A stretch of 64,000 nt of DNA. It comes from Gammaproteobacteria bacterium. Its GTDB lineage: Bacteria; Pseudomonadota; Gammaproteobacteria; Pseudomonadales; Azotimanducaceae. Positions 1-64,000 of this stretch are shown piece after piece. Positions within the stretch are counted from its first letter, which is position 1. Each line of letters starts with the position of its first letter. Where the stretch lies: contig JAPOVK010000027.1 of NCBI GenBank assembly GCA_026708185.1, forward strand, positions 1-64,000, written 5' to 3'. Under the pieces are notes generated by a model, which worked only from the letters and a program-made list of their open reading frames with translations, did no database searches and was not told the origin of the DNA. A program made the translations under genes and the position numbers.

Positions 1-514
1 GCGCCGTCGGGCCTGCCGCTTGCTTGTGTACCGAGGACGACGTTTCCCTTGCACGGGCGTCACCGTTGTGGTCCTGCACTCGGGGAAACAGCCTACGCCG
101 AACTACTGTATATGTCAACAGTATTTTGCCTTCGGCGACATCCACGGCTCCGGCCCCCAGTTCAAACATCGCCCTATTCAAGCGGGTCCAGCCGGGGCAC
201 GGCGTGCCGATGCCACTCGGTCCTGCGCCATTGGACCGCCGGCCGTTTTCGAAAAGGGCGATGTTCTGATCGTGGCCGATCCGTCCGACTGGCGACGAAA
301 TGGGCGATGTTCCTTCCAGTGCGGGTATTGCGCCGCGTGGGCCCGCGCGACGACGTCAAGCGACGCTCGGACGCAGGCAGATGCCGCCTCCTCCGGCCCG
401 CGTCGTTGATCGGCACCGGCGTCCGCGCGTGGCACGCCGCCGAAAGGGCTGTCCACGCTTTGTCCATCGCGCCGGTCCTCCGCAACCCTGACGCGGTGGG
501 CAAAGGGTGGGCAA

Positions 515-544
515 CCCCTCGCCGACGTTGAAAAGGGCGATGTT
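515..544 (+). repeat. 30-bp direct repeat CCCCTCGCCGACGTTGAAAAGGGCGATGTT, copy 1
   Basis: Identical 30 nt at 515-544 and 738-767; shorter related cores near 251-266 and 296-312, and inverted near 164-176. Confidence 0.9.
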
Positions 545-577
545 TCGTACCCCGGTCAGTGTTGTTGCCCGTCCCTC

Positions 578-735
578 TCACGGAGCCGTTTCACCGCGGT
601 CTGCGGATGAGGTGGTGGCGTTGACCGGCAGCGGCTCGTACCGCAGCTCTCCGCGGTCGGGCCAGCGCACCGTGACCTGGCGTGGCCAAACGGACGTTCC
701 CAGGCCGAAGACCACGCAGCGGTCGTGCGCCGAAG
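578..735 (-). pseudogene. C-terminal relic resembling an ASPIC/UnbV (CRTAC1-like) domain
   Basis: Minus frame reads DRCVVFGLGTSVWPRQVTVRWPDRGELRYEPLPVN, similar to the family pattern FGLG...V.V.WPDG; no upstream domain present. Confidence 0.5.
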
Positions 736-737
736 CG

Positions 738-767
738 CCCCTCGCCGACGTTGAAAAGGGCGATGTT
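738..767 (+). repeat. 30-bp direct repeat CCCCTCGCCGACGTTGAAAAGGGCGATGTT, copy 2
   Basis: Exact match to 515-544. Confidence 0.9.
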
Positions 768-870
768 CCGTGCTTACCGTCGGTGCGTACTCGGCAGGTT
801 CCGATCCCGGGTTGGTCCATGCAGACCCGTGTGCCGACCTCGCCGCCTGGTTGTCCCCGTGGGCAGGGCC

Positions 871-1046
871 AAGTGTTCGAGACCCGGCTGCGAGAACCAC
901 ATCGAGACGCAAGGACGTTCTCCCGTATGCCCCGGCAGCGCCACAAGCACCTCAAGAGCGCCAAGATGCGCGAGCGTCTCAGCGAGGAGTCCGCCGCCGA
1001 ACGCGCGATGTGGGCATCCTCCCCGAACCGAACTGCCTGCGCCTGA
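871..1046 (+). pseudogene. Possible frameshifted zinc-finger-like small protein relic
   Basis: KCSRPGCENHIETQGRSPVC in one plus frame, continuing as RQRHKHLKSAKMRERLSEE in another. Confidence 0.3.
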
Positions 1047-1083
1047 TCCGCGCCCTCGGCGGCCGAGACGCAACGAGGACTGG

Positions 1084-2727
1084 CTACTCGGCGAAGCGAG
1101 CCGGCGCGCGCGAGTTCTCCGCGCGGGTCTTGACGTCGATCAGCACCGTCTTGCCCTCGGCGTTCTGGCGCATCGCCGAGGCGAGCGCCGGTGCCATCTC
1201 GGCCGCCTGGGTCACGTGGATGCCCTCCGCGCCCATGGCCTTGGCGAGGCCCGCGTAGTCGCCCTGCATGTGCGAGACGCCGAACTGCTCGCGAGCCGTG
1301 GGGAAACCGCCCGGATAGGTCGCCATGATGCCGTTGTTGAGCACGATGGTGGTGATCGGGATCCCGGCGCGGGCGGAGGTCTCGATGTCGAGACCGGACA
1401 TCCCGAAGGCACCGTCGCCCATCAGGTTGACGCACATGCGCTCCGGGGCCGCCATCTTCGCCCCGATCATCAGCGGGATGGAGAAGCCCAGGTGCGTGGT
1501 CTTGCCCCAGCCAACGTAGCTGTGCGGTGTCGTCGCGCGATAGAACGGCACGATCTGGTCCCGGGGCGCGCCCGCGTCGTGGGTGACGACGCTGTTCTCG
1601 TTGTCGAGGACCTCGTTCATTTCGTGGATGACCCGATACGGCGAAAGCGGTCCGTCGTCGTTCGTCAGGTACGGACGCCAACGGGCGAGCCAGGTGTCCC
1701 GGGCCTCCTTGACGCGGGCCTGGACGCCGGTGTCGCGACCGTCCTCGCCGATGAGGCCCTTGACGGCGTCGATCAAGGCGCTAAGCGTCAGCTTGGCGTC
1801 GCCCACGAGGCCGATGTCCGCGGCGGTGTCCTTGTTGACCTCCTCGTCGGCGATGACCGCGTGAATGAGGAACTTGTCGTGCGAGAAGCGCTGGCCGTAA
1901 GGGGTCGCGGTCAGCGAGGTCCCCACGGCGAGCAGGACGTCGCAGTCGTCGAGCCACTGCCGCGCCGGACCGGCCACCGTCGATCCCCCGGCACCCACCG
2001 ACAGTGGATGCCGTTCATCGAACGCGGACTTGCCGGGCATCGACGTGTAGACCGGGACGTCGAGCAGTTCGGCGAGGGTCCGCAACTCCTCGCAGGCGTC
2101 CGCGGACATGACGCCCGCCCCGGCCCAGATCAACGGCTCGGTGGCATCGACAAGGTGCTTGGCGGCGTCGGCGACCGCACCTGCCGAGGGCGCGTACTCG
2201 GCCGCCGTCGGCGAAACATACTTCGGGGCGTTGTCGGGAATGGGCGCCGCGCAGACGTCTCCCGGCATCTCCACCAGGACGGGGCCCGGACGGCCGGTGC
2301 GCAGCGCGTGGAAGGCTCGGCGCATGACATTGCCCGTCTGATCCGGGCGCGTGATGACCTCGACGCGCTTGAGTACTGGTTCCCACGTCTTGCCGGCGAA
2401 GAAGTTCGGCCGCACGAATAGCATGTCTAGGGAATTGCCGCCCGGCAGCGCCAGGATCGGCACGTTGTCGGCATTCGCCTGCGCGAGGCCACCGAGAGAG
2501 TTTTCCGCCCCGGCCTGCGACTGCACGGCGACGACGCCGAAGCGCTTGCGGTCCGAGAGCCTGGAGTAGCCGTCCGCAGCCATCACCGCACCGCGCTCGT
2601 GGCGGAAAGCCACTGGGCGGATCCCTTCCTTGGCGACCGCCTCGATGAGCGGGTTGGACGGGTAGCAGGACATCCACGTCACGCCCTCGTCCTTGAGGAT
2701 GCGGGCGACGTATTCAACGCTGTTCAT
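1084..2727 (-). CDS. Thiamine pyrophosphate-dependent enzyme, acetolactate synthase-like
   Basis: ORF MNSVEYVARILKDEGVTWMSCYPSNPLIEAV...; TPP enzyme architecture including LMGDGAFGMSGLDIETSARAGIPITTIVLNN. Confidence 0.88.
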   Translation of the reverse strand: MNSVEYVARILKDEGVTWMSCYPSNPLIEAVAKEGIRPVAFRHERGAVMAADGYSRLSDRKRFGVVAVQSQAGAENSLGGLAQANADNVPILALPGGNSLDMLFVRPNFFAGKTWEPVLKRVEVITRPDQTGNVMRRAFHALRTGRPGPVLVEMPGDVCAAPIPDNAPKYVSPTAAEYAPSAGAVADAAKHLVDATEPLIWAGAGVMSADACEELRTLAELLDVPVYTSMPGKSAFDERHPLSVGAGGSTVAGPARQWLDDCDVLLAVGTSLTATPYGQRFSHDKFLIHAVIADEEVNKDTAADIGLVGDAKLTLSALIDAVKGLIGEDGRDTGVQARVKEARDTWLARWRPYLTNDDGPLSPYRVIHEMNEVLDNENSVVTHDAGAPRDQIVPFYRATTPHSYVGWGKTTHLGFSIPLMIGAKMAAPERMCVNLMGDGAFGMSGLDIETSARAGIPITTIVLNNGIMATYPGGFPTAREQFGVSHMQGDYAGLAKAMGAEGIHVTQAAEMAPALASAMRQNAEGKTVLIDVKTRAENSRAPARFAE

Positions 2728-2824
2728 CGGGCGGCTCCGGTTGAGGCACAAAGCGCCGAATGGTACTCGATCCGTTGCCGGCTCCGTTCGTCCCTCCACC
2801 CCAAGCACCGAGTACCATGACGCG

Positions 2825-3700
2825 ATGCTCGACGACGAGGCTTGGCTGGTGCTGCGCAAGGCCCGGGAGCGGCGCGACCTGCGCACGCTCGAGTTGGTGC
2901 TGAGCGCGCGCGGGATCGAGAGCCGGGTCACCTACGACGCTGGCGTCTGGCACCTGCTCGTGGGCGCCGACGACCTCCTCGACGCCAATCGCGAGCTCGT
3001 CGCCTACGACCGCGAGAACGTCCCTGCGCCGCCGGTCGCCATGCCTGCCGTGATCGACAACGGCTACGTGGGCGTGGCCGCCTACCTGGCTGCCATCTGG
3101 CTGGTGATGTTCTGTGACGCGAATGCCGCTTTCGGCTGGGACTGGCACGGAAACGGCCGCCTCCAGGCGGGCGCGGTCGCCTCCGGCGAGGTCTGGCGCC
3201 TAGCGACCGCGCTGACGCTGCACGCCGACATTGGACACATCGCCGCCAACTCCCTGTTCGGGGGCCTGTTCGGCGTTCTCGTCGGGCGCTACTTCGGCTC
3301 GGGCCTAGGCTGGCTGTGCATCCTCCTCGGCGGCATCCTCGGCAACGCGCTCAACGTCATCGTCCGCCACGAGGATTTCAGTTCCATCGGCGCGTCCACG
3401 GCCACCTTCGCAGCCGTCGGTCTCACGGCCGCCTTCGCCTGGCGCACGGGCTACTTCCGACACCTGACCTGGCAGCGCGGGTTCGCGCCGGTCTTCGCCG
3501 CCATCGCGTTCTTCGCCTACACCGGGATCGGCAACGAACGCACGGACGTCGTCGCCCACATCACCGGTCTCGTCGCCGGCTTCTGTCTCGGCCTCGGCGT
3601 CGCGAAGACGCGGCTGCAACTCGCCGGGGCCCGCGCCCAGCGCTTCTTCGCGGCCACCGCCGTAGCGCTCGTCGTCCTCGCCTGGCTAGCCGCGAACTGA
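2825..3700 (+). CDS. Rhomboid family intramembrane serine protease
   Basis: HADIGHIAANSLFGGLFG, GASTATFA catalytic Ser motif and C-terminal TM His (VAHITGLVAGF). Confidence 0.88.
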   Translation: MLDDEAWLVLRKARERRDLRTLELVLSARGIESRVTYDAGVWHLLVGADDLLDANRELVAYDRENVPAPPVAMPAVIDNGYVGVAAYLAAIWLVMFCDANAAFGWDWHGNGRLQAGAVASGEVWRLATALTLHADIGHIAANSLFGGLFGVLVGRYFGSGLGWLCILLGGILGNALNVIVRHEDFSSIGASTATFAAVGLTAAFAWRTGYFRHLTWQRGFAPVFAAIAFFAYTGIGNERTDVVAHITGLVAGFCLGLGVAKTRLQLAGARAQRFFAATAVALVVLAWLAAN

Positions 3701-3719
3701 GCCGGCCGTCGCGGCGCGC

Positions 3720-4661
3720 CTAAGTCGCACGCCAGCGATCCAGGATCACCGCCAGGATGATCACCGCTCCGGTCGTCACCCGCTTCGTGGGTTCCGTGAT
3801 CCCGATCTGGGCGAGGCCGATCTGCAGCACGGAGACGATCAGGACGCCGACGAACGCCCCCATGACCGACCCCCGCCCGCCCATCAAGCTGGTGCCGCCG
3901 ATCACCGCCGCGGCGATGGCCGAGAGTTCCAGGCCGATGCCGGCATTGGGATCCGCGGACCCGAGGTAGGACGAACTCATGAGCCCACCGAGTCCGGCGA
4001 GGGCTCCGGAGATGACCAGTACCGTGCAGCGGACCTGTCTCGGATCGATTCCCGAGACGGCCGCCGCGCTCTCGTTGCTGCCCACGGCGACGATCTGGCG
4101 GCCGAAGACCGTCGACTTCAGCAGGAACTCGAACGCGATCACGAGCAGCAACGCCGCCATGAACGACGCCGACATGCCCAGGCCGTCGATCGGCAGCGCG
4201 AAGGCCTGGATCTTCGCGCCCATGTAGACGGTCTGCGAATCGGTCACCAGGTACGCGAGGCCGCGCGCGACCTCCAGCATGCCGAGGGTGACAATGAAGA
4301 TCGGCAGCCGCAGGTACGCGCCCAACGACCCGTTGGCAAAACCGGCGAGCGCCCCGGTCAAGATGCCCACGAGGGCGGCGAGGGGCACCGGCAACCCGAA
4401 CAACACGACACAAGCGCCGATCACCCCGGCGCTGAGCGCAAGGACGGAACCGACAGAGAGGTCGATCGCCCCGGAGATCAGCACCAGCGTCATGCCGATG
4501 GCGACGACCGTCAGCGCGGGCAACTGGTTGAGCAACGTCGACAGCGTCGTGACAGAGAAGAACCGCTCGGACGCGAAGCCGAAGAAGGCCACGATCGCGA
4601 CCAGGGACAGCAGGATCAGGTTCTCCCCGAAGAAGCGGTACAGGCGCGCCGATCTAGCCAC
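3720..4661 (-). CDS. Sugar ABC transporter permease, RbsC-like
   Basis: Hydrophobic ORF with ISGAIDLSVGSVLALS typical of the BPD_transp_2 family; next to ATPase and binding protein. Confidence 0.92.
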   Translation of the reverse strand: MARSARLYRFFGENLILLSLVAIVAFFGFASERFFSVTTLSTLLNQLPALTVVAIGMTLVLISGAIDLSVGSVLALSAGVIGACVVLFGLPVPLAALVGILTGALAGFANGSLGAYLRLPIFIVTLGMLEVARGLAYLVTDSQTVYMGAKIQAFALPIDGLGMSASFMAALLLVIAFEFLLKSTVFGRQIVAVGSNESAAAVSGIDPRQVRCTVLVISGALAGLGGLMSSSYLGSADPNAGIGLELSAIAAAVIGGTSLMGGRGSVMGAFVGVLIVSVLQIGLAQIGITEPTKRVTTGAVIILAVILDRWRAT

Positions 4662-4670
4662 GGCAGTGCC

Positions 4671-6200
4671 TCACTTGCGGATGTCCGCCAGGCGCGTTGC
4701 ACCCGAGTCGTACGCGCTGAACGCAGCCGCCAGGATGTCCTCCTGGCGCCACGTGCTGCGGTGGAACTCGGCGACGAGCTTGCGGTTCGACAGCACCAGG
4801 ATCCGATCGCAAAGACTGCACAGCTCCTCCAGTTCGCTGGAGACTGCGACGATGGCAACCCCGGAGTCGCGCAGGCTCACAAGCTCCTCGTGGATGGCGA
4901 GCTTGGCGGCGACATCGACACCGCGCGTCGGCTCGTCGAGCAGCAGCAAGCGCGACTCGCAGTGCAGCCAGCGGGCCAACATCAACCGTTGCTGATTGCC
5001 GCCGCTGAGTTCCCGAATCCTCTGTCCGATGCCCGTGCTCGCCACCCGCAGGTTCGCAATCAGCTTGGATACCGCCGGCGTCTCCCGCGCGCGGACGACG
5101 CGCCCCGCCCGGTCCGCCACGCGCTTAAGCCCCGCGATGGTCACGTTGAATGCAAGGTCGCGGTCCCGGAAGATCCCGTCCCTGGCCCGGTCCTCGGCCA
5201 CGTATCCGACGCCGCAGCGGATGGCCTGGCGCGCGTTTCGGATCTCAGTCGCCTCGCCTGGCCCCTGGATCGTTACCGACCCGCCGAGTCGCCGGTCGAT
5301 GCCGAACACCGCGTTCAGCAGTTCCGTCCTGCCCGACCCGGCGAGGCCGGCGATGCCGAGGATTTCACCCCGCCGACAGTCGAAGCTGATCGGACGGGGG
5401 AGCGCCGCTGAACGCAGATCCTTGACGCTCAAACGCACCGGGCGCGCGTCCTCGATCGATCGCGGCCGGGCGTCGAAGTCCGCATCGGCACCGGCCATCT
5501 CGCGGATCAGCGTCTGCTCGCGGAGTGCATGGCTTAACTCCGTCAGGCGGACCTCGCCGTCGCGGAGCACCGACACGCGGTCGCACACGGCCAGGACATC
5601 GCGCAGGCGGTGCGAGATGTAGATCACCGCGACCCCGCGTTGCGCCTCCTCGCGCAGGATTGCGTGCAGCCGATCCGACTGCGGCGCGGTCAAGGCCGAG
5701 GTCGGTTCGTCCAGGATCAGCAGTTTCGGGTCGGTTGCCAGCGCCCTCGCGATCTCGACAAGCTGTTTCTCAGCAAGGCTCAAGCGCCCCACGCGCACCT
5801 CGGGGCTCGCATCGAGGCCGACGGTCCGCAGAACACGCGCCGCCTGCTCGTGCGCCGCCTTCCGCCTGATCCGCGCGAGACCCGAGGTCGCCGTGTGCAG
5901 CAGGATGTTCTCGGCGATGGACAGGTCGTCGACGAGACTCAGTTCCTGGGCACAGATCGCAACACCGGCCTGGAGGGACTCCGCCGGTGCGCCGGGCCGG
6001 TACGGTCGGCCGTCCAGCAACAGGTCTCCGGAGTCCGCGCGCTCGAGCCCGACGATGATTTTGGCGAGCGTCGACTTGCCGGCGCCGTTCTCGCCCACCA
6101 GCCCGTGGATGTTGCCAGCGGGAATCTCGAGGTCCACGTCCCGCAGGACGGGGGTCGCGAACGACTTGCCGATCCGCCTCGCGGCAATCCTCGGCGTCAC
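4671..6200 (-). CDS. Sugar ABC transporter ATP-binding protein, RbsA/MglA-like
   Basis: Two ABC domains: GENGAGKSTLAKI, LSLAEKQLVEIARAL, ILDEPTSAL and LSGGNQQRLMLARWL, LLDEPTRGVDV. Confidence 0.95.
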   Translation of the reverse strand: MTPRIAARRIGKSFATPVLRDVDLEIPAGNIHGLVGENGAGKSTLAKIIVGLERADSGDLLLDGRPYRPGAPAESLQAGVAICAQELSLVDDLSIAENILLHTATSGLARIRRKAAHEQAARVLRTVGLDASPEVRVGRLSLAEKQLVEIARALATDPKLLILDEPTSALTAPQSDRLHAILREEAQRGVAVIYISHRLRDVLAVCDRVSVLRDGEVRLTELSHALREQTLIREMAGADADFDARPRSIEDARPVRLSVKDLRSAALPRPISFDCRRGEILGIAGLAGSGRTELLNAVFGIDRRLGGSVTIQGPGEATEIRNARQAIRCGVGYVAEDRARDGIFRDRDLAFNVTIAGLKRVADRAGRVVRARETPAVSKLIANLRVASTGIGQRIRELSGGNQQRLMLARWLHCESRLLLLDEPTRGVDVAAKLAIHEELVSLRDSGVAIVAVSSELEELCSLCDRILVLSNRKLVAEFHRSTWRQEDILAAAFSAYDSGATRLADIRK

Positions 6201-7271
6201 TTAACCCGCCGGGGGTTCGCTCTCGGATGGGAGGTCGGCCCGGGTGATCACAACGGTCGGCGTCTCGCGGTCCGCGACAACCGTATCGCCCGCAATCATG
6301 TCGAGGGCCAACTCGATCCCGTTGACCGCGAATCGGTCGCCGTACTGCTCGACCGTGGCGAGTATCCGCCCATCTGTGAGCAGCGGGTGGACGGCCGAGA
6401 TGTTGTCGAAGCCGACGATGGTGACCTCGTGGTCCAGTTCGGCGAAGGACACCGCGGACGCAGCGCCCAAGGCCATGTTGTCGTTCGCTGCAAGGACGAC
6501 CTGTACCTCCGGGTGGCGGACGAGAATCGCCGCGGTCACTTCCGCCGCCTTGGTCTGGTCCCACTGCGCGCTCTGCATGGTCAGCAACGTCGCACCTGCG
6601 TCGGCGATCGCCTCGGTGAACCCGAGCCTGCGCTCGATCGCGTTGTGGGCGCTCGTCACACCTTCTAGGACGACGACGTTCGCGCCCTCGGGATACCGTT
6701 CCAGCGCAACCAGGGCTGCCGCCTTGGCGCCCTTGCGGTTGTCCGGGCCGATGAAGGGAATCGCCAAATCGTACTCGGCGAGCACGTCGCGATCGAGCTG
6801 GTTGTCGATATTCACCACCTCGATTCCGCCCGACCGGGCTCGCGCCAAGGCCGGCACCAGCGCTTTCGAGTCAGCCGGGGCGATGACGATGGCATCGACG
6901 CCCAGGGCGATCATCTGGTCCACCAGCGCCACCTGCTGCGCCAGGTCGCTCTCGTTCTTGATGCCGTTGACGATGAGTTCATAGGTGTCGGGACGCTCGT
7001 CCTGGTGGCGTTCCGCCGCCGCGGCCATCGTCACGAAGAACTCGTTGGCGAGCGACTTCATGATGAGCGCCACCGTGGGTTTGGCGGGCTCCTCGGTGGC
7101 GGGACTGCAGGCCCCGAGGGCGACCAGGATCGACAGGAGCGCGGCACCGCCGAGGCGTTTTGCGTAACCCAGGTACGCGGGCCTCCCGGCCCGCAATGGA
7201 CCCTGTCCGACGCCGGAATGCGGACGCGAACGGCAAGCCATTCGTGGACGTCCGCGTACGGTGACCCTCAT
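6201..7271 (-). CDS. Sugar ABC transporter substrate-binding lipoprotein, RbsB-like
   Basis: Lipobox LVALGAC then PTVALIMKSLANEFFVTMAAAAE; start overlaps the upstream gene stop (ATGA). Confidence 0.88.
   Translation of the reverse strand: MRVTVRGRPRMACRSRPHSGVGQGPLRAGRPAYLGYAKRLGGAALLSILVALGACSPATEEPAKPTVALIMKSLANEFFVTMAAAAERHQDERPDTYELIVNGIKNESDLAQQVALVDQMIALGVDAIVIAPADSKALVPALARARSGGIEVVNIDNQLDRDVLAEYDLAIPFIGPDNRKGAKAAALVALERYPEGANVVVLEGVTSAHNAIERRLGFTEAIADAGATLLTMQSAQWDQTKAAEVTAAILVRHPEVQVVLAANDNMALGAASAVSFAELDHEVTIVGFDNISAVHPLLTDGRILATVEQYGDRFAVNGIELALDMIAGDTVVADRETPTVVITRADLPSESEPPAG
7171..7226. repeat. Hairpin repeat element copy A (AGGTACGCGGGCCTCCCGGCCC ... ACGCCGGAATGCGGACG)
   Basis: Perfect GCGGGCC-TCCC-GGCCCGC hairpin; both boxes recur at 13008-13063, first box also at 48910-48930. 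Confidence 0.8.
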
Positions 7272-8554
7272 GGTGCGGCCCGGGGGATGACCCACCCGTC
7301 GCTGCCGACCTTGCCGCCGATCTCGTCCGCGACCACCCGGTCGACGATCGCGATCCCGGTCGCCGCCATCGCATCGAAGTTGTCGACGCCATTGGCAACC
7401 GGGAAACCCTTGCGCGTGCGGTGGATGTTGTAGCGGTCCGAGAACTGCTGGCCGAACACCTCTTCGATCCCCGCCTTGCCGTCCATGAAGCCAAGCAGGC
7501 CACCCCAGGTCGCCGCCGGGTTGTCCGAATCCCAGCCGGCGAGCACGGCGATCTTGACCGTTTCCTGGTAGTCGCCCTCGCCGTAGAGCAGGCTGACGAC
7601 GCTTGCGGCGAAGTTGATCCCGGAGGCGAAGCAACCGTTGCAGAAGACGTTGCGCGACGTCATGTCGTAGCCATCGGCCTGGTCCACCTGGTAGCGCTGG
7701 TACACCTCGTCGCGGGCCTGCTCCCAGGGCACGCCCGCCTCGTAGCGACCCTTGACGAAGTCGTACATCTTCGCGGTGGTCGATCCATCCGGCAGATGCG
7801 CCCGTGCCGCGGCAGCCATCGACTGGACCTGGTCTTTCCTTGAGCTCGCCGGATCAGCGCTAGCCGCGAGGGCGTACATCACCACGTAGAACTCGGATGC
7901 CAGCGCCGCTTCGCCGCTCGCGGTGGTCGCGATGGGCAGCTTGGCCATGGCGAGCGCGATGTCCGGCCGACCCGGCGCGTAGAGCCCGAAGATCTCCGTG
8001 GTCAGTTGCGCATCGATCATCTCGTAGAACTCGTTGTTGGCCGGATCGCTTGTCGCGGGCGGGACCATGCCGTCGAGCATCAGGTCGTGGGCGCGCTGGT
8101 TGGACACCCAAAGGAAGTTCTCGCGTTCGTTCTCGTCGTAGATGTGGGCAAGCCAGCCGGCCCTGATCTGCTCGCCCGTCAACCGGGTGGTCGCGTTCGC
8201 CGCCAGCAGGTGCTGGTACATGTACTCGATGTCCGTGTCGTCGTCGGCCCCCCAGATCTCGTTCGGCGCCCGACGAATCCAATCGATGTTGCGCGACAGT
8301 CCCGACCGGCCGCCCCAGGCGTTCGGCTGGTCCTCCCCGCCCCAGTCCTCCCGGGTATAGAACACGCCGGCATCGCCTTCGCCGCCGATCTTGTCCATCT
8401 CCGTGATGATGCCCGTCCAATTGGCGATGCATTGACCCAGCCAGAAGCCATGCAGCTTTTCCGCGTAGTCCGACTTGGAGAGGGTCAGGTCGTCCGCGTG
8501 CGCCATCGACGCGCAGAGCGCCACGAGCATGAGAGAGGAGAGGAGCCGTCGCAT
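7268..8554 (-). CDS. Secreted ADP-ribosylglycohydrolase family protein (DraG-like)
   Basis: Signal peptide MRRLLSSLMLVALCASMAHA; GFWLGQCIANWTG, GADDDTDIEYMY, AGWDSDNPAATWGG motifs. Confidence 0.85.
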   Translation of the reverse strand: MRRLLSSLMLVALCASMAHADDLTLSKSDYAEKLHGFWLGQCIANWTGIITEMDKIGGEGDAGVFYTREDWGGEDQPNAWGGRSGLSRNIDWIRRAPNEIWGADDDTDIEYMYQHLLAANATTRLTGEQIRAGWLAHIYDENERENFLWVSNQRAHDLMLDGMVPPATSDPANNEFYEMIDAQLTTEIFGLYAPGRPDIALAMAKLPIATTASGEAALASEFYVVMYALAASADPASSRKDQVQSMAAAARAHLPDGSTTAKMYDFVKGRYEAGVPWEQARDEVYQRYQVDQADGYDMTSRNVFCNGCFASGINFAASVVSLLYGEGDYQETVKIAVLAGWDSDNPAATWGGLLGFMDGKAGIEEVFGQQFSDRYNIHRTRKGFPVANGVDNFDAMAATGIAIVDRVVADEIGGKVGSDGWVIPRAAP

Positions 8555-8779
8555 GGAGGCATGCCTGTTTGAGGGCGATCCGGCATTATGGCGTAGCCCC
8601 TCGACGAACGGCAACGCACGCTGGTGTTGGTAGGTGGTCTGAGCGCCCACGGCTGGCCCTGCGCTTCGCTCCGCTAGCGCTTACTCGGCCTTCGGCCCAG
8701 CCCCGCCGACGGGCGCTGTGCTCCCTTTGGCGGATGTTCTATGACAGGGCAAGCGCGCAACCGCGGCAAAAGCGATGCG

Positions 8780-9682
8780 CTAGGGTTCACGCTCCAGCGC
8801 TTGGAGTTCGGCTTCTAGGGCCGCCAGACGGGCCTCGGCGTCTCGTCGCGCGGCCTCCGCCTCCTGGCGCGCGGCCTCCGCCTCCCAGCGCGCGGCCTCC
8901 GCCGCCACCGCGGCATCCTCGGCAGAGACACGGGCATCGGTTTCCTCGAGCAAGTCTCGCAGTCGCCCCGTTTCGGGGTGGTGAAGTACCAGGTCCGGCC
9001 CCCGTGAGTAGAGGTAGAGGCCGAGAACAGCGCTCCAGTGGGCTGTCACACCCGCCGGGACGGGTGCTTGATCCGGCCCGAGAGCTCGGGGCGGCACTTG
9101 TCGGTAGCGCCCATCCTCTAGTACCCAGCCGCGCAATCCATCCGGGGCGTCGGTATGCCGGTGGGGATCGAAGAGCCAGAACTCCGGGATGCCGAGGCTT
9201 TCGTAAAGCCTTGGCTTTTCCACCGTGTCACGCGTCACCGAACTCGACGAGATGATCTCCAGGATCAGATCGGGTACGGGCTCCTGCCAGAGCTTGTAGG
9301 ACTTGCGGTCCTCATCCGGTGGCGTGCCCGGCGCATCGACGTCTCCGGCCGTCAGCGACACCAGTATGTCGGGCGCGACCGGTTTCCGGAACCGGTCCGA
9401 ACGCCGCGCATAGAGCCCGCAGTCGCCGGTCACGAGGGCACGGTCGCCATGGATGCGCCTCAGGTACGGCATCAGCAAGGCTGCCGTCGCCAGGCGGACG
9501 CGGTCGTGACGGAGGTTCTCCACGACATGAAGACGGTATAGGAAGCCGTCCCGGTCATACTCGCCGCCCGGGATCGGGTGGGGCGGCGTCGTGGGTATGG
9601 GCGACCGCCGGTTTGCCGGGCCGTCGGCCTTGACCACTTCTTCGAGTTGTGCCATGTCGAAACCGTACCACAGGATTTCCAT
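8780..9682 (-). CDS. Uma2 family endonuclease (DUF820) with C-terminal coiled coil
   Basis: PDLILEIISSSSVTRDTVEKPRLYESLGIPEFWLFDP core; C-terminal EAEAARQEAEAARRDAEARLAALEAEL. Confidence 0.85.
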   Translation of the reverse strand: MEILWYGFDMAQLEEVVKADGPANRRSPIPTTPPHPIPGGEYDRDGFLYRLHVVENLRHDRVRLATAALLMPYLRRIHGDRALVTGDCGLYARRSDRFRKPVAPDILVSLTAGDVDAPGTPPDEDRKSYKLWQEPVPDLILEIISSSSVTRDTVEKPRLYESLGIPEFWLFDPHRHTDAPDGLRGWVLEDGRYRQVPPRALGPDQAPVPAGVTAHWSAVLGLYLYSRGPDLVLHHPETGRLRDLLEETDARVSAEDAAVAAEAARWEAEAARQEAEAARRDAEARLAALEAELQALEREP

Positions 9683-9780
9683 CCGTCGCGCAAGCGCGTC
9701 AAGAGGCGATTGGACCACCTCGCGAACGTCCCGAAAATGGACGATCTCTCGACCTGCTGTAAGAGATCGGCTCGGCGCGC

Positions 9781-10010
9781 TTAGCCGCCCTCGCCCGCTA
9801 CGCCGTCCCGGATGCGCTGGGCCTTGCTCTCGTCCCACCACCAGGCGTCCGGAAACCCCGTGCGGAACGGCGGATCCTCGCCCGGCCTGCCGAACTTGCC
9901 CCAGTAGACGACGCGCGGACCGGAGATGGCGACCAGCGGGACGTAGTAGTAGTGTACGGGCGCGATCGGCCACTTGCCCATCACCATCACGTTGTTGGGG
10001 CCTAGGCCGC
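9781..10010 (-). pseudogene. Chimeric, internally deleted fragment of a YejA-like solute-binding protein gene
   Basis: Minus frame LGPNNVMVMGKWPIAPVHYYYVPLVAISGPRVVYW...AQRIRDGVAGEGG joins two segments that are about 1 kb apart in the gene at 13071-14923. Confidence 0.85.
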
Positions 10011-10072
10011 GTTTGCCAGAACTGTCCGAACCGGCCATTGCCGCGTCCCACTCGCTGCATCCCCCGGTCCCA

Positions 10073-12025
10073 TCATCTAGAGCCGGCGTCCAGTCCGAAG
10101 GCGACCACGAAATCGCCCCGGCCTTCACCCTCAGAGAGGTCACCGCCGGCAGTGATGACCACATAGTCCACACCCCTGTCCCGGTATGCCATCGGCGTGG
10201 AATGCGCTCCTGCCGGAAGTTCGTGACTCCACAACTCGTTACCGTACGTGCCATCGAACGCACGCAACGTGTTGTCGTAGGTCGTGGCCAGAAACACAAC
10301 GCCGCCATCAGTGACCATAGGCCCACCTTTTGTCAGGTAGCCCCAGCCGGCAGCCTCCCGGCCGACGTCGACCCATGGCGTCGTGCCCACAGGACGTTCC
10401 CACAGTATCTCGGCGGCGTCCAGATCCACCGCGACGAGAGTGGCCCAGGGACCTCCGAGGCACGGCAGAAACTCATGGGCCAAGTCGACGCGCGCCATTC
10501 CGTAGGGCGTGCCGTTCTGCTCGGTGAACTGTGCTACCGCCCCATTGACCGTACCTTCACGCTCGGCCGCGCGGAACTGGCGACGAGGGACAAGCCTGAC
10601 GACCGTAGGCCATCGGCTCACGGTCAGGTAGCCGATGCGTGAGTCGCGGTCGTAAGCCATCGACCCCCAGTTCGTACCCCCGGGGTTGCCGGGATAGACC
10701 AAGGTTCCTTCGTGACTGGGCGGCGTGAATATCCCGTCGTACCGAATCCCGGCGGAGAGTCTCTTGCATGCGGCACGGTGCTCCGGGTCGAAGTCCCAGA
10801 GAGCTAGCGGTCGCGCATCGGTGGCGTGTAGCCGAAGTTTCGGGAACGGCTGAGTCGGCGCGGCCTCTTCGCCGGGAACGTAACTCACGGGCACGGCCCG
10901 CTCCTCGACCGGATGCAGCGGCTCGCCCGTCTCCCGATCAAGGACGAACACGAAGCCTGTTTTCGTCGCTTGCGCCAGTGCCGGCCGCCTCGTCCCGTCC
11001 GCGGACAGGTGGTCGAAGAGCAGTGGCTGCGCCGCAAGGTCGTAGTCCCACAGGTCATGCCGCACGGTCTGGTAGCCCCACTTGAACTCGCCTGTCGATG
11101 CCCGTAGAGCAACCACCGAGTTGGCAAAGGCGTTGTTGCCGGGGCGCCTGCCACCGTAGAAATCCGGAGACGGCGACGACGTGGGCAGAAACACCAGGTC
11201 CCGGTCGGGATCGGCGGACATCACACTCCAAACATTCGCACCGCCCGTACGGTTCCTGCGGACGTTCGCCCAGCCACCGGCACCGGGATGGTCCTCTGAG
11301 CGAGCAACCGGATCCCACGACCAAGCGAGCGACCCGTCCCGGGCGTCATATGCCCGCACCATCCCGGACTCGAGACGTGCGGCGCCGTTGTCGCCGATGG
11401 AGGATCCGACGATGACAAGGTCGCCGACCACCGTAGGTGGCGAAGTCACAGAGTATTCGCGCTCTCGGTAACGGCGAACTCCGGCGGACAGATGCACCTG
11501 CCCACGTCTACCAAAGTCCGTGCAAAGCGTGCCGGTTTCCGCATCGACGGCAATGAGGCGCGCATCCAGCGTGCCAAGAAAGACGCGCGCCGGGCAATGC
11601 TCCTGGCCGGACGCGGAACCGTACCAGGCCGCTACGCCTCGGGACGTGAACATCTCGCTGTAGGGTTCCGCGAAATCCACCTCGGGGTCGTAGGTCCAGA
11701 TCTCCTCGCCCGTACCCGGATCGAGGGCAAAGACGCGGTTGAAGCCGCTGGAAAAGACCAATCGGCCACCGACCAGAATGGGTGTGGCGCGGAACCTCGA
11801 CGGATTCCCCTCGAACTCCTTGCCATCCGTAGCGTCGCCTGTTCGGTACGTCCACACGATTGACAGTCCGTCTATGTTCCCGGGCCCGATCGACGAAGGT
11901 ACGGCATGGCGGTCGCCTCCGAGCGAACCGCCGTAGTGCGGCCAACCATCCGCAGCCAGTGCCGATGAGCCGCCCACAGCGGCGACCAACGTCGCGAGCA
12001 AGGCGGGGATCCGGTGTCGGCACAT
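10073..12025 (-). CDS. PQQ-dependent (quinoprotein) dehydrogenase
   Basis: Signal peptide, ADGWPHYGGSLGGDRHA, repeated beta-propeller W motifs, GDNGAARLESGMVRAYDARDGSLAWSWDP. Confidence 0.92.
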   Translation of the reverse strand: MCRHRIPALLATLVAAVGGSSALAADGWPHYGGSLGGDRHAVPSSIGPGNIDGLSIVWTYRTGDATDGKEFEGNPSRFRATPILVGGRLVFSSGFNRVFALDPGTGEEIWTYDPEVDFAEPYSEMFTSRGVAAWYGSASGQEHCPARVFLGTLDARLIAVDAETGTLCTDFGRRGQVHLSAGVRRYREREYSVTSPPTVVGDLVIVGSSIGDNGAARLESGMVRAYDARDGSLAWSWDPVARSEDHPGAGGWANVRRNRTGGANVWSVMSADPDRDLVFLPTSSPSPDFYGGRRPGNNAFANSVVALRASTGEFKWGYQTVRHDLWDYDLAAQPLLFDHLSADGTRRPALAQATKTGFVFVLDRETGEPLHPVEERAVPVSYVPGEEAAPTQPFPKLRLHATDARPLALWDFDPEHRAACKRLSAGIRYDGIFTPPSHEGTLVYPGNPGGTNWGSMAYDRDSRIGYLTVSRWPTVVRLVPRRQFRAAEREGTVNGAVAQFTEQNGTPYGMARVDLAHEFLPCLGGPWATLVAVDLDAAEILWERPVGTTPWVDVGREAAGWGYLTKGGPMVTDGGVVFLATTYDNTLRAFDGTYGNELWSHELPAGAHSTPMAYRDRGVDYVVITAGGDLSEGEGRGDFVVAFGLDAGSR

Positions 12026-12256
12026 CCCGGGGAGGCACCCGGTTCGCTCGGGCACGGCAGTCCCGGATGCGCCTGCGCAACCTTGCCGCGACGAGCCGGA
12101 CACGCCTTGACGGGCGGCATTGAGGGACAATGCAGTACTGTTCACGGGGAGCGTCGATACAACCGGCGCCACAAGAATCCAAATGATACACGAAAGTCTC
12201 ATTGCTTGTCCGAAGCGGTGGCGCGTTGTGCTTGTGTGTGCGGGAGTTCGGGGCCG

Positions 12257-12816
12257 ATGACGAAGGTCTCGGGTCATGCGATCCGGCCGCGGACACTAGC
12301 GGCGATCATCGAGGCAGCCGTCCGAATGCTGAGCGTCGACCCCGGCGTCACGATGGGCGAGGTGGCCCGCGGCGCAGGCGTGGGCCGGGCGACGCTACAT
12401 CGTCATTTCAAGGGCAAGGCGGACCTCCTCAGGACAATTACCGCCCGGTGTATCGAGGAGACGAACGCCGCCGTGCTTGCGACGGATGACCGGACACACC
12501 GGCCGTGGACAGACTGGGGCGCATGCTAAGGAGCGTCATACCGCTTGGCGATCGTTACGCGTTCCTGCTGCGTCTGGAAGGGTCGCAGGACGAAAGCCTC
12601 CAAAAGGGCCACAAGACTCAGTTGGAGTGGGTCAGGTCGCTGATCGGGCAGCTCAAGGCGGAGCGTGCCATTGCAGAGGACGTGCCAACTTCGTGGGCCG
12701 TTACACAGGTGGATCAGGTCATTGGGACCGCATGGACCGCGGTGTCGACAGGCGAACTCTCAACCGACGAAGCGGCCGGACCGGCTTTGCGGACGTTGTT
12801 GAGGGGTTTGGGCTAA
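12257..12816 (+). pseudogene. TetR/AcrR family regulator, frameshifted
   Basis: HTH AAVRMLSVDPGVTMGEVARGAGVGRATLHRHFKGKADLL in one frame; C-terminal DRLGRMLRSVIPLGDRYAFLLR... in another, switch near 12505. Confidence 0.75.
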
Positions 12817-13007
12817 GCCTCGACCAGCATACGCCTCCCTCTACCGCGGGCTATCGCGGGGCGCACAATGGCATCGTCCTTCGCTGACTGATCGACCAGC
12901 TGGACGCCACCGACGCGATGTAGCTTAGACCGGACGGTGCCCCTGCTTTTCGCTCATCCTCATCTCGCAGCCTGCGCCATTGAAACCAGCGGGGCTTCCC
13001 TCCGTCG

Positions 13008-13063
13008 AGGTACGCGGGCCTCCCGGCCCCCATTGAAGCTTGCACCACGCCGGAATGCGGACG
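13008..13063. repeat. Hairpin repeat element copy B
   Basis: AGGTACGCGGGCCTCCCGGCCC at 13008-13029 and ACGCCGGAATGCGGACG at 13047-13063, matching copy A. Confidence 0.8.
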
Positions 13064-13070
13064 TGCGGAC

Positions 13071-14923
13071 CTACCGGTCCTCGCCCGCTACGCCGTCCCG
13101 GATGCGCTGGGCCTTGCTCTCGTCCCACCACCAGGCGTCCGGAAACCCCGTGCGGAACGGCGGATCCTCGTCCGGCCTGCCGAACTTGTCCCAGTAGACG
13201 ACGCGCGGACCGGAGATGGCGACCAGCGGGACGTAGTAGTAGTTCCACAACAGGACGCGGTCCAAGGCGCGCGCCGCCGCGACGAGTTCGTCCATCGAGC
13301 GTGCGCCGAGGGTTTCCTCGAGCATCTTGTCGACCGCCGGATGATCGATCCCCGGCCAATTCGTCAGCGCCGACGACGCCGACGAGGAGTGCACGCGGCC
13401 ACGCAGGCCGGACTCGGGTGTGATGCCAGCACCGAAGTTGCCGAAGACAACGTCGAAGGCCCCTTCGGTCAGGATGTTCACGAACTGGGCGGTCTCAACC
13501 ATGCGAATCGTCGACCGGATGCCGAGGCGGGCCAGCAGGCTGACGTACGGCAGCAGCGTGCGGCGCTCATTCGCTGTCCGGATCACGAAACGCAACGAAA
13601 CTGACGACCGTCCTGGTCCCGGAGTTCGCCCGCGGACATGTGCCAACCCGCCTCGGCGAGGAGGTTCAAGGCCTCGATCAACGCCCGCCGGTTGTCACCG
13701 AAACCGCTCGATCGCGGCAAATCGAACGCCTCGGTGAAGAGCGCGGCAGGCAACGATTCGCGGAACGGCGCAAGGAGGCGGCGCTCCGCCGCCGAGGGCG
13801 GACCCGTCGCGGCCAGATAGGAGCCGGGGAAGTAGCTCATGGGCCTGTCGTACAGGCCGTGATTGAGCGCGCGGTTGCCCCACTCGTAGTCGAAGGCCAT
13901 GGACAGCGCTTGCCGAACACGCCGGTCGGCAAGCTTCTCCTGTCGGGTGTTGAAGGCGATGCCACTCCGGAAGCCCACGTACGACATGTAGTTGTGGCGA
14001 CGCATGACCAGCCAGCCCTTGTCCTTGGCGGGGATGTCGTAGCCGGTCGCCCAGTAGCGCGGCTCGGCTTCGACGCGGTAGTCCACCAGGCCCTTGCGCA
14101 ACGCTTCGCGCTCGACGGTGGCGTCGTGGTACACCTCGTATCGGATCGCGTCGAAGTTGTGCCGACCGCGGTGAATCCCGAGGTGACGTCCCCAGTAGTC
14201 GCGAACACGCTCGTAGCGGATGTAGCGACCGGGCTGGAAGTCGGCGATCCGGTACGGGCCGCTCCCCAACGGAGGTTCCAGTGTCGTTTGCGTCAGATCC
14301 CGGCCGCGCCAACAGTGCTCGGGAACGATCGGCCACTTGCCCATGACCATCACGTTGTTGGGGCCCAAGCCGCTGACATTCCGAAAGCGGAAGCGGACTT
14401 CGCGCTCGCCAAGGATCTCGATGGCGTCGATGAAGCCGAAGGCCTGCTTGACACCGCCCATGCCGTGCTCGGCGATCCAATCGAAAGTGAACTTGACGTC
14501 CCGGGCGGTGACCGGCACGCCGTCGTGCCAGCGTGCCTCTTCTCGCAGACGCAGGATCGTCCAACTGAAGTCCTCGGCGAGCGCGACGCTTTCCACGAGG
14601 TTGCCGTAGAAGCTGCCGGGTTCGTCGTCGGACGGCCAGAACAAGGGGTCGTAGACCATGGCCAACTCGATCACGTGAAGGCCGGGCGGGTTGATCCCCT
14701 TGCCGATGTTCGGCGTGAAGCTGTTGAATTTTTGAGCCGTGGCGAGGACCAAGGTGCCGCCCTTGGGGGCGTCGGGGTTCACGTAGTCGAAGTGCGCGAA
14801 CCCTTGGTGGTACTTCAACGCCGCGAAATTCGACACACCGTGGCTGAATCGCGGCTCGGCGTGGCCGCTCGCCGCGATCAGGAGCGCCCCCGCAAAGGCA
14901 ATCAGGGCGGGCATGGCGCCCAA
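13071..14923 (-). pseudogene. Family 5 extracellular solute-binding protein, YejA-like, single frameshift
   Basis: PRFSHGVSNFAALKYHQGFAHFDYVNPDAPKGGTL...; frame change near 13590-13610 (DGRQFR to LRFVIRTANERRTLLPYV). Confidence 0.85.
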
Positions 14924-14945
14924 GAGCTTGTGGCGCGCCGGAGCC

Positions 14946-15827
14946 CTATAGCTTCGCAGCGGCCGCGGCGTACATGAACTTCTTCATGTCCACATCGTTC
15001 TCCGGCGTCGCGGTGTGGAAGAAGAGCTCCGCACCCAGCAATTGCCGCATGCCCTCCGGCGCACTCGCCATGTAGGCCTCGTCCTTCAACAGGTACGTGA
15101 AGTCGTCGATGGGCTGGGTGTAGAGACGCTGATAGGTGGCGTGCAGCACGGTGCGCGTGCCGGGAATCTTGCGTGGCAGGGAACCGTGCCAGACGGCGCC
15201 GTCCCAGACGGCGACGTCGCCCTTCTCCGTCTCGATGGCCACCGGCTCGGCGGTCTCGAGGTCCTTCGCCGTGGGCGGCCGGCGCAATCGGTGCGAGCCC
15301 GGCACCACGCACGTGGCGCCCCCAGCGTGGGTCATCCCCTCGCAGGCGAAACAGAAGGTCATCACCAGGTTGTGTTCGGGGAACGGCACCGGCATCCAGT
15401 TCTGGTCCGCGTGCAGGCCCAAGGCCCCGTCGCCCTCGCCCTTGAACTGGTGCTTGATGCTGCCGACGAAGCGGCCGCCGCGCATCGCCTTGCCGCAACT
15501 GAACTCCGCGATCGCCATCACCTTGGGCAAGGTCGCGATGCGGTCGATCGCGGGGTGCCGACCCAGGAGCAGCGGCGCCGAGCCCACGATGCCCGTGGCG
15601 CTCGCGTCCTCCGTGGGCGTCGACAGCGTGTGAATGGCTTCCCGGAGGTCGTCCCAGAGAGACGGCGGTCCGGCTTGCCGGATCACGCCGTAGCCGTGCT
15701 CGCGGAGACTGGCGATGACGTCCCAGAGGTCGAATTCGTCGATGCGCGGGCGCAATTCGTCCGACACTTCGAACGGTCCGACCGGTTTCGCTTCCTCCGG
15801 TCGCTCAAGAGTCTCGGCTTCGGCCAT
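14946..15827 (-). CDS. Phytanoyl-CoA dioxygenase family protein
   Basis: LHADQNWMPVPFPEHN (HxD), ATCVVPGSHRLRRPP, AVWHGSLP. Confidence 0.88.
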   Translation of the reverse strand: MAEAETLERPEEAKPVGPFEVSDELRPRIDEFDLWDVIASLREHGYGVIRQAGPPSLWDDLREAIHTLSTPTEDASATGIVGSAPLLLGRHPAIDRIATLPKVMAIAEFSCGKAMRGGRFVGSIKHQFKGEGDGALGLHADQNWMPVPFPEHNLVMTFCFACEGMTHAGGATCVVPGSHRLRRPPTAKDLETAEPVAIETEKGDVAVWDGAVWHGSLPRKIPGTRTVLHATYQRLYTQPIDDFTYLLKDEAYMASAPEGMRQLLGAELFFHTATPENDVDMKKFMYAAAAAKL

Positions 15828-15905
15828 CGTGGTATCCCCTTGGCGGTGAGCTTGAGGATACTAGCACCCCGTTTGGTGTGCGGCCGTGGACGCCCGCACC
15901 AGCAA

Positions 15906-16331
15906 CTAGGCCGTGATGAGCGCCATCTTGTTGTGCAGCTCGACCAGCCATGCGGGGAAGATGCTCGTATCCCCCTGGATGTCCGGCGGCGGCTCCGGTG
16001 GCGGGCGGGAGGACAGTTCCGCGACGATTTCCGGGGTATAGACCGTGCGCGCGCCCGGGAGCGCGGTCTCGTAGTCCGCGCGAATCTTGACATCCGTGTC
16101 GTCCACTTCGCCGGCACCCACCGTGACGCTCCTGCCCTTGATGTAGAAGTACCAGGCGGCCGTGCCCGACGGCGCGACCCTCTCCGGCACGTCCGTGAAA
16201 ACCTCACACACGCTGAGCCGGGTGTCGTCGTCGCAATGCTCGGCCACGAGTTCCTCCAGAACGCTCCGCGCCGCGTCGACCCACGCCGCGCCCGCGAAAT
16301 CGACCTTGGCGGTTGCCGCTTGTTCGCTCAT
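15906..16331 (-). CDS. Conserved hypothetical protein, possibly SCP2-like
   Basis: Intact 141-aa ORF between PhyH and TonB receptor genes; fold assignment is tentative. Confidence 0.55.
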   Translation of the reverse strand: MSEQAATAKVDFAGAAWVDAARSVLEELVAEHCDDDTRLSVCEVFTDVPERVAPSGTAAWYFYIKGRSVTVGAGEVDDTDVKIRADYETALPGARTVYTPEIVAELSSRPPPEPPPDIQGDTSIFPAWLVELHNKMALITA

Positions 16332-16487
16332 TTCACCTCCCTTGAGTGCAGCGTGGAAGATTCTAGCGGGGATTCCGGTGCGAACCGCAACGTGGTTGCG
16401 AACGGCTGGCTTGCCCGGCGTGCGCCTTCGGAAACCCCGCTAAGTGTGTCAAGATGTGTCCAAACCGAAAAAGGCTAGGGCCCTAGC

Positions 16488-18896
16488 ATGAACCGATTCA
16501 GCAACAAGCGTCTCGCGCGCAATTCCCTCCTCGTTCCAGCCCTGCTTCTCCTCCTTCCGGCATCCTTCGCCCGGGCCCAGTCGATGGCAGAGGAGCAAGA
16601 GCCGATGATCGAGGAAGTGATCGTCACCGCCACATACCGCGAAACCGACCTGATGGACACGGCACAGTCGATCAGTGCCGTGACCGACAGCCTCGTGGAG
16701 GACCTCGGCGGGCAGAGCATGGGCGATATCTTCACCATGGTGCCGGGCTTAAGCATGCAGGGAGGCATCAACGGCGAAAACCGCTATACCGTGCGCGGGG
16801 TGACATCGCAGACCGGCAGCACCGGCTATTTCCTGACCGGCGCCACCATCGGGGTCTACCTGGACGGCACCCCGGTCACCGCGGCACTCGGTCCTGACAA
16901 CCAGGTCAGCGGCACGCTGTTCGACATCGAGCGCGTGGAGGTACTCAAAGGACCCCAGGGGACGCTCTTCGGCGAGGGCTCCCAAGGCGGCACGATCCGC
17001 TACCTCTACAAGCAGCCAGACCCCACCGGATTCGACGCCGCGGTCAACGCGAGCTACTCCAACATGGGCTATTCCAATAAGAACTCCAGGCGCATCGACG
17101 GCATGGTCAACATTCCCTTCGGCGACGGCTTCGCGCTACGCCTCACCGGGTGGGAAGCCGAGACGGCCGGTTACGTCGATGAACTCGGGACCGACGGCGA
17201 GCTAGTCGGAGAGGACACCAACTCGGCGGGGCGCGAAGGCTTCCGGGCGGCTCTGCGCTACGAGGGCGACCGGTTCGCTGTCGCGGGCACGGTCTACAGC
17301 AGCACGCAGGAGACCGACGGAACCCTGAGGACCGTACGCGCATACGAGGCCCCTCCTACGCCCAGCGTCGAAGGCTACGCGAACATTTCCACGGACGACA
17401 TCGACATCTACAGTCTCGTCGTGGAAGTCGACTTCGACTGGGCGAACTTCCAGTCGATGACGTCCTTCACGGACCGGACAAGCCCGTCGGTCATCAACGT
17501 CGAATACTCGGGTTTCTGGGTCCTCGACTTCGTCTACGGCGGGTCGACATTGGCCGCAGGCCACCCGGGCTGCACCCCCGCGCTCTCGTTCGGGTTCTGC
17601 CCCGGATGGCCCGGGTTCTTCAATCTTGCCGTGCCAGGCTCCGTGATTCCGGACGGTCAGAACATCTCGGCATTCGTGGCCTTGGGCAACAACTACAGCG
17701 AACGCATGGTCCAGGAGTTCCGCCTGGTCTCGCCCGGCGATCAGCGGCTGCGCTGGACGGCCGGCGCCTTCTGGAAGGACAGCGAGGACCACAGCCAGAA
17801 CCAGCAGATCAGCTTGTACCACCCCGGCCGCGAGGGCTTCGGCACATTCTTCGACCCCCTGCTGAGCGTCCCCGCCAACACCCACACCGACTTGCTCGAA
17901 GAGTACGCGGTGTTTGGCGAGGTCAGCTACGACCTCACCGAGCAGCTCGAGGTCACCGCGGGCTTAAGGGTGTCCGACCTGCAACAGTACTTCTCGAACA
18001 CGGACTCGGGCACCGACGACACCCCGGTGTCGCCCAAGTTCGTGGTGTCGTGGCGGCCGCTGGACGACATGCTGCTGTACTTCAACTACGCCACCGGGTT
18101 CCGGCCGGGCAACGTCAACAACCACATGGAGTTCAATGTCCGCCAGCTCGAAATCCAGATCGAGCAGGCGATGGCGGCCGGGAACACGGAGGGCGTGCCC
18201 CTGCTGCGCCAGGGCCAGGAACTCTCCCGAGCCCACCGATTCTTCGATGGCGACCATGTATCCAGCTACGAAGTGGGTTTCAAGAGCACGCTTCTGGACG
18301 GCCGAATGGCCGTGCTTGCCTCGGCCTACTATGTCGACTGGGAGGAGATGATCCTGGTCGAAGACGTCCCTGCGCTTCGCGCCCTGACCCCCGGGACGAG
18401 CGTCTACAACACGAACAGCGGCGGCGCCGAAATCCAGGGCTTCGAGATGGAACTGACCGCGTTCGTGACGGAGCGCTTGGCGGTTCGCCTCGCCGGTGAC
18501 GTCGTGGAGACGGAAGTGACGCAGGGGCCGGCGCAGTCTACGGACAGTCCCGAAGGGGCCGAGCTGCTCCACGCGCCGGGCAAGAGCGGCTCGTTGGCGG
18601 TGGACTACACCATCCCGCTGAGCGATGGCTGGAGCATGGTGCTGCACGCCGACCGCGCGTACGTGGCCGAACAGTTCGCCAATACCGAGAACACGCTCGT
18701 CATCCCGAGCTACCAGAAGTCGAACGCCCGGGTCACGCTACGCAGTGCCGACGACAAGTGGCGCGTCGCCGCATACGCCACCAATCTCAGCAACAACGCC
18801 ATCCTAAGCGGCCGAACCCAGCAGCAGGTCTTCTACTGGTACCCGCCACGCCAGGTGGGCATCGAAGTGGGCTACAACGGCAACTTCCGCGACTGA
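16488..18896 (+). CDS. TonB-dependent receptor
   Basis: Signal peptide, TonB box EEVIVTAT, plug domain LFDIERVEVLKGPQGTLFGEGSQGGTIRY, C-terminal beta-barrel. Confidence 0.95.
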   Translation: MNRFSNKRLARNSLLVPALLLLLPASFARAQSMAEEQEPMIEEVIVTATYRETDLMDTAQSISAVTDSLVEDLGGQSMGDIFTMVPGLSMQGGINGENRYTVRGVTSQTGSTGYFLTGATIGVYLDGTPVTAALGPDNQVSGTLFDIERVEVLKGPQGTLFGEGSQGGTIRYLYKQPDPTGFDAAVNASYSNMGYSNKNSRRIDGMVNIPFGDGFALRLTGWEAETAGYVDELGTDGELVGEDTNSAGREGFRAALRYEGDRFAVAGTVYSSTQETDGTLRTVRAYEAPPTPSVEGYANISTDDIDIYSLVVEVDFDWANFQSMTSFTDRTSPSVINVEYSGFWVLDFVYGGSTLAAGHPGCTPALSFGFCPGWPGFFNLAVPGSVIPDGQNISAFVALGNNYSERMVQEFRLVSPGDQRLRWTAGAFWKDSEDHSQNQQISLYHPGREGFGTFFDPLLSVPANTHTDLLEEYAVFGEVSYDLTEQLEVTAGLRVSDLQQYFSNTDSGTDDTPVSPKFVVSWRPLDDMLLYFNYATGFRPGNVNNHMEFNVRQLEIQIEQAMAAGNTEGVPLLRQGQELSRAHRFFDGDHVSSYEVGFKSTLLDGRMAVLASAYYVDWEEMILVEDVPALRALTPGTSVYNTNSGGAEIQGFEMELTAFVTERLAVRLAGDVVETEVTQGPAQSTDSPEGAELLHAPGKSGSLAVDYTIPLSDGWSMVLHADRAYVAEQFANTENTLVIPSYQKSNARVTLRSADDKWRVAAYATNLSNNAILSGRTQQQVFYWYPPRQVGIEVGYNGNFRD

Positions 18897-18911
18897 TCCG
18901 AGGAGGATCCC

Positions 18912-19823
18912 ATGGAAGCAGCGACTGCCAACGTGAAGCGCCTGGACGAACTCGCGCGACTCAAGATCGAGCGCAATGCGTTGGAGCTGGAGGCGAACGG
19001 CTACACCGTGGTGGAGGATGCGCTCGATCCCGATCTAACCGCGCGCGGCCTCGAAGCGGCCTTGAACAGCATCGACGAGCGCACGGGCAGACGCCCCAAC
19101 ATCGAGTCCGATGCGGGCTTCGGCGGCTACTGGGTGTGGCGGTACATGCTCTTGAAGGACGCGGCGTTCGAAGAGATCGTGATGGCGGAGAAGGTGCTGG
19201 CGCTGGTCGACTACCTCGTGGGCGATGACTGCATCCTCAGCACGCTGACCTGCCACATCCGGGGCGAGGGCCGCAGCAAGGACTTACCAACCGGCTACCT
19301 GCCGTTGCACGGCGACGATCCGCATCCGCACGCGGGGTTCAACAACTCCGTGACCGTGAACATCTGCCTGACCGACGTGACCGAGGAGTCGGGATGCCTG
19401 GCGTTCGTCCCCGGCAGCCACAAGTTGGCGCGGCAACCGGCGCCGAAGGAGCGTGTGCTGGCAGGGGACGGTGCCAACGACGAGGCGGTGCCGCTCGTGG
19501 CGCCGGCCGGTTCGGCGATCATCTGGCCGTCGCACACTTGGCATGGCTCTTGGGAGTCGCCGTCACCCGGGTTGCGCGTGACCTTGGCCGTGCTCTATGC
19601 CAGGCCCCATCTGCAGCCATATGAACTCTACCGGGAGACCGTGCCGGACGCGGTGCTCGAGCGGAACTCGCCGCGGTTCGCGACGCTAATGGGTATGGAC
19701 ACCATCAGCGGCTGGAACGACAACCAGGACGACTGGCACAAGAAGTGGAGCGACCGGGACCGGTCCCGATATGCACCGCGGGGCGTGGCGGCGAGCGCGG
19801 GTCCGCAAAGCGTCGAGCACTGA
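18912..19823 (+). CDS. Phytanoyl-CoA dioxygenase family protein
   Basis: LEANGYTVVEDALDP, LPLHGDDPHPHAGFNN, CLAFVPGSHKLARQP, WPSHTWHGS. Confidence 0.88.
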   Translation: MEAATANVKRLDELARLKIERNALELEANGYTVVEDALDPDLTARGLEAALNSIDERTGRRPNIESDAGFGGYWVWRYMLLKDAAFEEIVMAEKVLALVDYLVGDDCILSTLTCHIRGEGRSKDLPTGYLPLHGDDPHPHAGFNNSVTVNICLTDVTEESGCLAFVPGSHKLARQPAPKERVLAGDGANDEAVPLVAPAGSAIIWPSHTWHGSWESPSPGLRVTLAVLYARPHLQPYELYRETVPDAVLERNSPRFATLMGMDTISGWNDNQDDWHKKWSDRDRSRYAPRGVAASAGPQSVEH

Positions 19824-19866
19824 TCCACGTGATGTATATTCCACGGAGTTCCTAGGGAGGGTCGCC

Positions 19867-20799
19867 ATGAGCGAACAGGCGGAGACCGCCGTGGAAGAAA
19901 ACCCGAGAATGGCCTTGCTGGGCGAAAGGGCCAAGGTACTGCAGCCGCTCATGAACAGCGTGCAGAAGAGCAACGGCCTGCTCGGGCCCTACGATGTTGC
20001 CGACCACCTGCAGGCCAGGATCGAGGAACTCGATCTTGCCGATTCCATCGCGCACTTCGAGGCGCACGGCTACGCCGCGATCCCCGACGTTGCCCCGCCC
20101 GAGGAGATGGACGAGCTTCGCGAGGCGATCCACGGCCTGTCCGGCGAGATCACCGTCGGCAACCCCACCCGCGGCGCCTCATATCTACTCGGTCGCCATC
20201 CCGCCATAGACCGGATCGCCACCAACCCCAAGATCCTCGCATTCGCGGAGGTCAGCGTCGGCAACGGGCTGCGCGCCAGCCAGTTCGCCGCGTCCATCAT
20301 GGGCAAGGTGGAAAAGCCGTTCGCCGGCGGCATACACGCCGACCAGAACTGGCTGCCAGCGCCGTTTCCGGAACACAACTGCGTCATCACCTTCTGCATC
20401 CCCTGCGACGGCATGACCGACGAAGAAGGTGCGACGCGCGTCGTCCCCGGATCGCACCTGAAGCGCCGACACCCGACACCCGAAGAGGCCAAGTCGGAGA
20501 CGGTCCCCATCGAGGTCGAGAAAGGCGGCGTGGCCGTCTGGGACGGATCCGTCTGGCACGGCACCGGTTGGCGACGCGTCGACGGCGTGCGCACGGTGCT
20601 CCACGCGACCTATCAACGGCTCTATACGCAGCCCATCGACGACTACACGTACCTGTTGAAGGACGAGGACTACATGGCGTCCGCGCCGGAAGCCATGCGG
20701 GGACTGCTGGGCGAGCGGCTGTTCTTCGGCACTGCCCACGCCGGCAGCATGGTCGACATGGGCAAGTTCACGGAAGCGACGATCCGTTCCAAGCTATAG
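19867..20799 (+). CDS. Phytanoyl-CoA dioxygenase family protein
   Basis: GIHADQNWLPAPFPEHN, ATRVVPGSHLKRRHP, VWHGTGW; C-terminus resembles the paralog at 14946-15827. Confidence 0.88.
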   Translation: MSEQAETAVEENPRMALLGERAKVLQPLMNSVQKSNGLLGPYDVADHLQARIEELDLADSIAHFEAHGYAAIPDVAPPEEMDELREAIHGLSGEITVGNPTRGASYLLGRHPAIDRIATNPKILAFAEVSVGNGLRASQFAASIMGKVEKPFAGGIHADQNWLPAPFPEHNCVITFCIPCDGMTDEEGATRVVPGSHLKRRHPTPEEAKSETVPIEVEKGGVAVWDGSVWHGTGWRRVDGVRTVLHATYQRLYTQPIDDYTYLLKDEDYMASAPEAMRGLLGERLFFGTAHAGSMVDMGKFTEATIRSKL

Positions 20800-20813
20800 G
20801 GTGTGATCTCGCG

Positions 20814-21899
20814 GTGCGAACCTTGACCCTGGAAGAGAAGCGAAACCTGTATCTAGACGGCTACATCGTGCTCAGGAAGGCCGTGTCCGACGATCTGGTC
20901 GATGCAGCGAAAGCCCGCATCAAGGCCGCCAAGAAGGGCGAGAGGCTCGGGGGCGAGACAGTCATGACCGATCTCGTCAACGCGTCGAGCATCACGCCGA
21001 TCCTGCATGACGTGATGGGGCAATTCGATCCCCCGACCGCGTGCCAAGTGGGGGTCATCAAGCCCAGTCAGCCAAGCGACCGGTTCAACAACGTCGGCTA
21101 CCGCGACCGCGACATGCCCTACTACGGCGCGCAGACCCACATGGACGGCAGCATCACGATCGCGGCGCCCCAGGAGGTCCAGGAGGGCTCGCCCGAGGAG
21201 ATCTACCGGCGCCACTTCGCCTCCGGGCCGAAGGGCGACCTCGGCCGCAGCCCCGAGGTGATGGGACACAACATGGTGCCGCTGTTCGAGGATCCGGCGA
21301 TGACGCTGGGCCTAGGCAGCTTCACCGCGTTCGTGTTCGTGTGCCTCAACGATCAGACCACGGAAGGCTGCGGCCAGACCGCGCTACTCCGCGGCGCCCA
21401 CCACGACATGGAGCAGTTCTTCCAGTGGCAGTACGCCACCAACGGCCGTCTCGGTCCCGAGGGGCCCGGCTGGCCCCGGCTGAATTACGCGGCACCGAAC
21501 CGCTGCGGGATGGTGTACATGCCGCCGGCCGTCCAGGACAAGTTCGTCGACGAGACCTCCGAGTCCACGCCCGATGGCAGGAAGTGGCCGCGGCCGACGC
21601 AGATCCTCATGGAGCCGGGCGACGCGTGCATCACGTCCTACCACATCCCGCACTCGGGCACGCGCAACGAGAACGGGACGGAGTCCCGCAAGAACATCAT
21701 CTTCCGCATCCGCAACAAGAAGCGCCAGCCGAACGTGGTGGTGAGCGGCGTCACGGACCACCCCGACCGAGGCCAGATGGGCGAGTGGCTCGACTTCGAG
21801 GAAGGCAACGATCCCTGGGAGCGGTCCAAGTACGCCATGTGCAACATGTGGCACGAGTGGGACGGCATGGCCGACGTGGTCGCGGAGGAGAGCGCCTAG
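20814..21899 (+). CDS. Phytanoyl-CoA dioxygenase family protein (divergent subfamily)
   Basis: GTG start; YLDGYIVLRKAVSDDLVDAA, THMDGS, TTEGCGQTALLRGAHHD, SYHIPHSGTRNENG. Confidence 0.78.
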   Translation: MRTLTLEEKRNLYLDGYIVLRKAVSDDLVDAAKARIKAAKKGERLGGETVMTDLVNASSITPILHDVMGQFDPPTACQVGVIKPSQPSDRFNNVGYRDRDMPYYGAQTHMDGSITIAAPQEVQEGSPEEIYRRHFASGPKGDLGRSPEVMGHNMVPLFEDPAMTLGLGSFTAFVFVCLNDQTTEGCGQTALLRGAHHDMEQFFQWQYATNGRLGPEGPGWPRLNYAAPNRCGMVYMPPAVQDKFVDETSESTPDGRKWPRPTQILMEPGDACITSYHIPHSGTRNENGTESRKNIIFRIRNKKRQPNVVVSGVTDHPDRGQMGEWLDFEEGNDPWERSKYAMCNMWHEWDGMADVVAEESA

Positions 21900-21959
21900 C
21901 GGATATCCCGCCCGCACGGCGTCGGCGGCGACGGTCCTCCGGACCACCCGACGCGCAGA

Positions 21960-22575
21960 CTACTCGGTGCCCAACCGCCTCGACACGGATTCGGCGAAGT
22001 TCGCCAGATTCACCAAGCAGTGCGCCACGATGCTCGGGCGAACGCTACGGGTGTACATGGTCGTATAGATCAGGGGAAGGAGCCCCAACGTGCGCACCGG
22101 AATCATCCAAGGGGTGTCAAAGTGGTACACCGAGAAAAGCAGGCTGTGTGCCGCGGGCCTCAGCCGCCCGAACTGGCCGGGCATTCTCGGCAAGAGATAT
22201 CCGCGAAAATAGAGTTCCTCGGTTATGGGAACGAGGATGCCGGTCAGCAGGATGTGTGCAAAGAGGACGATTCCTACGGCCTCCGGGTCCCCTGTCGCCT
22301 GGTACTTCGAGAGGACGCTGACACCAACGAGGGTGGTTTCAAGCCAATGGGTGATCGGTTCAAGGGCCAAAAAATGATGGCGGTCGGCACCAGGATCACG
22401 GGAACCATATGAGATAGCGAGACCAATCGACTGGTCGGTCGTACACGACGACGCCTTCAAGAGACCACCCCCGGTTGCGCCGCTTCTTGGCCAGGTAGTA
22501 GAGCCAGCCTAGCTGCACCGGAATCAGCACGAGGATGTTCGCGAATACGCCGAAGAAGAGCTCCGGCGCCACCAC
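21960..22575 (-). pseudogene. CPBP (Abi/CAAX-like) intramembrane metalloprotease, frameshifted
   Basis: EELYFRGYLLPRM, SVYHFDTPW, AHCLVN motifs; N-terminal TM part LFFGVFANILVLIPVQLGWLYYLAKKRR...WSRYLIWFP lies in another frame. Confidence 0.65.
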
Positions 22576-22646
22576 AAAACAATGGGTTAAACGCAATCTA
22601 AGGGACTTGGACAGAGGCGTCCCGGACGAGGCTCGCGCCACCTCCC

Positions 22647-23525
22647 TCAGTTCGCCTCGGCGCCAGGCGCCCTCTTGCGGAACCTGAGCGTCATGCGGTC
22701 GGATTCGCCGATGGAACGGTAGCGGCCCTCGCAGGCCACACGCTCGTCCGCGTCCTCCGCCTCGCCGCACAGGGCGAACGAGGGCGGCAGCGTCCAGACC
22801 CCCGCCTCGTGGTCGTGTGTATCCCGAGGATTGGCATTGATCTCCGATGACGCTTCGAGCACCAGTCCGGCCGCCTCCGCCATCTCGATCACGAGCGCCT
22901 CGGCAACGTAACCAGTCCGCCCGGCCTCGTCCGCGGTCCAGCCCGGCGGGGCGCGGTGCGTGACCAGCCCGAGTACCCCGCCGGGGCGCAGCGCACGGGC
23001 CATCACGCGGAACATCGCGGGCGCGTAGTCGCCACGGATCCAGTTGTGGACGTTGCGGAACGTCACCACCAAATCCAAGGATCCCGGCGGCGCGATCGTC
23101 GTCCGCTCCGGCACGCTCAGCTCCGTCGTGACCACCGCGTCGTACAGTTCTGGCTGCGCCTCGAGCTTCTCGGCGAACCGCTTCTGCGCGCTCTTGCGCC
23201 ACTCGGGCGTGCGATCGGCGGTCATGGCGAAGCCCGCCGCGTAGTAGGCCCCATTGTCGCGGAGCGCAGGCGCGAGGATCTCCGTCCACCAGCCATCGCT
23301 CGGCCAGATCTCGGCAACGCTCGAGTCGGGCGTCAGCCCGAAGAAGGCGAGGACGTCGCGGGGATGCCGGTACTGATCGCGGGCGCGTTTCGCCGGATCC
23401 CGATGCTCGCCGGCAACCGCCGCCTCAAGCCAGTTCCGCGTCGCCGGATCGAGTTCCCCGGCACCGGCGGAGACTCCGAACGGCAGCGCGAGCAGGATCG
23501 CAAGCGCGGTGATGTGCAGGTTCAT
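22647..23525 (-). CDS. Secreted class I SAM-dependent methyltransferase-like protein (COG4798-like)
   Basis: Signal peptide; VAEIWPSDGWWTEILAPAL, LDLVVTFRNVHNW, RALRPGGVLGLVTHR. Confidence 0.82.
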   Translation of the reverse strand: MNLHITALAILLALPFGVSAGAGELDPATRNWLEAAVAGEHRDPAKRARDQYRHPRDVLAFFGLTPDSSVAEIWPSDGWWTEILAPALRDNGAYYAAGFAMTADRTPEWRKSAQKRFAEKLEAQPELYDAVVTTELSVPERTTIAPPGSLDLVVTFRNVHNWIRGDYAPAMFRVMARALRPGGVLGLVTHRAPPGWTADEAGRTGYVAEALVIEMAEAAGLVLEASSEINANPRDTHDHEAGVWTLPPSFALCGEAEDADERVACEGRYRSIGESDRMTLRFRKRAPGAEAN

Positions 23526-23703
23526 CAGGCTTGCCTCGCCACGAGGACACGTCCCCTATCGTAGCCGCCACCGAGACTCGTCGGAACCGCGGTCATCGGG
23601 TGCAGCTGCACTGTTCCGATCCCCCCGTCACCGTGTCTGCCCGTGCGTCATGCTATGTTCGCATACGACTCTAGGCTGCACCCGAACAGGGCAGGAGCGC
23701 ACC

Positions 23704-24615
23704 GTGGACATCAGCGAATACGGGGTTTCCCCCAATGCCGACCCCATCGTCCGAGACCTCGTCAAGTACGACCTCCTGAAACACGCGGTGGAACTCCAGG
23801 CCTACGGCATGACCGTCGTGCCGAAGGAGAAGATGGGCGTCGACGACGACTTCGTCGAGCGCCTGCGCGGCGCCATTCTCCGCGCGTGCGAGAAGCGCAA
23901 CGGCGTCGAGATCAATGATCACACCGCGGACGAACCCGACCCCAAGCAGATCGGCAAGAACTCGTGGTACCTCCTGCAGGAGGACGAAGCCTTCGTCGAG
24001 GCCGCCACGAACCCGCGCGTGCTGACGTTGGTGCGATGGTTGTGCGGCCAGAGCGTCTGCCTCACGGCGCAGACCTGGATCATCAAGCCGCCGACGCAGG
24101 AGAAGGTCGACCCCGGCGCCAGCGTCGGCCTGCACAGCGATGCCCACGGCATCCCCCCGGGCGGCGGCCACATCGCCCACATGTGCAACGCGTCGTGGCT
24201 TTGCACCGACTACGAGGGCGCCGAGGACGGTCCCACCGTCTTCGTGCCCGGCAGCCACCACTACGGGCGCGCGACGCTACCCCACGAGTCGTCCATGGGC
24301 TTAAGCGACGACTCCCCGTTCAAGGTGTTCCCGCTCATCGGCGAGGCCGGATCCCTCGCGCTCTGGCACGGGGCCACCTGGCACGGCACGACGCCCCGGA
24401 CCAATCCGGGCCTGCGGGTTACGCTTGTACAGGTGTACATGCGCATGCACATGCGCCCGATCCACATGTGGGATGACGTCTCGCCCCAACTCGTCGAGAA
24501 GTTTCCCGAACTCAAGCGCGTCCTCGGCGAACACACCTATCCGTTCCGGGAGAACGTCGACCGGCCCGAGACGATCGCGCCGTTCATGGCCACGGGCACG
24601 GACCCTTACGCCTGA
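23704..24615 (+). CDS. Phytanoyl-CoA dioxygenase family protein
   Basis: GTG start; GLHSDAHGIPPGGG, TVFVPGSHHYGRATLP, WHGATWHGTTP. Confidence 0.85.
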   Translation: MDISEYGVSPNADPIVRDLVKYDLLKHAVELQAYGMTVVPKEKMGVDDDFVERLRGAILRACEKRNGVEINDHTADEPDPKQIGKNSWYLLQEDEAFVEAATNPRVLTLVRWLCGQSVCLTAQTWIIKPPTQEKVDPGASVGLHSDAHGIPPGGGHIAHMCNASWLCTDYEGAEDGPTVFVPGSHHYGRATLPHESSMGLSDDSPFKVFPLIGEAGSLALWHGATWHGTTPRTNPGLRVTLVQVYMRMHMRPIHMWDDVSPQLVEKFPELKRVLGEHTYPFRENVDRPETIAPFMATGTDPYA

Positions 24616-24703
24616 TATGCAGTGTCATCGCGCTCTAGGACACGGTATTCCCCGATGATCCGCCCCACGGCGGTCGCCCCGGGTCGCCGTCAACGTGATG
24701 CCC

Positions 24704-25555
24704 TCAAAGCCGACTGTTGCGCACCGCCTGATAGAACCGAACCGGGTCTTTGCCTTTGTTGAGAAAGTCGTGACGTCCCATCATTTCCGCCATGCCATCG
24801 CCGAACTCCGCCACAAGCTGTTCTTCGATTTCCGGCGGGTAGCTTTCCATGGGCCGCGCAAAAAGCCGGCAGTAGGTGACATGCAGCAGCACGCGCTCAC
24901 CAGGCAGTGTGCGCGGCCAGTTGCCATGCCAGATCGAGCCGTCCCATACCACTACCGAACCGGGCGAGCATTCGATGGCGATGGCGCCTTCCCTGGCCGC
25001 AACCTCGTCGCTGCTAGGGCTGCGTCGGTGTTCGTGCGATCGGGGTACCACCATGGTCGCGCCGCCTTCGCGGGTGAACTCATCTGTCACCCAGCCACAG
25101 GTGAGCATGAGATTGTGCTCCGGAAATGGCGCTGGCACCCAGGCCTGGTCCGCATGCAGGGAGAGGTCCATTGACGGATCGTTCTGCCCGCGCACGGTCG
25201 AGGCAAGGTTGCTGAGCAGTGAGCCGGGGCCTACAGAAAAGTCCGCCAGCGTCCGAATCTTAGGATTGAGCGCCGTCTCGGCGAACACCGGGTCTTTGTC
25301 CGCCAGCAACGTACCGTAAGGATTGGCCTTCTCCAGAATGACTTTCCGCAGGTGCGCGAAGAATTCCGGCGACGCCGCGTCCCGCACCACCGTATAGCCC
25401 TCATCGGCCAGCTGGCGACAGTTCTCAGCCAAGCCAAACTCCTCAATGCTCGGCGCCAGCTCAGGCGCAATGTCCCGTGCCGGCACAGTGCGTCGACTCA
25501 TGCAGGCGCTGAAGTCGGCCATGGCCTGCTCGAGTGTCGCTACTGGTGTCGTCAT
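24704..25555 (-). CDS. Phytanoyl-CoA dioxygenase family protein
   Basis: SLHADQAWVPAPFPEHN, ATMVVPRSHEHRRSP, VVWDGSIWHGNWP. Confidence 0.88.
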   Translation of the reverse strand: MTTPVATLEQAMADFSACMSRRTVPARDIAPELAPSIEEFGLAENCRQLADEGYTVVRDAASPEFFAHLRKVILEKANPYGTLLADKDPVFAETALNPKIRTLADFSVGPGSLLSNLASTVRGQNDPSMDLSLHADQAWVPAPFPEHNLMLTCGWVTDEFTREGGATMVVPRSHEHRRSPSSDEVAAREGAIAIECSPGSVVVWDGSIWHGNWPRTLPGERVLLHVTYCRLFARPMESYPPEIEEQLVAEFGDGMAEMMGRHDFLNKGKDPVRFYQAVRNSRL

Positions 25556-25693
25556 GTTCCTTCCCTCAGCTGCGTGTAATCACCCGAACTGTATTGTTCG
25601 CTTCAACGCAGCTAGGATCCGTGACACTCGGAGTGATACCGACTGGTCCTAAGAGTGTTTTTTTATTATTTTCAGTATCTTATGGATAGTTTT

Positions 25694-25770
25694 TGGCGGA
25701 GCGGACGGGACTTGAACCCGCGACCCCCGGCGTGACAGGCCGGTATTCTAACCAGCTGAACTACCGCTCC
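25694..25770 (-). tRNA. tRNA-Asp(GTC)
   Basis: Cloverleaf GGAGCGGTAGTTCAGCTGGTTAGAATACCGGCCTGTCACGCCGGGGGTCGCGGGTTCAAGTCCCGTCCGCTCCGCCA; anticodon GTC; CCA encoded. Confidence 0.96.
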
Positions 25771-25805
25771 GATGGTGCGAACCCGACCGGTCAGGTCAAG
25801 GGTTC

Positions 25806-25881
25806 TGGTGGGTGTTGCAGGGATCGAACCTGCGACCTACGGCTTGTAAGGCCGTCGCTCTCCCAGCTGAGCTAAACACCC
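25806..25881 (-). tRNA. tRNA-Val(TAC)
   Basis: GGGTGTTTAGCTCAGCTGGGAGAGCGACGGCCTTACAAGCCGTAGGTCGCAGGTTCGATCCCTGCAACACCCACCA; anticodon TAC. Confidence 0.96.
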
Positions 25882-26049
25882 GATTCAGCAAGTGGCCGCA
25901 CATGGTAGCGGCGCATGACGCGTTGTCAAACACCTGGACGCAATTTGCGACGGATTGTAGGCGGTGTGCGACATGCCGCCGGCAGCAGGGGTGAGTGTCT
26001 GTCACGGGTCGGGTCTACCGGAAAGGTAGACAACGGAGCAGGCATTCCC

Positions 26050-26358
26050 ATGGACTCAAAACACGCCGCATCCTGGGTTTACCTCCTCGCACGGTCACGG
26101 CCCGCCATTTCGGTGCTTTCCGTCCTTGCCACAGTCGCAATTGCCGCCGTGGCCGACCGCCCCGGTGTCGTCATCGGATCCTCGGGCGAGACGGACCAGG
26201 CGCTCGAGGAGTCGCTTGTTCCCACGGCAATCCGCACAGGCCATGTTCAAGAGGCACTGACCATCACGGTGCGCGAGGGGGACGCCGTCCTGGCGGCGGA
26301 CCAGCGACTCCCACCGAGACTTCAGCCGCCCGCCCCGCACGCCGCCGAGGTCAAGTAG
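26050..26358 (+). CDS. Possible small secreted/membrane protein
   Basis: ATG ORF with hydrophobic N-terminus AISVLSVLATVAIAAVA; 3' end overlaps the antisense gene. Confidence 0.3.
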   Translation: MDSKHAASWVYLLARSRPAISVLSVLATVAIAAVADRPGVVIGSSGETDQALEESLVPTAIRTGHVQEALTITVREGDAVLAADQRLPPRLQPPAPHAAEVK

Positions 26359-27716
26359 TCGTAGCTGTGCACGTACGTGTTGCCGTCGATGACCAGACGC
26401 TCGGCATGGGCCAGGATCTCGCCGCGCGGACGCGACTCGCCCGGCACCTTGCGGCGGTCGTCGTCGTAGCGACGGAACAGGACGGTCCGGCCCGATCCGT
26501 CGACGTAGGCGACGATCACGACGTCCCATTCCGCCGGTGACAGTGGCATTTCAAAGACTCGCGTACACCGAAAGGTCGTCCCGCCAACACGGACGTTGAA
26601 TACGCCATCGGCGAACTGTTCCGGCGTGCCATCGACGCGCTCGAGCCGCCCGTCGGGTTTCGCCATGAAATAGTCACCCGCTACGAAGCGGCGCGGGCAG
26701 GCACCGAAGTCTTCGGCGAAATTTTCGTCGAGGAAGGTGTAGAGCTTCCTCACGCCCTCCGGAGATTCGCGCTCGACGCCGACCCATTGCACTTCGGCAT
26801 CGGTGAGCCGTCCCCAGACCCTGGTGTCGCGGTCTTGCGCGGGCGGCACCGGTACACCGGCAACGGCGAGCTGTCGCTCATCCACGTCGATCTCGACGCA
26901 TTCGCGATCGTGGATCACGGCCCGACGGGCTGCCCGCATGGCGCTGACCTTGGTGAGCTGCCACGACACCGCCCCGTCGAGGGGCTGGTATTCCGCCCAA
27001 TGCACCTCGTCGTGGAGTTTCGGGCACACGAACCACCATGTGAGTTCGCGCATGTCCACGCCCGAGGCTACGGCCTCGAGCCGTTCGATGGCGATCCTCG
27101 GCCGCTCGGCGGGAAACGGCCGGGTCCGCACTGCCTTGTCCTTGCTCATGTCGCTGTTTCTCCTGTCTGTCGATACGCCAAACGCCTCGCGCACTCGGTC
27201 GCGACCGTGTGACAGCCGGCGCTTGATGGTTCCCGGCGGACTGCGATGCCGCGCGGATATCTCTTCAATGCTGAAGCCCTCGACATAGAACGACTCGAGG
27301 GCTTGCCGCTCCTTGGCCGGCAACGTTGCGAAGGTGTCAACGACCTCGTCGATCATCCGCCGCCGGCTGGTCTCGGCCGAACCCCGACGGTCGACCATCA
27401 TGGTGAGCGTGTGTTCGTCTACGGGCCTCTCTCGATGTTCCGCGCCGCGCAGATAGTCCCCACAGCGGTTGCGAGCGACCTGGTAGAGCCAGGCCCGCGG
27501 CTCCCGGGGCTCTTGGAGGCGCAAGCCTTTCCAAGCCTGCACGAGCGTCTCCTGCAGCACGTCCTCCACGGCATCCACGGGACCTAGACGGCCACGGATC
27601 AAGGCCAAGAGCGACCGCTCGTAGCGACCGATCAGCGTGGCGAAGGCGTGCTGATCGCCGACATGGATCCGTCGCGCGAGGAGGTGGTCATTCGGCGCTT
27701 TCGTCGATTCGGTCAT
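26322..27716 (-). CDS. ECF-type RNA polymerase sigma factor with an in-frame ~275-aa C-terminal module
   Basis: Sigma region 2 (DAVEDVLQETLVQAWKGLRL) and region 4 (EGFSIEEISARHRSPPGTIKRRLSHGRDRV), then MSKDKAVRTRPF... with no stop between. Confidence 0.82.
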   Translation of the reverse strand: MTESTKAPNDHLLARRIHVGDQHAFATLIGRYERSLLALIRGRLGPVDAVEDVLQETLVQAWKGLRLQEPREPRAWLYQVARNRCGDYLRGAEHRERPVDEHTLTMMVDRRGSAETSRRRMIDEVVDTFATLPAKERQALESFYVEGFSIEEISARHRSPPGTIKRRLSHGRDRVREAFGVSTDRRNSDMSKDKAVRTRPFPAERPRIAIERLEAVASGVDMRELTWWFVCPKLHDEVHWAEYQPLDGAVSWQLTKVSAMRAARRAVIHDRECVEIDVDERQLAVAGVPVPPAQDRDTRVWGRLTDAEVQWVGVERESPEGVRKLYTFLDENFAEDFGACPRRFVAGDYFMAKPDGRLERVDGTPEQFADGVFNVRVGGTTFRCTRVFEMPLSPAEWDVVIVAYVDGSGRTVLFRRYDDDRRKVPGESRPRGEILAHAERLVIDGNTYVHSYDYLTSAACGAGG

Positions 27717-27788
27717 GGCAACCCACAAGGCGGGCGGGACGGAAGAAAGGTTCGCTTCCCCTATCGGTCCAGGACGCCAGTGGGTCCG

Positions 27789-28664
27789 TCAGCGCGCGGC
27801 CAGTTCCCGCCTCAGTTCGCGAGAGTACGCCTGGAGTGCACGGACATTGGCCGGGCCCATGCGCAGGAGCTGTTTCTGGAGCGGCGAGCGCCCTTCCAAG
27901 GCCGGGTCGGCGAAACGGTAGAGCACTTTCGGCTGCTCGACGGCTATCGGGCCTTCGGTTACAGGCGTGCGGAGAACCTCGTCGAGCGTCGCGAGCAAGA
28001 GCCGACGTGGCGACTCTCCGCTTGCGAGGGCGCGAAGCGCGTCCCCGAGTAGCGGCTCGAAGAGCACCACCAACGCGGCTGCTCGTGCAGGCGGTATGGC
28101 AGTTGCGGTCTGCACGATGGCGTCGAAACGGGCATGCGTCTCCGGGGCGATCACGGCGATGTCGTCGGTGCGGTCCACTGCGAACTTGCCCGGCACCGTC
28201 ATGAAGCCAAGGAGACGTCTCGGGACATTGCCGTCGCGCCCATTGGCGATCACTGCGGCGGCGCGGAGGACGAGGTCGGGCTCGTCGAGCCAGGCGGCGC
28301 CTACCGCCCCCAATTCTGGCGCGAGGTGCTCCCGCACAAAGGCGTCACTCGCAGCAAGCACCGGCAGGACGACCGGCGCCGGGTCGGGCACGGCGAGAGC
28401 CGGCTGCACCGGTTCGGTGGCTGGCGGTTCGGTAGCTCGCGGTTCGGGCGCGGGCTCGGCGGACACGACCTCCTCGGCCGTGGACACGTCACTGGCCGGA
28501 ACACTCACAATCGGCTCCGGCTCGGGCACTGCTGCTTCAGGCTCAGGCGGCGTGGCTTTGGGTTCCGTCGCGTCACCGTCCCACAGCAGGTAGGCGACCA
28601 CGACGACCGCGACTCCCGCCACGGCTGCGGCGACAATCCACGACATGCGCTTCATGGGCTGCAT
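27789..28664 (-). CDS. DUF3014 family membrane-anchored protein
   Basis: N-terminal TM, Pro/Glu-rich linker, C-terminal DUF3014-like region (FVREHLAPELGAVGAAWLDEPDLVLRAAAVIANGRDGNVPRR). Confidence 0.75.
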   Translation of the reverse strand: MQPMKRMSWIVAAAVAGVAVVVVAYLLWDGDATEPKATPPEPEAAVPEPEPIVSVPASDVSTAEEVVSAEPAPEPRATEPPATEPVQPALAVPDPAPVVLPVLAASDAFVREHLAPELGAVGAAWLDEPDLVLRAAAVIANGRDGNVPRRLLGFMTVPGKFAVDRTDDIAVIAPETHARFDAIVQTATAIPPARAAALVVLFEPLLGDALRALASGESPRRLLLATLDEVLRTPVTEGPIAVEQPKVLYRFADPALEGRSPLQKQLLRMGPANVRALQAYSRELRRELAAR

Positions 28665-28693
28665 TATGCACCTACGGAGTTGCGAACGACGAC

Positions 28694-28712
28694 GCGACCG
28701 CTTCGCGGTCGC
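28694..28712. other. Perfect hairpin GCGACCGC-TTC-GCGGTCGC downstream of uvrA
   Basis: 8-bp stem, 3-nt loop, read directly; no U-tract. Confidence 0.5.
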
Positions 28713-28812
28713 CCCGAGAATTCGCTACGCGAAATCCTCCAAGCTGCGAGACGCGGGCGCCAGGCAACAAGACCCGGGTCTGTTCTATGAATCGGTCGAT
28801 TCAACGAATCGG

Positions 28813-31747
<2,935 letters not shown>

Positions 31748-31758
<11 letters not shown>

Positions 31759-32671
31759 GGAAAAAAGCCAGTTCGTCGACTTCCGTCTGGCTGCGCGTCG
31801 TGAGTTTAACGGGCGCCGACGCCTTCTCGATGATGCCAATGTCCGAGAGCCACTCGCACGCCAAGAGGATGTGCTCCATGTCGTAGTGGCGCCGGAAGTA
31901 GTGGCTCAAGTCCGTGGTCGACCGCGGTTCGCCGCCGGCCTCGTCGAGGTAGTCGAGCACCGGACGGAAGAGTTCCTCGGCGCGCGGCTCGAGGTAGTCG
32001 TCGATGGCGTCGAGGGCTGCGGTCAGGGCGTCTCGCGTGACTTCGCCCTCCATCAGGTCCGTGTAGATCAGCCGGAAGAGCGCCGGATCGATGCGCCTGG
32101 CATCCACCAGGGCCTCGCGGTCGACGATCTCCCCGGCGAGGCCGACGACGACCTCGGCGAGCGAGCGCGCCGTCATCAGAATCCACAGTGCGGTGTAGTT
32201 GACGTCGTCCTTGATCTCATACCACTTGCGCGCCTTGTACAGGGTCGCCAGCGCGTGCTGGGCCGCGTGCATCGCCTGCACCACGCTGTCCCTCGCGCCG
32301 ATCTCGTGCAGACCCTCAAATATGGCGTCGATGGACGGGTCGCGGCTGAACAGGAGCTTGCCCTTCGCGAACATGGAGTGACCGAAGGTGTTGCGCACCG
32401 AGGCTTCGAGCAGGCGGCGGAACTCCGCGCGCGGCTGCACCACGGTATGGATGTTGACATCATCGGCCACGAGCGCGACGCCGTGCGACTTGGTCTTCTT
32501 GTCGTCCGTGCAGACGAGGTACAGGTCGATGTCCGACTTGTCCCATACCTCGTCGTGGGACAGGCTGCCGCAAAGGATCGCCGCCAGGATGTGGTCGTCC
32601 TGCCGGACATCGTTGATCAGGCTGTCGAGCGCGGTCTCGAAACGCGCCCGGGCGGTGGTGGCAGTCGACAT
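31748..32671 (-). CDS. Nucleotidyltransferase-domain protein
   Basis: [26 protein letters not shown] (GS-x-DxD) core and helical C-terminal domain. Confidence 0.78.
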
Positions 32672-32801
32672 GGGGTCGGCGCCGTCGGCTTCTCAACCGG
32701 GAGGCGGAAACCTACCACACACCGCCATGTGCCGGTGCGCGCGGACCAGTAGGTCCGCCGCGTCCACGCCCGCATTCGGAGGACGGGAGCGCACGCCTAG
32801 A

Positions 32802-33512
32802 TCATTCGCCGCGGAAGCGTGCCAGGAAGGCGTCAATCCGTCGCGCATTCGCCCCGAGGTCGCTGGAGCCAATTCGCGAGGCGGAACGGATGTCGACCAG
32901 CGATCCGCTGCCATCGGGGCGAACGCGAACGACGACGTCGTCGACGAATCCGAACCAGAACGTCGTCGCCGTGGCCTCGAGTGTCAGTTCGCCGTCGGCA
33001 TCGGTGTCGGCCAGCACGTCCCAGCCGAGTTCGTGCGCGACGGCTAGCGCCTTGCGGGAAGCGTCGTCCGGCGCGAGATCGGACCGCTGTGTCTCGATAT
33101 GGGAGTAGCTCCGGCGCTGCGCCACGCCCTTGTCCGGGTCGTAGTCCAGCACGCCTCCGCCGCGGAGGTCCAATGCCCCGAACGCCGGGGGATCGTCGAG
33201 GTCGGTGGTGATGTCGTTGATCGGCGGCAACGTCGTCGTCAGCCGATACTGCTGGCCCATGGTGGCGAGCGCGACGACGCTCGCGAGAAGCCCGATGCCG
33301 ATGGGCAGGACGGCGTTCTTGCGTCCCGCACGCAACGCGAACACCAGGACCGCGATGCCGAGGACGAGGACGGCGGCCGCGACGAAGACGCCGGTGTACA
33401 TGAGCTGGAACCCGCGGCCGACGTCCCAGAAGCCGAACCGAGTGCCGAGCGCTCCAAGCGGCAGCAAGGCCAACGCCCCCAACCCGACGATCAAAACCGC
33501 GCGATTCAGCAT
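32802..33512 (-). CDS. DUF1499 domain-containing membrane protein
   Basis: N-terminal TM segments; C-terminal TFWFGFVDDVVVRVRPDGSGSLVDIRSASRIGSSDLGANARRI. Confidence 0.85.
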   Translation of the reverse strand: MLNRAVLIVGLGALALLPLGALGTRFGFWDVGRGFQLMYTGVFVAAAVLVLGIAVLVFALRAGRKNAVLPIGIGLLASVVALATMGQQYRLTTTLPPINDITTDLDDPPAFGALDLRGGGVLDYDPDKGVAQRRSYSHIETQRSDLAPDDASRKALAVAHELGWDVLADTDADGELTLEATATTFWFGFVDDVVVRVRPDGSGSLVDIRSASRIGSSDLGANARRIDAFLARFRGE

Positions 33513-33743
33513 GTCAATGCCTTAAGCTCCATACCGGTGTCCGGGAACGTCCCCGACGGCGACCCCGGCCTCGGGGTTGCCCGAACGCCACCTTAGTTGG
33601 CTTCTTGTACGGCAGCAAGGGCGCCGCAACTGCTTCGCGGTCGCCGGCAGCGAGGCGGGGCCAACCATAAGCGAGGTACCGGACAGGAGTCCGCGGCGCC
33701 GGGCACGAGTGCGGTCCCACGGTGGGGCGGCTAAACTCCCCCC

Positions 33744-34313
33744 ATGCCCAAGGCAACCCGATTCGAGGTCGTATCCCACGACGACGAACCGCTGATCCTG
33801 GTCGACGGCGAGGATCGCCAGATCGGAACGCTCGACAAGGCTTCGTGCCACGACGGGGATGGCCGGCTTCACCGGGCGTTCTCGCTGTTCGTGTTCAATG
33901 CCGACGGCGACACGCTCCTGCAGCAGCGGCATCCGGACAAGCGGCTGTGGCCGGGGTTCTGGTCCAACGCCTGCTGTTCCCATCCGCGGCGCGGCGAGGC
34001 GCTGCCCCAGGCGGTGGTTCGCCGCGCCGACGAGGAACTCGGGCTCGCGGTCGTGCCCGAATTCCTTTTTAAGTTCCAGTACCAGGCTGCCTTCGCGGAT
34101 GTCGGGAGCGAGTTCGAGCTGTGCTCCGTCTTCGTCAGCCACGGCTCGTGGCAGCCCCGGATCAACACGGCGGAGATCGCCGATTGGCGTTGGATCTCGC
34201 CCGAGGACCTCGACCGGGAGATCGACGCGTGGCCGGCGGTGTTCACGCCGTGGTTCAAGATCGAGTGGCAACGCTTGACGAGTGAATTCTCCGCGCGCAT
34301 TCGGCCGCCATGA
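33744..34313 (+). CDS. idi: Isopentenyl-diphosphate delta-isomerase (Nudix, type 1)
   Basis: HRAFSLFVFNADGDTLLQQRHPDKRLWPGFWSNACCSHPRRGE, EELG and EFELCSVF motifs. Confidence 0.92.
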   Translation: MPKATRFEVVSHDDEPLILVDGEDRQIGTLDKASCHDGDGRLHRAFSLFVFNADGDTLLQQRHPDKRLWPGFWSNACCSHPRRGEALPQAVVRRADEELGLAVVPEFLFKFQYQAAFADVGSEFELCSVFVSHGSWQPRINTAEIADWRWISPEDLDREIDAWPAVFTPWFKIEWQRLTSEFSARIRPP

Positions 34314-34391
34314 TTGGGCGGGCCAGGCGCAGTCTTGATCGGGTACGTACCTCCAATTACAGTTCGCGAACCTGAGAGGAACGAGTCGAGC

Positions 34392-35558
34392 ATGTCGCAG
34401 CCTCCCGGCGCGTATGCTGCGGGTTACGCCAAGGCTTGCGCCGTCGACTCCGAACTGGCCGCAAACTACATTCGGCACACGCGTATTGGCGATCCGGATC
34501 TCGATCCCGTGATGGCGGATGTCGCCGACCTCGATGGCGGATTGCTGAACCGCTTCATTCGCGCCGGCATCGAGGCGGATGAGGCGGAGTTCAAACGCGC
34601 GCCGCAGTCGCTCCGACATTTCTTCGACGATAAGGTCGGCCGGCCTTCATGGGTGGACTTCGAGGCCCACGCCCCCGCCGTGCGTGCGTTCAACCTCAAC
34701 GCCGCCAATATGCTCGTCGCGTTTGTCTGCGGCGTCCTCATCGAGGGCTTCTCCACGCTCATCTCGAAGTCGTTCGCGACCACCGGCCGCGTTCTGACAC
34801 CCGAGTCGGGCCGGCGCCGCCTGATGCAGAACAACCGCCATCTCATGGAAGTGTTCTATCCCGGAGGCCTCGAGAGGCATGGGGATGGATGGAAACTCTC
34901 GACGCGTGTCCGGTTCGTGCACGCGCGAGTCCGCCATCTTCTGGCGGAATCCGGTGCCTGGGCCACACCGGAGGTCGGAACCCCAATCAGCGCCGCGCAC
35001 ATGGGACTCGCCCTGACGGTCTTCTCCATGCGATTGCTGGACCACGCCGCCCGGGTGGGGGCGGCTTTCAACGACGACGAACAGGCCAGCGTCATGCATG
35101 TCTGGCGCTATGCCGGATGCATCATGGGCGTGCCCACCGACATTCTGTACGATGATCGTGACCACGCCAGACAGATCTTCCGGATCGCCCACCTTTGCGA
35201 GCCGACACCGGATGCCGACGCGGCAACGATGGCGAACGCCCTGATCGGGGCTATTCCGCTGACCGCCGGGATCGATGATGCGCGCCGGCAACGCGAGGTG
35301 GTCCGGCTCGCCTACCGACTATCTCGCGCCCTGATCGGCGGCAAACTCGCCGATCAGCTGCAGTTCCCGAGGATGATGACCACAGGCTCGCTGTTGGCCT
35401 TTCGGACCCGACAAAAGGTGCAGCGGCTGTTGCAGGGCCGGCAGACGGTGAGGTCGAGCAACTTCTCGCAATTGCTGGACATTTCCGTCTACGACGCGCC
35501 CGACGAACGCTACCGAATGCCCGACCACTACCTGTCGTCCCGCTCTCGACCCTGGTAG
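34392..35558 (+). CDS. DUF2236 family protein (MpaB/latex-clearing-protein-like)
   Basis: FVCGVLIEGFSTLISKSFATTGRV, RVRFVHARVRHLL, AHMGLALTVFSMRLLD, WRYAGCIMGVP. Confidence 0.82.
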   Translation: MSQPPGAYAAGYAKACAVDSELAANYIRHTRIGDPDLDPVMADVADLDGGLLNRFIRAGIEADEAEFKRAPQSLRHFFDDKVGRPSWVDFEAHAPAVRAFNLNAANMLVAFVCGVLIEGFSTLISKSFATTGRVLTPESGRRRLMQNNRHLMEVFYPGGLERHGDGWKLSTRVRFVHARVRHLLAESGAWATPEVGTPISAAHMGLALTVFSMRLLDHAARVGAAFNDDEQASVMHVWRYAGCIMGVPTDILYDDRDHARQIFRIAHLCEPTPDADAATMANALIGAIPLTAGIDDARRQREVVRLAYRLSRALIGGKLADQLQFPRMMTTGSLLAFRTRQKVQRLLQGRQTVRSSNFSQLLDISVYDAPDERYRMPDHYLSSRSRPW

Positions 35559-35575
35559 TCGGGTACGCTCTGCAC

Positions 35576-37906
35576 ATGACGGATAGCCCACAAGCGGACG
35601 AGCACGGCGCCGCGGAACGGGGGTCGGCAGCCTTGGTGCGCTACACCGAAGCGCTGCTGGCCCGCCCTTGGCTGGTCGTGGCGACCACGGCGTTGGCGAT
35701 GCTGATCCTAGGCGCCGGGGCCGTTTCCATCGGCGTCACCAACGACCACCGCGTGCTCTTCGACGAGCGCAATCCGCAGTTGCTCGCCTACCAGGCCCTC
35801 GAGGCCACGTACACCGAGTCAGACACCGCCTTGATCGCTGTCGCCCCAGACGAGGGGGCCGTGTTCACCCGCGAGGCGCTTGGCCTCATCGAAGCGTTGA
35901 CCGAGTCGGCCTGGCAGACGCCCTACTCGATTCGCGTCGACTCGCTGACCAACTACAACCACAGCGAGTCGTCGGGCGATGACCTCATCGTCGGACCGCT
36001 CGTTCAAGACGCGGCAGCTCTCGACGACGCCGCCGTGGCCCGCGTCGAGCAGATCGCCCTCAACACGCCCGAGACCGTCGGCCGACTGGTGTCCGCCGAT
36101 GGACGCGTGGGGGCACTGGCGATCACCTTCGCCTTGCCGGAGGATCCCGATGCGGCAGTGATCGAAATCACCGACCACTTGCACGGCGTCCTCGACGAGT
36201 ATCGCAGCGCGTATCCCCAGATCGGCCTGCACGTCACCGGCGACGTGCTGATGAACCGCGCTTTCGCGGACGCAACGCGGGACGATCTAGAGAAGCTGAC
36301 GCCCATCGTCTTTGTCGTCATCGTGCTCGTCACCATTGCCATCCTGCGCTCGCTGCTGGCAACGGTGGCGGTCGTGGTCACCCTCATGTTCACGATCAAC
36401 ACCACCATGGGTTTCGCAGGCTGGGTGGGCACGGTGTTCAATCCGGTCAACGCCGGCGTACCGTTGATCGTGCTGACCATCGCCGTGGCGGACTCCATCC
36501 ACATCGTCTCGAGCACGATGACCGGGCTCGCCCGCGGGTTGACGAGACACGAGGCGATCATCCGCTCGATCCGCGACAACGCCTACCCGGTGCTCCTCAC
36601 GTCGGTTACCACCGCCTTGGCGTTCCTTACTCTCAATGCGTCCGAAGCGCCGCCGTTCCGGGTACTCGGCAACCTGGTCGCATTCGGCGTCATTTGCGCC
36701 TTCGTGTTTTCCATGACCCTGTTGCCCGCCGTGCTCGCCTTGCTGCCGCTGCGCGGTCGCGAACGCGCGGACTGGCGTTTCCTCGACCGCCTGGCGAGCT
36801 TCGTCATCGCGCGCCGCGTCACGCTCATCTGGACGATGAGCCTCCTCACCGTGGGCGTGATCGCCGGGGCTTTGAGGCTCGACTTCACAGACAACTGGAC
36901 CACGTACTTCGACGACCGCTACGAGTTCAGGCGCGACACGGACTTCGTCGTCGAAAACCTGACGGGGCTCGAGTCTTGGGAGTATTCCCTGGACTCAGGC
37001 AGCGAAGGCGGCATCACCGACCCGGACTACCTCAAGGCGGTCGATGGCTTCGCCGAGTGGTTGCGCGAACAGCCCGAGGTCAGCCATGTGCAGGCGTTCA
37101 CGGACGTCATGAAACGTTTGAACAAGAACATGCACGGCGACGATCCCGCGTACTACCGACTCCCCGATAACGGCGAACTTGCCGCGCAATACCTGCTGCT
37201 TTACGAACTGTCGCTCCCGTTCGGCAACGACCTCAACGATCGACTCGACGTCGCCAAGTCGGCGACGCGGCTGACCGCGATGGCGCGGGGTGGTCTTACC
37301 GCGAGCCAGCAGCGGGAATTCGACGTCCGGGCGCAGGATTGGCTGCTGGCCAATGCACCCGACCTCGCATCCCCCGCCACCGGCTTCACGATCACCTTCG
37401 CGCACCTGTCGCAACGCAACATCGAGAGCATGCTCCAAGCCACCATCCTCGCCATGGGCGGCATCTCCATCATCCTGCTCCTGGTGCTGAAGAGCTGGCG
37501 GCTCGGGCTCATCAGCCTGGTGCCGAACTACATCCCCGCGGCCATGAGTTTCGGCGTGTGGGGATACCTGGTCGGCCAAGTCGGCCTGGCGGGCTCGGTC
37601 ATGACCGCCGTCGCGTTCGGCATCGTCGTGGACGACACGACGCACTTCCTCACCAAGTACCAGCGCGTTCGACGCGCGGGGCAATCCGCCCCTGACGCTG
37701 TGCGTGCTACGTTCGCCGAGACGGGTCGTGCGCTCTGGACGACAACGGCAATTCTGGTGGCGGGCTTCCTCGTTTTCGCGTCATCGGGCTTCGAGGTGAG
37801 CTGGACGCTTGGCGTGCTGGTGGCCATCACACTTGCCTTGGCGCTGGTTGCCGACTTCCTGCTACTTCCGCCCTTGCTCATGACCCTCGATCGGAGAAAG
37901 ACATGA
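35576..37906 (+). CDS. MMPL/RND superfamily exporter
   Basis: Two sets of TM helices; VVDDTTHFLTKYQRVRRAG; large periplasmic loops. Confidence 0.92.
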   Translation: MTDSPQADEHGAAERGSAALVRYTEALLARPWLVVATTALAMLILGAGAVSIGVTNDHRVLFDERNPQLLAYQALEATYTESDTALIAVAPDEGAVFTREALGLIEALTESAWQTPYSIRVDSLTNYNHSESSGDDLIVGPLVQDAAALDDAAVARVEQIALNTPETVGRLVSADGRVGALAITFALPEDPDAAVIEITDHLHGVLDEYRSAYPQIGLHVTGDVLMNRAFADATRDDLEKLTPIVFVVIVLVTIAILRSLLATVAVVVTLMFTINTTMGFAGWVGTVFNPVNAGVPLIVLTIAVADSIHIVSSTMTGLARGLTRHEAIIRSIRDNAYPVLLTSVTTALAFLTLNASEAPPFRVLGNLVAFGVICAFVFSMTLLPAVLALLPLRGRERADWRFLDRLASFVIARRVTLIWTMSLLTVGVIAGALRLDFTDNWTTYFDDRYEFRRDTDFVVENLTGLESWEYSLDSGSEGGITDPDYLKAVDGFAEWLREQPEVSHVQAFTDVMKRLNKNMHGDDPAYYRLPDNGELAAQYLLLYELSLPFGNDLNDRLDVAKSATRLTAMARGGLTASQQREFDVRAQDWLLANAPDLASPATGFTITFAHLSQRNIESMLQATILAMGGISIILLLVLKSWRLGLISLVPNYIPAAMSFGVWGYLVGQVGLAGSVMTAVAFGIVVDDTTHFLTKYQRVRRAGQSAPDAVRATFAETGRALWTTTAILVAGFLVFASSGFEVSWTLGVLVAITLALALVADFLLLPPLLMTLDRRKT

Positions 37907-38700
37907 CTCGCTCGTGCATCATCGCAATCGTCGTCGCGACGACGCTCCCCGGTTCGGAAGCGGTCGCCCAGGATCTCTCCGAGGCTGAACAGAAGGGGCT
38001 CGACATCGCGCTCGAGGCGCGGGAGAGGCGGCTCGGTTTCGGGAACTTCACCGCCCGCCAGAACATGCTGCTGCGCAACAAGCGCGGCCAGGAGAGCCAG
38101 CGCGAGCTGCGCGTCAAGGTGATGGAAGTCGACGGCGACGGCGACATGAGCCTGTTCGTCTTCGACGAACCGCGCGATGTCCAGGGCACGGCCTTCCTGA
38201 TCCACGCCCACAAGGACAAGGGCGACGACCAATGGCTCTATCTGCCGGCGCTGAAGCGCGTGAAGCGCATCAGCTCCGGCAACCGCTCCGGCTCGTTCAT
38301 GGGCAGCGAGTTCGCCTACGAGGACATGACCCCGCCCGAGGTGGAGAAATTCACCTACCGGCACCTGCGCGACGAACCCTGTGGCGAGTTGACCTGCACC
38401 GTGGTGGAACGGAGTCCCACGGACGAACGGTCGGGGTACAGCCGCCAAACCGTCTGGCGGGACACCGAGGAGCTTCGGATCTGGAAAGTCGAGTACTTCG
38501 ATCGCAAGGACGCCCATTTGAAGACGCTTAACCTCGACGGCTACGAACGTCACCTGGATCGCTTCTGGCAGGCCGGCCAGATGGACATGGTCAATCACCT
38601 GACCGGGAAGTCCACCACGCTCACCTGGACCGACTACCTTTTCCAGACCGAACTAGACGCCGGAGACTTCACGCAGGCCGGTTTGAGGCGCGCGCGTTAA
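37903..38700 (+). CDS. Outer membrane lipoprotein-sorting protein, LolA-like
   Basis: DDQWLYLPALKRVKRISSGNRSGSFMGSEFAYEDM and WKVEYFDRKDAHLKTL; overlaps MMPL stop. Confidence 0.88.
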   Translation: MTRSCIIAIVVATTLPGSEAVAQDLSEAEQKGLDIALEARERRLGFGNFTARQNMLLRNKRGQESQRELRVKVMEVDGDGDMSLFVFDEPRDVQGTAFLIHAHKDKGDDQWLYLPALKRVKRISSGNRSGSFMGSEFAYEDMTPPEVEKFTYRHLRDEPCGELTCTVVERSPTDERSGYSRQTVWRDTEELRIWKVEYFDRKDAHLKTLNLDGYERHLDRFWQAGQMDMVNHLTGKSTTLTWTDYLFQTELDAGDFTQAGLRRAR

Positions 38701-38701
38701 G

Positions 38702-40378
38702 ATGCTCCACGGTCGGCGACCTACCGGGTTGCACGCCCGCAAGCTCGCAGCCCTCGTCTTCCTCGCTCTCGCGCTCACCGGGCCAGCTTACGACACGGCG
38801 GCGGACACGGCCTCGTCCGGCGTGGTCGTGTTCGGGAGCTACCTGGATGCGCGCGCAGCGGAACGTCAGGCCGAGATCGTGGCCGAGCGGCTTGGCATTG
38901 CGCTTGCCGTGGTGGAAGCCCGAATCGGCGACACGGTCTACCACCGCGTCGTTTCCGACCACCTCCTCGAGGGTTCGGCCCGGCAGATGATCGAGCGCGC
39001 CGCACAGCGCGGCCACGACGCATGGTTCGCCGTCGCGCGGGCACCCCTCGACGAGGTCGTGAACGTCGTGCCCGACTCGCCCGAAAAGCCACCCCCAGAG
39101 CCTGTGGCAGTGCCCGCGCCCACGCCGAGAGTGGTGGTCGACGAGCCTGCTGCGACGGCAGTCGACGACATCGCCGTTTCCATCGATGTCCCCGACACGG
39201 CCTGGACGGACCGCTTCAGCCGCATCGATCTGACCGGAAGCTTGAGCGCCCAGACAAGGCTGTTCTACCGCCGCATCGGCCACGCCGGACAGAGGTCCCG
39301 CCCTAGCGGCTTGGTGGCGATGCCGCAACTGTACGTGGAGGACCGGACCGGCTGGAGCTTCACGCTGTCGCCGTTCTACCGTTTCGACAGCGACGATCCC
39401 GAGCGTACGCACGCCGACCTCCACGAGGCCTACGCCCTGTTCTACGGTTCGCTGGGCGAAGGGCAGTGGGAGACACGCCTAGGCGTCGACCGCGCATTCT
39501 GGGGCGTCGTCGAGTCCAACAACCTCGTCGACATCGTCAACCAGGTCGACCTGGTCGAACACCCGGACGAAAAGTCCAAGCTCGGCCAGCCGATGGCCTA
39601 TTTCGCCTACATTGGAAACTGGGGGACGATGGAGCTCTTCGGCTTGCCGTATCACCGCCAGAGGACGTTCCCCGGGTACCCTGGCCGGCTGAGGTTCCCA
39701 TGGCTCGTGGACGACGAGATCGTCACCTTCGAGAGCGATAAGGAGGAACGGCACGTCGACGTGGCCGCGCGCTACAGCCACACCTTCGGGCTCTTGGACA
39801 TCGGCATCAGTGCATTCCAGGGGACGAGCAGGGAACCCTTCCTGGCCCCTAGGATTCGCGCAGGGGGCGAAATCGCCCTGGCACCCCACTACGAGCAGAT
39901 TCAGCAAGCCGGTCTCGACGGCCAAGTCACCCTCGATACGTGGCTCTTGAAGGTCGAAGCCATCTATCGGAGCGGGATGTCCAATCGCCTCGGCGAGGAG
40001 GAGGACTACGCTTCGTTCGTCCTCGGCGGCGAATACACTTTCCACGGCCTACTCGAGACAGCCGCGGACGTCACCGTTCTCGCGGAGTGGTGCTACGACG
40101 AGCGCGGGATCCGGGCGACCACGAAATTCGACAACGACCTCTTCCTGGCGACGAGACTGTCGCTCAACGACGTTCAGGGTACGGAACTGCTGGTCAGCGC
40201 ATTGCTCGGAACTGACCACGACTCGCGCGTGCTCACGGCCGAACTCAGCGGGCGCCTGACGGATCGATGGTCGGTACGACTCGAAGCGGTCGCCCTGCTC
40301 GAACTCGACCCGTGGGATGTCCTCTACGAGACGCGCCGCGATAGTTTCGTCGAAGTGGGTCTGACGTACAGCTTCTAG
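38702..40378 (+). CDS. Outer-membrane beta-barrel protein with N-terminal SPOR-like segment
   Basis: Signal peptide, SPOR-like FGSYLDARAAERQAEIVAERLG...YHRVV, alternating barrel strands, C-terminal EVGLTYSF. Confidence 0.7.
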   Translation: MLHGRRPTGLHARKLAALVFLALALTGPAYDTAADTASSGVVVFGSYLDARAAERQAEIVAERLGIALAVVEARIGDTVYHRVVSDHLLEGSARQMIERAAQRGHDAWFAVARAPLDEVVNVVPDSPEKPPPEPVAVPAPTPRVVVDEPAATAVDDIAVSIDVPDTAWTDRFSRIDLTGSLSAQTRLFYRRIGHAGQRSRPSGLVAMPQLYVEDRTGWSFTLSPFYRFDSDDPERTHADLHEAYALFYGSLGEGQWETRLGVDRAFWGVVESNNLVDIVNQVDLVEHPDEKSKLGQPMAYFAYIGNWGTMELFGLPYHRQRTFPGYPGRLRFPWLVDDEIVTFESDKEERHVDVAARYSHTFGLLDIGISAFQGTSREPFLAPRIRAGGEIALAPHYEQIQQAGLDGQVTLDTWLLKVEAIYRSGMSNRLGEEEDYASFVLGGEYTFHGLLETAADVTVLAEWCYDERGIRATTKFDNDLFLATRLSLNDVQGTELLVSALLGTDHDSRVLTAELSGRLTDRWSVRLEAVALLELDPWDVLYETRRDSFVEVGLTYSF

Positions 40379-40393
40379 CGGAACGCGGAGAAT

Positions 40394-41134
40394 CTAGCGC
40401 CGATCGAGGGTGGCCAACTCGGCCAGGGCGAGTTCATGGATGAGGCCGTCGAAATGATTCCCAGCCGGCAGTTCCACGGCTCGAGTCAGCAAACTGCGGG
40501 CACGGTCCCGGTGTTTCCGACCGCCGATGGCCAATAGACCGCGTCCGAACTCGTAGTGCGCCACCTTCTCGTCGGGCGCAAGTTCCAGCGTGCGCTCGTA
40601 GTTTTCGATCGCCGCACCTACGGTGGCACCGTAGACCGTTCGGCCCAGGAGGCGGCCGACACCGGCGACCACGTCGGCATGCCAGGACGCGAGGCTGAGG
40701 CACGCCGCCGCCATGTCCGGGTCGAGTTCGAGAACGGCCTCGATCGACTCGCGCGACCGCCCCACGTAGCCTTGCCGCAAAGCCTTCGCCGGACCGATGC
40801 TCTGCGCGTAACGAGCCATCGCGTGGGACAGTTGGAACCGGGCTTCCGCATTCGTCTCGTCGAGCGCCACGGCTCGGCCAGCGAGCTGGTTGGCGCGTTC
40901 GAGGATCGGCACCTTCTCGCCCTCAGGTGCCACGAAATGCCCGTAGACGGCCAAGGCCTCGGCCGCAAGGGCAAGGCCGTCCGATGTACCGAGCGCCTCC
41001 GCCAACTCCGCTGCCTCAAGGTAACGACCTTCGTCAAAGGCCGATTGCGGCGCGGATATGGGGGCATCCGTCGCGAACGCCACCGAGGCGAACAAGACCG
41101 GCGCGACCAACCGTACGACGTCGGTCCCAATCAC
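40394..41134 (-). CDS. Secreted TPR-repeat protein
   Basis: Signal peptide; NQLAGRAVALDETNAEARFQLSHA and ENYERTLELAPDEKVAHYEFGRGLL. Confidence 0.75.
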   Translation of the reverse strand: MIGTDVVRLVAPVLFASVAFATDAPISAPQSAFDEGRYLEAAELAEALGTSDGLALAAEALAVYGHFVAPEGEKVPILERANQLAGRAVALDETNAEARFQLSHAMARYAQSIGPAKALRQGYVGRSRESIEAVLELDPDMAAACLSLASWHADVVAGVGRLLGRTVYGATVGAAIENYERTLELAPDEKVAHYEFGRGLLAIGGRKHRDRARSLLTRAVELPAGNHFDGLIHELALAELATLDRR

Positions 41135-42222
41135 CTTCTTGCGAGGGGCAGGCCCCTCGCGCTCCCGCGCTGAGGGCTCCTCCCGCCGCCCGCACGGGAT
41201 ATCCGCTCCACCGCGCGGTCGAACATCCAGCGCAGGCCCCGATCCCAGCGCACGAGCGCGCTGGTCGCCAAGACGATGGCGCGTACCTCGTTGCGCGAGA
41301 TCTTGACTTGGGCCCCATTGACGAACGCCGGGTTCTCGGCCAGGCGCAGCAGGGTCTGCACGGCCATGCCGAGCGCCCAGAGCAGGAACCGTCGCATGCC
41401 GGCTTCCTTCGCTGGAATCAGCATCGTGTACCTGAACGCGCCCGCCAAGTGACCTGCGGCCACGTAGATCAGCCGCAACATCGCCAGGGCAAACTTGCTG
41501 CCGGCCTGCCCTTTGCCGGGAACGAGGGATGACAGGTCGAGGCCGACGTCCGCGAACACGTCCCGCGGCAGCCAGCAGACTCCGCGTTCCCGGTCCTCCC
41601 AGAAGTCCTTGAGGATGTTCACCATCTGGAGCCCTTGTCCGAAACTCACGGACAAGCCGAGCAGTCGTTCGCGCCGACTCTTGAGGCCAGGCGAATAGTC
41701 GCAGAACAACTCCGTCAGGGTCTCGCCAACGACGCCTGCCACGCAGTAGCAGTATCGATCCAGGTCGCGCATGCCCTCGAGGCCGCGCGGGGTCATCGTG
41801 GCCTGGAACTCGGCCATCCCCGGGGCCATGATGCCGATGCAGCGCTCGATCAGTTGGCGCTGCGAGCGCCGGAATCCACGCGTGATCCCGACGACCGTGT
41901 CTACATTGGCGACGAGATTCCGCTCGGCCTCAATGGTGGCGTCGGACAGCATCGGGTGGAGATCCCGGCCGAATTCGCGCGCCGAAGACCTACCGTTGAC
42001 AACGCTGACGAATCTATCCAGGTAGACGCTCTTCTCGTCCACGGGCAGGGCGGGTTCGTCCTCGATCGTGTCGGCGATCCGACACAGCAGGTAGGCGTTG
42101 CCGACGACGTGGCACAGCGGCTCCGGCAGTTGCGGAATGGTGAGCGCGAAAGTCCGTGAAACGCCGGGCAGCGCTTCGGCCTGATACGCTAGAGATTCCG
42201 CGCTGCTGTTCAGCTTCGGCAC
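41131..42222 (-). CDS. Squalene/phytoene synthase family protein
   Basis: SRTFALTIPQLPEPL, YLLCRIADTIEDEP (DTxED), VNILKDFWEDRERGVCWLPRDVF (DxxxD). Confidence 0.9.
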   Translation of the reverse strand: MPKLNSSAESLAYQAEALPGVSRTFALTIPQLPEPLCHVVGNAYLLCRIADTIEDEPALPVDEKSVYLDRFVSVVNGRSSAREFGRDLHPMLSDATIEAERNLVANVDTVVGITRGFRRSQRQLIERCIGIMAPGMAEFQATMTPRGLEGMRDLDRYCYCVAGVVGETLTELFCDYSPGLKSRRERLLGLSVSFGQGLQMVNILKDFWEDRERGVCWLPRDVFADVGLDLSSLVPGKGQAGSKFALAMLRLIYVAAGHLAGAFRYTMLIPAKEAGMRRFLLWALGMAVQTLLRLAENPAFVNGAQVKISRNEVRAIVLATSALVRWDRGLRWMFDRAVERISRAGGGRSPQRGSARGLPLARR

Positions 42223-42434
42223 CCTCGCGAGGAGTCGGGTTCCACCATGACAGGTGGCGGCGTCCGGGTCAAGACCGGCGAATCGGGCGTAAGAGCGTTC
42301 AAATCCAAGGGCTTATGGCAGACACACCGGACGAGTTGACCAGTAGGATCACGACCCGGCCGCCTTTCTGCGTTTGGTCGATTTCCTCGAGGAAAGACCG
42401 ACTCACGTACGCCTGCCTAGCCTCCGCCACGCCG

Positions 42435-43331
42435 TCAGGCGGGTGCTAGCCAAACGCACGTGGGGCATTCGGGATCAGCAAGCGAGGCATCCGCGGCGCA
42501 CTGGTACTGCGGCGTGTCGAAGCGTTCTTGCCGGCTGTCGCTGCGCATGACGCCGTCCTTCCAAGTGTCGTCCGCCGCCCAGCGGTAGTCGAGTTCCGTC
42601 ACCGTCCCAGGCACCGTGGCGTCGCGCACGAGATCGAGCGCGTGGCGGACGACATCCCGCTGCATGGCCTTGTCGAACGCCCGACCGGCGGTGCGCCCCA
42701 ACGGGAAGTCGAGGAAGACTGCGCGAGGCGCGCCAGCGGACCGGGTGATCGAGAGCGCGCTCGACAGGCTGACCGACGGAATCCCGCGCGCCTCGACCTC
42801 CCTTCCAATCAGTCCCACGGACTGGTGGCAGACCGGTCAGACAGGCACCATGAGGGCGACGTCGACGGCGTCCGCGACAAGGCGGTCGGCGAGGGCCGGG
42901 GCCAGCACGTCGCGCACCTTGCTGGCCGAGTAGATGCCGCCCATGAACGTATAGGCGTTCGCCCCCACCTCGCCGATGACGCCTTCGGCCGCCAGGCCGC
43001 GAAGGGTCTCAAGGGGAAACACCACGTTCGGATCCTGGCGCGCGTCGGCCTGGTCGTAGGCGAAGTGTGTCGTGCGCAGGTCCTCGACCGGGGTGTCGCG
43101 GGCGATCTCCCGATAGCTGTAGTCGTCTCGGTGATGAAAGGCAATCTGGCCCACGGCGTAGATTCCGCCGGACGCGATCAGACCGATCCGCCACTCGCTC
43201 CGTGGCTTGCTCGTGCGGGCAAGAGCCGCGAGGGGCTCGTTGGCGACCCAGCGGTACGGCGGGTAGCCGAGGGACGAGTACACGGCACGGGTGCGCGCGA
43301 TGTAGTCGACGGGCGGTTGGCGTTCGGTCAT
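42435..43331 (-). CDS. Glycine/sarcosine/betaine reductase selenoprotein B (GrdB/PrdB)-like selenoprotein with in-frame UGA(Sec)
   Basis: Same frame (both ORF ends divisible by 3) on both sides of TGA 42837-42839; translation ...VDVALMVPV-U-PVCHQSVGLIGREVEARGIPSVSLSSALSITRS...; start overlaps the PCD gene stop. Confidence 0.85.
42810..42824 (-). promoter_or_regulatory. Candidate bacterial SECIS hairpin CAGTCC-GTG-GGACTG
   Basis: Perfect 6-bp stem; 3-nt loop beginning with G, 18 nt after the in-frame UGA. Confidence 0.65.
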
Positions 43332-43681
43332 GCGACCGCCGCCGCAGACGTGCGCGCCGCCATGATGAAGTCGTTGCGGTGCAGGCCACCGATGGTGTGC
43401 GTCCACCAGCGAACCCGCGCCCGGCCCCACTCGACGACGAGTTCCGGGTGATGGTCCGCCGCATCCGCCAGATCGCCCACCCGGTTGGCGAACTCGAGGG
43501 CGGCGCGGAACGTGTCGAACGTGAACGTGGCCGTCAGCACGTCCATGCCGCCGGCCTCGACGACCTCCCACCCCGGCAACGCGCCAAGCAGGTCGGCCGC
43601 TTCGGCTGCCGATATCCGCGGACTGCCCGGGCGGCACGCCTGGCAGGCCTCCGCCGCCAACGACTCCGTCGTTGCACTCAT
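43328..43681 (-). CDS. 4a-hydroxytetrahydrobiopterin dehydratase (pterin carbinolamine dehydratase)
   Basis: FTFDTFRAALEFANRVGDLADAADHHPELVVEWGRARVRWWTHTIGGLHRND. Confidence 0.93.
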   Translation of the reverse strand: MSATTESLAAEACQACRPGSPRISAAEAADLLGALPGWEVVEAGGMDVLTATFTFDTFRAALEFANRVGDLADAADHHPELVVEWGRARVRWWTHTIGGLHRNDFIMAARTSAAAVA

Positions 43682-45417
43682 CGTGGTACCCGAATCCGTC
43701 GCACCATCGCCTTGACCTCCTCCGGCGGCTCGCGGGTCAATGCGCTCACCGAGAACGCTACCGCAAAGTTGATCAGCATGCCGATGCCGCCGATCCCTTC
43801 GGGCGAGATGCCGAACAGCCAGTTCTCGGCCACGTCCGCCGCGAACGGTTCGACCACCACACCCTTGAAATAGATGATATAGCCCACCGTGAACAAGAGC
43901 CCGGCGAGCATGCCGGCGACGGCACCCGGCTTGTTGACGCGCACCGAGAAGATACCGAGCAGGATCGCCGGGAACAGCGACGCCGCGGCGAGACCGAAAG
44001 CCAGCGCCACGACCTGCGCGACGAAACCCGGCGGATTGAAGCCGAGGTAGCCGGCCAGCAGGATGGCGACGGCCGCGCTGATGCGCCCCGCCATCAGTTC
44101 CCTGCGCTCCGAGATGCTTCGCCAGAAGACGCCCTTGCATAGGTCGTGCGAGACGGCCGCGGAGATGACCAGCAGCAGGCCGGCGGCGGTGGACAGGGCC
44201 GCCGCGATGCCCCCCGCCGCCACCAACGCCACGACCCAGTCCGGCAGGCCTGCGATCTCCGGATTGGCGAGCACGATGATGTCGCGGTCCACCGTCAGTT
44301 CGTTGCCCTCCCAGCCGAAGCTCTCGGCTTGGTTCGCGAAATCGGCGTTGGCGTCGTTGTAGTACTGGATGCGACCGTCGCCGTTCTTGTCCTCGACGGT
44401 CAGCAGCCCCGTCTCCTCCCACGTCCTGAACCACTCCGGGCGTTCCTCGTAGGGCAGGTTGCCGGTCTCCTCCCCCACCGGTCCCGTCTGGATCGTGGTC
44501 GTCAGGTTGAGCCGCGCCAGCGCGCCGACCGCCGGCGCCGTGGTGTACAGGATGGCGATGAAGAGCAGCGCCCAGCCCGCCGACGCCCGTGCGTCGCGGA
44601 CCTTAGGCACCGTGAAGAAACGGACGATGACGTGCGGCAGACCCGCCGTCCCGACCATCAGCGCCAAGGTGATGAAAAAGACGTCGATGCGGCTCTTGGT
44701 GCCCGACGTGTAGGCGGCAAAGCCGAGGTCCGTAACGATGGCGTCGAGCTTCGCGAGCAGGTAGCCGCCCCCGGCGACTTCGCTGCCGAAGGCGACCTGC
44801 GGCACCATGACGCCCGTTACCTGCAGGGAGATGAACACGGCCGGGACCGTGTAGGCGAAGATCAGCACGCAGTACTGCGCGACCTGGGTGTAGGTGATCC
44901 CCTTCATACCCCCGAGCACCGCGTAGAGAAAGACGACGCCCATGCCGACCAGCAGTCCATAGCCGATGTCGATGTTGAGGAAGCGCGAGAACACGATCCC
45001 GACGCCGCGCATCTGGCCGGCGACATAGGTGAACGAGATCACGATCAGGCAGATGACGGCGACCACCCGCGCCACATCCGAGTAGTAGCGTTCGCCGATG
45101 AACTCGGGCACGGTGAACTTGCCGAAACGGCGCAGGTACGGGGCAAGCAGGAGCGCGAGGAGGACGTATCCGCCCGTCCAGCCCATCAGGTAGACCGAGC
45201 CGTCGTAGCCGAGGAAGGCGATCAGCCCCGCCATGGAGATGAACGACGCCGCCGACATCCAGTCCGCCGCCGTCGCCATGCCGTTGGCGACCGGGTGGAC
45301 GTGCTTGCCGGCGACGTAGAAGTCGCCTGTACTGCGCGCCTTCGACGCGAAAGCGATGCCGATGTAGAGGGCGAACGAGGCGCCGACGACCAGGTAGGTC
45401 AGGACCGTCAGGCTCAT
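43678..45417 (-). CDS. Sodium:solute symporter family protein (large subunit)
   Basis: SSS topology; FYVAGKHVHPVANGMATAADWMSAASFISMAGLIAFLGYDG. Confidence 0.92.
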   Translation of the reverse strand: MSLTVLTYLVVGASFALYIGIAFASKARSTGDFYVAGKHVHPVANGMATAADWMSAASFISMAGLIAFLGYDGSVYLMGWTGGYVLLALLLAPYLRRFGKFTVPEFIGERYYSDVARVVAVICLIVISFTYVAGQMRGVGIVFSRFLNIDIGYGLLVGMGVVFLYAVLGGMKGITYTQVAQYCVLIFAYTVPAVFISLQVTGVMVPQVAFGSEVAGGGYLLAKLDAIVTDLGFAAYTSGTKSRIDVFFITLALMVGTAGLPHVIVRFFTVPKVRDARASAGWALLFIAILYTTAPAVGALARLNLTTTIQTGPVGEETGNLPYEERPEWFRTWEETGLLTVEDKNGDGRIQYYNDANADFANQAESFGWEGNELTVDRDIIVLANPEIAGLPDWVVALVAAGGIAAALSTAAGLLLVISAAVSHDLCKGVFWRSISERRELMAGRISAAVAILLAGYLGFNPPGFVAQVVALAFGLAAASLFPAILLGIFSVRVNKPGAVAGMLAGLLFTVGYIIYFKGVVVEPFAADVAENWLFGISPEGIGGIGMLINFAVAFSVSALTREPPEEVKAMVRRIRVPR

Positions 45418-45704
45418 CCTGGATCACCAGGTTCCGAGCCCTGTGTTTCGTCTGCGTCGGACTCCGCCACGTCGTGCCTACGATCGATCCTCGCCATGCC
45501 CAGCACGTAGGCCACGATGACCAGCAGGAAGACGATGATGCTGCCCTGCTGGGCGAACCAGAAGCCGAGCTCGAAGCCGCCGATGGAGAACTGATTGAGG
45601 AAGTCCACGAATAGGATGCCGCAACCGAACGAGACGGCGAACCACACCACCAGGCAGATCGCGACCAAGCGCAGGTTGTCGCCCCAGTGGCTCGATTTCT
45701 TCAT
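45414..45704 (-). CDS. DUF4212 sodium/substrate symporter small subunit
   Basis: 96 aa, two TM helices, overlaps the SSS gene start. Confidence 0.88.
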   Translation of the reverse strand: MKKSSHWGDNLRLVAICLVVWFAVSFGCGILFVDFLNQFSIGGFELGFWFAQQGSIIVFLLVIVAYVLGMARIDRRHDVAESDADETQGSEPGDPG

Positions 45705-45906
45705 GGCGCCTCGGTTCGACGGCAGCAGGCGGCGGATTCTAACGCGATCCGGGCGACGGACCGCGCGCGCCTACAACGTAAACGACTGTCCATGCCCGTG
45801 TCCGCGAGCTTCCGCAATCGCGCTGCTACGCCCTGTAGCGTGCGACAATAGGCGTGCTCTCGGAAGCACGCTAACAACAACACGCCAAACCGATCGAGGA
45901 ACACAC

Positions 45907-48900
45907 ATGCTATTGGTCAATCGCGGTGCGCCGCTCTGGGGTGCGCTGGCACTCATCGTCGTGCCGGGCGGCATGCAAACCGCCCTGGCCCAGGGCCAGC
46001 AGGCCGTCGAAATCGAGGAGATCGTGGTCACGGGCACGCGGATCCGCGATCCCAACGTCATCAGTTCGTCCCAGATCACCACTGTCCAAGCCGAGGACAT
46101 CGCGGATCGCGGTATCACGCGCGTCGAGGACTACCTCAACGACCTGCCGCAGGTCTCGCCGGGCCAGGCCATCACCGCTTCGAACGGCTCGTCGGGCACG
46201 GCGACGGTGAATGTCCGCAATCTCGGCTGCGCGCGGACCCTGGTGCTGATCAACGGCCAGCGCCTGGCTCCAGGCACCACCGGTGGCGGCAACTGCGCGG
46301 ACCTCAACTCCATACCCACCTTGCTGCTCGAACGGGTGGAAGTGCTGACCGGCGGGGCATCGTCCGTCTACGGCTCGGATGCGGTGGCCGGCGTCGTCAA
46401 CTTCATCCTCGACGACGATTTCGAGGGCTTCCGGGCGAGCTACATGCACAGCCGCTACCAGCATACGAACGACAACGACGAGTTCCGAGACCTGGTGCGC
46501 TCCTACGACTACCAGGTGGCTGACGGGGACGTGACCACGGGCGAGACCGACAAGCTCGCGCTCGCCTTCGGTGGCCGCGTACTGGATGGGCGCGGCCATG
46601 TGACGGGCTTCATCGAAAAGACGGACACGTCGCCCATCCTGCAAGGCGACTACGACATCTCCGCCTGTGCGCTGACGCGCGGCAAGAGCGCCTGCGGCGG
46701 CTCCTCCACCATTCCACCGGGTCGCTGGGCCGACTTCGGCGGCTACTCTGCGCTGGGCTACGCCAACACGGTCGATCCGTCCGTCACCGGACTCGATCTC
46801 AAGGTCCTCGGAGACGAGTTCGTGCCCCGGGCCGGGCAGACCTTCAACTACAACCCGACCAACTTCTTCCAGCGCCCGGATGAGCGGCTGAACGTCGGCT
46901 TCTTCGGCGACTACCAAGTGACCGACACCATCGAGGCGTACGCGAGCGTACGATCGATGCGGTCCGAGTCCAATGCGCAGATCGCCTACTCCGGGACCTT
47001 CGGCAACATCACGTCGCTGCCTTGCTACAACCCCCTGCTCTCGAAGCAGCAGTACGACACCGTATGCGGCAACTGGGCCGGCATGGGCGGTGACCACGCG
47101 CCGGACTTCCAGAGCGCCGCGACGGCCCTGGCGTACCTCTCCACGCTCGCCCAGGCGGTCGGCGACGGCGACATCATCGGCTACCGGGCACCCCTGTACT
47201 CGCTCAAGCGCAATGTGGAAGGCGGACCACGCCAGAACATCACCACCTACGAGAACACGGTGTCGATCTACGGCGCGCGCGGCGACATCGGCGAGCGCTG
47301 GTCCTTCGATATCTCCTACCAGGCCTCGGACGTCGAGTACACCAGCGAGTACCGCAACGACCTGTCGGTGATGGCCATCAACCGCGCGATCGACGTAATC
47401 AGCGTCAACGGCACGCCGACGTGCGTTGCGGCCCTGAACGGCAGCGACCCGGCCTGCCTGCCGTATAACCTCTTCCAGGGCGGCCTGCCCGGCGACGGCG
47501 GAATCCAAGGCGTGATCGACGGCGGTCCGGAATTGCAGCGCTACATCGCCAACTCGACTTTCGTGCTCGGCACCGGCCGGCAGCGCATCTTGCAGGCGGT
47601 GGTGTCCGGTGAGACCGCCTTCGCCTTGCCTGGCGCGCCGAGCGGGATCTCGACCGCAATCGGCATCGAGACCAAGGACCTCAGCACCGACTTCCGTCCA
47701 GACCGGCCGAGCCGCACGGGCGACCGGTCCGGCTCCGGCGGCGCCACCTTGCCGCTCGCCGGCGGCTACGACGTCACGGAGTATTTCGTCGAACTCGGCA
47801 TTCCCGTGCGTGACAACCTGAGCCTGGATGCAGGCTATCGCTACGCGGACTACTCGACAGGCAATACCACGGACACCTTCAAGCTGGGGGCGTTCTGGCA
47901 GATCGCCAACTCGATCGCGTTGCGCGGCTCCTACCAGTCCGCCATCCGCCACGCGAGCCTATACGAGCTGTTCCGCGCGCAAGGCTTCAACCTCGTCGAC
48001 CTGGCGGACGACCCGTGTGGCCTTTCCATGAGCGCCAGCCGGGCGGCCTGTGCCAACACCGGGCTGCCCGACGCGCTGTACGGCACGGACCTGAAGTCGC
48101 CGGCGGACCAGTACAACATCCTCCAAGGCGGCCGCCCCGACGTGGAACCCGAGGAGGCGTCGTCGTTCACCGCCGGCCTGGTCGCGACGCCCACGTTCAT
48201 CGACGGCCTGACGGTGACCCTCGACTACTTCCAGATCAACGTGGAGAAGGGGATCGGCACCATTCCCGCGGCCACCGCCCTCGAGAAGTGCCTGGACACC
48301 GGCATCGCGACCTTCTGCGACCTGATCAACCGCAACCCGGTCAACGGGTCGCTGTGGCTTGCCGGCGGCTACATCTCGGCCCAGACGACCAACTTGAGCG
48401 AGGAGACGGTCGAAGGCCTCGACATCATCTTCGACTACACGTTCGGCACGCGATTCGGCTTCGTGACCGTGGAAGGCGTGACCACGAACCTGTGGACCGC
48501 GGACCTGATCGAACTGGTCGGCGAGGCGCCGCTCGGCTGCGCCGGCCACTGGGGCGCCTACTGCGGCAAGAATCCGCAACCGAAGTGGAGCGGGAACTAC
48601 AAGGCGACCCTGCAAGCCCCCCGCGACCTGCGGATATCGGTCGGGCTGCGCTACCTCGGCGAGACCGAGGACCTAGGCTCCAACGAGATCGACTTCGAGG
48701 CGGAGACGTACTGGGACCTGACCGCCGAGTGGCGGGCGACCGACCACCTCCTGGCCACCGCGGGGGTAAGCAACCTGTTCGACACCGACCCGCAGGTCAG
48801 CTCCGACGCAGGCACCGCGCCGGGGAACGGCAACACGTTCCCGGCCTTCTTCGACGCCCTGGGGCGCTACATGTTCGTCAACGTCGGGGTGAGCTTCTGA
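45907..48900 (+). CDS. TonB-dependent receptor
   Basis: EEIVVTGTRIRDPNVISSSQITTV, plug LLERVEVLTGGASSVYGSDAVAGVVNFIL, C-terminal MFVNVGVSF. Confidence 0.95.
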   Translation: MLLVNRGAPLWGALALIVVPGGMQTALAQGQQAVEIEEIVVTGTRIRDPNVISSSQITTVQAEDIADRGITRVEDYLNDLPQVSPGQAITASNGSSGTATVNVRNLGCARTLVLINGQRLAPGTTGGGNCADLNSIPTLLLERVEVLTGGASSVYGSDAVAGVVNFILDDDFEGFRASYMHSRYQHTNDNDEFRDLVRSYDYQVADGDVTTGETDKLALAFGGRVLDGRGHVTGFIEKTDTSPILQGDYDISACALTRGKSACGGSSTIPPGRWADFGGYSALGYANTVDPSVTGLDLKVLGDEFVPRAGQTFNYNPTNFFQRPDERLNVGFFGDYQVTDTIEAYASVRSMRSESNAQIAYSGTFGNITSLPCYNPLLSKQQYDTVCGNWAGMGGDHAPDFQSAATALAYLSTLAQAVGDGDIIGYRAPLYSLKRNVEGGPRQNITTYENTVSIYGARGDIGERWSFDISYQASDVEYTSEYRNDLSVMAINRAIDVISVNGTPTCVAALNGSDPACLPYNLFQGGLPGDGGIQGVIDGGPELQRYIANSTFVLGTGRQRILQAVVSGETAFALPGAPSGISTAIGIETKDLSTDFRPDRPSRTGDRSGSGGATLPLAGGYDVTEYFVELGIPVRDNLSLDAGYRYADYSTGNTTDTFKLGAFWQIANSIALRGSYQSAIRHASLYELFRAQGFNLVDLADDPCGLSMSASRAACANTGLPDALYGTDLKSPADQYNILQGGRPDVEPEEASSFTAGLVATPTFIDGLTVTLDYFQINVEKGIGTIPAATALEKCLDTGIATFCDLINRNPVNGSLWLAGGYISAQTTNLSEETVEGLDIIFDYTFGTRFGFVTVEGVTTNLWTADLIELVGEAPLGCAGHWGAYCGKNPQPKWSGNYKATLQAPRDLRISVGLRYLGETEDLGSNEIDFEAETYWDLTAEWRATDHLLATAGVSNLFDTDPQVSSDAGTAPGNGNTFPAFFDALGRYMFVNVGVSF

Positions 48901-48909
48901 CGTTCGGTG

Positions 48910-48930
48910 GTAGGCGGGCCTCCCGGCCGG
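48910..48930. repeat. Hairpin repeat element copy C (partial)
   Basis: GTAGGCGGGCCTCCCGGCCGG shares the GCGGGCCTCCCGGCC core with copies A and B. Confidence 0.7.
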
Positions 48931-49062
48931 CACACACCGATCTCCCACACTTTCCGCGGTGATTCGCCGCGTAGGGGCATGGCGGCATCACCGTACTCGA
49001 CCTCGCCAGCGACATCGTGTTAGGTTCCTACGCTCGGGAAATCAAGACTGGGGAGTCAAACT

Positions 49063-50724
49063 ATGCGCCAACCGTTACGTTCGCCTGGCCACCGTCGCCT
49101 GGCCACCGTCACCTCGATAGTCATCGCCGCGTTCAGCGGCACCGCTGCGTGGGCCGGAACCGATCCGTACTTCAACCCGCTGACCCAATCCACCGCGGTC
49201 GCGTCCCCCAACCACGTCAACGAGCTCAACTCACCGTGGCAGATTCCGCCGGGCCTTTCGCAGCGGAACCTGATGAGCCTCAAAGAGGTGGAGGCCGACG
49301 CCACGCAGTCCGTGCAGCGCGTCCCATTCGGCGGCATCTCATCGATGTTCGACATGCTTGCCTACGACCCGTCAGGCCGTTACATCTTCATTCCGCACGA
49401 GACGCCGTTCGGTGCCGGCCTGTCCCGGTACGACACGGTCGAAGACCGCACCGAATTGCTGTTTGCCGGAGACTCCACGGCGTCCGACTTCGGCGCGTGT
49501 TGGGGCCAGGCGTGCCCGGCTTGGGCAGCGGACTTCGCGGCCTTCGACCCGGCACGCTGGACACCCAACGGCACCGTCCTCCTCGGAGAGGAGTGGTCCG
49601 GGCTCGGGCGGATAGTCGAGATCCTGGATCCCCTCGGCGATGCGCCCGAAGACCCCATCGTCAGCTCCTTGGTGGAGGGAGAGGACTACCGAATCCTCGA
49701 CTCGATCGCCAAGGTGGCCCACGAGGGCATCAACTTCAGCCGCCGCTTCCCCGACCGGCTCATCTACTACATCGACGAGTGGAACTCCGGTTCGATCTAC
49801 GCGCTGTTGCTCAAGACGCCGGGAGACTACACCGGAGGCGGACAGACCTTCGTGCTGTCGGTGGACGCCTTCATGGAAACCGGCGGCGATCCCACGGCCT
49901 ATTGGAACGAAGGGGTGAACAAGAACGCACAACGCTTCGGCTGGGCCACGTGGGTTCCAATCACCGATGCCGACGGCAAGCCGCTGCCCGGCGTCCGCGA
50001 TCCCTTTATGGACGGACCGACCGTGGATCCGAGGACGCGCTCCGATGTGCGCGGCGGACGTGCGGCGGCGGACGACGTGGGTGGCACACCTTACGGCCGG
50101 CCCGAGGATATGGAGGTTGGCATGCTGGCTAATCGCAACGAAGTGCTCTACGTAGCCATAACCTCGGAACATTCCGTGATCTCCATCGAGATGCTGGGCA
50201 GTCGCAAAGCGATCGTGCGCGAGTTCGCGACGGCCGAGTCGGCCAAGAACGTCGGCTTCGCTGCGACCACCGGCACCCTGAACTCACCCGACAACCTAGC
50301 CCAGGATGCACTCGGCAATATCTACATCATCGAAGACTCCCCCAACTCGGGTGACGTCGGCGGCGACATCTGGTTCGCCCGAGACGCTGACGGCAGCGGC
50401 GTCGCCGAATCGCTCGACCACTTCATGAGCATCCAGGTCAACGGCTCCGAGCACACGGGCATGATCTTCCACCCGTTAAATCCCGAGAAGTTCGTGGTCG
50501 CCGTGCAGCACCCGAGCAGCACCGACCTCGAGGAAGTCCCGGATGGCATGGGCGATGCGGTCTGGGAGTTCGACGTGAGTAGTGTCGTACCGCCACCGTG
50601 CGGCGATGGTGGCAGCCGCTACACGAACTGCACGCCCCGGGTCGGCAACCCGTTCGCGTCGGATCTACGCGCCGCCGCCGAGCGCGGCATTGGAATCGGT
50701 GCGCCGCTGAACGCCGTTTGGTAG
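49063..50724 (+). CDS. PhoX-like/DUF839 secreted protein
   Basis: Signal peptide; TPNGTVLLGEEWSGLGRIVEI, LIYYIDEWNSGSIYALL, GRPEDMEVG, SPDNLAQDALGNIYIIEDSPN. Confidence 0.72.
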   Translation: MRQPLRSPGHRRLATVTSIVIAAFSGTAAWAGTDPYFNPLTQSTAVASPNHVNELNSPWQIPPGLSQRNLMSLKEVEADATQSVQRVPFGGISSMFDMLAYDPSGRYIFIPHETPFGAGLSRYDTVEDRTELLFAGDSTASDFGACWGQACPAWAADFAAFDPARWTPNGTVLLGEEWSGLGRIVEILDPLGDAPEDPIVSSLVEGEDYRILDSIAKVAHEGINFSRRFPDRLIYYIDEWNSGSIYALLLKTPGDYTGGGQTFVLSVDAFMETGGDPTAYWNEGVNKNAQRFGWATWVPITDADGKPLPGVRDPFMDGPTVDPRTRSDVRGGRAAADDVGGTPYGRPEDMEVGMLANRNEVLYVAITSEHSVISIEMLGSRKAIVREFATAESAKNVGFAATTGTLNSPDNLAQDALGNIYIIEDSPNSGDVGGDIWFARDADGSGVAESLDHFMSIQVNGSEHTGMIFHPLNPEKFVVAVQHPSSTDLEEVPDGMGDAVWEFDVSSVVPPPCGDGGSRYTNCTPRVGNPFASDLRAAAERGIGIGAPLNAVW

Positions 50725-50735
50725 CGCCACCGCAC

Positions 50736-50774
50736 AAAGACCCGGGCCGACGACCATAGTCGGCCCGGGTCTTT
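50736..50774 (+). terminator. Strong hairpin, probable transcription terminator
   Basis: Perfect 16-bp inverted repeat AAAGACCCGGGCCGAC-gaccata-GTCGGCCCGGGTCTTT just after the stop at 50724; U residues lie in the stem. Confidence 0.75.
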
Positions 50775-50781
50775 ACCACCC

Positions 50782-52674
50782 ATGCGAAGTACCGGGGCAC
50801 GGCCACATGGCGAGTGGCCAACGCGTCGTGCGCGACGCGCGTGTCGTACTCGACACGTATTGACGGTGTGCGGACCGCGAACGGGTACTCCCGTTCGCGT
50901 TCGTCGTGCCGGCCCGACACAAGCTCTACTGCGGGCCCAGAAGCCCGCGGTCCTCGCACTGGCGTTGGCACTCATGTGCGGCTGTCTGCCGCAGCCCGGA
51001 CGAGCGCCTGTCGACCCCGTGCTAGCAGACCCCGTGGACGTACCGCCGGTCGACGCCGTGCCAGCAGACCCCGTGGACGTACCGCCTGCCCCCTTCCACG
51101 AGCAGGTCCTCGCGTATCTCGGCGACAGCGACGCCGTGGTGCCACGTCCGCTTCCGGATGTCCATCCCGTGCGGACCGCCTTCAACCCCGAGGCGATCAT
51201 TCCGCCGCAGTGCTACACGCGCACCGAGGGTCGCTTCAACCCCTGCTACGTGTGCCACCAGCGCGAGATCCCGGGCCGGGAGAACGTCATGAACGACGAC
51301 GACCTGCAGGTCGCCTACAGCTTCAGCGACGTCGGCATGACCAACCACTGGCGAAACCTGTTCGAGGACCGGTCCGCAGAAATCGGGTACGTTTCCGACG
51401 ACGAGATCCGCGCATGGGTGGACGGCGACAACTACAGCGCCCTTGCCCCGCGTCTGCGGCAAGCCGGTTTCAGGGGCTGGATTCCCGACCTCGACGGTCT
51501 CGAGCGGGGCGCCGGGGCGTTCGACGATCAAGGTTTCGCGCTCGACGGCAGTCACTGGGTGGCTTTCAACTACAAGCCGTTCCCGAGCACGTTCTGGCCG
51601 ACCAACGGCTCTACCGACGACGTCATGATCCGCCTGCCCGTGCAGTTCCGGACAGACACCGGCGGCAGCTACACCCGGGACGTGTACCTCGCCAACCTAG
51701 CGATCCTCGAGGCAGGCATCAAGGGACTCGACTCGATCACCGTGCCGCCCGTGGACGAGCGGCGCCTGGGCGCCGACCTCGATGGCGACGGCCGGCTCGG
51801 CGTTGCCCGACGCGTCGTTGAGCCGACGAGTTACGTCGGCGCAGCCGTTGACGAGTTCCACGATACGTACCTCTACCCGGCGGGCACCGAGTTTCTGCAC
51901 ACGGTTCGCTACCTCGGGATCGCCGAAGACGGCGAGATCGGATCGTCGCGGCGCATGAAGGAGGTCCGCTACATGCGCAAGTGGGTCCCCTACAGCAAGC
52001 AGGTCTACGCGCGCCAGTACCAGCTCGAGGCGTTCGAGAAGGAACTCGGCAACATGCCCCAGTACGCCTATCTCGGCGATAAGGGCCTCGACAACAAGTT
52101 CGGCTGGTCGGTGCAGGGCTTCATCGAGGGCCGCCGTGGCGAACTACGCGCCGCCACGTACGAGGAGACCCTGTTCTGCATGGGTTGCCACACCTCGGTC
52201 GGCGTCACCGTCGACAAGACCTTCGGCTTCCCGCGCAAGGTCGACGGCGCCCCGGGTTGGGGCTACATCGACCTCAAGGGCATGCCCGATGCGCCGAGCT
52301 TCGGCGAGACCCGAGGCGAGATCGCCGTCTACCTCGAGCGGGTCGGCGGTGGTGGAGAGTTCCGCAGCAACCCGGAGATGTTTGCGCGCTGGTTCAACGC
52401 GGACGGAAGCGTGGCTCGGGAACGGGTGGCGGCTGCGGCGGATGTCTACGCGCTGGTCGTGCCGTCGGTGGCGCGAGCGCTGGCCCTCAACAAGGCTTAT
52501 CGGGCCATAGTGCTCGAACAGGACTACATCTACGGTCGCGACGCGATGCCGGAGCCGCCGGCCAATGTCTTCACGCACATCGACAACACGACCGCGCCAA
52601 CGCTGCCGGAAGAGTTCGTCTACGACTGGGACATCCGCCTGGATTGGTCAAGCAGCACGGAAACTCGACCCTAA
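50782..52674 (+). CDS. Putative di-heme c-type cytochrome lipoprotein (start uncertain)
   Basis: Lipobox-like ALMCGC, CYVCH and CMGCH heme-binding motifs, Asp/Pro repeat linker; long N-terminus before the lipobox suggests a misplaced start. Confidence 0.65.
   Translation: MRSTGARPHGEWPTRRARRACRTRHVLTVCGPRTGTPVRVRRAGPTQALLRAQKPAVLALALALMCGCLPQPGRAPVDPVLADPVDVPPVDAVPADPVDVPPAPFHEQVLAYLGDSDAVVPRPLPDVHPVRTAFNPEAIIPPQCYTRTEGRFNPCYVCHQREIPGRENVMNDDDLQVAYSFSDVGMTNHWRNLFEDRSAEIGYVSDDEIRAWVDGDNYSALAPRLRQAGFRGWIPDLDGLERGAGAFDDQGFALDGSHWVAFNYKPFPSTFWPTNGSTDDVMIRLPVQFRTDTGGSYTRDVYLANLAILEAGIKGLDSITVPPVDERRLGADLDGDGRLGVARRVVEPTSYVGAAVDEFHDTYLYPAGTEFLHTVRYLGIAEDGEIGSSRRMKEVRYMRKWVPYSKQVYARQYQLEAFEKELGNMPQYAYLGDKGLDNKFGWSVQGFIEGRRGELRAATYEETLFCMGCHTSVGVTVDKTFGFPRKVDGAPGWGYIDLKGMPDAPSFGETRGEIAVYLERVGGGGEFRSNPEMFARWFNADGSVARERVAAAADVYALVVPSVARALALNKAYRAIVLEQDYIYGRDAMPEPPANVFTHIDNTTAPTLPEEFVYDWDIRLDWSSSTETRP
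51025..51086 (+). repeat. 39-bp period tandem repeat encoding ADPVDVPP units
   Basis: GCAGACCCCGTGGACGTACCGCC at 51025-51047 and 51064-51086. Confidence 0.85.
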
Positions 52675-52690
52675 CGTGGGACTTAAGCCT

Positions 52691-53923
52691 CTAGCCGCCC
52701 GGACTCCCCGGGCGCCGTTCTCCGCTTCCACCCATCCGTTTCGCCGCCGCGCGGCGCTCGCTACCCAAGGGGTGCATGACGCCAGCACCGGGCGGCCAGA
52801 CGCCGGGTTCCGCCTTGATGTGGCGACACAGGTGCTTGCCATGGTGCGTGAGCGTCTCCCAGATGTGGTGGGGCATGGTCTTCGCGTGCTTCGGCCCCAG
52901 CCAAGGAGCGCCGTATTCCACGTTCGGCAGGGAGCGAATCTCTCGGCTTAGGTTCGGTGTCGCACCGTGCCAGGCGCGATTGTCGCGAATGACGCCGGCG
53001 CCCGCCGGGGCACCCACCAGGGTCGACATGCGCATCCACTCGGGCTCGTCGGCGGGCGGCGGTGGCGGCATCTGCCAAGTGTGCGAGCCGAGAATCTGGC
53101 GGATCGGTCCGTTCTCCCAGGTAAGATCGCACATCGCGAAGTTGATGGTGACCACCGCCGGGCAGAAATCGATGATGCGCCGCCGAGTGGCGAGGTCCGG
53201 GCCATCCGACACTTCCTCGGTCTCGATCTCGATGCCAATGTCCCTGGCCGTCTGCAGACGCCCCGCGGAGATTTGGTTGGATTCCCGGACGTCGGCGTGC
53301 AGGTGCTGGTACTCGACAGCGCCCGGCAGGCAAAGATCGCCACCGGCACCGAGGACCATGTAGTCCGTCGAGCCGAATATCTCGGTGAGGATGGGCGTGG
53401 TAGTGGGCAGGTCCACCATGGCCGCCCACTCCTCCTCGTGCAGCATCTGGCGCGAGGCGGACGCCGTGCCGTAGCTGTAGCGATGCGGCAGCCGGCCGCT
53501 CTCGGTGACGTACTTGCGCTGATCCCGCCCGGGAACTTCGAGGATCTGGCGCAGTGCCCGGGCGCTGCCGCGGCGGAACTGCGCGAGGTGCTCCTCGTCG
53601 AGGAGGTCGCGAACCACCACGAAGCCGTCACGGCGGAAAATCCGGGCGGCACGCTCGACTTCGTTCGGATCCAAGATCTCGAGCCCCGGGATGCCGTTGT
53701 GCCGTTTCAGGCGGCTGCGCAGCCGCGCCACGTCCGGATGGTCATATACACGCTCGCGAGGCGCACGCGGATCCGGCACGCCGAAACCCGGTTGGCCGGG
53801 GAACGGATTGCCCTCGGCGTCCACGGTCTCGTTGACCGGCGTGTATGGATCCCAACCGACGGCGGAATCTCCAAAAACTGCCAGCGTGTCAAGCTCCTGC
53901 TGCACCGAGGATCGTGCCGTCAT
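52691..53923 (-). CDS. Phytanoyl-CoA dioxygenase family protein
   Basis: FRRDGFVVVRDLLDEEHLAQFR, YQHLHADVRE, GPIRQILGSHTWQMP, RAWHGATPN. Confidence 0.82.
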   Translation of the reverse strand: MTARSSVQQELDTLAVFGDSAVGWDPYTPVNETVDAEGNPFPGQPGFGVPDPRAPRERVYDHPDVARLRSRLKRHNGIPGLEILDPNEVERAARIFRRDGFVVVRDLLDEEHLAQFRRGSARALRQILEVPGRDQRKYVTESGRLPHRYSYGTASASRQMLHEEEWAAMVDLPTTTPILTEIFGSTDYMVLGAGGDLCLPGAVEYQHLHADVRESNQISAGRLQTARDIGIEIETEEVSDGPDLATRRRIIDFCPAVVTINFAMCDLTWENGPIRQILGSHTWQMPPPPPADEPEWMRMSTLVGAPAGAGVIRDNRAWHGATPNLSREIRSLPNVEYGAPWLGPKHAKTMPHHIWETLTHHGKHLCRHIKAEPGVWPPGAGVMHPLGSERRAAAKRMGGSGERRPGSPGG

Positions 53924-54001
53924 GCCGCTCCTTCTTGGGGCCGTTTGCGCGGGATCCTGATCATATGCAAATCCTCGACGCCCGTGCACTTGGGGCGGCC
54001 A

Positions 54002-54568
54002 TCAACCGGGTGAACGCCTCGCTCGCCTGAACCGGGCGACCACGCGCTCGCCGAAGAGCAGCACCAGGATCGCGCCGTACACGAACGGGTCCATGAAACC
54101 TCCCTTGGACAGCCACATCAGGTGTGTCCACGCGGCGACGGCAGCGGGATAGACCAGCCGATGAAGCATCCGCCAGCGTCGCCCCAAGCGACGTTGCCAA
54201 CCCCGCGTCGAGGTCGCAGCGAGGGGAATCAGCATCAAAAGCGCTGAGAACCCCACCGTGATGTACGGTCGCTTGACGACGTCCCCGGCGATGGTGGCCA
54301 GTTCGAAACCCGCCAGCACGGCCAAGTAGGCGATGAAGTGCAGGACGATGTACGCGAATGCCCACAGGCCGAACATCCGTCGGAAGCGAACCAGGCGCGG
54401 TTGGCGCAGGACCCGGGACGTGGGCGATACCGCCAAGGTGATCAGCAGGATGCGCAAGCCCCACGTCCCAAGCGTCCGCACCAACTCGTCCGCCGGATCC
54501 GGGCCGAGCCCGCTGCCGGGCACTTGGAACTCCCGCCAGACATCGACCGCCAACAGCGCCAGCGGCAC
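54002..54568 (-). CDS. msrQ: Protein-methionine-sulfoxide reductase heme-binding subunit MsrQ (start uncertain)
   Basis: Ferric-reductase-like TM protein, LRRMFGLWAFAYIVLHFIAYL-type heme His and MLHRLVYPAAVAAWTHLMWL; next to msrP. Confidence 0.92.
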   Translation of the reverse strand: MPLALLAVDVWREFQVPGSGLGPDPADELVRTLGTWGLRILLITLAVSPTSRVLRQPRLVRFRRMFGLWAFAYIVLHFIAYLAVLAGFELATIAGDVVKRPYITVGFSALLMLIPLAATSTRGWQRRLGRRWRMLHRLVYPAAVAAWTHLMWLSKGGFMDPFVYGAILVLLFGERVVARFRRARRSPG

Positions 54569-54605
54569 CGCCAGCAGGATGAAGAGGACGACTCGGACGG
54601 CGCGG

Positions 54606-55559
54606 TCAGTAATAGCGGCTGAGGTCCATCCCCGTGTAGAGCTCGGCCACCTCGTCGTAGCCGTTGAACATCCGCGTGGGGATCCAGTTCGGCCGGAACA
54701 GCGTCGTCGGGAAGCGACGCTCCCGCGCCTGGCTCCAGCGGGGGTGGTCGACGGTTGGGTTGACGTTAGCGTAGAAGCCGTACTCCCGCGGCTGCAAGTC
54801 GTTCCAGGTATTGACCGGTCGGGTCTCGGTCAGGCGGATCGAGACGATGGACTTGATGCTTTTGAAGCCGTACTTCCACGGCACCACGAGGCGGATCGGT
54901 GCGCCGTTCTGCTTTGGCAGCAGATTGCCATACATGCCAACGGCGAAGATGGCGAGGGGATGGTTGGCCTCATCCAGGCGCAGGCCTTCGACGTACGGCC
55001 AGTCGATGCTCGAGAACAGCGATCGCTGGCCGCGCATTTCCGACGGTCGATGCAAGGTCTCGAACATGACGTACTTGGCGTTCCCGGTCGGCTCGAACTT
55101 GTCGAGGATCTTCTTCACCGGAAACCCGATCCACGGGATCACCATCGACCACGCTTCCACGCAGCGCAGCCGGTAGATGCGCTCCTCGAGGTCAATGCCC
55201 ACGAGCATGTCCTCGAGGCCGATCTTGCCGGGCTTGGCCACCTCGCCGGAGACTTCGACGGTCCATGGGTCGATGGTCATTTCGTGCGCATGGGCGGCTG
55301 GATCACCCTTGTCCGTGCCGAACTCGTAGAAGTTGTTGTAGCTGGTCGCGTCGCTCTCCGAAGTCATCGTCTCGTCAAGAGGCGCACCGGGTAAGACGCT
55401 GCGTTCGTCCAGCCAAGCGCCGGGGAGCGCGGCCGCGGGAAGCGCGACTCCCGCCCCGGTCAGAGCCAACGCTTCACGCATGAAACGTCGGCGCGAGCGG
55501 TAGACGTGCTCGGGCGTGATTTCCGAAGGCTTGATGTCGTCGGCGGTTCTGATGAGCAT
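54606..55559 (-). CDS. msrP: Protein-methionine-sulfoxide reductase catalytic subunit MsrP
   Basis: Tat motif RRRFM; molybdopterin-binding [36 protein letters not shown]. Confidence 0.95.
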
Positions 55560-55563
55560 GGAT

Positions 55564-56355
55564 CTAACTACCCGTATCGGCGTGTTCGGTGGGCTCGCCT
55601 TTCGACCGCTCTGGTCGGTAGCGCTGCCAAACGAAAGCCGCCGGTCCGGACAACGCGTACAGGCCGAAGCAAATCAGCAGAACCAGCGGCGGGTTGACGA
55701 GGATGACGGCGAAGATCAAGACCGCCGCCACCAGGGCGAAAAACGGCCTCCGGCCCTTGAGGTGCATCTCCTTCGGCGAGAAGTAGGTGAACGGCGAGAC
55801 CATCAGCAGGCTGACGGCCGCCGTCATGAGGGCCGTCGCGATGGCCCGCATGATTGACGGGTCCGGCCCGGCGGTCTCGCTCCAGATCCACACCGTACTC
55901 GCCACGATAGCCGCCGCGGAAGGACTGGCGAGCCCCGTGAAAATCGCGTTGTCGCCGCTGGTGTTGAAGCGCGCCAATCGCAGCCCGGCGCAGGCGACGT
56001 AGATGAAAGCCACGACCCAGCCGAACTGCCCTAGGCCCTTGAGCGCCCAGAAGAACGCCACCAAGGCCGGCGCGACGCCGAAGGCGACCATGTCCGAAAG
56101 GCTATCGTACTGTGCGCCGAACTCGCTCTCCGAGCGGGTCCAGCGTGCCACCCTGCCGTCCAGCGTGTCGAGAATGAACGCCGCATAGATCGCCAATGCG
56201 GCCTTGATGAAGTGTCCATTGGCGGCGGCGACAATCGCGTAGAAGGCGGCGAAAAGCGCGGCCGTGGTGATCAGGTTGGGCAGGAGGTAGACGCCACGGC
56301 GCCGCTTGAGTTCGCCATCCGGATCGATGCTGCGCACCTTCGAGTCCTTGGCCAT
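55564..56355 (-). CDS. pssA: CDP-diacylglycerol--serine O-phosphatidyltransferase
   Basis: CDP-alcohol phosphotransferase motif [26 protein letters not shown]. Confidence 0.95.
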
Positions 56356-56430
56356 CGTGTTACCCGCTTGTCGGCGGCGACTATAGCACTGAGTTTGCGC
56401 GACGGCGGTTAGGGTTTACAGTCACGGCGC

Positions 56431-57669
56431 ATGACGCGTAACGATCTCGCCGACTACGTACGCCGCGGTCTGGTCGACTACAGGGTGCCGATCTCGGCGA
56501 CGATCATGGTTGCAGCGCTGGCGTCGATGTTCGTGCTCGGCTCGCAGAGCGCGTCGAGTTTCGCCACCTACCTGCTGGCTCTCTACGTGCTGGCAGCGGC
56601 TCCGCGATGGCGATCACTGTTCCTGGATTGGGGCTTCCTCGCGCTCGTCGGCCTGCTCGTCTATCTCCCGCTGACCAGCCTGTGGTCGACGCCCTGGGAT
56701 CTGCGCGGCGCACTCAGCCAAGCCACCCGGGCGGTGCTGGTGTTCGCCTTCGTGGTGTCCCTCGCCGAGTGCATGCAGGTGGACTGGTTTCGCCAGCGCA
56801 TGACCTGGGTCGTCAGCATCGTCGGTGCCGCCGCCTCGACCGCGGCGATGTGGGTCTTCTTCGCGACGACGCCCGAGGACGGGCGGCTGAACGGTCTCGG
56901 GCAACTCGATACCCACGTTGCCGCCGGCATGGTGTTCGCCGTGGCCGCCATCTGCGGGTTGAGCTGGCTGTTGGACAACAGGTCCTCGCGGTCGGCCAAG
57001 GCCAGGGTCGCTGTGATCGTAGCTGTCGCCGTGCTTGTCGTGGGCGTGGCCCTGACCGGTTCCCGCAACGCCATGGCGTGCGGATTGCTTGGCATCGGGG
57101 TGGTGCTCATCGCTCGCCGCGCACCGAGCGCCCGGCAGTGCGTCGCCCGGGTGGTTGGCCTCGCCGCGGCCCTCGGCGCTGTCTTGGTCGCCGCCTATGT
57201 CTTCGTACCCGGCGCGGACACCCTCATCCTGCCGCGCGGGGACAGCCTCCGGCTGGGGATCTGGTCGTACTACGCGCAACGCATAGGCGAAAGTCCTTGG
57301 TTCGGCCTGGGCATCCTGACCGACGACCTCACCGAAGTCGACGGGTTGCCGGTTCTGCATCCGCACAGCCTGTTCCTGGCGGTCGCGTGGCAGGGCGGCC
57401 TGGTGGGCCTGGCGCTCATGTTCGTCGTCATCGGCGCAACGCTTAAGACCTTGCTGCGTCACTTCGCCGCCGCGGAGGCCAAGCTCGGCCTCGCGATCTG
57501 GTCGATCGGCCTGCCCGGCTATCTCATCGACGGCCATGAACTGGTCGACAAGATCGGCTGGACGTGGCTCCTGTTCTGGCTCCCGGTGGCGATCGGGTTA
57601 GGGCTGCGCGCCGGGCACGGGCTCGGCGATGCCCGCCGCTTCGGGCCGCTGGCGGTTCCGACATCGTGA
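56431..57669 (+). CDS. O-antigen ligase/polymerase-like protein
   Basis: Polytopic; ALTGSRNAM, GDSLRLGIWSYYAQRIGESPWFGLGI, HPHSLFL. Confidence 0.82.
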   Translation: MTRNDLADYVRRGLVDYRVPISATIMVAALASMFVLGSQSASSFATYLLALYVLAAAPRWRSLFLDWGFLALVGLLVYLPLTSLWSTPWDLRGALSQATRAVLVFAFVVSLAECMQVDWFRQRMTWVVSIVGAAASTAAMWVFFATTPEDGRLNGLGQLDTHVAAGMVFAVAAICGLSWLLDNRSSRSAKARVAVIVAVAVLVVGVALTGSRNAMACGLLGIGVVLIARRAPSARQCVARVVGLAAALGAVLVAAYVFVPGADTLILPRGDSLRLGIWSYYAQRIGESPWFGLGILTDDLTEVDGLPVLHPHSLFLAVAWQGGLVGLALMFVVIGATLKTLLRHFAAAEAKLGLAIWSIGLPGYLIDGHELVDKIGWTWLLFWLPVAIGLGLRAGHGLGDARRFGPLAVPTS

Positions 57670-58391
57670 TGGACGCGACGGAAAGCACTTTCGTCCAGTG
57701 GGGTGCCGCCCATCTGGTCGTGATCGGTTTGGTGATCGCCACGCCTATCGTGCTCAGCGTATTGGCCCAACGATGCTCGGCACCCGTCACCAAGGCCATT
57801 TGCCTAGCCTTCGCGATCATGCTCGTCGGCAACATGGCCGGGCACTGGATCTACCAGGTCGCCACGGCCGGCGTCGACGAGTTCATCACCCGGCACCTGC
57901 CCTTGCACATCTGCGGGATGACCGTTTTCGTGCTTGCTGCGGCCCTCGTCTTCCGCAGTGAACGGGCCTACGAGGTCGCCTTCTTCTGGGGACTCGCGGG
58001 AACTCTGAACGCGCTGCTCACGCCACAACTGGAGGTCGGCTTCCCCGAGTATCGGTTCTTTCACTTCTTCATCGGCCACGGCGGCATCGTCGCAGGGGTC
58101 CTGTTCGCGACCTGGGGGTTGCGCATGCGCCCCACGTTCGCGTCCTTGCTGCGCGCCTATGGATGGCTGGCGGCGCTGTTCGCGGTGCTGCTCGTGGTCA
58201 ATCCGCTGCTCGGCAGCAACTACATGTTCCTCAACGAGCCGCCGCAGTCCGCATCGCCGTTCTTCTTCGCACCGTGGCCGTACTACATACCGGTTCTGGC
58301 GGCCGTGGGGTTCGTGTTCTTCGGCGCGCTACTCGCCCCGTTCAAGGTCGCGGATTGGGTGCGGTCGAGACGCCGTCAAAGCGACCCGTGA
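57669..58391 (+). CDS. TIGR02206/YwaF family membrane protein
   Basis: LPLHICGMTVFVLAAAL, FFWGLAGTLNALLTPQL, FHFFIGHGGIVAGVLF, NYMFLNEPP. Confidence 0.88.
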   Translation: MDATESTFVQWGAAHLVVIGLVIATPIVLSVLAQRCSAPVTKAICLAFAIMLVGNMAGHWIYQVATAGVDEFITRHLPLHICGMTVFVLAAALVFRSERAYEVAFFWGLAGTLNALLTPQLEVGFPEYRFFHFFIGHGGIVAGVLFATWGLRMRPTFASLLRAYGWLAALFAVLLVVNPLLGSNYMFLNEPPQSASPFFFAPWPYYIPVLAAVGFVFFGALLAPFKVADWVRSRRRQSDP

Positions 58392-60509
58392 TCGCGAGGC
58401 CAACAACGCGGCCCTCCTTCAGCGGCGAGTAGGTGGAATCGACCAAGCCCGTGAGGTCGAAATCACTGCGCCGGAACACCGTATCGAACAGGTTGCGCGC
58501 GTACAACGTCAACGAGAACGCCGAGGACGGCGCCAACTCGAGGCTCGCCGCCACCAACTCCCCGCCGTCGAGCGTGCCGCGGTTGTCGTCGGTGATCTCG
58601 GAATCGTCGCGATGCGCCAGGTCGAGTCGCGCCGTCAGTCGGCCCAGACGGCCCAGATCGCGTCCGTAGCCAACGCCGAGTCCGTACGTGAGCGGGGCAA
58701 GGCGTGGCAACGCGAGTCGGTCGTCGCCGACCGTCGAGCCATCGCCGTCGAGGTCGTGCCGGACGCGGTCGTAGCGGCCGTCGGCAAGCCCGAGAAACGC
58801 GTCCAGGCGCACCGACTCGCTTAAGGCCAGGACGATCTCCGCTTCGAGCCCGCGAATCGTGGCATCGGCGGTGTTCGCGGTGACCTGGAAAGCGCCGGCG
58901 GTGGCGTCCGCGCTCGTGACTTGACGCTGCAGGCCATTGACGGTTGTGTGAAAGGCCGAGACGTTCAATCGGCCGCGGCCGTCGGCGACCTCCGCCTTGA
59001 AGCCCACCTCGACGGCATCCTGCTCCTCTTCGTCGAACGGCCCGGGCGCGGCCGCGGGCGACGTGTTGCGCAGGTTGTAGCCGCCACTGCGGAAGCCCCG
59101 CGTGTAGTGGCCGTAGAACTGCACACCGGGGCGCAGCCAGCGCTGCAAGCCGATCTTCGGCGTGAAATTGCGCCACGAGTCGCCATCGCGGAAGTCGAAT
59201 CGGCACCGCGTGTCCGCGATACCCGTGCCGGCCGTGACGACGCAGGCCGCGTTGCTGGCCGTCGCCACTTCGACATCCTTGCGTTCCACGGTGTAGCGCC
59301 CGCCCACGTTGAGGATCCAGCCATCCGCGAACTCGAACTCGTTGCTCCAGAACGCGCCGGCGGTCCAGTGCTCCTGGTCCCCGCCGAACGGCGCTCCCCA
59401 GGTGCCAAGGAGGGCGCGCTGCTCCCGGTAGCGGATGTCCTGCGCGAAGACATAGACGCCGAGCGTCGTCTGCCACCGACCACGGAACCATCCCGTGTAG
59501 CGCAGTTCGTTGCTGACCTGTTCCTGCTCGGTGAACGCGAGCAGGTGGAAGATCGGCTCGGCCGTGGAATCGATGTCGGCCCGCGACTCGTGGCCGACCG
59601 TGCGCCAGCCGAATACGTTGGTCACCTGGCCACCGCCCGGCATCGCGCGCCGATTGGCCTCGACGATGACGTGCTGCCAGTCCACGACCGAGAAGCCGGG
59701 TTCGTCGATGGCGAAGTCGAAGCCCGCGAATCGCCGTCGGTTCTGCGTCGCGGGACCGTCGCCGTCGGACGTGCCGCGCTTGTAGATGACGGTCACGTCG
59801 AGTGCATCCGACGGTGTCCAGGTCAGGACCGGTCGCAGCACCCGTGCGCGCTCGGCGCCCACGCGGCCGCCCCGTGGCGCGGCATTGCGGAACCAGCCGG
59901 CGTCGTCGCGGGCACTGAGCGACAAACGCGCCGCGATCCGACCATCGGCGGAGGCGGTCTCGATACTTCCCGTCAAGCGCTTGTCCAAGCCGGTCTCCAC
60001 GCGCAACGCGCACACCCCCGAGAAGGACCGCTCGGCCGCCGGGAACGCAGCAGCACGGCACCGCCGGTGACGTTGCGCCCGAACAGGAGCCCTTGGGGTC
60101 CGCGCAGCACCTCCACCGCATCGAGGTCCAGCATGTCCACGATGACGCCGTAGTTCATGCCCAGGTAGACGCCGTCGACGAAGACGCCCACGGTCGGATC
60201 GATGGACGGGATCGAGCCCGCGACGCCTAAGCCCCGAATCGAGAAGTTCGCGATGCCCTTGCCCGTGCCGATACCGTCGAGAGCCACGTTGGGCAACGCG
60301 TAGCTCAGATCCTCGACGTCCGTCACCCGTCGCGCCACGAGGTCCTCGGTGGTGAGTACGCTGACCGCGGTGGCGACGTCCTGCGCCGCCTGTGCTTCGC
60401 CCTTCTTGGTTGCCGTGGTCACCACGATTTCGAGCGGGCGGGGGTCCGGGATCGATCCGGCCGCGACCGGGCAAGCGAGCAGCAGTGCGATCAGGTAGCG
60501 CAGGCTCAA
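58342..60509 (-). pseudogene. TonB-dependent receptor with single frameshift
   Basis: N-terminal plug ...LDLDAVEVLRGPQGLLFGRNVTGGAVLLRSRRP in one frame; barrel ERSFSGVCALRVETGLDKRLTG... in another; switch near 60045. Confidence 0.82.
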
Positions 60510-60524
60510 GCGCGTCGTGTCCGC

Positions 60525-61628
60525 TCAGGCGTGAGATCTAAGCTCGATGACCAACGCTTCGTCGCCAACGTCGCGCGTGCCGACGTCGTAGCGCACCGCG
60601 TCGTCGAGCGTGTAGGCTCCGGTATTGACGTGCGGATACTGCTCGCTCACGTGATGCACCGTGATCCGGTGGGGGCCCGGAACGATCCCGTGGGATGGCG
60701 GAACCAGGAACTTCCCGTCCTCGCCCTTCGACGTTCGCGTCCGCGCGGGCGGTGCATTGCCGTCGAGCGGCTCGAGGGTGACCCACGCCATCCCCATCGG
60801 CACGCCGTCCAAGGTGACCCGACCGCTGACGCCTTGGCGTACCCCCGCCGTCAGGAAGCCGGAGCGGCGCAACCAGTTGACGAGCAGCACCGGCCAGTCG
60901 CTGAAATCGGGATCGCCCGGCGCGATTCCGGTGCCGTGCTCGCCGTAGCCGTAGATGTGCAGTTCGGCCTGCACGCCGGCCGTTCTGAGCGCGTCGTAGA
61001 AGAGCGTCGATTGGTGCGCAGGCACGATCGCGTCCTCGTGCGTATGGACTAGGAAGGTGGGGGGCGTTTCGGCATTCACGTTGACGTCTGCGGGCGTGTA
61101 CTCGTCCGCCTTGCGACCGCGCAGGATGCCGTTGGTCACGGCGTACACGGGCACCAGGAAGTCCGGTCGGCTCGATTCGCGCTCCACTGGATCGGCCGCT
61201 TGACTGTCGCCTCGGTCCCATTGCGTTCCTACGGCGACCGCGAGATGGCCTCCGGCCGAGAACCCGAGCATGCCGATACGATCCTTCGCGATGCCGAATT
61301 CGGCCGCGTGGCGGCGTACCAGGCGCACCGCCCGCAGACCGTCCAGCAGCGAAACCGACGAGTGGTAGCGCTCGCCGACGCGGTAGCGGAGCACGAACGC
61401 GGCGATGCCGCGTCGATTCAACCAGCGCGCGACCTGCAGTCCCTCGTGGTCGGAGGCGAGGATGCGGTAGCCGCCGCCGGGGTTGACGATGACTCCCGCA
61501 CCGGTGGCCGCATCGCCCGGCGGCAGGTGGACCGTGAGCTGCGGACAGTCGATGTCGAGACCGCCTAGCGCACCCGGCGCGCCGTCGGGCCACAACGCGA
61601 TTGCGCGGCCCCTCCCGACGTCAACCAA
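60525..61628 (-). CDS. Alpha/beta hydrolase (esterase-like)
   Basis: VIVNPGGGYRILASDHEG, IGMLGFSAGGHLA nucleophile elbow, FLVHTHEDAIVP, C-terminal carboxypeptidase-regulatory-like segment. Confidence 0.85.
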   Translation of the reverse strand: MVDVGRGRAIALWPDGAPGALGGLDIDCPQLTVHLPPGDAATGAGVIVNPGGGYRILASDHEGLQVARWLNRRGIAAFVLRYRVGERYHSSVSLLDGLRAVRLVRRHAAEFGIAKDRIGMLGFSAGGHLAVAVGTQWDRGDSQAADPVERESSRPDFLVPVYAVTNGILRGRKADEYTPADVNVNAETPPTFLVHTHEDAIVPAHQSTLFYDALRTAGVQAELHIYGYGEHGTGIAPGDPDFSDWPVLLVNWLRRSGFLTAGVRQGVSGRVTLDGVPMGMAWVTLEPLDGNAPPARTRTSKGEDGKFLVPPSHGIVPGPHRITVHHVSEQYPHVNTGAYTLDDAVRYDVGTRDVGDEALVIELRSHA

Positions 61629-62409
61629 TGGTGGTCGCGCCGCCGTCGCAGGGAATGGTCTGTCCGGTCAGGTACGAGCCCGCGCGCGACGACAGGAAGA
61701 TGGTCAACCCGGCCGCGTCCTCCATCCGTCCCCACCGCTTCATGGGGAAACTGGCGGTGATCTGACGGTCCTGCTCCTCGGTGGCGAAGAGCGGCGCCGT
61801 CATCTTCGACTTGAAGGGCCCGGGCGCGATGACGTTGACGTTGATGTGCTCGGCCATGAGATCCCGCGCGAGTTGCGCGGACAGTTGGCCAAGGCCCGCC
61901 TTCGCCGCGACGTAGGAATAGTTCATGAGGCCGCTGGGCTTGAGGCCGTTGACCGACGTGATGTTGACGATCGACGCCCGTTCGTCGGCGCTCGCCGCCG
62001 CGCGGATCTCCGGCAGCAGCTTCTGGATCAGGAAGAACGGGCTCTTGACGTCGAGGTCGACCACCCGGTCCCACGCCTTCTCGGTGAAGTCGTCGATCGG
62101 CAGACTCCAGGTGAGTCCGGCGTTGTTGACCAGGATGTGCAGGGCGTCCTGGCGCTCGCGAAAGGCGTCCGCGAGCGCCTCGCAACCCGCGATGTCGCGG
62201 ATGTCGCCCGGTATCGCCGTGCACTCCCCGTGCTCGCGCAAGGCCCGCTCCGCCTCGGCACAGGCGTCGACCTTGCGCGATGTGATGTAGACGCGCGCGC
62301 CGGCCCGGACCAGGCCCTCGGCGATCATCAGCCCGATGCCACGCGAACCGCCAGTGACCAGCGCGACCTTGCCGCGTACCCCGAAGAGATGTTCGTAGAA
62401 GGCGTTCAT
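61621..62409 (-). CDS. SDR family oxidoreductase
   Basis: VALVTGGSRGIGLMIAEGL, NNAG, YSYVAAKAGL (YxxxK). Confidence 0.94.
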   Translation of the reverse strand: MNAFYEHLFGVRGKVALVTGGSRGIGLMIAEGLVRAGARVYITSRKVDACAEAERALREHGECTAIPGDIRDIAGCEALADAFRERQDALHILVNNAGLTWSLPIDDFTEKAWDRVVDLDVKSPFFLIQKLLPEIRAAASADERASIVNITSVNGLKPSGLMNYSYVAAKAGLGQLSAQLARDLMAEHINVNVIAPGPFKSKMTAPLFATEEQDRQITASFPMKRWGRMEDAAGLTIFLSSRAGSYLTGQTIPCDGGATTIG

Positions 62410-62410
62410 C

Positions 62411-63991
62411 CTAACCGCCCGGCGCTTCGGCGGTGTCGCCGAACATCGCATCGACATGCTCGTCCGGCAACGGCGCGGTCGCCTTGGACACGAAGTACGT
62501 CGTCAGTACGCCGACGCCCTCGCCGATGGCTGCGCACGAGGTCGGGTTCGGGCCCTCGCCGTACAGCCACGACACCACCACGTGCAGGATGCCCGTGCCT
62601 TCGACCCAGGCCGGGTCGATCTGCTGCGTGTGCAGGATCACGAACGTGCCGAAACCCGCGATCAGTCCGGAATACGCGCCCGCCTTGGTGACCCCTTTCC
62701 ACAGCGCGCCGAGCACCAGGGGCCCGGCGAACGCCGCCATCATGCCGCCGATGCCGATCCAGACGATGATGGCGATGTTCATGTCGATCAGCGACCACGC
62801 CATCACCGTACAGATCACCAGCGTCGCCACCGTCGCCACCCGGCCGATCATCAGTTCGATGCGGTCCTGCTCCTCCTCGGTCTTGTTCGGCGTCAGGTGC
62901 TTGGCGAGCGTCCGCCGGTAGAGGTCGTTGGCGATGATCTGCGACGACGACACCACCAGGCCGTCCGCCGTGGACATGATCGCAGCCAGGATCCCGACGC
63001 CGATCAACGCCGCGAGCCAAGTGGGGAACAGCTCGATGAAGAGCATCGGCAGCGACGCGTTCGCCGTCGCGCCTTCCTGGAGGAGCGCATCGCCCAGCAC
63101 GCCCCGCGCCAGGAGGCCGGCGAGGCCGAGCATGCCGAGGGTGATGCCGAAGGTGAACGCGAGCTTGATGAACGATTTCTGCTGATCCGTGCCCTTGAGC
63201 GCCCACAGCTTGTTGCCGAGGTGCGGGAGGAGCCCCAGCGGCAGGTGGGCGAGCACCACGCAGCCGATGGACCACCACGAGTGGTAGAGGGGCGTCGTCA
63301 CGTTGAGCGGCTTCGTGAGGTGCTCGTCCTGCTTGCCGAGATTGTCGACGAGCCCCGATAGGCCGCCGTCGACGCCCACGCCCAGCACGAACAGCGCGAT
63401 CACCACGATGGCCAGCACCAGCATCATGACGCCCTGGGCGCCGTCGGTGAGGATGTCGGCGTGGGCGCCGCCGAAGGCCACGTAGATGCCGAGCACGGTC
63501 GAGGTCACGATCAACGCCCAGATCGGCGGCATGCCGAGCATGACTTCGAACATCACAAGCCCGGACACGAGCTGGCCGGCCAGGTAGAAGAAGAGGACGA
63601 GCGAGAAGATCGACACGATCACGCGGATGCCGTCGGCCTGGTAGCGGTCGCCGAGGTACTCCGGGATGGACCGGTTGCCGAATTTGTTGCCCGACGTCGC
63701 GATCAGCCGCATGGAGATCAGCACGCCGAAGTAGACGCCGATGGGGTAGAGGAAGTTGCCCCAAACGGTCGCAAAACCGTAGGAATACGCGAGTCCGGGC
63801 CCGCCCAGGAACGTGGCGCCGCTCGCCGTGGTCGCCGCGAACGCGAAGGCGAGGAACACCGGGCCGTACGAGCCCCGCGCGGTGGCGAAGTCGTCCGCGT
63901 GCTTGACCCGACGCTGGCCGAGGATGCCGATGGCGAGCATCGCGCCGATGTAGAGGATCATGAACAGCCACGACCACGTAACCAGCGTCAC
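62411..63991 (-). CDS. Sodium:solute symporter family protein
   Basis: SSS topology; ADDFATARGSYGPVFLAFAFAATTASGATFLGGPGLAYSYG; IMSTADGLVVSSSQIIANDLYR. Confidence 0.93.
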   Translation of the reverse strand: MTLVTWSWLFMILYIGAMLAIGILGQRRVKHADDFATARGSYGPVFLAFAFAATTASGATFLGGPGLAYSYGFATVWGNFLYPIGVYFGVLISMRLIATSGNKFGNRSIPEYLGDRYQADGIRVIVSIFSLVLFFYLAGQLVSGLVMFEVMLGMPPIWALIVTSTVLGIYVAFGGAHADILTDGAQGVMMLVLAIVVIALFVLGVGVDGGLSGLVDNLGKQDEHLTKPLNVTTPLYHSWWSIGCVVLAHLPLGLLPHLGNKLWALKGTDQQKSFIKLAFTFGITLGMLGLAGLLARGVLGDALLQEGATANASLPMLFIELFPTWLAALIGVGILAAIMSTADGLVVSSSQIIANDLYRRTLAKHLTPNKTEEEQDRIELMIGRVATVATLVICTVMAWSLIDMNIAIIVWIGIGGMMAAFAGPLVLGALWKGVTKAGAYSGLIAGFGTFVILHTQQIDPAWVEGTGILHVVVSWLYGEGPNPTSCAAIGEGVGVLTTYFVSKATAPLPDEHVDAMFGDTAEAPGG

Positions 63992-64000
63992 GGCATTCCC

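Follow-up and report, generated by a model that had tools for sequence, protein, structure and literature searches.

The locus at positions 33744-42222 of the window (the whole 64,000-nucleotide stretch of DNA that we analyzed) places predicted squalene synthesis beside a putative envelope lipid-transport module. We propose, with a probability of roughly 55%, that sponge symbionts use it to modify squalene and export the result into the envelope: a DUF2236 protein (hereafter LCP) would oxidize squalene, and the oxidized lipid would be delivered to the outer membrane. The known role of squalene in bacteria is mainly to supply the pathways to hopanoids, sterols, and some carotenoids. If the proposal is true, a squalene locus that recurs without a cyclase and brings its own oxygenase and a route through the envelope would represent another fate of squalene. 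In addition, it would suggest substrates for a large group of DUF2236 proteins as well as for the DUF1302/LolA/HAE3 family of transporters, and it would hint at a lipid or signal shared by sponge symbionts that are not related to one another.

Organization of the locus

The locus contains seven genes, all of which are real.

33744..34313, + strand: idi, type I isopentenyl-diphosphate isomerase (Nudix); NF002995 173 bits (cut-off 127), TIGR02150 141 bits (cut-off 106)
34392..35558, + strand: LCP, DUF2236/MPAB_Lcp_cat protein, 388 aa; PF09995 66 bits
35576..37906, + strand: MMPL/HAE3-type RND inner-membrane transporter, 776 aa; PF03176 121 bits
37903..38700, + strand: LolA-like periplasmic carrier; PF17131 193 bits, DUF1329 36 bits
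38702..40378, + strand: outer-membrane beta-barrel, DUF1302 type, with an N-terminal SPOR-like domain; family hits and model
40394..41134, - strand: TPR protein, probably exported; weak TPR matches
41131..42222, - strand: squalene synthase-like protein (SQS_PSY; hereafter SQS); PF00494 173 bits

This layout agrees with the original prediction, which had described five collinear genes from idi to the barrel, followed by convergent TPR and squalene-synthase genes, with tight or overlapping junctions from the DUF2236 gene onward. The idi gene, whose product passed the NCBIfam equivalog cut-off for type I IPP isomerase, ends 78 bp before LCP, whose start was best placed at the ATG at 34392, with GAGAGG ahead of it. 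The subsequent junctions were 17 bp (LCP/MMPL), a 4-bp overlap (MMPL/LolA-like), 1 bp (LolA-like/barrel), 15 bp between convergent genes (barrel/TPR), and a 4-bp overlap (TPR/SQS).

LCP resembles DUF2236-type heme oxygenases

No signal peptide was evident in LCP. Profile comparison matched it to LcpK30, and the predicted model (pLDDT 88.8) had LcpK30 (TM 0.69) and t-anethole oxygenase as its best PDB matches, with the globin-type fold of Lcp (TM 0.69-0.71 to 5o1l). H177 corresponds to the proximal heme ligand H198 of LcpK30 and R143 to R164; both were invariant among 32 sequences. Equally invariant were Q146, at the position of the distal lysine K167, and N147, at that of the catalytic threonine T168. 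The profile alignment placed Ser127 at the base Glu148, and in this alignment none of Lys167, Thr168, and Glu148 of LcpK30 was kept. Therefore, the chemistry of LCP may differ from that of LcpK30. Lys167 itself is conserved in only 59% of Lcps (PMC5522427).

The fold and the heme-ligand residues match those of alkene-cleaving oxygenases, which we counted in favor of squalene oxidation by LCP. The earlier assignment of this protein to the Lcp/MpaB-type oxygenases thus stood as to family, fold, and heme-ligand residues and fell short at the Lcp-specific catalytic residues. We regard LCP as a putative squalene-acting b-type heme oxygenase, with homology as the guide to both heme binding and substrate. 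A search of the open-access literature found no paper in which a DUF2236 protein acts on squalene, and none that describes this locus.

The locus is conserved in the genus and linked to squalene genes across phyla

Gene order was kept in about ten congeners, nearly all of those whose contigs cover the locus. In most of them, idi and LCP were separated by a gene fusion of HMG-CoA reductase and mevalonate kinase, and idi adjoined the locus in every congener whose contigs reach it. Among 16 genus members, LCP, the barrel, and SQS were all present or all absent where the contigs permit judgement; all three were missing from the near-complete genomes G013 and G015. The exceptions were G002 and G009, with broken contigs, G008, with the barrel missing at the locus, and G012, in which SQS was unlinked and the LCP relative only a 42% one. 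The G021 locus likewise had no barrel. The conserved order in congeners indicates that the arrangement is not due to chance.

We scanned 84,980 species genomes for the LCP subfamily of the window. For low-GC loci, in which a simple caller based on GC content overlooked genes, we relied on tblastn and plain ORFs. The scan yielded 51 loci, mostly in sponge-associated MAGs and from several phyla; the SB06xx MAGs among the genomes are presumably from the sponge Ircinia ramosa. A squalene-synthesis gene lay in the visible flanks of 25 of the 51 loci, against an expectation of 0.35, and SQS_PSY was encoded in 46 of 48 LCP-locus genomes. The linked genes were of two unrelated types, eukaryote-type SQS and HpnC/HpnD/HpnE, in at least nine arrangements. 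The SQS type occurred in Gammaproteobacteria, Gemmatimonadota (L134), and an alphaproteobacterial locus (L165). HpnC-HpnD-HpnE, all above cut-off, formed part of a gene run in Acidobacteria (L133) and adjoined LCP in Dehalococcoidia (L167), and HpnD was found at L060 and L137. The presence of two unrelated gene types suggests that the link is to squalene itself. Further isoprenoid genes (HMGR::MVK, MVD, PMK, FPPS, and IspH) clustered at LCP loci, and genome G075 had one SQS beside a sterol cluster and another at its LCP locus. No squalene gene was within view at the LCP loci of Nitrospinota or at L138-L140 and L154-L159, and the Nitrospinota loci showed no LolA-like gene. The divergences of LCP, MMPL, LolA, and SQS were correlated (rho 0.73-0.88), which we took as support for the proposed module, although part of the correlation may reflect shared descent.

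The original prediction had offered conservation of gene order as its check and would have been refuted by its absence in relatives. Instead, congeners strongly kept the order, and the same genes were associated in several phyla, in support of the proposed union of isoprenoid or squalene synthesis with an envelope lipid-transport module.

Given that squalene is the common denominator of the LCP loci and that the window genome has no cyclase, we considered whether the cargo is squalene as such, or another neutral isoprenoid, which the transporters would place in the outer membrane in lieu of hopanoids; LCP would then serve in turnover, cleaving squalene that is damaged or in excess. The Dehalococcoidia, in which LCP occurs with HpnCDE in the absence of MMPL, would fit this explanation. 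However, nearly all loci with MMPL have LCP directly upstream of it, an order that points to the LCP product as the cargo, and we consider export of unmodified squalene rather unlikely.

The envelope components resemble a terpenoid-tolerance system

The best NCBIfam match of the MMPL protein was HAE3 (TIGR00921), below cut-off. The LolA-like protein had an N-terminal signal-like stretch, and its solved relatives were 3bk5, 9tp6, and 4z48. The window barrel itself had no Pfam match, and a sequence search of the PDB with it returned nothing; in the Pfam scan of its family, DUF1302 was found in 8 of 24 members and SPOR in 4 of 24. The AlphaFold2 model of the barrel (pLDDT 68.9) comprised a SPOR-like b-a-b-b-a-b N-terminus (about residues 38-111) and then a porin-like barrel, and the fold matched porins in the PDB (E about 4e-9). 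The TPR protein matched TPR profiles, with generic TPRs as its only PDB matches, and its gene was kept in most gammaproteobacterial versions of the locus. BstC of bacterial sterol transport is likewise a TPR-type protein.

The transporter types are the same as in AmeABCD of Castellaniella defragrans, a system that the bacterium requires to tolerate apolar monoterpenes (PMC6394551), and we counted this in favor of the proposed export module. From this set, HAE3 RND, LolA_like, and DUF1329 were found in the window and DUF1302 at the family level; an AmeC-like YCF48 periplasmic gene was present neither at the window locus nor among the genes recurring at related loci. Together with the mostly sponge-associated origin of the genomes, this similarity would also suit an AmeABCD-like pump that confers tolerance of the host sponge's apolar terpenoids, in which LCP detoxifies them by C=C cleavage and the squalene genes are neighbors for another reason. 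A xenobiotic pump would not be expected to be linked repeatedly to two unrelated squalene routes and to mevalonate genes, and we judge this explanation unlikely.

The product is probably not a polycyclic lipid

SQS contained both Asp-rich motifs (DTIED and DFWED), and its closest solved structures were squalene synthases; against TIGR01559 it scored 98 bits, below the cut-off of 287. Its homologues adjoin a true hopene cyclase at L110 and a fusion of a squalene epoxidase-like protein and oxidosqualene cyclase at L186. It is the sole SQS_PSY of the window genome. In the SQS tree, the LCP-linked genes did not form one clade, indicating that the locus paired with different SQS genes or swapped its SQS. 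Since the linked synthases are of predicted squalene-forming types, a long polyisoprenoid is less likely than a C30 squalenoid.

We looked elsewhere in the window genome (G000, 97% complete) for the cyclase, hopanoid, sterol, or carotenoid genes that the original prediction had pointed to: no squalene or oxidosqualene cyclase (PF13243 was absent), HpnE, or CrtI was above cut-off. Five PF01593 proteins of this genome, the strongest included, were scanned and did not reach the CrtI or HpnE cut-off; one was CrtO-like, at 257 of 1000 bits. These results make a sterol, a hopanoid, or a usual carotenoid an unlikely product in this genome as judged from its gene content. We rejected the hopanoid or sterol candidate there because the cyclase is absent, and the carotenoid candidate was unsupported, with no CrtI/CrtN-type desaturase over cut-off among the proteins scanned.

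A reading first offered for the locus, in which a polycyclic lipid of the sterol or hopanoid type is shipped to the outer membrane, would accord with several observations. The Sterol-sensing and Patched Pfam matches of the MMPL protein were above cut-off. In a same-family genome, the SQS homologue (L110) lies in a true hopanoid cluster with HpnN. A cyclase was above cut-off in 15 of the 48 genomes with an LCP locus, and in those a polycyclic substrate is possible. Nevertheless, most locus-bearing genomes had no cyclase, and among the congeners one was found only in G009, with a marginal match in G015. No cyclase gene was seen in the visible flanks of any LCP locus. Furthermore, the MMPL protein scored 100 bits against the HpnN equivalog (cut-off 751.85) and 21.8 bits against that of BstA (cut-off 1400). 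We therefore consider polycyclic-lipid export very unlikely. Least probable, at a few chances in a hundred, is an inward module in which the barrel, LolA-like, and MMPL proteins import an isoprenoid from the host for cleavage by LCP and catabolism. Pseudomonas putida requires DUF1302/DUF1329 proteins to grow on Tween 20 (PMC10866462), but the linked genes are biosynthetic and no catabolic genes recurred around LCP.

Proposed pathway

In the squalene-modifying export module that we favor, isopentenyl units would come from the mevalonate pathway (idi here, with HMG-CoA reductase::mevalonate kinase at the locus in most relatives) and would be converted to farnesyl diphosphate and then to squalene by SQS. 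The substrate of the cytoplasmic LCP-fold protein would be squalene or a linear compound closely derived from it, and the reaction most likely oxygenation or oxidative cleavage of C=C bonds. The product would leave the inner membrane through the MMPL/HAE3 transporter, be ferried over the periplasm by the LolA-like protein, and enter or cross the outer membrane at the SPOR-DUF1302 barrel, with the TPR protein as an accessory. The product, its transport, and the direction of transport are those that the genes suggest. More tentatively, and with odds somewhat against it, the product could belong to a new class of linear triterpenoids in bacteria. In this reading, a DUF2236 heme oxygenase of the Gln/Asn type would cleave or oxygenate squalene, a dedicated MMPL-LolA-SPOR/DUF1302 route would take the product to the outer membrane or out of the cell, and the system would have spread horizontally among sponge symbionts of several phyla as a cyclase-free counterpart of hopanoids and sterols.

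Comparison with known systems

LCP shares the domain, the fold, and the proximal heme histidine with Lcp, MpaB, and t-anethole oxygenase, and equivalents of Arg164/195/202 of Lcp are present. It differs from Lcp in the distal lysine (Gln), the catalytic threonine (Asn), and Glu148 (Ser), in having no evident secretion signal, and in a genome context of squalene synthesis, not rubber use.

The hopanoid system (SQS or HpnCDE, Shc, and HpnN) and the locus both combine squalene supply with an MMPL/HAE3 transporter. In contrast to that system, the locus has no cyclase and no HpnA/B/G, its MMPL protein scores well short of the HpnN cut-off, and it has a dedicated LolA-like carrier and a barrel.

Sterol clusters have already been reported from sponge symbionts (PMC9531527). 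These clusters and the Bst sterol transport system, BstA/B/C (PMC10942540; PMC9531527), share with the locus an RND protein and envelope parts, and the symbiont clusters also share its occurrence in sponge symbionts and its cross-phylum spread. Unlike them, the window locus has no oxidosqualene cyclase, and its BstA score was 22 of 1400. G075 has both, with the sterol cluster and the SQS that belongs to it located apart from the LCP locus.

AmeABCD (PMC6394551) and the locus each have an HAE3/MMPL RND protein, a LolA/DUF1329-type periplasmic protein, and a DUF1302-type barrel, and both are linked to terpenoid metabolism. The barrel of the locus carries a SPOR-like domain and the locus has no AmeC (YCF48-like); AmeABCD is linked to monoterpene degradation, whereas the locus is linked to biosynthesis, with LCP as its putative oxygenase.

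Locus structure and conservation in the genus

All seven genes of the original prediction were present at 33744-42222:

from 33744, +: idi
34392-35558, +: LCP, a DUF2236/MPAB_Lcp_cat relative of latex-clearing protein LcpK30
35576-37906, +: MMPL protein
37903-38700, +: LolA-like carrier
38702-40378, +: DUF1302-type outer-membrane beta-barrel
40394-41134, -: TPR protein
41131-42222, -: SQS, a squalene synthase-like SQS_PSY protein

Junctions were tight, with 17 bp between LCP and MMPL, 1 bp between LolA and the barrel, and 4-bp overlaps at MMPL/LolA and TPR/SQS. The window belongs to contig C56 of a 5.13-Mb assembly. The proposed check of gene order across genomes bore out the prediction: congeners kept idi, an HMG-CoA-reductase/mevalonate-kinase fusion (HMGR::MVK), LCP, MMPL, LolA and the barrel in this order, with TPR and SQS next in convergent orientation; an FPPS-type gene often came after these. 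HMGR::MVK was missing at the locus in the window genome and its closest relative, G007; the window genome carries it on C36, adjoining PMK- and MVD-type genes. The G008 locus lacked the barrel. Presence or absence of LCP, barrel and SQS mostly went together across the 16 genus members once contig breaks in G002 and G009 are taken into account, and the near-complete G013 and G015 had none of the three. G012 also deviated, with SQS unlinked and an LCP relative at 42%.

Just upstream of SQS, at 42435-43331 (-), lay a PrdB/glycine-reductase-B-like gene whose frame contains a TGA codon (42837-42839). If this codon is translated as Sec, the product has the UxxC motif VPVUPVCHQ and its score against PrdB rises from 94 to 159 bits. 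This gene is a candidate selenoprotein.

Association with squalene synthesis

Scanning species-genome contigs with an LCP alignment yielded 51 loci; more remote members were missed because the scan requires one of two peptide motifs. A squalene synthesis gene lay within the visible flanks at 25 of these 51 loci, against 0.35 expected from SQS_PSY density; close relatives inflate the 25. At least nine distinct arrangements were found.

Squalene genes relative to LCP
Window genus: SQS convergent, downstream
L132: SQS co-directional, downstream
L135, L141, L151: SQS co-directional, upstream
L142-L146, L160: SQS divergent, upstream
L134 (Gemmatimonadota): SQS past IspH
L165 (alphaproteobacterial): SQS inside an SQS-barrel-LolA block
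L133 (Acidobacteria): HpnC-HpnD-HpnE immediately upstream
L167, L169 (Dehalococcoidia): HpnE-D-C convergent
L136, L137: HpnD convergent

HpnC, HpnD and HpnE of these loci exceeded NCBIfam cut-offs. Since SQS and HpnCDE are separate routes to squalene, squalene is the selected partner of LCP loci. SQS_PSY occurred in 46/48 LCP genomes and a cyclase above cut-off in 15/48. G075 had two SQS: one accompanies a squalene epoxidase-like::cyclase fusion in a sterol-type cluster, and the second sits at the LCP locus.

The window genome had a single SQS_PSY, no squalene-hopene or oxidosqualene cyclase and, among the amine-oxidase-family proteins checked, no HpnE/CrtI above cut-off. Because the cyclase is absent, a hopanoid or sterol is not expected as the fate of its squalene. 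One congener, G009, had an epoxidase-like gene and a cyclase. The predicted role in lipid synthesis and envelope trafficking is partly supported and narrows to a putative squalene-linked oxygenase/export locus without a cyclase; of its steps, chiefly the enzyme product and the direction of transport are inferred.

Other squalene-related genes were also seen. In a sterol-type cluster of a sponge symbiont, L186 (8802-12224) encodes a 1140-aa protein in which a squalene epoxidase-like FAD hydroxylase is fused to an oxidosqualene cyclase. G019, of the same family, has a compact hopanoid cluster (L110, 2025-18202) with eukaryote-type SQS, Shc, HpnN, HpnG/HpnA/HpnB-like genes and mevalonate genes including HMGR::MVK. 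Two SQS_PSY domains share one 719-724 aa frame, apparently an HpnC-HpnD fusion, in the L147, L148, L152, L153 and L156 genomes (G081, G082, G085, G086, G089), mostly labelled Nitrospinota.

Distribution beyond the genus

Record titles of LCP loci named Gammaproteobacteria, Gemmatimonadota, Acidobacteria, Nitrospinota, Chloroflexi and Alphaproteobacteria. The genome prefixes IRC, COS, RHO, CAR and APA would fit the demosponge species of PMC8163846. Loci clearly without a sponge label (Baikal L170, Azospirillum L172, L173-L174) were remote from LCP (39-46% identity), and MMPL was not seen with them. In the LCP tree, where many forks were weak, Acidobacteria L133 and Gemmatimonadota grouped together, and Gammaproteobacteria branched on several sides of them; in the SQS tree, L134 paired with L165 (support 98/94). 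These groupings suggest horizontal transfer, which has been reported for sterol clusters of sponge symbionts (PMC9531527).

The LCP protein

A fold search placed LcpK30 first (TM 0.69-0.71) and t-anethole oxygenase second. By profile alignment, LcpK30 His198, Arg164, Arg195 and Arg202 correspond to H177, R143, R174 and R181 of LCP, whereas Lys167, Thr168 and Glu148 are replaced by Q146, N147 and S127; all seven LCP residues were invariant in 32 relatives. On sequence grounds, LCP is a separate DUF2236 branch (signature RLxQNN), because invariant Q146, N147 and S127 stand at those LcpK30 positions, and it probably binds heme. Unlike extracellular Lcp, LCP had no evident signal peptide, which would fit an inner-membrane substrate. 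A second DUF2236 paralogue (~41% identity to LCP) adjoined two P450-like genes at congener loci L062 (9423-10634) and L063 (9372-10574).

Transport proteins

Divergence of LCP, MMPL, LolA and SQS was correlated (rho 0.73-0.88). The barrel had no Pfam match by itself; among 24 family members, DUF1302 was matched in 8 and SPOR in 4. In its AlphaFold2 model, residues 39-111 fold into a SPOR-like b-a-b-b-a-b domain that a linker joins to a porin-like barrel, and the SPOR domain could anchor the protein to peptidoglycan. Elsewhere in the window genome this SPOR-like module was also fused to DUF5916 proteins and a TolC-type OEP protein (L066 7381-10695, L067 9599-11941, L068 7601-10417; contigs C10, C30, C56).

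The LolA-barrel pair is a general module adopted at the LCP locus, because it was also found without LCP, adjoining topA-like or NHLP-type RiPP genes. At L040, L041 and L154-L159, such pairs or barrels adjoined NHLP RiPP precursors and NHLM-like exporters, so the pair may serve other cargo as well.

MMPL was closest to HAE3 models and far off the HpnN and BstA cut-offs. A joint role in transport has been predicted for DUF1302 and DUF1329 proteins of P. putida (PMC10866462). AmeABCD, whose deletion reduces tolerance of apolar monoterpenes, combines HAE3, LolA/DUF1329 and DUF1302 proteins (PMC6394551), the types that also make up the transport set of this locus.
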